Shown: in pieces, positions 1-29,543 of the stretch
Position numbering within the stretch: the stretch's first letter is position 1
How the letters are laid out: the number at the start of each line of letters is the position of its first letter
IMG/VR virus record: IMGVR_UViG_3300042445_001030
Location: 1 to 29,543 of that record
DNA length: 29,543 nt
Direction: 5' to 3' (one strand)
From: a virus
The notes under the pieces: generated by a model
Told to the model about the DNA's origin: nothing
Seen by the model: only the letters and a program-made list of their open reading frames with translations
The model's database searches: none
Made by a program: the position numbers and the translations under genes

Positions 1-21
1 CTATTAGAGATGTTAAAATAA

Positions 22-27
22 TATAAT
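22..27 (+). promoter_or_regulatory. possible -10 box upstream of folE
   Basis: A perfect TATAAT lies about 40 bases before the folE start, in an AT-rich stretch. The -35 position falls at or beyond the window edge, so the promoter cannot be verified. It would suit host sigma-70-type early or middle transcription of the folE block. An AT-rich coincidence is possible. Confidence 0.3.
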
Positions 28-63
28 ATATGTCATCCACGACATTAACTCGGAGAACTATAA

Positions 64-900
64 TTGACAAAAGAATTCACACCCGATCCTATTATGAACC
101 AACCTAATCCTGGAAAGTTTGTTGAGGACAAATACGAACCGCTAGGTAAACCGGTTTACGTTAAAAAAGAAACGGGCCTGGACGCGATGGCAGGCGACGG
201 CGGTTATCAAGAAGCATATCTAGGCGATCATCTTCGATTTAAATTTAAACGTGAAGGCAAACGTTTCTGGGCCGGCGATAACATCAGCGAATACCTACAC
301 AACGGCGATAAAGAAAAACTAATAGATGAAGCCACAGAAGCATTTGAAACTGTGCTGGATAGATTGCTTATTGATCGTGAGAACGATCCCAATAGTCAAG
401 GCACAGCACGTAGACTTGCCAAGATGTACTTTAATGAAATAATGGCAGGAAGATATGAACCGGCACCAGACGCAACAGCGTTTCCAAATGATACAGAAGA
501 ACGCTACGAAGGCATGCTCGTGGTTAGAAGTGAACTACGCAGTATGTGTAGTCATCATCACCAGCCTGTATCTGGTGTCGCTTATATTGGGATTATCGCC
601 GCACAAAAGCTCATTGGTTTGTCTAAGTACACTCGTATTGCTCAGTGGTGCGCTCGTCGTGGTACTTTGCAGGAAGAACTCTGCAACGACATTGCCCGAG
701 AAATAATGAAAGCAACAGATAGCGAGAACGTAGCGGTTTATGTACAAGCGATTCATGGATGCTGTGAGAATCGTGGCATTATGGCACACTCTAGTCTAAC
801 GCAGACTACTGTACTCAAAGGATCGTTCAAAGACGACCCTCACACAAAGAAAGAGTTTTTTGACAACATTAAATTACAACAAGAATTTGCGCCGAGGTAA
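64..900 (+). CDS. folE: GTP cyclohydrolase I (FolE)
   Basis: This enzyme converts GTP to 7,8-dihydroneopterin triphosphate, the first step towards folate and towards 7-deazaguanines (preQ0). The catalytic core spans about residues 85-270. The zinc ligands of the family are visible: Cys162 and His165 in the MCSHHH motif and Cys233 in HGCCENRG. The conserved IGLSKYTRIA and ARR segments are present. At 278 residues it is longer than typical bacterial FolE (about 220) because of an N-terminal extension. The start is TTG at 64, preceded by GGAG at 52-55; an in-frame stop lies directly upstream and the next ATG (94) has no ribosome binding site. It pairs functionally with queE in this block. Confidence 0.93.
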   Translation: MTKEFTPDPIMNQPNPGKFVEDKYEPLGKPVYVKKETGLDAMAGDGGYQEAYLGDHLRFKFKREGKRFWAGDNISEYLHNGDKEKLIDEATEAFETVLDRLLIDRENDPNSQGTARRLAKMYFNEIMAGRYEPAPDATAFPNDTEERYEGMLVVRSELRSMCSHHHQPVSGVAYIGIIAAQKLIGLSKYTRIAQWCARRGTLQEELCNDIAREIMKATDSENVAVYVQAIHGCCENRGIMAHSSLTQTTVLKGSFKDDPHTKKEFFDNIKLQQEFAPR

Positions 901-902
901 TT

Positions 903-1322
903 ATGACTACATGGAAAATTTCAAACTATAATAAGAAGAATGCTGTCGAAAGACAATTCTGGAGAAAGGATGATAAAGTTATCATTAGAGAAGAAGGATT
1001 TCGTTGGGGTACGTGGTATTGTGAAAGCGACGAAAAACCAGATATCGACTTAAAAAATCCAGAAGGATTTGAAGTAGGATACGCTGATGAGTACGAATGG
1101 GAACTCGATAGTATGGATGACGGCTGCTGGGCCGACACAGAAGCTGGACAAAATACCACTGACGCAGATATAGAAGAGTTTAATGCAGCATGGGAAGAAG
1201 ATACGTTTGACGGCGTCGAAGCACTCGGTTGGAACAATGACGACACTGAATATTGGATTTACGGACCGTTGCAATTAATCAACGAAAGTACTGGCGAAGA
1301 ATTTATTGGAGAAGACGAATGA
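903..1322 (+). CDS. acidic conserved phage protein, unknown function
   Basis: A 139-residue protein, strongly acidic and rich in Trp, Asp and Glu, especially in the second half (about residues 60-139). I see no catalytic motif, signal peptide or membrane segment. The start ATG has GAGGT about 6 bases upstream, inside the end of folE, and the 2-base gap suggests coupling with folE. The acidity could suit a DNA-mimic or protein-binding role, but that is only speculation. I do not recognise a named family. Confidence 0.75.
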   Translation: MTTWKISNYNKKNAVERQFWRKDDKVIIREEGFRWGTWYCESDEKPDIDLKNPEGFEVGYADEYEWELDSMDDGCWADTEAGQNTTDADIEEFNAAWEEDTFDGVEALGWNNDDTEYWIYGPLQLINESTGEEFIGEDE

Positions 1323-1522
1323 GACAACAAATGATTGGTGTTTTAAAACAACACTTCGAAGCACACATTCTTAAACATAAAATGAATGTAGATATTATGT
1401 TAAACAATCCTATGGCTATTCACGATCACACCGATCTTATGGATGCCATTGAAAAAGAAGTGGCATTGATTGCAGAATACGTAGACAAGCTAGAAGTTAT
1501 GGAAAAATACTTTAAGGAATAA
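1319..1522 (+). CDS. small unknown protein (67 aa)
   Basis: A 67-residue, mainly helical protein with no motif I recognise. The reading frame is open further upstream (to an ATG at 1253), but I place the start at 1319. There the ATG overlaps the stop of the previous gene as ATGA, and a GGAG lies about 8 bases upstream. The upstream extension would be Arg/Trp-rich translation of the neighbour's other frame. It belongs to a chain of translationally coupled small genes. Confidence 0.65.
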   Translation: MRQQMIGVLKQHFEAHILKHKMNVDIMLNNPMAIHDHTDLMDAIEKEVALIAEYVDKLEVMEKYFKE

Positions 1523-1524
1523 TC

Positions 1525-1704
1525 ATGCAGACAAGAGTAAAAGAAGATGTAAATGAAATAGGCAGATGCGGGTGTGGTCGTAGTCCCACTGGTAAGTGTA
1601 TTGGCTGGCACGGACTCGAAGAAGGTGAATTCCGGGAAAAGCTAGCTGAATGGGAATTAACTGACCTAAATAACAGATTAGAAGAAGCCAAGGAGCCAAA
1701 ATGA
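1525..1704 (+). CDS. mini-protein with CDGSH-like iron-sulfur motif
   Basis: A 59-residue gene lying exactly between its neighbours; the stop overlaps the next start as ATGA. Its most striking part is CGCGRSPTGKCIGWH at residues 15-29: Cys15, Cys17, Cys25 and His29. This resembles the 3-Cys/1-His [2Fe-2S] site of CDGSH (mitoNEET-type) proteins, C-x-C-x2-S-x3-P-x-C-D-G-S-H. It is one residue shorter between the second and third Cys, and Asp and Ser of CDGSH are replaced by Ile and Trp. The C-terminal 30 residues look helical and charged. Alternatively the four residues bind zinc. The start ATG follows AAGGAA at 1514-1519. Confidence 0.7.
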   Translation: MQTRVKEDVNEIGRCGCGRSPTGKCIGWHGLEEGEFREKLAEWELTDLNNRLEEAKEPK

Positions 1705-1925
1705 ACTCCGTGGAACTTGCTAACAATCTCATAACTCGAGCGATGAACCTACAACTGTTTGAAGTGAAAAGAATGCTAGATGGTCCGTTGGAGTTTAACG
1801 GATCTGTTCCTTTTGATATTAGAGCCAATCAAGAATGTGCTTGGTTTAATGTTTATGCAGTCAATCAAAAAGAAGCAGAAGCAAAAGTAGATGCCTGGCT
1901 TGATAGAACCGATTTAGATGATTAA
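1701..1925 (+). CDS. small unknown protein (74 aa)
   Basis: A 74-residue acidic protein with no recognised domain. The start ATG overlaps the preceding stop (ATGA) and has AGGAG about 6 bases upstream, so the start is well supported. The C-terminus (residues 55-74) is rich in Ala, Glu and Asp and probably helical. It overlaps the following glycosylase gene by 8 bases, so the two are probably translated together. Function unknown. Confidence 0.7.
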   Translation: MNSVELANNLITRAMNLQLFEVKRMLDGPLEFNGSVPFDIRANQECAWFNVYAVNQKEAEAKVDAWLDRTDLDD

Positions 1926-2346
1926 ACCATTGCGTGATGATCTAATGGTCCAGCAACAACTACCTGCCGGACAAACAGTTAACGGTGTTTGGCAACACAT
2001 GGTAGCTGTGATCATGTTAAATCAAACTGGACGCATACCAGTTAAAACAGTATTTCCGATCTTTATAGATAGATGGAATACTCCTAATAAATTCCTAAAT
2101 GCCACTGAAGAAGAAGTAAAAGATGTCATATGGCCTTTGGGAATGGTTAATGTCCGATATAAAAGACTGCACGGAATGACAAATGACTTCTTGACTTGGC
2201 AGCACGAAGATGCTACAATGTTATATGGCATTGGAAAATACGGTTCTGATTCATATGAAATATTCTTCAAAAGAAACTATACTGTAGAACCAACTGACAA
2301 AGAGCTCAAGCGTTATCTAAGAGAAGAGGTTTTTGATGTTGCTTAA
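1918..2346 (+). CDS. HhH-GPD DNA glycosylase, MBD4-like
   Basis: A compact 142-residue protein that I recognise as the helix-hairpin-helix glycosylase fold closest to the catalytic domain of animal/plant MBD4 (excises T or U from G mispairs). The hairpin is LYGIGKYGSDSY (residues 102-113), close to the HGIGKYGNDSY of MBD4. The VEPTDKELKRY stretch (123-133) matches VHPEDHKLNKY, placing the catalytic Asp at residue 127. MLNQT (33-37) corresponds to FLNRT of MBD4, and WPLGMVNVRYKR (72-83) to LKPLGLYDLRAK. There is no endonuclease III-type iron-sulfur cluster, as in MBD4. It sits among folE, queE and phosphoribosyltransferase genes, suggesting base repair or base modification. Substrate is inferred only. 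Confidence 0.8.
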   Translation: MIKPLRDDLMVQQQLPAGQTVNGVWQHMVAVIMLNQTGRIPVKTVFPIFIDRWNTPNKFLNATEEEVKDVIWPLGMVNVRYKRLHGMTNDFLTWQHEDATMLYGIGKYGSDSYEIFFKRNYTVEPTDKELKRYLREEVFDVA

Positions 2347-2800
2347 ATTATTAGAAAAATTAGGTCGTAAGAGAATCATTATGGATCGTATTAACAACGA
2401 GCCGTATCTCGAACGATACTATCTTTTTCTAAAAGAACGAGAACGGTTTCCGTTTAACATATTCCTTCATAAGTTTTTAAAAGGTGATCCAGATGATGTT
2501 CACGATCATCCATGGCCCTATGCCACACTTATTTTAAAAGGTGGCTACTACGAATGGATACCGCAGTTTAACGACGATGGAACTAAGTCATGTGAGATCC
2601 GCAAATGGAGAGGTCCTGGTCATTTCCGTATTTGCAGTTCTAATTCGTATCATCGAGTAGAGTTAAAGCCAGGCATAACTGCATGGACACTATTCATGCC
2701 CGGTCCGCAAAAGCGAGAATGGGGTTTTTTAGTAAACGATCGATGGGTACAGAACGAATCCTATATGATTAACCGTAGAGAGAAACATGGAAAAGCGTAA
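2336..2800 (+). CDS. cupin-like metal-binding protein
   Basis: A 154-residue protein with a cupin-type double-stranded beta-barrel signature. HDHPW (His56, His58) is followed by an ILKGGYYEW strand (residues 66-74), and a second half has SYHRVEL (His106) and a C-terminal PGPQKREWGF segment. I know this HDHPW...REWGF pattern from uncharacterised bacterial and phage cupins; the reaction is unknown. The usual cupin Glu a few residues after HxH is not obvious. I start it at the ATG at 2336, which has AGAGG about 6 bases upstream, rather than the adjoining TTG at 2333. It overlaps both neighbours. Confidence 0.65.
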   Translation: MLLKLLEKLGRKRIIMDRINNEPYLERYYLFLKERERFPFNIFLHKFLKGDPDDVHDHPWPYATLILKGGYYEWIPQFNDDGTKSCEIRKWRGPGHFRICSSNSYHRVELKPGITAWTLFMPGPQKREWGFLVNDRWVQNESYMINRREKHGKA

Positions 2801-3356
2801 AGTAAGTTGGCACGAGTTTCAAAACTTAGTTGGAAAGATATGTAGAGACATTGTATTAAGCGATTGGCGGCCCGACTATGTAGTTGGCATCACCCGGGGA
2901 GGTTTACTCCCTGCCGTCATGATCAGCCAATATTTTAATATTCCTTGTGAAGCATTAAAAGTCAGTCTACGTGATAACGGTGGCGAACATGCTACAGAAA
3001 GCAATCTATGGATGGCTGAAGATGCTTTTGGAAATCCGCACGATGAGGTTGACTTTTATGAAGGCAATCCTATGTCTTTGTTTGAAAACAGCACAGCCAA
3101 ACAAATATTAATCGTTGATGACATTAACGACACTGGCGCTACCGTTAATTGGATTTTAAAAGATTGGCCTAGTGGATGTTTCCCCAATGATCCAGAATGG
3201 GACAACATATGGAATACTAATGTTCGATTCGCCACTGTATTCGATAACCTAGCTAGTAAGTCTGCGATTAGAATGGATTATGTGGGTGAGGAAATTAACA
3301 AAGAAGAACATCCAGTATGGATTGAATTTCCGTTCGAAGAATGGTGGACTAAATGA
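2787..3356 (+). CDS. phosphoribosyltransferase, xanthine/guanine type
   Basis: A type I phosphoribosyltransferase that would convert a purine base plus PRPP to the nucleotide. The PRPP-binding loop is ILIVDDINDTGAT (residues 107-119). The N-terminal strand YVVGITRGGLLPA (31-43) carries the Arg-Gly pair that contacts pyrophosphate. The C-terminal WIEFPFEEWW (178-187) resembles the conserved W-V-x-FPWE end of Gpt/xanthine-type enzymes. The length, 189 residues, is slightly longer than usual because of an insert at 66-100. In this context it could salvage guanine or xanthine into the GTP pool used by FolE; that is inference. It overlaps the cupin gene by 14 bases. Confidence 0.85.
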   Translation: MEKRKVSWHEFQNLVGKICRDIVLSDWRPDYVVGITRGGLLPAVMISQYFNIPCEALKVSLRDNGGEHATESNLWMAEDAFGNPHDEVDFYEGNPMSLFENSTAKQILIVDDINDTGATVNWILKDWPSGCFPNDPEWDNIWNTNVRFATVFDNLASKSAIRMDYVGEEINKEEHPVWIEFPFEEWWTK

Positions 3357-3580
3357 TCGATTCTAAAATCAAAGTTCGCTGCACAGATGCAGGCAAAGAC
3401 TTCGACATGCACATACTAGGATATAAGCCTAAGGTATTCTTAGACGTTGCGTTTCAAACTCTTAAACTACGATTGGTTTATATGGAACGTACTAAAGCAT
3501 TTGCAGGCAGTCTTGGCGGCCGTGAGTTTGTTGTCCGCGAAGATGATCTTCCTAAAGAACGTGTAGAGTATCAGCGATGA
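3353..3580 (+). CDS. small unknown protein (75 aa)
   Basis: A 75-residue basic protein with no motif I recognise. It starts in an ATGA overlap with the phosphoribosyltransferase stop and ends in an ATGA overlap with the next gene, so both boundaries fit a coupled chain. Alternating hydrophobic residues in the first half suggest beta strands. Function unknown. Confidence 0.65.
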   Translation: MIDSKIKVRCTDAGKDFDMHILGYKPKVFLDVAFQTLKLRLVYMERTKAFAGSLGGREFVVREDDLPKERVEYQR

Positions 3581-3774
3581 AAAATCAGATATGTGTTCCG
3601 TGGAATGGTCAAAGTACCATGTGGTGGAATGAAATCTGTGCTCGTATAATCGAACACTTCGGTCTTCCGGGCGATAAGTACACCACAGAAGTAAGTGAAG
3701 ATAACATGAAGTTCTTTTTTAACGACGAGAGAGAAGCATTATTGTGCAAGATAATGATCAGCGACCAACTATAA
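3577..3774 (+). CDS. small unknown protein (65 aa)
   Basis: A 65-residue protein with several Trp residues near the N-terminus (WNGQSTMWWNE) and no recognised domain. It starts in an ATGA overlap with the gene before and is overlapped by 31 bases by the membrane-protein gene that follows. Function unknown. Confidence 0.65.
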   Translation: MKNQICVPWNGQSTMWWNEICARIIEHFGLPGDKYTTEVSEDNMKFFFNDEREALLCKIMISDQL

Positions 3775-3977
3775 AAGATGTGATAATTATTATCTTAGGT
3801 GTATCTCTTATGGTCTGTTTTTTGATTACGGTCAAATCAGAAGGTAGATATTACGACTGCGGAATGGCAGAATGGCATCCCGATATTCCGAACAAAGTTA
3901 AAGAAGAATGTAGAAGATTGCACTACGAAGAATGGAAGCGTCAACAAGAAGAAAGTAAAAAGTCGATATCAGTATGA
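3744..3977 (+). CDS. small single-pass membrane protein
   Basis: A 77-residue protein with one clear transmembrane helix at about residues 12-30 (Ile/Val/Leu-rich). A short acidic N-tail precedes it and a charged C-terminal domain (31-77) follows, containing two Cys residues and an EECRRLHYEEWKRQQEE helix. The start is GTG at 3744, preceded by a purine-rich GAGAGAAG. Similar one-helix proteins with an EECR-type tail are frequent in marine T4-like phages, with no known role. It has no holin-like second helix. Confidence 0.65.
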   Translation: MQDNDQRPTIKDVIIIILGVSLMVCFLITVKSEGRYYDCGMAEWHPDIPNKVKEECRRLHYEEWKRQQEESKKSISV

Positions 3978-4165
3978 AATCATGGACATTAACAGTTGAA
4001 GACGATGGTATCTTACCCTTGCCCAAGGATCTGCTAGATGAAGCTGGATGGAAAGAGGGCGATAGTTTACATTGGATTGACAATCAAGACGGCTCATGGA
4101 CTTTGGTCAAAGAAGACTTGACAACTTTCATCAATAAAGGTATAATAAACAATGAGCAAAATTAA
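3974..4165 (+). CDS. AbrB/MazE-fold DNA-binding protein
   Basis: A 63-residue protein whose first 45 residues fit the SpoVT/AbrB swapped-hairpin fold: a strand WTLTVEDDG, then ILPLPKDLLDEAGWKEGDSLHW, then a strand SWTL. The pattern 'G-x-L-x-LP-x-x-L-x-x-x-GW-x-x-GD' is typical of this family, including MazE-type antitoxins and transition regulators. No adjacent toxin is visible, so a stand-alone regulator seems likelier than a toxin-antitoxin pair. It starts in an ATGA overlap with the membrane-protein gene and overlaps queE by 14 bases. Confidence 0.75.
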   Translation: MKSWTLTVEDDGILPLPKDLLDEAGWKEGDSLHWIDNQDGSWTLVKEDLTTFINKGIINNEQN

Positions 4166-5012
4166 AATAGCAGAGCTGTTCTACAGCATACAAGGTGAAG
4201 GACGCTATATGGGCGTCCCGTCTGTGTTTCTACGCACATTCGGCTGTAATTTCCGCTGTGCAGGCTTCGGTATGCCGCGTGGTGAACTGAGCAAAGAAGC
4301 AGACGATATTGCAGTTATGAATGCCATGCATCCATTTCAGAAATACGAAGAACTTCCGTTAGTTAGTACAGGGTGTGATAGTTATGCAAGTTGGCATCCC
4401 GACTTTAAGAATCTTAGTCCAATGCTTACAAGCGATGCTATTGTAGAACGTACCATGGAAATATTGCCAAACAACGAGTGGGGTACTGCACACTTGGTGA
4501 TCACAGGTGGCGAACCGTTGTTAGGTTGGCAGCGAGCCTATCCTGATTTACTAAATCATCCAAAGATGGGCAAGTTAAAAGAAATTACTTTTGAAACAAA
4601 TGGTACTCAGAAGTTATCCGAGAGCTTTAAACAGTATCTAAAACAATGGGCACAGAATCCTCCATTTGTCAGTAGAGAAATCACATTCTCAGTAAGTGCT
4701 AAACTTCCTTGCAGTGGCGAAAAGTGGGAAGAAGCGATTCTTCCGGAAGTTGTTTGCGAGTACGAAGAAGTTGGCACAGCATATTTGAAGTTTGTTATTG
4801 CTACAGAAGAAGATTTTGAAGATGCTAAACGTGCAGTTATTGAATATCGTAAAGCAGGCTTTAAAGGTCATGTGTATCTAATGCCAGTGGGCGGTGTAGA
4901 AAGCGTATACGCATTAAACAATCGTCGTGTAGCAGACTTAGCCATGAAGAACGGCTTACGCTACAGTGATAGATTACAAGTGCCGTTATTTAAAAATGAG
5001 TGGGGAACTTAA
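4152..5012 (+). CDS. queE: 7-carboxy-7-deazaguanine synthase (QueE), split cysteine motif
   Basis: A radical SAM enzyme converting 6-carboxytetrahydropterin to 7-carboxy-7-deazaguanine on the preQ0 pathway. The N-terminal ELFYSIQGEGRYMGVPSVFLR is diagnostic of QueE, ITGGEPLL (117-124) binds SAM, and the C-terminus (LMPVGG, RLQVPLFKNEWGT) is family-like. The iron-sulfur motif is unusual: Cys32 and Cys36 occupy the normal C-x3-C places, but the residue where the third Cys should be is Phe39. A 38-residue insertion follows, and the CDSYASW motif that normally continues the site appears at residues 75-81. Cys75 is thus the probable third ligand. The next gene starts within its stop codon. Confidence 0.9.
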   Translation: MSKIKIAELFYSIQGEGRYMGVPSVFLRTFGCNFRCAGFGMPRGELSKEADDIAVMNAMHPFQKYEELPLVSTGCDSYASWHPDFKNLSPMLTSDAIVERTMEILPNNEWGTAHLVITGGEPLLGWQRAYPDLLNHPKMGKLKEITFETNGTQKLSESFKQYLKQWAQNPPFVSREITFSVSAKLPCSGEKWEEAILPEVVCEYEEVGTAYLKFVIATEEDFEDAKRAVIEYRKAGFKGHVYLMPVGGVESVYALNNRRVADLAMKNGLRYSDRLQVPLFKNEWGT

Positions 5013-5449
5013 TGAAAATTATCAAAAAATTGTTTGGACTAGACAAGCTCGAAGAATCGATAGCCAAAGCAGAAAAAGATCTAATTGATGCCAATCGAAG
5101 GTTAGAAGAAGCTGAGAAAGCTGCTAACATTGCCAAAGATCAAGAAGATTTAGCTAAATTAACTCCAAAAGAAAGAGCCAGCCGCAAGAAAGAACCATGG
5201 GTAGGGGTGCTAGAAACTCATGTAAACCAAGATAACATCAGAAATGGATTCTTTGAGCTTGACTGGAACGACCTTTTTGTGTTAAAATTAAAGCAAGAGG
5301 GATACGGTGAAGAAGGTGATTTGGATGAAGAAATCGTCGATCGTTGGTTTAGAGAACTCTGTGCAAATGTTGTAGTCGACGGAGACTACGGTGGTCCTGT
5401 TAATACAGGTGTTATTGATATAAACAATGTGAAAAGAAACAATAAATGA
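5012..5449 (+). CDS. coiled-coil protein, unknown function
   Basis: A 145-residue protein. Residues 8-55 form a charged, Ala/Glu/Lys-rich heptad region typical of a coiled coil; residues 65-135 look globular and acidic with a VDGDYGGP turn. I start it at ATG 5012, which overlaps the queE stop as TAATG and has GGGG about 7 bases upstream, not at the in-frame ATG at 5000 inside queE. It ends in an ATGA overlap with the exonuclease gene. Function unknown. Confidence 0.7.
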   Translation: MKIIKKLFGLDKLEESIAKAEKDLIDANRRLEEAEKAANIAKDQEDLAKLTPKERASRKKEPWVGVLETHVNQDNIRNGFFELDWNDLFVLKLKQEGYGEEGDLDEEIVDRWFRELCANVVVDGDYGGPVNTGVIDINNVKRNNK

Positions 5450-6432
5450 CCTATATTTTAGTTGATACTGCTAATACATTCTTCCGTGCTAGACACGTTA
5501 TCAACGGTGATGCTGACATTAAGTTGGGCATGGCATTCCACATTACACTAAACTCTATTAGAAAAGCATGGCAACAGTTTAACGGCAGTCATGTTATTTT
5601 CTGCTTAGAAGGTCGTTCGTGGCGTAAGGACTACTATGCTCCGTACAAACGCAATCGTTCAGATGCTCGTGCAGCACACACTGTCAAAGAAGCAGAAGAA
5701 GAAAAAGTCTTTTGGGAAGCATTTGACGAGTTTAAAAACTTTGTAACTGAAAAAACTAATTGTACTGTTATGCAACATCCGCAATTAGAAGCAGACGATC
5801 TTATTGCAGGTTGGATACAGAGCCATCCTGATGATAATCACGTTGTTATCAGCACTGATACAGACTTCGTACAATTAATTGCACCAAATGTGAAACAGTA
5901 CAATGGTGTTATGGAACAGACTATCACGCACGAAGGAATATTCGATGACAAAGGCCGGCCTGTTATTGACAAAAAAACACAAGAAGCAAAAAAAGCCCCG
6001 GATCCGGAATGGCTCCTGTTTGAAAAGTGTATGCGTGGTGATACCAGTGATAATGTCTTCTCGGCGTATCCAGGTGTGCGTACTAAAGGCACAAGCAAAA
6101 AAGTGGGTCTTACTGAGGCGTTCGAAGATCGTGGCACCAAAGGATATGCGTGGAACAATCTCATGCTTCAGAGATGGACTGATCACGAAGGCAAAGAACA
6201 TCGTGTGTTAGAAGATTACGAACGCAATCGCCGATTGATCGATCTTGCTCACCAGCCAGAAGATATTAAAAATATCATTAAAGAAACTATCAACACAGCT
6301 ACATCTGCAAATAAGAATATCAGCCAGGTTGGTATTAGACTTATGAAATTTTGTCATCTGTATGATCTTAAAAAGATTGCAGATCAGGCAGCTAGTTATG
6401 CCGAACCATTAAATGCGAGGTACACACTATGA
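5446..6432 (+). CDS. FEN-type 5'-3' exonuclease (T4 RNase H-like)
   Basis: A 328-residue flap/5'-3' exonuclease that would remove RNA primers and flaps on the lagging strand. The acidic metal-binding set is complete: Asp7 (VDTAN), the Glu115-Asp117-Asp118 group in LEADDLI, Asp138 and Asp140 in STDTDF, and Asp199 and Asp202 in RGDTSDN. The helical arch region around YYAPYKRNR (63-71) is also typical. After GDTSDN comes YPGVRTKGTSKKVG, in the place of the usual H3TH 'PGVGxKTA', with extra residues. It corresponds in role to T4 rnh. It has ATGA overlaps at both ends. Confidence 0.9.
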   Translation: MTYILVDTANTFFRARHVINGDADIKLGMAFHITLNSIRKAWQQFNGSHVIFCLEGRSWRKDYYAPYKRNRSDARAAHTVKEAEEEKVFWEAFDEFKNFVTEKTNCTVMQHPQLEADDLIAGWIQSHPDDNHVVISTDTDFVQLIAPNVKQYNGVMEQTITHEGIFDDKGRPVIDKKTQEAKKAPDPEWLLFEKCMRGDTSDNVFSAYPGVRTKGTSKKVGLTEAFEDRGTKGYAWNNLMLQRWTDHEGKEHRVLEDYERNRRLIDLAHQPEDIKNIIKETINTATSANKNISQVGIRLMKFCHLYDLKKIADQAASYAEPLNARYTL

Positions 6433-6905
6433 CAGACTTACATGCAAAACCCATTATTGAAAACAAATTCTGGATCGTTGAAAAGGACGGTGCCAAGTTC
6501 GCCACTCTAAGAAAGAACGAAGATAATCGTTTTGTGATGAGCAATGAGACTGGAATTAAAATTTATGAAACTAAAGAAAGTCTGACCAAACAGTTTGGTA
6601 AAGATTTCTTTATCGCTAAAATTATTAAAGAAGCTGATGACGCTGAGCCAAACGAAGTACACGGATACATCACTAGCACAACTCCTCACAATGCGATGTT
6701 CGATGTTAAAAGAAAACTTCCACTGTTCACCAAGAGCGGAGATAGTAAGAGTCTTTACTGTGCAGGATACTACGTAATTAAATTTGACAAAGGTTGGGTC
6801 AAATCATTCTGTCCAAAACTTATTACACTCCAGCGATACGAATATCAAGGTCCATTTAAAACAGAACTAGAAATGAAGCAGAGGCTTTCCAATGTCTCAA
6901 AATAA
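6429..6905 (+). CDS. conserved unknown protein (158 aa)
   Basis: A 158-residue soluble protein with mixed strands and helices and no catalytic motif I recognise. The N-terminus (FWIVEKDGAKFATLRK) suggests a beta hairpin, and the middle has a GYYVIKFDKGWVKSFCPKL segment. It starts in an ATGA overlap with the exonuclease gene and is overlapped by 14 bases by the next gene, so it may act with replication functions. That link is by position only. Confidence 0.7.
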   Translation: MTDLHAKPIIENKFWIVEKDGAKFATLRKNEDNRFVMSNETGIKIYETKESLTKQFGKDFFIAKIIKEADDAEPNEVHGYITSTTPHNAMFDVKRKLPLFTKSGDSKSLYCAGYYVIKFDKGWVKSFCPKLITLQRYEYQGPFKTELEMKQRLSNVSK

Positions 6906-7140
6906 TATCACAACATTGCCAAGTGTTGAGAAATTACTTCAACGAGTGTCTGCTGCTGAAAGAAGTCAACAGAAAGACATACGTATAACTATTCAGGAAG
7001 CACGTGAACTAACAGCTGAATTGGCTATCATGACTAGCAAATTAGGTTCTACAGTTAAGGAAATACATCAACTGTTATCCGAAATCAAGGAAAATACCAC
7101 CAAGATTGACGTTAAGTTCGACGGCGGTGGCTTCAATTAG
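6892..7140 (+). CDS. small helical/coiled-coil protein
   Basis: An 82-residue protein that is helical through about residues 8-70, with heptad-like hydrophobic spacing, and ends in a polar Gly-rich tail (FDGGGFN). An acidic or amphipathic tail with an aromatic end is seen in single-strand-binding-type proteins, but it is too short to claim that. It is the last gene before the first late promoter and probably closes the early/middle block. Confidence 0.65.
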   Translation: MSQNNITTLPSVEKLLQRVSAAERSQQKDIRITIQEARELTAELAIMTSKLGSTVKEIHQLLSEIKENTTKIDVKFDGGGFN

Positions 7141-7141
7141 G

Positions 7142-7149
7142 TATAAATA
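7142..7149 (+). promoter_or_regulatory. T4-type late promoter
   Basis: A perfect TATAAATA, the T4 late promoter element recognised by the phage sigma factor gp55. It sits between two genes. The predicted transcription start lies about 6 bases after the element, near 7155, giving a short leader before the ATG at 7180. Confidence 0.8.
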
Positions 7150-7181
7150 TATACGTGGTTAATTAGGAAACACGTATATAT
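7147..7181 (+). promoter_or_regulatory. RNA hairpin enclosing the ribosome binding site and start codon
   Basis: Bases 7147-7157 are perfectly complementary to 7171-7181 (11 bp) around a 13-base loop. The loop holds the AGGA ribosome binding site (7165-7168), and the right arm holds the first two bases of the ATG at 7180. Read-through transcripts from upstream would form the hairpin; a transcript starting near 7155 would lack most of the left arm. This matches the logic known for the T4 lysozyme gene e. Confidence 0.7.
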
Positions 7182-7464
7182 GAGTAGACCAAAACCCAAA
7201 ATAATGCTTGAATACACTAACAAGGAAACGTTCAAAGTCGAACAGATTCTTGATAGCGAAGCCATTTGGGCTGTATTTTATAAAGGCCAACCGTTTAACT
7301 TAAAGAGCGGTAGTTTCGTAACGAGCTACCCGGGACCTAAATATAAAAAAGTAAGTTTTTCAAATCCCGGTCATGCATACAATCTTGCTAAAAAATTAAA
7401 CAGACTTTTTAAAACTGCCGAGTTTGAAGTATATAAACTTACTCAAGGTGAAAAGGTAGGATAA
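7180..7464 (+). CDS. late unknown protein (94 aa)
   Basis: A 94-residue basic protein without a recognised domain. Strand-like segments (KIMLEYTN, AIWAVFYK) come before a short helix (AYNLAKKLNRLF, about 69-80). It is the first gene behind a late promoter and its start codon lies in a hairpin, so it is probably made only late and tightly silenced early. A virion or lysis-stage role would fit the timing; nothing in the sequence tells which. Confidence 0.7.
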   Translation: MSRPKPKIMLEYTNKETFKVEQILDSEAIWAVFYKGQPFNLKSGSFVTSYPGPKYKKVSFSNPGHAYNLAKKLNRLFKTAEFEVYKLTQGEKVG

Positions 7465-7466
7465 TA

Positions 7467-7868
7467 ATGGACCCCAAGGATGCCTACACTCGGGTGTTCT
7501 TACAGGCAGCGAACATCGATGCCGACCAAGATACAATCAAAAAATACAAAAGTGTTTGGTGGTGGAACTTCCGTAATAAAGACACAGGCGGGCTTCGTTT
7601 GACCGAACATGCCTTGCAGTTTATCGAAGAACATGCTAAAATTAAAACTTACAAAATAGATTTTCCTAAAGAGTTTTCATTCACTCCGCAGGTTCTAGTT
7701 TGGTTAGATAACTTTATCGATTCACCATTTTTCATCACTAAAAAACATATCGTGGTATTAAAAGAAAAATCAGCATTTGAACTATATCTATTTTCCGGAG
7801 ATATAAGAAAAATGGGCCATAATAAAGCATTGGCCAAAAGACTTAGCCAAGAATCCATCGACCAATAA
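7467..7868 (+). CDS. late unknown protein (133 aa)
   Basis: A 133-residue protein with a KYKSVWWWNFRNKDTGGLRLT segment split around residues 27-46, followed by alternating strands and a basic C-terminus. I recognise it as a type of protein common in marine T4-like phages, but no function is known to me. The start ATG is 2 bases after the preceding stop with GGTAGG upstream, so it is co-transcribed with the previous gene from the late promoter at 7142. Confidence 0.75.
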   Translation: MDPKDAYTRVFLQAANIDADQDTIKKYKSVWWWNFRNKDTGGLRLTEHALQFIEEHAKIKTYKIDFPKEFSFTPQVLVWLDNFIDSPFFITKKHIVVLKEKSAFELYLFSGDIRKMGHNKALAKRLSQESIDQ

Positions 7869-7876
7869 TACTAACA

Positions 7877-7884
7877 TATAAATA
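7877..7884 (+). promoter_or_regulatory. T4-type late promoter, possibly giving a leaderless mRNA
   Basis: A perfect TATAAATA in a 23-base gap. The expected transcription start, about 6 bases after the element, is near 7890, only about 2 bases before the ATG at 7892. No Shine-Dalgarno sequence is visible in the gap. Confidence 0.7.
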
Positions 7885-7891
7885 TTTCACT

Positions 7892-8164
7892 ATGTTTGAC
7901 TTAAACCCTATTGATGTTCTGAAACAAAGAGAGATGACAATATTGCCGCCTCACTTTGCTAAGACCAAAATCGCCGATCATGACTTTTATGATACTCAGA
8001 TTAGAAATTGGGTTTCTGTTAAATTAAAAGGAAGATTTTGCATTGCAAAAATGCCTTCTATCGACGGTAGTGGGAATTTGAAGTCGACCACGTTTGTGGC
8101 CTTTGAAGATCAAAAAGAGCTAACATACTTTATGCTCGCATGTCCATATTTAAGGAGAAATTAA
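7892..8164 (+). CDS. late unknown protein (90 aa)
   Basis: A 90-residue protein with a strand-rich middle (RNWVSVKLKGRFCIAKM) and a C-terminal FVAFEDQKELTYFMLACPY segment. No known domain recognised. Two starts are possible: the ATG at 7892, which lacks a ribosome binding site and lies just after the late promoter, and an in-frame ATG at 7934 preceded very closely by AAAGAGAG. I keep 7892. The stop overlaps the next start as TAATG. Confidence 0.65.
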   Translation: MFDLNPIDVLKQREMTILPPHFAKTKIADHDFYDTQIRNWVSVKLKGRFCIAKMPSIDGSGNLKSTTFVAFEDQKELTYFMLACPYLRRN

Positions 8165-8382
8165 TGACAGAAGAAGTTCAAAAACAAGAAGCTGTGCAAC
8201 CAGAAGCTGCACCCCAGCAACCGCCAGCTGATCTTAATATCAGTGATCTAGTTGCACTAAAAAGCATCATCGAAGTAGCATCACAAAGAGGGGCGTTTAA
8301 AGCAGCAGAGCTAGAGGCAGTAGGTAAAACTTTTAACAAGTTGAACACATTCCTCGAATCTGTTAGCAAAAAGGAGGCATAA
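8164..8382 (+). CDS. small conserved late protein with disordered N-terminus
   Basis: A 72-residue protein. Residues 1-24 are Gln/Pro/Ala/Glu-rich and probably disordered; residues 25-70 are two predicted helices (SDLVALKSIIEVASQRGAF and AAELEAVGKTFNKL). I recognise the second part as conserved across marine T4-like phages, with no known role. The start at 8164 has a strong AGGAG at 8153-8157; an in-frame ATG at 8140 lies inside the previous gene and is disfavoured. Confidence 0.75.
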   Translation: MTEEVQKQEAVQPEAAPQQPPADLNISDLVALKSIIEVASQRGAFKAAELEAVGKTFNKLNTFLESVSKKEA

Positions 8383-8383
8383 T

Positions 8384-9040
8384 ATGCAGTCGATTAAACA
8401 CGTAGGCAGGATGAGAGCTACTAATACTAAAATATTGGTAGTATTCAGAACATTGCCGGGAGAATCAAATATGGCATTGGTATTGCCTGTACCTGCCCTT
8501 AGTGATTCATATCACGATAGCATCATGAAAGTCGTAGAAAGCGATCAGGCACAGCAGGCATTTGAGTTCGGTGAAATTATGTTTTATAGAACATTCCCCG
8601 ATGGACGCCCTATGTTGCAGGCAGTGCGAGCAGATGGTATATTACAAAAAGTGCCAACTGACAGTATAGATATGACTCCAACTCCTAACGATGTTATTAG
8701 TCTGCACCAATTAAACACATTAATTGCAGAACAGAAAAATTGCGCTGTTGACGACTTATGCACGTTTGTATCTGGTTCTCCTAAGAAAACTGATGCCACT
8801 GTTGAAGAAATCGTTAAAGTAACAGATCTAGGAAGAGAAGTTGGAGAGCCAAATATTCCGAGAGCTGAAAAGCTGCAAGCGACTGTAAACGAGGCACTCA
8901 GCGATCAAGACATCGCCAAGGGGTATCGAAGCCAAGCAGATGCCATGTACAAAGAAGCTGCTAGACTACGTAAAGAAGCTGACTCACTAGATCCACCTAA
9001 AAAGAAAATTACTAAAGTAAGTGAATCTGTTGATGCCTAA
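8384..9040 (+). CDS. conserved late phage protein (218 aa)
   Basis: A 218-residue protein of a type I recognise from marine T4-like genomes, beginning with the conserved IKHVGRM segment. Residues 1-125 look globular (strands, with AFEFGEIMFYRTFPDGRPML in the middle); residues 155-205 are a charged helical region, probably coiled coil; the C-terminus is basic. No enzymatic motif is seen. A strong AAGGAGG ribosome binding site lies in the end of the previous gene. Late position suggests a structural or assembly role, unproven. Confidence 0.75.
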   Translation: MQSIKHVGRMRATNTKILVVFRTLPGESNMALVLPVPALSDSYHDSIMKVVESDQAQQAFEFGEIMFYRTFPDGRPMLQAVRADGILQKVPTDSIDMTPTPNDVISLHQLNTLIAEQKNCAVDDLCTFVSGSPKKTDATVEEIVKVTDLGREVGEPNIPRAEKLQATVNEALSDQDIAKGYRSQADAMYKEAARLRKEADSLDPPKKKITKVSESVDA

Positions 9041-9338
9041 TCCGCTGTTTAGGCCCCCACGACATCTTGTTAAAGAGTGGCCGGAGGTATTCGAAGACTT
9101 ATACATGAATACCATGCCGATCGCATATCTAATTATCGTTCATATCGAATTTACGAACGGACGGGTCTGGGAAATCGACGTCAGGGATCAACTGTCAAAG
9201 GAAACCCCTGACTCGATTGCCGACAAATTATTGGATACTTTAAAAGAATACAAAGACGAAATTAAAAAAATAGATTTTAAGGTGGATATTGAAAAATTAA
9301 AAAAGGATATATCCGATTCAACAAAAACTATTTTCTAG
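9033..9338 (+). CDS. conserved late phage protein (101 aa)
   Basis: A 101-residue protein conserved in marine T4-like phages: a HLVKEWPEVFEDLYMNTMP segment (residues 11-29), a strand pair with NGRVWEIDV, then a Lys/Glu/Asp-rich C-terminal helix (about 60-95). I start it at the ATG at 9033, overlapping the previous stop by 8 bases, rather than the in-frame GTG at 9021. It is the last + strand gene and meets the convergent dehydrogenase gene with an 11-base overlap of the coding ends. Confidence 0.7.
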   Translation: MPNPLFRPPRHLVKEWPEVFEDLYMNTMPIAYLIIVHIEFTNGRVWEIDVRDQLSKETPDSIADKLLDTLKEYKDEIKKIDFKVDIEKLKKDISDSTKTIF

Positions 9339-10554
9339 TATTTCCGTAATAGATGACTTGTATGCTAGAGTCTTCTGTTTTAAACATTCTCCAAGGGTCA
9401 ATTACGATTGACCCTTTTTCTATTTTACAATACAGATTCTGAGATTCCTCAAAGCCTCTATACTCGTAGGTTATCTTTCTATTGTGTGCTAACAGTACTA
9501 CCCCGAAACATCCTCTAATATCATCACCGGTTAACGGATCTATGTACGTGGGCTTATACCCCAATGCTTCGCAGTAATGCCCGATTAACAAACTATAACT
9601 ACCATCACAATATTCAACTCCGGGCTTATATGCTTTACCATGTATAAAGATGCTCATGTTATTTTCTTCGGCATGTTTAACTAGCTCTTTGGCTAGATTT
9701 TCTGCTTGTATTTCTCTAGCCTGCATTATAGAATCAAACAGGTCGTATCCTAGATCTAATTCCTGTGCAAGGTATCTCAAGGCGATGTTGTCTCTTGGAT
9801 GGCAAGCTCCTCCGTCGCCCATGCCGGCAGTCATGTACTGCGGACCCATTATTCGCATAGTACTTTTAGCTAGAGCACCTGTTACTACATCGACATCGAT
9901 GTTTCCTTGTTTCATGGCCACATCTTGTATCATGTTCACTAGTCCAATTTTTGCACTAATGAACGTATTGTAAAATACTTTGATACATTCGCATTCGTCC
10001 CATGTTCCTATTTCATACCGAGGATTGTTTTCCATTATGGTTTTATAAAATTCAACTAACTGTTTAGCATCACCGGTTTCAGTTCCGTCCTCAGTACCTA
10101 TCATAATCATCTCAGGATTAACCATGTCCCATGCAACACTGCCCATGGCAATAAGATAAGGATTATATACAAATCGAGTATTATCTGTTAAGTGAGCAAA
10201 TTCTCTGCGTGTGGTGCCTGGCAGCACTGTTGATATAAGAACCAATAACTGATTTTTGTTCATATATGAATTAGCTTCAGTTAGACATTGCTTTACAATA
10301 TCATAACTAAAATCCTTGGGCTCTAGATGTGAAGTTGGTACTCTGCCGTCGTATAATGGATCATGTGGTGTTGGCACTGCTACAAAAACAATGTCAGCAT
10401 CTTTTACTGTGTCTTTTATTGTTTTATGTATGACAACAAGTGCTGTAGGATCAACTAATTTTATGTCATATCCACTGACGGTGTGTCCTTTACTGGCCAT
10501 GGCCTCTGCACAAGGCAGTCCTAATTTTCCTAATCCGATAAATCCTATTTTCAT
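9328..10554 (-). CDS. UDP-glucose/GDP-mannose 6-dehydrogenase family protein
   Basis: A 408-residue NAD-dependent enzyme oxidising a nucleotide sugar at C6 to the uronic acid. The N-terminal NAD fold starts with GFIGLGKLGLP (residues 4-14). Central helices carry the ECIKVFYNTFISAKIGLVN signature (Lys192, Asn196). The catalytic thiol is Cys251 in GGACHPRD, and a C-terminal UDP-binding domain follows (about 295-400). It is the last gene of the 13-gene - strand operon, overlapping the gene before by 4 bases, so it probably supplies uronic-acid sugar donors to the glycosyltransferases upstream. The exact sugar cannot be read from the sequence. Confidence 0.88.
   Translation of the reverse strand: MKIGFIGLGKLGLPCAEAMASKGHTVSGYDIKLVDPTALVVIHKTIKDTVKDADIVFVAVPTPHDPLYDGRVPTSHLEPKDFSYDIVKQCLTEANSYMNKNQLLVLISTVLPGTTRREFAHLTDNTRFVYNPYLIAMGSVAWDMVNPEMIMIGTEDGTETGDAKQLVEFYKTIMENNPRYEIGTWDECECIKVFYNTFISAKIGLVNMIQDVAMKQGNIDVDVVTGALAKSTMRIMGPQYMTAGMGDGGACHPRDNIALRYLAQELDLGYDLFDSIMQAREIQAENLAKELVKHAEENNMSIFIHGKAYKPGVEYCDGSYSLLIGHYCEALGYKPTYIDPLTGDDIRGCFGVVLLAHNRKITYEYRGFEESQNLYCKIEKGSIVIDPWRMFKTEDSSIQVIYYGNTRK
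9393..9419 (+). terminator. rho-independent terminator of the + strand late block
   Basis: Bases 9393-9402 pair perfectly with 9407-9416 (10 bp) around a TACG loop, a UNCG-type tetraloop, followed by a run of T. It works in the + direction; the opposite strand has no T run. It lies inside the 3' coding part of the dehydrogenase gene on the other strand. Confidence 0.85.
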
Positions 10555-12716
10555 ACGTTTTCTCTTTTCATAAAAATAATTTTTTTGTCATTTGAAGGAA
10601 CTGCAGAAATGTAATCATAATGATTACTCCAGTCTCCATGTCCTTGCCAACTGTGGTTAAAAGACCAATCTGTAGTTTGATTTAGAAAAAATTCTTCATT
10701 CAACAGTTGTTCAAAATCAGCATTGCTTCGACCTTCCAGGCCCCATGACGGCTTTGCCAATCGTCTAGCTCGCATTGCAGCATTTCCGCCCATCCTAGAA
10801 AATTCTTGGGCAAAGAATGGACCGTGTCTATGCGATTCTCTATTATCATCTTTACTAGTATATGCTTGAATAAAGTTTATTTTAAAATCTGCACTCCACA
10901 GCCCGTGGTGTGAGATAGAGAATTTATACTCTGCTGTATACTCGCCCGTACCAAAATGATTTCCAAATTCTTTAGTATCTAGCTCAGGACTAAATTTAAT
11001 TACTATATCAAAACCGCCACGGGCTCGCCACAATGTTCTTAACACTGGCCACATTTCGTTTACCAGAGAATCTGCGTATGGATTGATATTTGTTTTGATT
11101 ATGTCGTAATCAAATTTTTCATATTCTATATCTTGAAGTTTAGTATTATCTAGAAACTTTAAATCATAATGATATTTTTTTAAGTCTGGACGAACAGGAT
11201 AATCTAAGAAGATATCTGTGATTAAATGATCTACAAAAATATTAAACGCTTTTACTCTAGTAAGTATATGACTGCCGCCTAATTTAAAATCTTTGGTTAT
11301 CCAATAGCCTAGATATTTTTGACCCGACAAATTAAATCTATCAGGATTCTGTCCTACTATTGTTTCAGGACCCATGCCAAATCCCATGCCTGTGCCAAGA
11401 TTGTTGATATTCATGTTTCGCATACGCCACAGGAATGTCATAGTATCTGCAAAGTCTTGATATGTTTCTGTAGGGAAACCCACTATCCAGTTTGTAGCAG
11501 CGTATATACCAACGGCCTTGCAATCACGAAAATTCTGTTCCATCTCCTCAACTGTAACACCTTTATCAATGTCATTGAGTATTTTCTGACTTCCCGATTC
11601 GCAACCGAAGTTTAATGCGATACATCCGCTGTCAGCAAGATCCTGCAGATATTCTAGATCCATCCTTCCGTCGCATCTTGCGTAGCCTGTCCATTTGATT
11701 TTTAAACCCTTGGCTACTACTCCTTTAGCAAATGCTCGCAATTCTTTTAAATTGCCATTTACTAAACTATCTATAAACCAGATAATATCAGTGCCCTTAT
11801 TGTAGTAAAGCCATTCTATTTCTTCTAGGGCATCTACTGCCTGCCGTTGTCTATATTTCCAAAAATGTGTTTCTTCACAGAACGTACACTTCGCGGTACA
11901 GCCTCTACTGAGTTCACTGTTTACTCCGTTAGGGATTTCATAGTCGTTGAAATCTATACTGGAATAATCCGGCATAGGCATATTGCTTATGTTGATACGC
12001 TGATCTTCTGGCTGCTTGATGTACTGAGGTTCTGTATGTTTAACGCCTCTTTCAACTTCGTCGAGTATTCGTAAGATAGCTTCTTCGCCTTCTCCATTGA
12101 CTACATAGTCATAATAAGGTTCAACTCTGAACCATCCGTGCTGCACATTACTACCACCAACTGCTATAATTAATCCGGGTATTCTGTTTTTTAATTCTTG
12201 TATCATCCACTTAGTGGGTTCTTCTGAGAATTGATATACAGTAAATCCCACTATAGTAGGTTTAAATTCTACTATGTGTTCAATGTATTCTACTAATAAT
12301 TTTTCTAGCAACGGATGTATAAATCTGTAATAATTCTCTCCTACCCATCTCCAACTAGATGCAGAATCCCATAACTGGAAATCTAATTTAACGATGTCTT
12401 TTTTTGATCGATATTCTTTATAAGCACGAGCATTTACATCAAAGATTTTTGTCTCGTATCCCGCTTGTCGGGCAACTGCTGACAACCGTGCAAGATTAAA
12501 AGGAGGAAAATAAGCAGACCACTCAGGAAGCAATACCAATGCCATCTTTGTTTTACGAGTAGCATAATCCATAGCGATGTCTGACACATTTTTCTGCACT
12601 GACGATTTGGCATACGGTGCTATGGCCTTGAGCATGTTAAGATGGCGAGCATCTGCATCTTTTGGCCATTCCCTAGGCAAAGATATCTTCTTATATAATT
12701 TTGGATTAAAGGCCAT
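10551..12716 (-). CDS. B12-binding-type radical SAM protein
   Basis: A 721-residue protein with the layout of cobalamin-dependent radical SAM enzymes. A Rossmann-like N-terminal domain (about 55-230) has FNLARLSAVARQAGYETKI, IVGFTVYQFSEEP and AVGGSNVQHG segments and a VNGEGEEAIL stretch typical of this class. The radical SAM core (about 262-480) has Cys273, Cys277 and Cys280 in GCTAKCTFCEE. The family's usual DxHxxG cobalamin motif is not evident, so B12 binding may be base-off or lost. About 220 C-terminal residues match nothing I recognise. The start ATG has no clear ribosome binding site. It probably methylates or rearranges an unreactive carbon; substrate unknown. Confidence 0.82.
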   Translation of the reverse strand: MAFNPKLYKKISLPREWPKDADARHLNMLKAIAPYAKSSVQKNVSDIAMDYATRKTKMALVLLPEWSAYFPPFNLARLSAVARQAGYETKIFDVNARAYKEYRSKKDIVKLDFQLWDSASSWRWVGENYYRFIHPLLEKLLVEYIEHIVEFKPTIVGFTVYQFSEEPTKWMIQELKNRIPGLIIAVGGSNVQHGWFRVEPYYDYVVNGEGEEAILRILDEVERGVKHTEPQYIKQPEDQRINISNMPMPDYSSIDFNDYEIPNGVNSELSRGCTAKCTFCEETHFWKYRQRQAVDALEEIEWLYYNKGTDIIWFIDSLVNGNLKELRAFAKGVVAKGLKIKWTGYARCDGRMDLEYLQDLADSGCIALNFGCESGSQKILNDIDKGVTVEEMEQNFRDCKAVGIYAATNWIVGFPTETYQDFADTMTFLWRMRNMNINNLGTGMGFGMGPETIVGQNPDRFNLSGQKYLGYWITKDFKLGGSHILTRVKAFNIFVDHLITDIFLDYPVRPDLKKYHYDLKFLDNTKLQDIEYEKFDYDIIKTNINPYADSLVNEMWPVLRTLWRARGGFDIVIKFSPELDTKEFGNHFGTGEYTAEYKFSISHHGLWSADFKINFIQAYTSKDDNRESHRHGPFFAQEFSRMGGNAAMRARRLAKPSWGLEGRSNADFEQLLNEEFFLNQTTDWSFNHSWQGHGDWSNHYDYISAVPSNDKKIIFMKRENV

Positions 12717-12730
12717 ATACTATTATAACA

Positions 12731-13891
12731 TCAATTCATAGGATATGTAAAGATAGATTTGTTAATCATATTGTGGTAATTATGATTACATATCAGCTTC
12801 GTATGTTTCAAAAACTCTTTGAATTCAGTGCCTTCCAATTTACACAATCTATCAATTTCGTTGACTATCATTATCATCCGTTTGCCGTCGTCTGTTTCTA
12901 AATCATAACTCTCGTCGATATACGGATGGAACGTTTTGTATCCTAGTTTTCTAAAATATTCCAAACTGTTAGGAGCGGTGGCAACGATAAACGGATGTTT
13001 CATAGCCACTGCTTTGAAAATCTTCTCACTAAAAAATACTACTCCGTCATATCCGGGTTTGGTATGATAAGTAGTTTCATTTATAACGCTAAAATAACTG
13101 TCCAAATAATATTGATCTGTGCTATTTGTTTGCTCTGCACGATTGGTAATTAAATCTTCAGTGTCAAGATACATAGCTGGCAATGTTTTAACAGATTCGT
13201 TTCTATTTAAGATTTCTAATATTTCAGGAGAGTCTCTGTAATACCATTGCATCTCTTTCCATTTTTGATCCCATGTATCATTATGGAAGTCAGACTGTCC
13301 GAAACTTACAAACCCCGAGTCTATTATTTTTTTATCGTGCAGTAGTGTCATCATCAACGGTCTATGCAATCTCCATCGTCGATTAAAATTAATGAACTTC
13401 TTGGGATATTTTTTCTTTTGAAGCGTGTCCAACGGTTTAATCTGTTTGTTAATAATGTAATCTATTAAATTCCATTCAAACATAGAAAACCATTCTACTC
13501 GTATTTCGTCTGCGGAAAAACTTTTAGACAGAGTTTTTACGTGATCTATCATAGTAGGTACCGAGCTCAACAGAACAATTTTTTTGGCAGGAATACCAGC
13601 TTTAACTACTAAATTTTCATATATGCTATCTGCTACACTGAGAAATGGTTCTAGCCCATTGTCAACTACTAAGTAGACATCACCCATTACTATGTCTTTC
13701 ATTGTTTCCTGGGGGATCAATTTTTCGATATCAAAGCAGACAAAACTATTCTTACAAGAAATCTGACAATACCAATATTTGACATCGCCTCGTTTTAGAT
13801 GAGTCGCTACTGAACTTGATACCATATGTAATTGCGGATTAGTTATGTCATAGGCAACTAGATAGGGAAGAGGATGATTGATACACGGCAT
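12731..13891 (-). CDS. probable glycosyltransferase (phage family)
   Basis: A 386-residue protein. Its most telling part is GVVFFSEKIFKAVAMKHPFIV (split: GVVFFSEKIF, then KAVAMKHPFIV) followed by NSLEYFRKLGYKTFHPYIDESYD. That motif is familiar from phage proteins annotated as glycosyltransferases and resembles the nucleotide-sugar-binding C-terminal part of GT10/GT-B-type enzymes (SEKxx.....G..P). The N-terminal half shows no named domain. It overlaps the SGNH gene by one base within the operon. Function is inferred from the motif and the neighbours. Confidence 0.6.
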   Translation of the reverse strand: MPCINHPLPYLVAYDITNPQLHMVSSSVATHLKRGDVKYWYCQISCKNSFVCFDIEKLIPQETMKDIVMGDVYLVVDNGLEPFLSVADSIYENLVVKAGIPAKKIVLLSSVPTMIDHVKTLSKSFSADEIRVEWFSMFEWNLIDYIINKQIKPLDTLQKKKYPKKFINFNRRWRLHRPLMMTLLHDKKIIDSGFVSFGQSDFHNDTWDQKWKEMQWYYRDSPEILEILNRNESVKTLPAMYLDTEDLITNRAEQTNSTDQYYLDSYFSVINETTYHTKPGYDGVVFFSEKIFKAVAMKHPFIVATAPNSLEYFRKLGYKTFHPYIDESYDLETDDGKRMIMIVNEIDRLCKLEGTEFKEFLKHTKLICNHNYHNMINKSIFTYPMN

Positions 13892-14664
13892 TAAAATCTC
13901 TCAGGGTAATTGAATTTCCATTCTTTTTCTATTTCTTTTATAGTGCTGGAATTTTTAATTATATTCTCATATCGTCTTATAAACTCAACAGTGTTGTCGC
14001 TGAACTCTAATCCGGGAAAAATACTTTGTAGATACTGAGCATGGACAGCAGTGGTAGGATGATAATCTGTTTTTTGATTGTCATTATGATATATTAGATT
14101 GGCAGGCCAACTGCCGTTGCAGCCGGCAGTTAACAAATCCGGTAATATCCTGCAAGTAGTCTGTTCAAAAAATTCTATAAGTTTTCTATTGTCTGGATCT
14201 CGACGATCTATGCTTCCTCTGTACATCTGCACATCATGGAAAGGAGCCATATTCATCATATAATAATTTGCCCCTATTCCGTCTAGCATGCCTTGACACA
14301 TGGTAATCAGTGAAAGGTCTCGCAATATATATCCGCGAGTATCTGAATACTTTCGAACAAAAGTTTCGTCGTAGAAATTCTGTGTGTAGATATTTCCGGG
14401 TGTTTCCCAATTTCTAGAAATATATCTATCTTCTCTACTGACTCCGCTCCACATTATCATTATAAGATCGTCCGGAGTAAATCCGTGTTTTAATCTGGCT
14501 TCAACTACTTGGCAAGAAATAAAAAGATTACCCCCGCCACTCTTTCCGTAATTATAGGAAACTGGAATTTCTTGAGAGATTATATCTGCCCATGTCGGCC
14601 AGTAGTAGTTGGTCATTGAGCAACCAAATGCAAAAAATCTTTTGTATCTTTTAAAATCTATCAT
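13891..14664 (-). CDS. SGNH/GDSL-like hydrolase or acyltransferase
   Basis: A 257-residue protein with the SGNH hydrolase blocks in order: block I FGCSMT with nucleophile Ser16, block II YGKSGGGN (residues 39-46), and block V DYHPT with Asp200 and His202. An MMWSG-like segment (70-74) sits where block III is expected. Such enzymes add or remove acetyl groups on sugars, which suits the surrounding glycosyltransferase genes. There is no signal peptide, so it would act in the cytoplasm. It overlaps neighbours by 1 and 4 bases. Esterase versus acyltransferase cannot be decided. Confidence 0.75.
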   Translation of the reverse strand: MIDFKRYKRFFAFGCSMTNYYWPTWADIISQEIPVSYNYGKSGGGNLFISCQVVEARLKHGFTPDDLIMIMWSGVSREDRYISRNWETPGNIYTQNFYDETFVRKYSDTRGYILRDLSLITMCQGMLDGIGANYYMMNMAPFHDVQMYRGSIDRRDPDNRKLIEFFEQTTCRILPDLLTAGCNGSWPANLIYHNDNQKTDYHPTTAVHAQYLQSIFPGLEFSDNTVEFIRRYENIIKNSSTIKEIEKEWKFNYPERF

Positions 14665-15395
14665 AATAATCTACCTATGTGGTACTCTGCTGAATATTCG
14701 TGAGGATCAATATCGGCTCTATGTATATAAGCTAGTCTTTCGGGCTGCGTTAATTTCTGCCAATGCGATTCGGGGTCAGCATGACCGTCGATACAGTTAG
14801 GTCTTACTAGTTTACAAGTAAACCAATTGATTTTAAAACATTCAATGCCGTGAGTCTTGGCATACTTGTAGAGAGATATGTGATTGCCGTCCGAACCTGC
14901 ATCACTTTGATACCGTTGATTCATTATCGTATGAGATCCGCTAGTAGTTAAAAAACAATGATCGTCTAGTCCATCATACAGGTTATCTAAATCATTGGAA
15001 TTATAACAGCCCTGCAATCCGGTACTGCCAAAAGTCCAAGGTTTAACGATCTCTGGATCAGCATGGGCCACAAATCTCACATCAAATCTGGTATCGATTA
15101 TTGCATCGTATGCTCCATTGATCTTTTCTTGTTCGTATCTATAGGCATTTAAACAATGGCTCATGTATGCAGGGCCTTGCCACGCATTAAAATATTGATC
15201 TTTAGAAACTGTTATCGCTGCCTTCACTGATTTATTTGAAAAATCTCGTTGCAGCATTTCTAAATCGGTATTATCCCATACAGCTATGTAATAGTCGACA
15301 TGATCTGCAACACTAGAAAAGAACTCAAACATTTCAGATTTCGTATAGTTCCATGTGCGTAGTTGTCCACGCAAGAATACTGCTAGTCTATTCAT
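14661..15395 (-). CDS. glycosyltransferase-like protein (DxRxD type)
   Basis: A 244-residue protein beginning with a strand RLAVFLRGQLRTW and carrying YDAIIDTRFDVRF (residues 96-108; Asp101, Arg103, Asp105). That motif resembles the '(Y)D-x-x-I-x-x-R-x-D' centre of capsule and LPS glycosyltransferase-like proteins. No signal peptide or membrane helix. It overlaps the SGNH gene by 4 bases and the radical SAM gene by 8. The donor sugar is unknown. Confidence 0.6.
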   Translation of the reverse strand: MNRLAVFLRGQLRTWNYTKSEMFEFFSSVADHVDYYIAVWDNTDLEMLQRDFSNKSVKAAITVSKDQYFNAWQGPAYMSHCLNAYRYEQEKINGAYDAIIDTRFDVRFVAHADPEIVKPWTFGSTGLQGCYNSNDLDNLYDGLDDHCFLTTSGSHTIMNQRYQSDAGSDGNHISLYKYAKTHGIECFKINWFTCKLVRPNCIDGHADPESHWQKLTQPERLAYIHRADIDPHEYSAEYHIGRLL

Positions 15396-16587
15396 TCTTA
15401 TACCAATCTTTTAATTCAGGAAATGTGCTTTCGAAATCTCTGTTTCTAATTTGATCGAAGTTTTTGGTTTCTATTTTAAATTTAGTCTTTAGGCCAGGGT
15501 CGTAGTTTCCGTTGTTAACATAGTTAATAACATTTGCTATCTGCGAATCTAGATATCTTCCGTAGGATTTAGATGAAAGTTTTTTTACTATCTTTGCTTT
15601 TTCTTTATCGTCAAAGATTTGAGAACTGTAATAGTAGGGATTCATGATGTTATAAAAGCTAGGCCAAAAATTTTCTACAGAGAAAATCTTATTTTCAAAC
15701 AGATAATCTAAGAAATCTGTAAGAGTGTACAGATTAAATGCAGAAATCACGGAACTCATTTGTAAATTTAAATTAGGCAATTCTCTTCTTATGGTTTTTA
15801 TGTTATCTTCGATGACTGCCCATTCAGTACCTTCTCTAATGTATTCTGCACGAAGGCCCCAACTATCTAGGCTAGCATATACTTCTACTTGTTTAAACTG
15901 TTTCCAAAGATCAATAACTGATTGATTTTTATATTTGAGGTTGCTTAAATTTGTGTTGTACGTTAGTTTTACATCAGTACGGCCTATTTTAATCAAATGA
16001 TTTAATATATCGTAGTGCTTGTCTGTGAGCAACGGCTCACCACCAGCAAAATAAAACTCTTCTATATTTTCAAAATGCGGAAGAAATTGATAATACAATA
16101 GATCATTGCTGGGGCCGCCTGCGAATATAAACACTTTCTTGTTGTTGCCATTTTGATTATCTTCTGTAGCCCAGCTAGACGAATATGTACTAGAACAACT
16201 GCGACATTTAAAATTACAGATATTACTCCATCTTACATCAAAATATCTCAAAGACATTTCAGCCAACGAACCGTCGGATCTTGTTAGCTTATTGTATCCT
16301 ATGTACTTGTCGAATCGTTTGTTGAAATCTTGTCTTACACTTTTAACACCTCGATCTTCAGATCGATAGCACGACGAGCATTGCGTAGATCGCTGACCTG
16401 TCAACATATTTGTTCGCAATTCTCTGTATTTGTCGTTGTTCCATATTTCTATCAACGAATTTTCTTGCACATTTCCCATGTGGATATGATGTTCTGCTAC
16501 ACAACAAGGCAACACTGATCCGTCGGGATTAGCGTAGATGTGTATCCACGGAAGTACGCAAAAGGTGTTAGACGGTTCTGCAGTCAT
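15388..16587 (-). CDS. radical SAM protein with N-terminal twitch-like Cys module (copy 1)
   Basis: A 399-residue radical SAM protein. The SAM cluster motif is Cys124, Cys128, Cys131 (CNFKCRSC), with FAGGEPLL (180-187) binding SAM. Ahead of it, residues 10-73 carry four conserved cysteines (Cys10, Cys28/29, Cys70, Cys73) in FCVLPWIH...PCC...CSSC, similar to SPASM/twitch auxiliary-cluster domains, which usually follow rather than precede the core. I know such 'twitch domain' radical SAM proteins from marine phages; their substrates are unknown. The C-terminus shares TFPEL-x-x-(W/F)Y with the adjacent copy. Overlaps are 8 and 20 bases. Confidence 0.82.
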   Translation of the reverse strand: MTAEPSNTFCVLPWIHIYANPDGSVLPCCVAEHHIHMGNVQENSLIEIWNNDKYRELRTNMLTGQRSTQCSSCYRSEDRGVKSVRQDFNKRFDKYIGYNKLTRSDGSLAEMSLRYFDVRWSNICNFKCRSCSSTYSSSWATEDNQNGNNKKVFIFAGGPSNDLLYYQFLPHFENIEEFYFAGGEPLLTDKHYDILNHLIKIGRTDVKLTYNTNLSNLKYKNQSVIDLWKQFKQVEVYASLDSWGLRAEYIREGTEWAVIEDNIKTIRRELPNLNLQMSSVISAFNLYTLTDFLDYLFENKIFSVENFWPSFYNIMNPYYYSSQIFDDKEKAKIVKKLSSKSYGRYLDSQIANVINYVNNGNYDPGLKTKFKIETKNFDQIRNRDFESTFPELKDWYKNE

Positions 16588-17932
16588 AATAAAAATTTTC
16601 TAATTCAGGAAATGTCTTTGTAAAATCAGTACCCCGACGACGATCGTATTCTGTAAACCAATTAAAGAAGTCTCTGCGCCCCTCTTTTAATTTTTCCGCA
16701 GTGTAATTTGTTGAATCCATATAATCAACTACTCTTCTAAATTTTTCATATTCGAGTTCTGAAAATCTAGTACGATCTTTATCATCCAAATTATCTTTAA
16801 TAAAAGCTAAATGCTGTTTCATATAAGGCATGAATTCATCCTTGGGCAATATCAGCATATCGTATTGTAATGGTTCTTTGAGATAAGGGGTATCAAATCT
16901 TATCCTCTGCCATTTGTTTTGATCAGTGCCGTTGTACCGTACTCGCCATTCTAAAATTTTATTAAGCAATTTTGTAAAACTAGGAACACTCAAGATATTA
17001 AACGTTATCATAAACGTTATAGGACGATTTGTTTTTGTTAGATAGGTATCTAAATTCTTTTCCCATACTGTTAAATCTAAACCTGTTCGAATATATTCTG
17101 CAGGTTCACCCCAGGTATCTATGCTGCTGAAAATTTTAAAATCTTTAATAGCACCCATGTCTAATAACTTGTTTACTTTTTCTACAAGGCGATCGATTAA
17201 TATTGGTTTGACTCCGAAATTACTATTGATGTTTAATTCTAAATTAGGCAGTGGGTTTTGTTCTAAATCATCTAACAACCGCCAAGTGCTTTTTTGTAGT
17301 AATGGTTCTCCTCCAGTGATACGTAAGATAGTTAAGGTCTTACGAACTTCGGGCCACCAGCGCCACCATGCTTCTACATAGGGGTTAACATCTTCTTCAT
17401 ACACTGTGAACCAATCGATGTCATTACGATGATTCTTGACCATAGTATAAGGCCCGTGATCTTTGATCTCTTTGTGATACGCACTGCTATGTTTAGGGTG
17501 GCAGTATCCGCATTTGAAATTGCATTCGTTTCCAAAACTGATTTCGATGTATTGAGGATTTACAGGAGCTAGCGGATTGGCTTTAATAGCTCCTAGTCGC
17601 TGTTCTGTAAAGATGCTGGCATTACGTTCATGCCTGTCCGATATATACTCTGCCCCCATGGCTTCTATATTCCAACAATAGTTGCAGCCGCTAGGCTTTT
17701 CTCCATTGATCATTGCTGCACGTTCTGATATCTTTTGTTGTGTGTTATGTAGTGCGCTGGGATCTAATGCAATTTCTTCCAGAGGAATCTTATGCGGCGC
17801 TGGATGATAACAACTATGTGTCTCTCCGGTCTGCAAATAGATAGTGGTGTGGTGCCATTTGGCCAAACAAAATGTAGGAGATAGTTCATTCATTATAGGA
17901 ATGAATTTTTGTATTCTTGCTTTATCGTCCAT
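16568..17932 (-). CDS. radical SAM protein with N-terminal twitch-like Cys module (copy 2)
   Basis: A 454-residue paralogue of the neighbouring radical SAM gene. The N-terminal module has Cys22, Cys41, Cys83 and Cys86, with almost the same spacing as copy 1. The core motif is Cys137, Cys141, Cys144 (CNFKCGYC), followed by LRITGGEPLL. Both copies share SSIDTWGEPAEYIR-type (here) and SLDSWGLRAEYIR-type (copy 1) segments and the TFPEL C-terminal motif. The two probably act on related substrates or as a pair. It overlaps copy 1 by 20 bases and the upstream glycosyltransferase by 11. Confidence 0.82.
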   Translation of the reverse strand: MDDKARIQKFIPIMNELSPTFCLAKWHHTTIYLQTGETHSCYHPAPHKIPLEEIALDPSALHNTQQKISERAAMINGEKPSGCNYCWNIEAMGAEYISDRHERNASIFTEQRLGAIKANPLAPVNPQYIEISFGNECNFKCGYCHPKHSSAYHKEIKDHGPYTMVKNHRNDIDWFTVYEEDVNPYVEAWWRWWPEVRKTLTILRITGGEPLLQKSTWRLLDDLEQNPLPNLELNINSNFGVKPILIDRLVEKVNKLLDMGAIKDFKIFSSIDTWGEPAEYIRTGLDLTVWEKNLDTYLTKTNRPITFMITFNILSVPSFTKLLNKILEWRVRYNGTDQNKWQRIRFDTPYLKEPLQYDMLILPKDEFMPYMKQHLAFIKDNLDDKDRTRFSELEYEKFRRVVDYMDSTNYTAEKLKEGRRDFFNWFTEYDRRRGTDFTKTFPELENFYYDCRTV

Positions 17933-18956
17933 TAAACTGATCCTCTAACCATTTAAAATCATTGATCTTCTTTAGTGCTTCTAAGTCAGTTCGATTAGCA
18001 AGTCCATAGTCTCGGCCAGCTTTGGCACCACCTGTGGCATATTCATTACCCACTGAACACCATGTGTCCAAACGTTGTTGTGTTTCAGTATCGTCTTGTC
18101 TATCAATTACTCTACTAGCCAGTTTGCAACATTCCCTAAACGCAGATTTCCAAGTATTGAATGGATCAGTATTAAATGCTGTGATGTTAGATATGCGCTG
18201 AATAGGTTTAAAAAGATTTGAGATACTCGTGGTCATATCTGGTTTGCTTAGATCCATATCTATGGTAAGTTGCCTAGGCAACAGTTTTACTCCGCCATAC
18301 CCGTAGACTAATCCGTTGATAGGATTTAAACTCTGCCATACGTGTACTGTGTTTTTAGTATTGAACTCGTAATAGGGTATCTGATAATCAAAATCAAAGG
18401 TGTTAACTATCTGAGCATCTGCATCCACTACATAGAACATATCGGTTGATGTTTTTTTTGCTGCTTCAATATGAGCTTGATGTATGCCCTGCACTCCGTC
18501 AACTCTAAATAACTTATTCTTTGTGATTTTACTGTAGAGTTTAAGATAGTTAACTTCAGCAAATGATTCTTTATAACTTATAAAGACAATGTCATATTGC
18601 TGTGGAACACTGGCATGTATGTCTATTTCTTTTTTCTTTGTGAAAAATCTATAATCCCATTCTCGTTGTAGTATTCTTGCATTCTTGGGAAATATACATA
18701 CTCCATCGTAGTATTCTCCATTTTTAAAAACGTGTACATATTCCTCGTCCCATTTAGGTACGCGATAATCAAACTCAAAATCTATAACATTTAAATGATC
18801 CCAGACTACCCAAAACATTTTAGTAAACGCTCGAGTTTTTACTTCTTCAAATGTTTTTACGTTTTCTAATTTCTGTGCGTTGGGGAACTTTTCTTTAAAC
18901 GATAACCAGATTTCGTTGTTGATTTCGCTAGAAGAGACTAAAAAAATATCATACAT
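17922..18956 (-). CDS. glycosyltransferase-like protein with a degenerate N-terminal duplicate
   Basis: A 344-residue protein. Residues 119-330 form a GT-A-like domain beginning YDIVFISYKE with a metal-binding VVDADA (Asp178-Asp180) and NPINGLVYGYGGVK. Residues 1-118 look like a weakened copy of the same domain: YDIFLVSSSE at the start, MFWVVWDHLNVIDFEFDYRVP where the DxD strand should be, but no DxD. The second domain is paralogous to the protein of the next gene upstream. Function as a sugar transferase is inferred from the DxD and the context. Confidence 0.68.
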   Translation of the reverse strand: MYDIFLVSSSEINNEIWLSFKEKFPNAQKLENVKTFEEVKTRAFTKMFWVVWDHLNVIDFEFDYRVPKWDEEYVHVFKNGEYYDGVCIFPKNARILQREWDYRFFTKKKEIDIHASVPQQYDIVFISYKESFAEVNYLKLYSKITKNKLFRVDGVQGIHQAHIEAAKKTSTDMFYVVDADAQIVNTFDFDYQIPYYEFNTKNTVHVWQSLNPINGLVYGYGGVKLLPRQLTIDMDLSKPDMTTSISNLFKPIQRISNITAFNTDPFNTWKSAFRECCKLASRVIDRQDDTETQQRLDTWCSVGNEYATGGAKAGRDYGLANRTDLEALKKINDFKWLEDQFNGR

Positions 18957-19860
18957 TTTCAGGCATTCGATAATAGGTCAATCCAAGATTTATAGTTTCG
19001 TCATATAAATCTAATGTATATTTGCTAGTGTCAGGATCTAACCAAGGCCAGTCTAACCCTAGTTCTGTTTTTATTTTGTCTCCAAGATTTTTAATCTCGT
19101 CAATTAGCCCGTCGCCGTTGACTTCTTGATACGGCTTGCCGTATTGATTCCAAATGCTCCTAAGGATCTCGAAGTCTCGAACATCAACATAATTCCACTG
19201 TGTACAATTAGCCATCCATGTTCCTAACCTAGCACCGTACACTGCATACATACCGTTTTCTTCATGCGCACCCACAGTTGACCACATGCGCAGTCGATGG
19301 ATGTTATGCCACCAAATACGTTCTCGAATTTCTTGAGGAGGAACTTTGACCCCGTCAAGTAGTGTCATTTTGACACCTTCACGGAATCCTGCTCGCCATG
19401 CTTGGAACGGTGATCCAGTGATAATGCTTTCACTGTAGACTCTAGGAAAATTACGATAGCCATCTTCCCAACAAAAATCTACCTGCCCTCGATCGCTGTC
19501 TGAGTTTTCGTGAGTCCGCATATTAAGCACAAAATCTTTCTTCCAGATTTTCAATCCACCATTGCCGTATCGTAATCCATTAATGCTATTACGCCCACAC
19601 CACCCATAGACCTGTATTTTAGGATCAGTCATATCAAGTTCAAGATTAAAGAATGCAGGGTCAACGATATTGTCTGCATCAACTGTGATAAACCATTCAG
19701 TCTCACTTAGTTCTGCTGCTGCTTTATGTGCATGGTCGCTGCCCTTGACTCCGTGAACACGTTTAGCCCACGGCACCTTGTTGCATAAATCTGCATAATG
19801 CAAATCTGCGTTAGGTTCATCATAGCTTAAAAAGACTACATCAAATTCTACAATTTTCAT
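18949..19860 (-). CDS. GT-A-like glycosyltransferase
   Basis: A 303-residue protein with FDVVFLSYDEPNAD at residues 6-19, GVKGSDHAHKAAAEL (37-51) and the DxD metal site TVDADN (Asp61, Asp63). A NSINGLRYGNGGLKIW segment matches the NPINGLVYGYGGVK of the downstream paralogue. There is no signal peptide or membrane anchor. It overlaps the neighbours by 8 and 4 bases. The two tandem genes look like a duplication. Confidence 0.7.
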   Translation of the reverse strand: MKIVEFDVVFLSYDEPNADLHYADLCNKVPWAKRVHGVKGSDHAHKAAAELSETEWFITVDADNIVDPAFFNLELDMTDPKIQVYGWCGRNSINGLRYGNGGLKIWKKDFVLNMRTHENSDSDRGQVDFCWEDGYRNFPRVYSESIITGSPFQAWRAGFREGVKMTLLDGVKVPPQEIRERIWWHNIHRLRMWSTVGAHEENGMYAVYGARLGTWMANCTQWNYVDVRDFEILRSIWNQYGKPYQEVNGDGLIDEIKNLGDKIKTELGLDWPWLDPDTSKYTLDLYDETINLGLTYYRMPENV

Positions 19861-20486
19861 TTATGTTCTATAATATAATTTTTAAAAACTCGTCTAGTAT
19901 AAAGACTAAACTTATCAGGCAATTCTAAATTTTTTATCGTTTTGCTTTTACCGCTGAGATCAGAAATTTTTATAGCAAGCATACTGTACAAAATATTAGG
20001 ATCGTTGTATTCTGTTATTAGAAAATTCATAACAGTCTCACCATCCCATAAAACCTTCCGTTTACTTACAGGTTGATATTTCTTAGGCATTTTTTTAGTG
20101 CCATTGAACTCTTCAGTCAGTTCAAATTTCATCGTGCATTTAGATCGATCATAAGTTATGTAGATATCAGGTCTATCAATTTCTGTCCATTGTTTTGAAA
20201 TAACCCTATGCAACACATCATCAATTTTAAATATGTTTTTTACTTCTGTTATTTCTAAAGAATTATTTCTAAAATCCACGAAGCAAGAACTTAATCTAAT
20301 TTTTCCGTTAATTATTAATTCTGCTTTTTCAGAATCAACTGGTATTTTATATTTTTCAGATTCAAATGCATGATTAGGACCAATACTCAACCCTTGCCCA
20401 GATTCTGGATCATATACCATTGCATATTCAACAACTGGAGCAGGATTATTAATTAACCATGTGTCGATGTTTAATTCTTCTTCCAT
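19857..20486 (-). CDS. unknown protein in glycan operon (209 aa)
   Basis: A 209-residue, largely beta-strand protein with no motif I recognise and no membrane segment. Alternating hydrophobic strands (AELIINGKIRLSSCFVDF; IYITYDRSKCTMKFEL) suggest a beta-sandwich. It is embedded between glycosyltransferase genes, overlapping by 4 and 16 bases, so it is part of the pathway or binds its product. Codon use looks like that of its neighbours. Confidence 0.65.
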   Translation of the reverse strand: MEEELNIDTWLINNPAPVVEYAMVYDPESGQGLSIGPNHAFESEKYKIPVDSEKAELIINGKIRLSSCFVDFRNNSLEITEVKNIFKIDDVLHRVISKQWTEIDRPDIYITYDRSKCTMKFELTEEFNGTKKMPKKYQPVSKRKVLWDGETVMNFLITEYNDPNILYSMLAIKISDLSGKSKTIKNLELPDKFSLYTRRVFKNYIIEHK

Positions 20487-21313
20487 GCTATCTCCTCAAA
20501 AATATTAATCATCTCTGTATTAATTTTATCTTTTTCTACATAATGCACAATGTCATGCTGTTGATAATTACCAATTTTTAACTTGGCTTTAGGATTCAAA
20601 TAAAATCCCACATGATCAGACGTTGTATCAGCTGGCCATGGCCAGTTTTGTACCAGCGGTTTCATGTGTACTACCTTAGGAAAACTCAGAGGATATGATA
20701 TGTCATCTGCAACATCTAATATCTTAGCGGCAAGCGCAAAGGATTCGTCTGTGCCTATTTCTTTGGGCTTGTGCTGTGTTAGAAAGGAATTAGCAAACTC
20801 TTTAGGATACTTCATAATATACCTAGCGAGAGTAAAAAATTCTGTGGCTAACTCTGAATCTTTTTTAAAGAAGGTCCAAAAGCTGTAAAGATTAGGTAAA
20901 GCATTTTTAGTAAATGTCTTTCTATATTCATCGCTGGTTATCTGCTCACCTCTGTAGGTATAAGCACAGTTAGCTACGTATAGTTCAGAATTTTCCACAA
21001 AGTAATCTATCCAATGACTGTAATCTCGCATGAACAACATGTCTGTGTCAACACAAACAGTATGTTCAAACGGTGATAGTTGATCCATGAAACTACGACC
21101 ATTCCAGTGTGTTTCTTGATCCCATTCTATTACATAATCAAATACCCACGGAGAGTTAAATCTAGTCAATTGATGTGTGTCATCTATTACCAATGCAACC
21201 TTATCGTATCCTGGTTTCTGTGTGTTCTTAATGCTTAGTGCTAGAGCATAGGCCATCTGTTCATAGTCTATGGTCTCATGATGGCTTACTACAATTAGAT
21301 ATCCAAAGTTCAT
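20471..21313 (-). CDS. GT8-like glycosyltransferase
   Basis: A 280-residue protein with the layout of GT-A/GT8-type transferases: an N-terminal strand FGYLIVVSHHETIDYEQMA split at 3-20, a metal-binding VDTDMLF (Asp89, Asp91) and a late IGTDESFALAAKI segment (residues 185-197), typical of the acceptor side in such enzymes, then VVHMKP. It overlaps neighbours by 16 and 4 bases. Donor and acceptor are unknown. Confidence 0.7.
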   Translation of the reverse strand: MNFGYLIVVSHHETIDYEQMAYALALSIKNTQKPGYDKVALVIDDTHQLTRFNSPWVFDYVIEWDQETHWNGRSFMDQLSPFEHTVCVDTDMLFMRDYSHWIDYFVENSELYVANCAYTYRGEQITSDEYRKTFTKNALPNLYSFWTFFKKDSELATEFFTLARYIMKYPKEFANSFLTQHKPKEIGTDESFALAAKILDVADDISYPLSFPKVVHMKPLVQNWPWPADTTSDHVGFYLNPKAKLKIGNYQQHDIVHYVEKDKINTEMINIFEEIAWKKN

Positions 21314-22173
21314 ATCAACTCCAATAACTTATCAGCATGACGTACTAGGCTCTGTTTATTCATGACATGGATATCTCTTCCCCGGATCACTGCTGTGCAA
21401 TAATCTTCGGTAAGGTTGTGAGAAATTAAGAATGTTAACTTGCCCGTGGAGTCAACATCATACAATATATCTTTGTCTATGGAAGTGAACACAGAAGGCA
21501 AAGTCAAAGATCGATCACTTTCAAATCCTGTCAATATATGTTTGGCTACAGAAAACGCGATGTCATTCCTATATTGTCTAGTGTCAAATCTAAAAAGATC
21601 TCCGTAATATTGATAGTTGTCCCGTACATATTGCACCATATCGAAAAAACTTTTGGCCTGATCATTTTTAGTAAACATCACTGCCGTGGCCCAGAACATG
21701 TGTACTCCGGTATCAGAAATATACCTATCGTGATAGCCTGTTCTCTCTAGACCCACTATGTCATTCATGGAATCTGATATTAGTACATCATCCATGTCCC
21801 AATATTCGTTCAGCCTATCGGAAAAAACAAGGAAATCTGAGTCTATCAGTAGAGTTTTATCGTAGGGTGTTAGATCTAACACACTGGCTCTATTGTTATT
21901 AACAAAAGGCACGATCTTGCTAATCGATGCACCATCATGCAATCTGCGTTTATTTTCAGATTCGGGTTTTTTAATTTCTATTATGTTTTCAAAAACATCT
22001 ACTGCACGTTGATATATCTTGGATTCTTTCATCCACGACACTGTGGTCTTGTCTGTGATAAGACTAACTGGTAGGTTGAGATATTTTTTAGCCAAGCCGC
22101 CAGCAATCACTGCCATCAAGGCGTAGTCAGTGTCTCTATTGTTATGAGCGAATATTACTACACCGCGCTTCAT
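21310..22173 (-). CDS. GT8-like glycosyltransferase (second)
   Basis: A 287-residue GT-A-like protein. The N-terminus GVVIFAHNN and LPVSLITDK match a nucleotide-sugar-binding fold; the metal motif is IDSDFLVF (Asp111, Asp113) and YRNDIAFSVAKHI (about 204-216) corresponds to the ESFALAAKI segment of the next gene, so the two are distant relatives. It overlaps neighbours by 4 bases at each end. Confidence 0.7.
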   Translation of the reverse strand: MKRGVVIFAHNNRDTDYALMAVIAGGLAKKYLNLPVSLITDKTTVSWMKESKIYQRAVDVFENIIEIKKPESENKRRLHDGASISKIVPFVNNNRASVLDLTPYDKTLLIDSDFLVFSDRLNEYWDMDDVLISDSMNDIVGLERTGYHDRYISDTGVHMFWATAVMFTKNDQAKSFFDMVQYVRDNYQYYGDLFRFDTRQYRNDIAFSVAKHILTGFESDRSLTLPSVFTSIDKDILYDVDSTGKLTFLISHNLTEDYCTAVIRGRDIHVMNKQSLVRHADKLLELI

Positions 22174-22520
22174 AGGTCTACCAGTTTCTCAATACTTCTG
22201 CTTTTTTTGAGTTTCTGATATTGTTCAAAATATTCCAAGGTAGCAGAAAAATATCTATCGAGTATCTGATCTCGAAAAGACTGCACATCTTCGATTAGTA
22301 TCGGAGTCTCATTGATGTCAAGTAGCGGAACACCCGACGTCCGTCCTTGATCGATCAGCATTTGAATAAATGTGATCAACTCTCTGTCGATTTTAAAAAT
22401 GCCGCCATTGATACCAAACGTTAAATTGGCATCAGCTTTTTCTTTTAATGTCTTTCTTTGGATTGAAAATGCTTGGCGATAGTTTGAAAAATCCAGAGCT
22501 TTTTTTAATTGCTCTTCCAT
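22170..22520 (-). CDS. conserved late phage protein, first gene of glycan operon
   Basis: A 116-residue protein conserved in marine T4-like phages, with no known role. It is helical at both ends, with a central strand pair (ANLTFGINGGIFKIDREL) and a C-terminal YFEQYQKLKKSRSIEKL helix. The start ATG has a strong AGGAG 7 bases upstream and lies about 22 bases from the predicted start of a late transcript. Its position beside the fibre genes suggests a tail-related job, but this is only positional. Confidence 0.72.
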   Translation of the reverse strand: MEEQLKKALDFSNYRQAFSIQRKTLKEKADANLTFGINGGIFKIDRELITFIQMLIDQGRTSGVPLLDINETPILIEDVQSFRDQILDRYFSATLEYFEQYQKLKKSRSIEKLVDL

Positions 22521-22539
22521 AAAATTCTCCTGATTAACA

Positions 22540-22561
22540 TAGCACTTTATTTATAGTGCTA
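22540..22561 (-). repeat. inverted repeat around the late promoter
   Basis: Bases 22540-22546 are complementary to 22555-22561 (7 bp, 8-base spacer), so the repeat surrounds the TATAAATA element. No T run follows on the - strand, so it is a poor terminator. It could be a weak attenuator for read-through from the adhesin genes, or chance. Confidence 0.45.
22548..22555 (-). promoter_or_regulatory. T4-type late promoter of the glycan operon
   Basis: A perfect TATAAATA on the - strand, 28 bases before the ATG at 22520 and in one of the very few gaps of this strand. No other late element is seen between here and 9328, so it probably drives all 13 downstream genes. Confidence 0.8.
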
Positions 22562-22577
22562 GGTTTCCACGAGAAAA

Positions 22578-24596
22578 TTAACTGCCAGTTATAGTTCCAA
22601 TTGAGATGCTAGGGGAAGCTACTGTGAAGTTTCCTAGTCCTGCGCCCGAGGGCTGCATGGTTCCAGTGGCTTCTAATGTCTCAACGAATACATCCAATAT
22701 ACCGTCTACGGCATCCGGGCCGGCTGATATACCAGTATGATCGTCAAACAATTGGACGTATAGTTCTAAGGTAGTAGCAGTTCCTCCGCTATTGTTAGCC
22801 ACTGCGGGAGTACGTGCAGACAATATATAATTGTTGGCAGCATACGAATTGGTACTTTGAGCTCTGTACCATTCTTGGAAAATTGTGGTGCATCTGTAAA
22901 AATTCTTGCCGTCTAATGTGCCTGTGCCTTGTACTGGAATAAATCCACCAAATGCCTGTTGGCCAGCTGTGCTTAACACACTCTGCCAGGAGTTATTTTG
23001 TGAGGTTCCCGAACTGCCGGCAAATATGGATTGAATTCGTATTTCGCCGCCGGAGTTGAAAAAGGATCGAGCTGCTGCTGCTGAAGCGAAACTCACAGTA
23101 ATGATACAATTTAATTGGTTAACAAAACTTCCTGTTCTTCTTTGAGAACCTTTGCTAACTGTAATGAATTGTCCAACTGCAGGACGCTTGCCTCGAGCTG
23201 CTGTTATGGCATTGGCGTAAGAATCATATTGCACGAACGGATATGCAGAAACTCCTGCTCTTATGATATCATTTTCTAAAATTGTTACTAACCCTGGAGT
23301 AGTTCCGTAGATGTGTGTCCAAGCATTGATGATATCAAATTTTAAACGATTCCATTCAGAGATACCAATCTTCTGCCCCAATGATACTGCCGAACTGTAT
23401 ATGGACTGTCCGTACCCAGAATTTGAAGATCCCGATCCTAGCACAGCAACGATCTTGTCTCTGATATTATTATAATTTTGGATCTGTATAGTGGTATCCG
23501 TAATACTAGCAGGAGCAGCTCTAGAAAAATCTCCAATTAAAAATGAACATGTGGCCAATCCGTTGACCAAAGAAACTGTAACTTCCTCGTTGCCTTCGGT
23601 GGCAGAATCAGATGCCAGTGTTATGGTAGTAGTAGCTACTCCGTTGAATCCGCCGTCTGAACTTGACACTGTGAAATTACCGCTAGTAGATGCAGGTGTA
23701 AAATCAGCTGCTGACACACCAACACCAGAAACTGTAAAAGGAATCACTGCGCCATTTGTTACGCCGGTTGTTCTTAATGTTAATGTTATAGAATTAGTTT
23801 CTGCTTCGCCTGGAGTTGGAGTGATCTTGTATGTAGGGTCCCAGTATCGTATGATAACAATACCGTTTCCGCCATTTCCGCCTGGCCCTGGGGAGGATCC
23901 AAATCCACCACTACCTCCTCCGCCTCCACCAGTATTTGGAACACCAGAGACTCCGCCGTTGGAAGCTACTCCGCCAGCCCCCCCGCCGCCGGCTCCACCA
24001 GAAGCCGAACCTATACCTATACTGCCTATTGTGGTAACACGAGTAGCTCCTCCTCCGCCACCACCGCCATAATACGTAGAATTCCAAGGCAATAGATAAC
24101 CGTTTCCGCCAGCGCCTGGATAATCTCCCGCATTCCTTCCAACCTGTCCAGGAGAAGATAGTGATCCCGAAACTAATCCGGCGCCGCCGCCGCCGCCACC
24201 TTGATATCGATCAACGCCATCTCCTGGACTTTGAACTCCGGAATAAAATCCAGAACCGCCTGCAACCGATCCGCTCGCTCCTCCAGCAATACCACTGATA
24301 CCAAGAGTTTGACCATTACTTCCGCTACCGGCAGTTAATGTGCCAAATACTGTGCTAGTTCCAGAAGCCCCAGAACTTGCAATACCACCGGATCCAACTG
24401 TAACTGATATACTGGAACCAGCAGTTGTTAAATAATTAGTAGTTAGTAGTATCTGTCCACCGCCACCACCGCCAGACATAGCGGCAGAGCCGCCCGCACC
24501 GCCACCGCCAACAAGAAATAACTCGTTTATGAGATATACTCCGTTAGGAACAGTCCATGTGGTTGATGAAGTAAACGTTACTGTATTAAGTGGCAT
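22578..24596 (-). CDS. glycine-rich tail fibre/adhesin
   Basis: A 672-residue virion adhesin candidate. The N-terminus (1-30) is a strand-rich TVTFTSSTTWTVP cap followed by a glycine-rich region to about residue 250, with many GGGGGG runs. Residues about 255-355 look like a Calx-beta-type repeat (SATEGNEEVTVSL). From about 365 to the end the protein is paralogous to the whole of the upstream gene (NYNNIRDKIVAVLGSGS; FFNSGGEIRI; SQNNSW). Such polyglycine platforms are known in T4-like adhesins that recognise receptors. No signal peptide; assembly is in the virion. Tightly coupled to the gene before (8-base gap). Confidence 0.8.
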   Translation of the reverse strand: MPLNTVTFTSSTTWTVPNGVYLINELFLVGGGGAGGSAAMSGGGGGGQILLTTNYLTTAGSSISVTVGSGGIASSGASGTSTVFGTLTAGSGSNGQTLGISGIAGGASGSVAGGSGFYSGVQSPGDGVDRYQGGGGGGAGLVSGSLSSPGQVGRNAGDYPGAGGNGYLLPWNSTYYGGGGGGGATRVTTIGSIGIGSASGGAGGGGAGGVASNGGVSGVPNTGGGGGGSGGFGSSPGPGGNGGNGIVIIRYWDPTYKITPTPGEAETNSITLTLRTTGVTNGAVIPFTVSGVGVSAADFTPASTSGNFTVSSSDGGFNGVATTTITLASDSATEGNEEVTVSLVNGLATCSFLIGDFSRAAPASITDTTIQIQNYNNIRDKIVAVLGSGSSNSGYGQSIYSSAVSLGQKIGISEWNRLKFDIINAWTHIYGTTPGLVTILENDIIRAGVSAYPFVQYDSYANAITAARGKRPAVGQFITVSKGSQRRTGSFVNQLNCIITVSFASAAAARSFFNSGGEIRIQSIFAGSSGTSQNNSWQSVLSTAGQQAFGGFIPVQGTGTLDGKNFYRCTTIFQEWYRAQSTNSYAANNYILSARTPAVANNSGGTATTLELYVQLFDDHTGISAGPDAVDGILDVFVETLEATGTMQPSGAGLGNFTVASPSISIGTITGS

Positions 24597-24604
24597 ATGA
24601 CTAC

Positions 24605-25531
24605 TTATGTCGCTGAAATCACTGCTAGACTATATATTGGACTAGATATTGTAAATGATCCTGTGGGTTGTAGACTACCTGATGCTTTTAATTCTTCCAC
24701 TATAAGACTCAGTGTCCCGTCGACTACTCCCGATGCTGGATTAGTTCCAGCTGGAAATCCAGAAATCACATCCGGGTCTACATAGTCATCTTTCCATGTA
24801 ATCCTAAATGTTAATACTGTAGCACCACCCACTGAATTATTTGGAACATCACACTTGGCAGCTATCTGATAATAGTTAGCGGAATACGGTGTACTGTTGT
24901 TTAATTGGTAAAATTCACCGCCGGTGTAGGTGTTGGTCAACGTATAAAAATTGATGTTAAGAGGTGTGTTAGCGCCAAAGCTCTGTGTTCCTGCTTGGCT
25001 TAGTGTATTAGTCCATGCATTGTTCTGCGAAGTTGCAGAACCGTCAGTCCTAGTGCTGGTAAATCTTATCTTGCCGCCACTATTAAAAAAGTATCTAGCA
25101 TCATCGGCTGTAGCAAAACTAACTGTGAGCTCTGTGGTGGCCGATACCGACCAGCTAGTACTGAAAGTTCTAGTGGCTTTAGTAGATAAAATAGATTGGC
25201 CGTTGCCTATGTTAAATCTGTTCGCTGTGGCATTAGTTGCCACAAACTCAAAATTAAAATTAGGATGACCTGCACCATATCGAATCGCGGCTGGTGCTGG
25301 TGCAACTTCGGCTAGATTAGGAGCGACTCCATCTTGATGTACTTTTATATTAAAAAGATCGTAGCGTAAAGCTTCCCACTGTGCTTTGGTTATTATATTT
25401 CCCGAAAACACAGCGGCACTTTGTATAGTCTGCCCGTATCCTCGATTTCCTGAACCGGAACCTAGGACATCTATAATTTGGTTGCGTATGCTGTTATACT
25501 GCGTAGCAGCAATTTGGGCTCCGGTAGTCAT
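24605..25531 (-). CDS. tail fibre-associated structural protein, paralogue of the adhesin C-terminus
   Basis: A 308-residue structural protein. Shared blocks with the C-terminal half of the next gene: NSIRNQIIDVLGSGSGNRGYG, split here as NSIRNQIIDV and LGSGSGNRGYG; YFFNSGGKIRFTS; SQNNAW; and a C-terminal LEVEELKASGSLQP-type stretch (LIVEELKASGSLQPTG). It lacks the glycine-rich front. The start ATG directly follows the stop of the upstream fibre gene (TAAATG). Likely role: a receptor-facing or connector part of the fibre. Confidence 0.75.
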   Translation of the reverse strand: MTTGAQIAATQYNSIRNQIIDVLGSGSGNRGYGQTIQSAAVFSGNIITKAQWEALRYDLFNIKVHQDGVAPNLAEVAPAPAAIRYGAGHPNFNFEFVATNATANRFNIGNGQSILSTKATRTFSTSWSVSATTELTVSFATADDARYFFNSGGKIRFTSTRTDGSATSQNNAWTNTLSQAGTQSFGANTPLNINFYTLTNTYTGGEFYQLNNSTPYSANYYQIAAKCDVPNNSVGGATVLTFRITWKDDYVDPDVISGFPAGTNPASGVVDGTLSLIVEELKASGSLQPTGSFTISSPIYSLAVISAT

Positions 25532-27322
25532 TTATAAAATCACCGCTTCTACTAATTTTGTACCTGTATCGCTATTGCTTTCTAATGCAATGGCAAATAC
25601 TTCGCTTGAATGATGCACCCCCACTGTGGCACATCCGTCATTGGCAGCTATTAGATTATCTCCTTTTTTAACAGAACCGATTACCTTAACTGGAACACGA
25701 CCTTTTAGAGCAACGTAAACGCCACCTTCTAAATCCTTGTTCATCATGTAAGCTGGATTGGTACTAATTACCCCGATCGCTCGTTTACCCCATGTACTTG
25801 CAGTAACTTCTTTTTCGCCGCCAATAATCATAACTGTGCCAGCAGCGTATTCCGCATCTGGTAGATACTTTTCAGCTAAGTCAGCGTATTGAGCTGCGGT
25901 AGCAGTACCTTGGAACAAATTAGCTTCCATGTTTCCGCTAGCATCTCTGGCTGCTATGCTGTAGGGTGTTGCTGTGGTCTTTGCTGACCTGTATTGTGTA
26001 CTAGCCGATGCTGAATTCCATGCATCGTCGGTGGCAGCATTGTTTATTCTTAATCTTTCTGATTTACTAGCAACACCATAGAAGTTGTTTGCATATAAAT
26101 CGCCTGAAGAATCTCTAATAGGAATGCTGACTTCGCCGGCTGGTATGCTGATCGATGGAGAATAGTTAGTTAATTTACTGGAATTTGATGCTGTACCATT
26201 TAAATTTCCATCAACTGCTCCGAACAAGTTTCCTCTAATTGTAGCACCATCATAACCTATCTGCTTAGTGGCTGCATTGATCATTAGTGTGGTATCAGTT
26301 GCTCTAAGATTTCCGGTATGTACTCCAGTAATATCACCAGTTACATTGCCTGTTAGATTGCCATTAAATGTACCTGCGTACACAGTGTTCCATCTTAACA
26401 GCGCAGTACCTAGATTAAACGAATTATTGCTGCCCGGAACAACTCCGTTAGCAGTCATTATAGCAACATCTCGTTCGTCAGTACCTTCAGCTACTGTTAT
26501 TCTAAATATAATATCATTGCCTAACCTATTTTCAACAATAACTTCATCTCCGTTTTCTACACGGATTCTTAGATCATTGCCATCTCCAACTTGCAGTCCT
26601 GGGTCTTTGAAACCAATTTCGTTGTCAAAAACAATGGCGCCTTTTTGCACAAAATTAGCAGCGTCAACGCCACCTAGTTTAAGTGCATTTGATGCTGTTC
26701 CCCAATAGACATAGTCATCACTAGAAACCCCCACGGAGTTGGTCTTTGCTATAGTGATACCTTTCTTGATCAAGGTAAAATCTTCGATAGGATTCACTGT
26801 GCTGTTGAGTGTAAATGCGTCTGGACTGACCACTGCAATGGTTTTACCGCCGGTAATCAGTTTCATTATTGAGTGGTTGTTGTTCAGAGAGTCTTTAACT
26901 ACCACTGCACTAACCACCGAAGCTCCTAGTTCCGGACTAGCTTCTGGTCCGACTAATACGAACTCTGTGCCCGACCATGTATAAAGCTGTTGTGCTGAAC
27001 TATCCCACCAAAATTCACCTGTTCCTAATCCGCTAGGCGCAGTAGAGCTTACTTCAGCTCCGCTAGCTACCTTGAATTTAGAACCATCATAGAATTTTAG
27101 TTTTTTATTTCCGCTGTCATACCATATTTGACCCGAAATTTTCTTAGGCGGTGCACTGGTATTTGCAAAATTTTCTAGTAAATGTAAGAAATTTTCGTTC
27201 TGTACTTCACCGTATCCTGCATAGTTTTTACCTACGAATCGTAAATCCGTAGTTGTGTCAATAGTACCGTCTTCGACTGATACTAAAAATGTTCCATTAA
27301 ATTTATCTACTTGGTATGCCAT
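25532..27322 (-). CDS. tail fibre protein
   Basis: A 596-residue fibre. The N-terminus (about 1-135) has two WYD/WWD-type repeats (IWYDSGNKKLKFYDGSKF and FWWDSSAQQLYTWSGTEF), the middle has many FNGNLTGNVTGDITG and RDSSGDLYANNF repeats typical of elongated phage fibres, and the C-terminal about 115 residues (from YLPDAEYAAGTVMIIGG) form a beta-domain common at the ends of marine phage fibres. A late-type AATAAATA lies 24 bases before the ATG. Confidence 0.85.
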   Translation of the reverse strand: MAYQVDKFNGTFLVSVEDGTIDTTTDLRFVGKNYAGYGEVQNENFLHLLENFANTSAPPKKISGQIWYDSGNKKLKFYDGSKFKVASGAEVSSTAPSGLGTGEFWWDSSAQQLYTWSGTEFVLVGPEASPELGASVVSAVVVKDSLNNNHSIMKLITGGKTIAVVSPDAFTLNSTVNPIEDFTLIKKGITIAKTNSVGVSSDDYVYWGTASNALKLGGVDAANFVQKGAIVFDNEIGFKDPGLQVGDGNDLRIRVENGDEVIVENRLGNDIIFRITVAEGTDERDVAIMTANGVVPGSNNSFNLGTALLRWNTVYAGTFNGNLTGNVTGDITGVHTGNLRATDTTLMINAATKQIGYDGATIRGNLFGAVDGNLNGTASNSSKLTNYSPSISIPAGEVSIPIRDSSGDLYANNFYGVASKSERLRINNAATDDAWNSASASTQYRSAKTTATPYSIAARDASGNMEANLFQGTATAAQYADLAEKYLPDAEYAAGTVMIIGGEKEVTASTWGKRAIGVISTNPAYMMNKDLEGGVYVALKGRVPVKVIGSVKKGDNLIAANDGCATVGVHHSSEVFAIALESNSDTGTKLVEAVIL

Positions 27323-27345
27323 GTGTTAACTCCGCCCGGTTCTTG

Positions 27346-27353
27346 TATTTATT
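27346..27353 (-). promoter_or_regulatory. late-type promoter of the second fibre gene
   Basis: AATAAATA on the - strand in the 35-base gap upstream of the fibre ATG at 27322. It differs from the T4 consensus at the first base; the relaxed NATAAATA form is known from cyanophages. Confidence 0.6.
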
Positions 27354-27357
27354 CGCT

Positions 27358-27714
27358 TTAAACTATACGGGACGCAGCAGCATCTCGTAATCTTTCTAAT
27401 TCTAAGTATTGTGAGTCTGTCAAACTAGGAGTAATTCCCAGTGATTTTTGTCTGAGATGCCTTAAAACTTTCCAATCCGTCGATCTCAAAAACTCTAATT
27501 CTATACCATTTTGCAGTTCAATTTCTCGATGACTGAGTATTTCAGCAGCGACAGCAACTACAGAGCTTGTCGAAACATCATAGACGTGGGTTTGATCCAT
27601 GATTTTTTGAAAATCCTGATCAGATATAGTTTTAATCAATACCGTAGAAGGTACTGATGGATTATAATTTAATATATTAATTACTTTATTATCTTCTATA
27701 CAAACGTAGTACAT
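27358..27714 (-). CDS. tail fibre assembly-like protein
   Basis: A 118-residue protein between two fibre genes. Its C-terminal half (about 62-118: REIELQNGIELEFLRSTDW, then KVLRHLRQKSLG and YLELERLRDAAASRIV) matches the pattern of phage tail-fibre assembly chaperones, with the 'TDW-K-x-x-R' signature and a final helix. The N-terminal strands (MYYVCIEDNKVINIL) are less typical. Position between fibre genes supports the call. Confidence 0.65.
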   Translation of the reverse strand: MYYVCIEDNKVINILNYNPSVPSTVLIKTISDQDFQKIMDQTHVYDVSTSSVVAVAAEILSHREIELQNGIELEFLRSTDWKVLRHLRQKSLGITPSLTDSQYLELERLRDAAASRIV

Positions 27715-27718
27715 ATTT

Positions 27719-29543
27719 TTAACTCCATACCGCTAGCCAATTGGCTGCTGGTGTTGATCGTTGCTCTGTGTTTTGCACATAAACTCGTATTCTATCGCTA
27801 AGATATGAATATGTACATCTCAATGAATCGTCTCCGTTTACTCCACCTGCAAAATGTATTACATGAATGGAAGGTATAAATGCCACAATATTACCCATGG
27901 ATTTACCAGACGGAGGAAATACATCAAAAAAGTTGGCTCCGTTATTGAAACTGCCTACTTGGTTAGTAAATCCAGCGGTGCTGTAGTTAGCTCCGGAGAT
28001 TATTGTGTAGTTGGTAGATATTGTTATGTTTCCAGTACCATCAAACGGTACACCGTTAATAGTATACGCGGTTTGTAGCCTAGTAGCAGATGTAGCGTTT
28101 CCAAGTAATGTCGCAGTTATGTTAGTGGCACTAAATCCGCCTGTTGAATCTCTAGCAACTACTTTATTTGCTGTGCTTGCTGATGTTGCATCTACAGAGA
28201 TAGTGGTAGCTATCTGTGTATTATAAGAACTAACATCTCCCCCAACTGTGGTTAACACCAAATAACTGTCTGATGTTTTCTTTGTTAGATTAGAGAAAAT
28301 TTGATTTTCCCATTGGATAGTGTTTCCGGATCCGGCTTTTAAAACCTGTCCAGTTGTACCTACTGGTAGAAGCGCAGTTGTACCGATTGCTGTTTGATAT
28401 GGTATTGCACCTGCGCCGCCACCTGCTATGTTTGTTGCTGTGGTTGCCGAAGTCGCTGTGGTTGCATTTCCTAAGAAATTGTTGGCATAGATATTATTAA
28501 ATTTATATCCAGTAATTCCTAGATTGGTGGTGTTGTCTCCGATTATAGCTGGAGCATTTGGGCCGCCTAATGCTAGGGATCTAGCAGAATTAACAAATGA
28601 AACATCCGGTCCAGTCTCACCCATATCAAAATTTAATGTTCCAGTAAAGGATCTGATAGTCGGAGTTGACGAATCAACTAAAATTCTCAACGAGCTTCCT
28701 ACACCCAATGTGATACCAGCATCAGCAACATTTAAAGAATTCAATGTTCCGACTTGTTGAAGGTTGGATGTTAAGACTGTGTTAGCAATATAAGTACCAA
28801 TTAATGTCTGTGCATTAGCGGCCACTGTTATATTTTCAGTTCCATTAAACAAAACACCATTTATAGTTCTTGGTGTTTGTAATTGCGTGGCAGAAAATGC
28901 ATTTCCAGATAACGTAGCTCCGATAAAATTGTTGGCTGTTATTACATCAAACGAACTTGTTCCAGATACTGCTGTCACGTTGCCTGTTAGATTACCTATG
29001 AAATTAGCTGTTATAGTACTGGCTGAAAACCCGCCTTCACTATTTCTTGCTACAACTTTACCTATGACATTAGAGGGAGTTGCGTCAACTGCCCAAGTCG
29101 ACGGCGCAGATCCATCAAAATTATCTCCTAGTATATACGCACCTTTGGTGAGATAATTTGTAGTAGATGATTTTATTGTTATATCTGTTTGTCCGTCAAA
29201 CCCAATGCCATTTATTAATCTTGTTGTTTCTAATCTTGTTGCTCTATCTGCACGACCAGTTAAGTTTGATTTAATGCCTGCAGAAGTTGACATCGTCAAC
29301 CCGATTGCCAAACTACTAAATCCGGAAATTGAATTACCTACTGCTGGAGTGAATGCTTTATTAGATATAATCCCTAATACTGTATCATCTACTGTTAAAA
29401 ATATAACAGGATTAGTATTGCCATCAGAATCAATCAGTGTTCCGGACCTAGTTCTTGTTTCGCCGAACCCTTCGGCATTTTCTGGTCCTATAAATACCCA
29501 TCGATCTCCATTATATACATGTAAGCTATTTGTCGGAGATTTA
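27719..29543 (-). CDS. long tail fibre protein, 5' end beyond window
   Basis: The frame is open to the window edge: 607 residues are visible and the N-terminus lies beyond. The visible N-terminal part (NSLHVYNGDRWVFIGPENA) matches the WYD-type repeats of the other fibre. At least three TINGV-x-FDGT-x-NIT repeats (LINGIGFDGQTDIT, TINGVLFNGTENIT, TINGVPFDGTGNIT) alternate with FxGNLTGNVT repeats; the C-terminal part (about 520-607) ends in a receptor-facing-type domain. A TTG at 29311 is sometimes a plausible start, but the upstream in-frame fibre repeat shows that it is internal. Confidence 0.83.
   Translation of the reverse strand, partial: KSPTNSLHVYNGDRWVFIGPENAEGFGETRTRSGTLIDSDGNTNPVIFLTVDDTVLGIISNKAFTPAVGNSISGFSSLAIGLTMSTSAGIKSNLTGRADRATRLETTRLINGIGFDGQTDITIKSSTTNYLTKGAYILGDNFDGSAPSTWAVDATPSNVIGKVVARNSEGGFSASTITANFIGNLTGNVTAVSGTSSFDVITANNFIGATLSGNAFSATQLQTPRTINGVLFNGTENITVAANAQTLIGTYIANTVLTSNLQQVGTLNSLNVADAGITLGVGSSLRILVDSSTPTIRSFTGTLNFDMGETGPDVSFVNSARSLALGGPNAPAIIGDNTTNLGITGYKFNNIYANNFLGNATTATSATTATNIAGGGAGAIPYQTAIGTTALLPVGTTGQVLKAGSGNTIQWENQIFSNLTKKTSDSYLVLTTVGGDVSSYNTQIATTISVDATSASTANKVVARDSTGGFSATNITATLLGNATSATRLQTAYTINGVPFDGTGNITISTNYTIISGANYSTAGFTNQVGSFNNGANFFDVFPPSGKSMGNIVAFIPSIHVIHFAGGVNGDDSLRCTYSYLSDRIRVYVQNTEQRSTPAANWLAVWS

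Follow-up and report, generated by a model that had tools for sequence, protein, structure and literature searches.

The leader of a gene for a 94-amino-acid (94-aa) protein, carried by the 29,543-base virus record analysed here in its entirety (the window), has at the level of sequence the features of the T4 e-type switch, a known device, and it probably acts as a cis-acting late-only switch, in which read-through RNA would be silenced by a stem that the late promoter bypasses. A preliminary description of this DNA had put forward the logic of T4 gene e for the gene, and that proposal is now supported by a conserved and covarying stem, by the geometry of the predicted late start, and by T4 controls, all of them computed.

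The hairpin lies on the + strand between a late promoter and the start of the gene. The T4-type late promoter box, TATAAATA, occupies positions 7142..7149, a box being present in relatives as well, and from T4 late promoters a transcription start is predicted 5–6 nt after it, at 7154..7155. The left arm, ATATATACGTG (7147..7157), recognized by folding and covariation, overlaps both the box and the predicted start, as had been proposed, and pairs over 11 bp with zero mismatches with the right arm, CACGTATATAT (7171..7181), which was recognized by folding and takes in the A and T of the start codon. The 13-nt loop between them, GTTAATTAGGAAA (7158..7170), contains the Shine–Dalgarno (SD) sequence AGGA at 7165..7168, and the ATG at 7180–7182 opens the open reading frame (ORF) of the conserved 94-aa protein (7180..7464). 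The coordinates, the 11-bp count, and the start codon within the stem had been given correctly to the base in the preliminary description; its estimate that a late RNA from about 7155 would retain about 3 of the 11 bp agrees with folding, in which an RNA from 7155 is left with GUG/CAC only, that is, 3 bp of the stem. When the 59-nt piece 7142–7200 was compared with 200 dinucleotide shuffles, none folded as well (z −3.6); in a 101-nt context, z is −1.6 and 14/200 shuffles are at least as stable, and in a 141-nt context, z is −1.5 with 15/200. Taken alone, the stem in the window is suggestive and amounts to modest evidence, and it is the relatives that decide.

Tandem genes on the + strand of the window run head to tail into the 94-aa ORF, in the order QueE-like protein, 149-aa protein, T4 rnh-like exonuclease, two small proteins, and 94-aa ORF. 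The gene for the T4 rnh-like 5′–3′ exonuclease (5446..6432, + strand) is recognized by PHROG 107 (E 6e-45) and by Pfam PF02739 above cut-off, the T4 RNaseH_C Pfam match of its product lying below cut-off. An 82-aa ORF (6892..7140, + strand) stops just before the box; in relatives, the C-terminus of its product is a short conserved tail (DGG-x-F, DSG-x-W, and similar), and one BLASTP comparison revealed no similarity to T4 gp33. From the stop of this ORF to the 94-aa ORF, there are 39 bases, which hold the box TATAAATA and nearly the whole 11-bp stem. Given the tandem gene order, and given that no terminator-like site was found on the + strand between 5410 and 7180, we infer that early or middle read-through RNA reaches the 94-aa gene. 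The stop of the gene upstream of the box, which lies just before the box in the window, is inside or past the box in some relatives, and such a position close to or past the box means that terminating ribosomes might open up some of the left arm. With positions 6400–8200 of the window as the query, a search for related DNA in cultured phages gave no match. Within the window, TATAAATA is not enriched (4 seen vs 3.2 expected) and ATAAATA is rarer than expected (5 seen vs 13.4 expected), with four of the five ATAAATA sites followed after 7–30 nt by the ATG of an ORF of at least 60 codons.

Relatives were collected by scanning viral contigs twice with the 94-aa protein as the query, and the best 80 of at least 599 and the best 80 of at least 598 stretches were taken; distant relatives are under-sampled, as each scan contributes only its 80 best matches out of about 600. 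Together, the two scans comprise 157 different loci, some of which are one contig fetched twice, and four cultured jumbo-phage loci, out of 15 matching records, were added. These 161 loci and the window reduce to 123 distinct upstream regions, and the scored set is 122. Among these leaders (best 80 of about 600 per scan plus the cultured phages), 122 of the 123 have an ATAAATA or CTAAATA box, the one without it, L094, having only 63 nt of upstream sequence and being too short to score. The [A/C]TAAATA box precedes the ATG by 19–37 nt in 121 of the 122 boxed leaders; in Salicola phage SCTP-2, the distance is 55 nt. Opening cost was defined as the energy needed to expose positions −15 to +3, and was calculated for an RNA with 60 nt of upstream sequence and for an RNA starting 6 nt after the box. 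Over the 122 leaders, the median is 10.1 kcal/mol in the read-through RNA vs 3.3 kcal/mol in the predicted late RNA. The read-through RNA is harder to open by a margin of at least 3 kcal/mol in 110/122 distinct leaders (111 in a rounded recount), and 12/122 fall below it; by chance, roughly one in five of the other late leaders would reach this margin.

The left arm is phase-locked to the box: in 97/113 leaders, it begins within the last five bases of the box or immediately after them, whereas the loop length varies among relatives. The best contiguous stem measures 9–14 bp in 80/113 distinct leaders, a count that allows G–U pairs and comes without a chance control. The right arm extends to the AUG in 70/113 distinct leaders, and AGG, GGA, or GAG is found in the loop in 85/113, in or at the right arm in 15, and nowhere in 13. 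An additional arm-like element, [AG]CG[TC]AG[AT]TAA, precedes the box in 13/120 leaders (L095, L096, L099, L104, L108, L109, L112, L120, L123, L150, L161, L164, and L165), 20–23 nt away in 12 of them. In L059 (1400–1475), whose leader is identical in L060, L062, L102, and L103, a CTAAATA box is enclosed by a stem (GTGCGTAT/ATACGCAC), the SD being located beyond the main stem, an arrangement unlike simple SD hiding. There are also exceptions among the relatives. No convincing hairpin is present in L047 and L152, and the margin is 0.7 kcal/mol in L047 and L054 and under 1 kcal/mol in L054, L106, and L109; the weak or absent stems in L047, L152, and L054 indicate that the hairpin can be lost. L090 lacks a stem next to the box and has an SD/AUG-hiding stem with the left arm wholly upstream of the box. 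The stems of L118 (ACTGTGCA/TGCACAGT) and L065 (CATACT/AGTATG) consist of letters unrelated to the usual arms. In Agrobacterium phage Atu_ph07, an unrelated stem has the same layout, with 13.5 vs 3.4 kcal/mol, and this is the only one of the four cultured relatives examined with a clear equivalent of the hairpin; in PA5oct, Phosso, and SCTP-2, no conserved stem was found, the margins being 3.7, 2.7, and −1.0 kcal/mol, respectively. The preliminary description had tied its reading to conservation of the hairpin in related phages, and when this was examined, the hairpin proved to be kept, with arms that covary.

The covarying pair is formed by the fourth base after the box, which is A or G, and a partner in the right arm, identified by means of an RCGNA motif. 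In 122 rows, each a distinct combination of leader and coding sequence, the pair is A–T in 56, G–C in 37, G–U in 4, and A–C in 0; the remaining 25 rows include 16 with a different left arm, 7 without a readable right arm, and 2 that are mismatched. On a tree of 118 rows, based on up to 700 nt of downstream sequence, the left and right bases each changed 14 times. This tree provides 9 supported independent contrasts; on average, the right arm changes in step with the left in 7.5 of them, shows no difference in 1.5, and opposes it in 0 (median p 0.008, range 0.008–0.016), and a tree from the 270-nt coding part provides only 3 supported contrasts, too few to test. Replacement of the arm points in the same direction: in 105/121 leaders, opening is costlier with the native left arm than it is on average with swapped ones, and shuffling 13 nt around the left arm reduces the median opening cost from 9.9 to 4.3 kcal/mol, the native value being above all 20 left-arm shuffles in 81/113 leaders. 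The hairpin is beyond chance, and the compensatory changes and the stem rebuilt in relatives are evidence of selection on the base pairing itself.

The box of T4 late promoters is numbered −13 to −6. In the leaders of the 94-aa gene, the median opening cost depends on where the RNA starts: it is 9.5 kcal/mol for the third-last base of the box and falls to 7.7, 5.9, 3.5, and 3.3 kcal/mol for bases 1, 3, 5, and 6 past the box, respectively. A predicted late RNA is thus without the 5′ part of the stem provided that it starts at least 5 nt after the box, and the drop in cost at 5–6 nt places a T4-like start just past the point of stem loss. The same calculation was applied to T4 leaders. Long RNAs of e, 49, segB, I-TevII, and I-TevI require 16.4, 16.5, 17.0, 13.5, and 14.6 kcal/mol, respectively, and their late RNAs 0.3–5.7 kcal/mol, with gene e at 4.7 or 1.9 kcal/mol for its two boxes vs 16.4 for the long RNA. 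The start of the nested product of T4 gene 49, which has no box within 80 nt, also costs 9.7 kcal/mol to open, and therefore a high opening cost alone does not mark the device. A gp55-like protein (E about 1e-6) is encoded by 6/20 relative contigs, a set of possible fragments to which the window does not belong, and the matches to T4 gp55 have 31–37% identity over 73–95 residues.

On the late-only reading, read-through RNA from upstream promoters would hold both arms, its stem would hide the SD and the start codon, and the 94-aa gene would be barely translated from it. Once the phage late sigma factor is active, the late promoter would be used and transcription would begin at about 7154–7155, inside the left arm; the late RNA would retain about 3/11 bp, leaving the ribosome site open, and the 94-aa protein would be made. 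The harm from early production that the preliminary description had implied is not readable from such a device, because deletion of the T4 I-TevI hairpin is reported to cause no endonuclease-mediated loss of viability, the cost arising via td intron splicing (PMC2988022).

The same inverted repeat could act as DNA, as an operator at the late promoter bound by a protein, possibly the 94-aa product, although this is unlikely. Such an operator would account for the conservation of the arm letters, with TATRCGT after the box in 99/121 leaders, and for the additional element before the box in 13/120 leaders, and autorepression of I-TevI at a late promoter is on record (PMC2988022). However, the arm spacing, 5 to 19 nt among stems of at least 8 bp, would hardly be tolerable for a dimer site, the arms change together instead of staying fixed, and their letters are wholly different in L118 and L065. 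It is less probable still that the stem tunes or stabilizes the late mRNA, by 5′ protection or as an autogenous translational operator, with transcription starting upstream of the left arm. Most of the stem would indeed be kept if transcription began no later than the first base past the box (median at least 7.7 kcal/mol), but T4 late promoters are described as having an 8-bp TATA box that precedes the start by about one turn of the helix (PMC2988020), a distance that leaves about 3 bp here, and the left arm of L090, being upstream of the box, cannot be in the late RNA. As for a functionless palindrome, a by-product of AT-rich promoter sequence and shared descent, the marginal standing of the window sequence in longer contexts (z −1.5 to −1.6) is what might be expected from it; yet the covariation with independent double changes, the shuffling and arm-swap controls, and the reappearance of the layout in other genes, with a different sequence, leave it with next to no credibility.

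The 94-aa gene is present in at least 599 stretches of uncultivated phage DNA, and its product, with no PHROG at E 0.1 and no Pfam above cut-off, is annotated as 'hypothetical protein' in all 15 matching cultured records. In an alignment of 38 sequences (the window plus 37 of the best 80 first-scan loci), 45/94 columns are invariant. An AlphaFold2 model has a mean pLDDT of 90.8, and a Foldseek search of the PDB with it gave no match at E 0.001. The best solved fold match, Tic22 (Z 5.3 over 61 residues, rmsd 3.0), is not convincing, and two viral structure matches at E below 0.001 are uncharacterized proteins of uncultured phages. In the T4 gene order, the DsbA and gp33 genes come after rnh; neither product showed similarity to the 94-aa protein when each was compared as a single T4 sequence, the hhalign probabilities being 0.3% for DsbA and 0.2% for gp33. 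A literature search found no title or abstract on the gene or its clade.

The layout recurs in two gene families besides the 94-aa gene. One comprises proteins beginning with MRDL (L228–L305, start at 601) that have a basic, cysteine-containing C-terminus; the margin is at least 3 kcal/mol in 33/36 distinct leaders (80 loci, with 7 cut or partial ones left out), the hairpin overlaps the promoter, and the arms show matched changes (AGTATG/CATACT, AGTATC/GATACT, and AGTATT/AATACT). The other is represented on the − strand of the window by a second hairpin (22540..22561), whose arms (22555–22561 and 22540–22546) stand around a late box at 22548–22555 and are followed by a 116-aa ORF (22170–22520) with the SD AGGAG (22527–22531) outside the stem. 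Margins for this gene are at least 4.4 kcal/mol in 9/9 distinct leaders (one cut locus left out), with stems that differ in make; in L209, L210, and L212, the left arm comes before the box and a longer stem reaches up to the SD region. For late genes at large, 69 late box/ORF pairs with an SD from six long relative contigs were surveyed against shuffled upstream sequence, the SD filter apparently having dropped the 94-aa gene of two contigs, G005 and G006. Margins of at least 3 kcal/mol were observed in 19/69 vs 14.6 expected, of at least 6 in 10 vs 2.3, and of at least 8 in 5 vs 0.5, and with 19 vs 14.6 at the lowest threshold, only the larger margins stand out. This survey replaced a weak first control on other late boxes in the first 162 sequences, which had only 14 pairs, 5 with a margin of at least 3 kcal/mol; two of the 14 were the 94-aa gene with a wrong start and two were the window's own other late genes. 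In L179 (contig G018), a late box is flanked by long perfect arms, CTCCTAGGTGATA/TATCACCTAGGAG, which hide the SD of a gene beginning MALQLRRGT, the N-terminus of which we take to resemble tail fibre proteins.

In addition, late boxes 3–9 nt before starts that lack an SD suggest leaderless late mRNAs, whose 5′ end would coincide with the AUG or lie just ahead of it. In the window, the next late box (7877..7884, + strand) is 7 nt before the SD-less ATG at 7892 of a 90-aa ORF (7892..8164, + strand), whose product begins M-x-x-LNP in 45/45 distinct relatives and, at E 1, is without a match in the collection of cultured phages. In a separate scan of this family, the gap between box and ATG is 6–8 nt in 45/45 distinct leaders, and AGGA, GGAG, GAGG, and AAGG are absent before the ATG in 45/45. 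In the first loci, the gap is 4–9 nt in 38/39 rows, the exception, L016, having the box and no ATG within the next 45 nt; a gap of 4 requires a start 5, not 6, nt after the box. A second family, of 114–125 aa and located beside the MRDL gene (L228–L307), has a gap of 4–7 nt in 45/45 distinct loci, without an SD. In L204, the box also provides the stop codon of the preceding gene.

A similar pattern emerges from 124 ATAAATA boxes in six contigs, where the downstream ORF starts at 3–5 nt in 25 cases, at 6–9 nt in 7, at 10–14 nt in 0, and at 15–35 nt in 56; an SD is present in 1/32 short-gap vs 40/56 long-gap cases. Among 20 permuted motifs used as a short-gap control, the highest counts are 13/727 and, for TAAATAA, 11/182, the latter being in part ATAAATA sites displaced by 1 nt. 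For three MRDL genes on the short-gap list, the start is an in-frame upstream ATG that other members lack (e.g., L229 and L231). Ten uncultivated contigs have 38 matches to the short-gap pattern, 4 of them such MRDL-type in-frame upstream ATGs, vs 8 for the reversed pattern, and the excess is absent (pattern/reversed) from Phosso (0/0), PA5oct (9/6), Atu_ph07 (6/6), SCTP-2 (14/16), and T4 (2/2). It should be noted that in 20/33 short-gap cases, an upstream stop lies no more than 15 nt ahead of the ATG or 10 nt past it, and re-initiation explains those cases equally well; in the 7892 family, the upstream stop lies 18–36 nt before the ATG in 78/80 loci, with none found in the other 2. The existence of leaderless mRNAs in phages is not in itself new, given the remark in a paper on phage AR9 that phage transcripts are often leaderless (PMC5312081), and a literature search found no account of leaderless mRNAs at T4-type late promoters.

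If the SD-less late starts are leaderless, they would represent a second way of tying translation to late transcription. A clade-wide rule of late-only translation, combining start-hiding stems in at least three gene families with SD-less AUGs at or within about 3 nt of the late start, can be put forward tentatively, as a possibility that we hold to be somewhat short of even. If it is true, an SD-less gene would be readable only with its AUG at the 5′ end, and the 94-aa gene and the 7892 gene would be near neighbours using the two versions. For the hairpins, a textbook T4 device, known in a handful of cultured-phage genes, would be extended to uncultivated T4-like phages; the 94-aa protein is flagged as one whose timing appears guarded, and the approach makes it possible to look for late-guarded genes in the genomes of phages that have not been cultured.

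In T4 gene e, the late promoters are described as lying in the 5′ part of a start-hiding stem, such that long early RNAs are inhibited and late RNAs, which are without the 5′ part of the stem, are translated; gene 49, I-TevI, and soc are grouped with e as leaders of this kind (PMC3014915). An e-like account is given for I-TevI elsewhere, with similar arrangements in I-TevII, I-TevIII, segB, and Aeh1 mobE (PMC2988022). The leader of the 94-aa gene is like that of gene e in having a T4-type late promoter immediately upstream together with a predicted SD/AUG-sequestering stem, kept in relatives, and differs in that the product is lysozyme in T4 and the 94-aa protein here, and in that the switch of the latter is known from sequence and computation. 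The layout in T4 49, soc, I-TevI, I-TevII, I-TevIII, and segB and in Aeh1 mobE is of the same kind; however, these genes belong to cultured phages and encode mostly nucleases, whereas the 94-aa gene belongs to uncultivated phages and is without a named relative. The DNA operator of I-TevI is likewise a regulatory site overlapping a late promoter (PMC2988022), but it acts on DNA by protein binding, whereas the conserved property of the 94-aa leader is RNA pairing.
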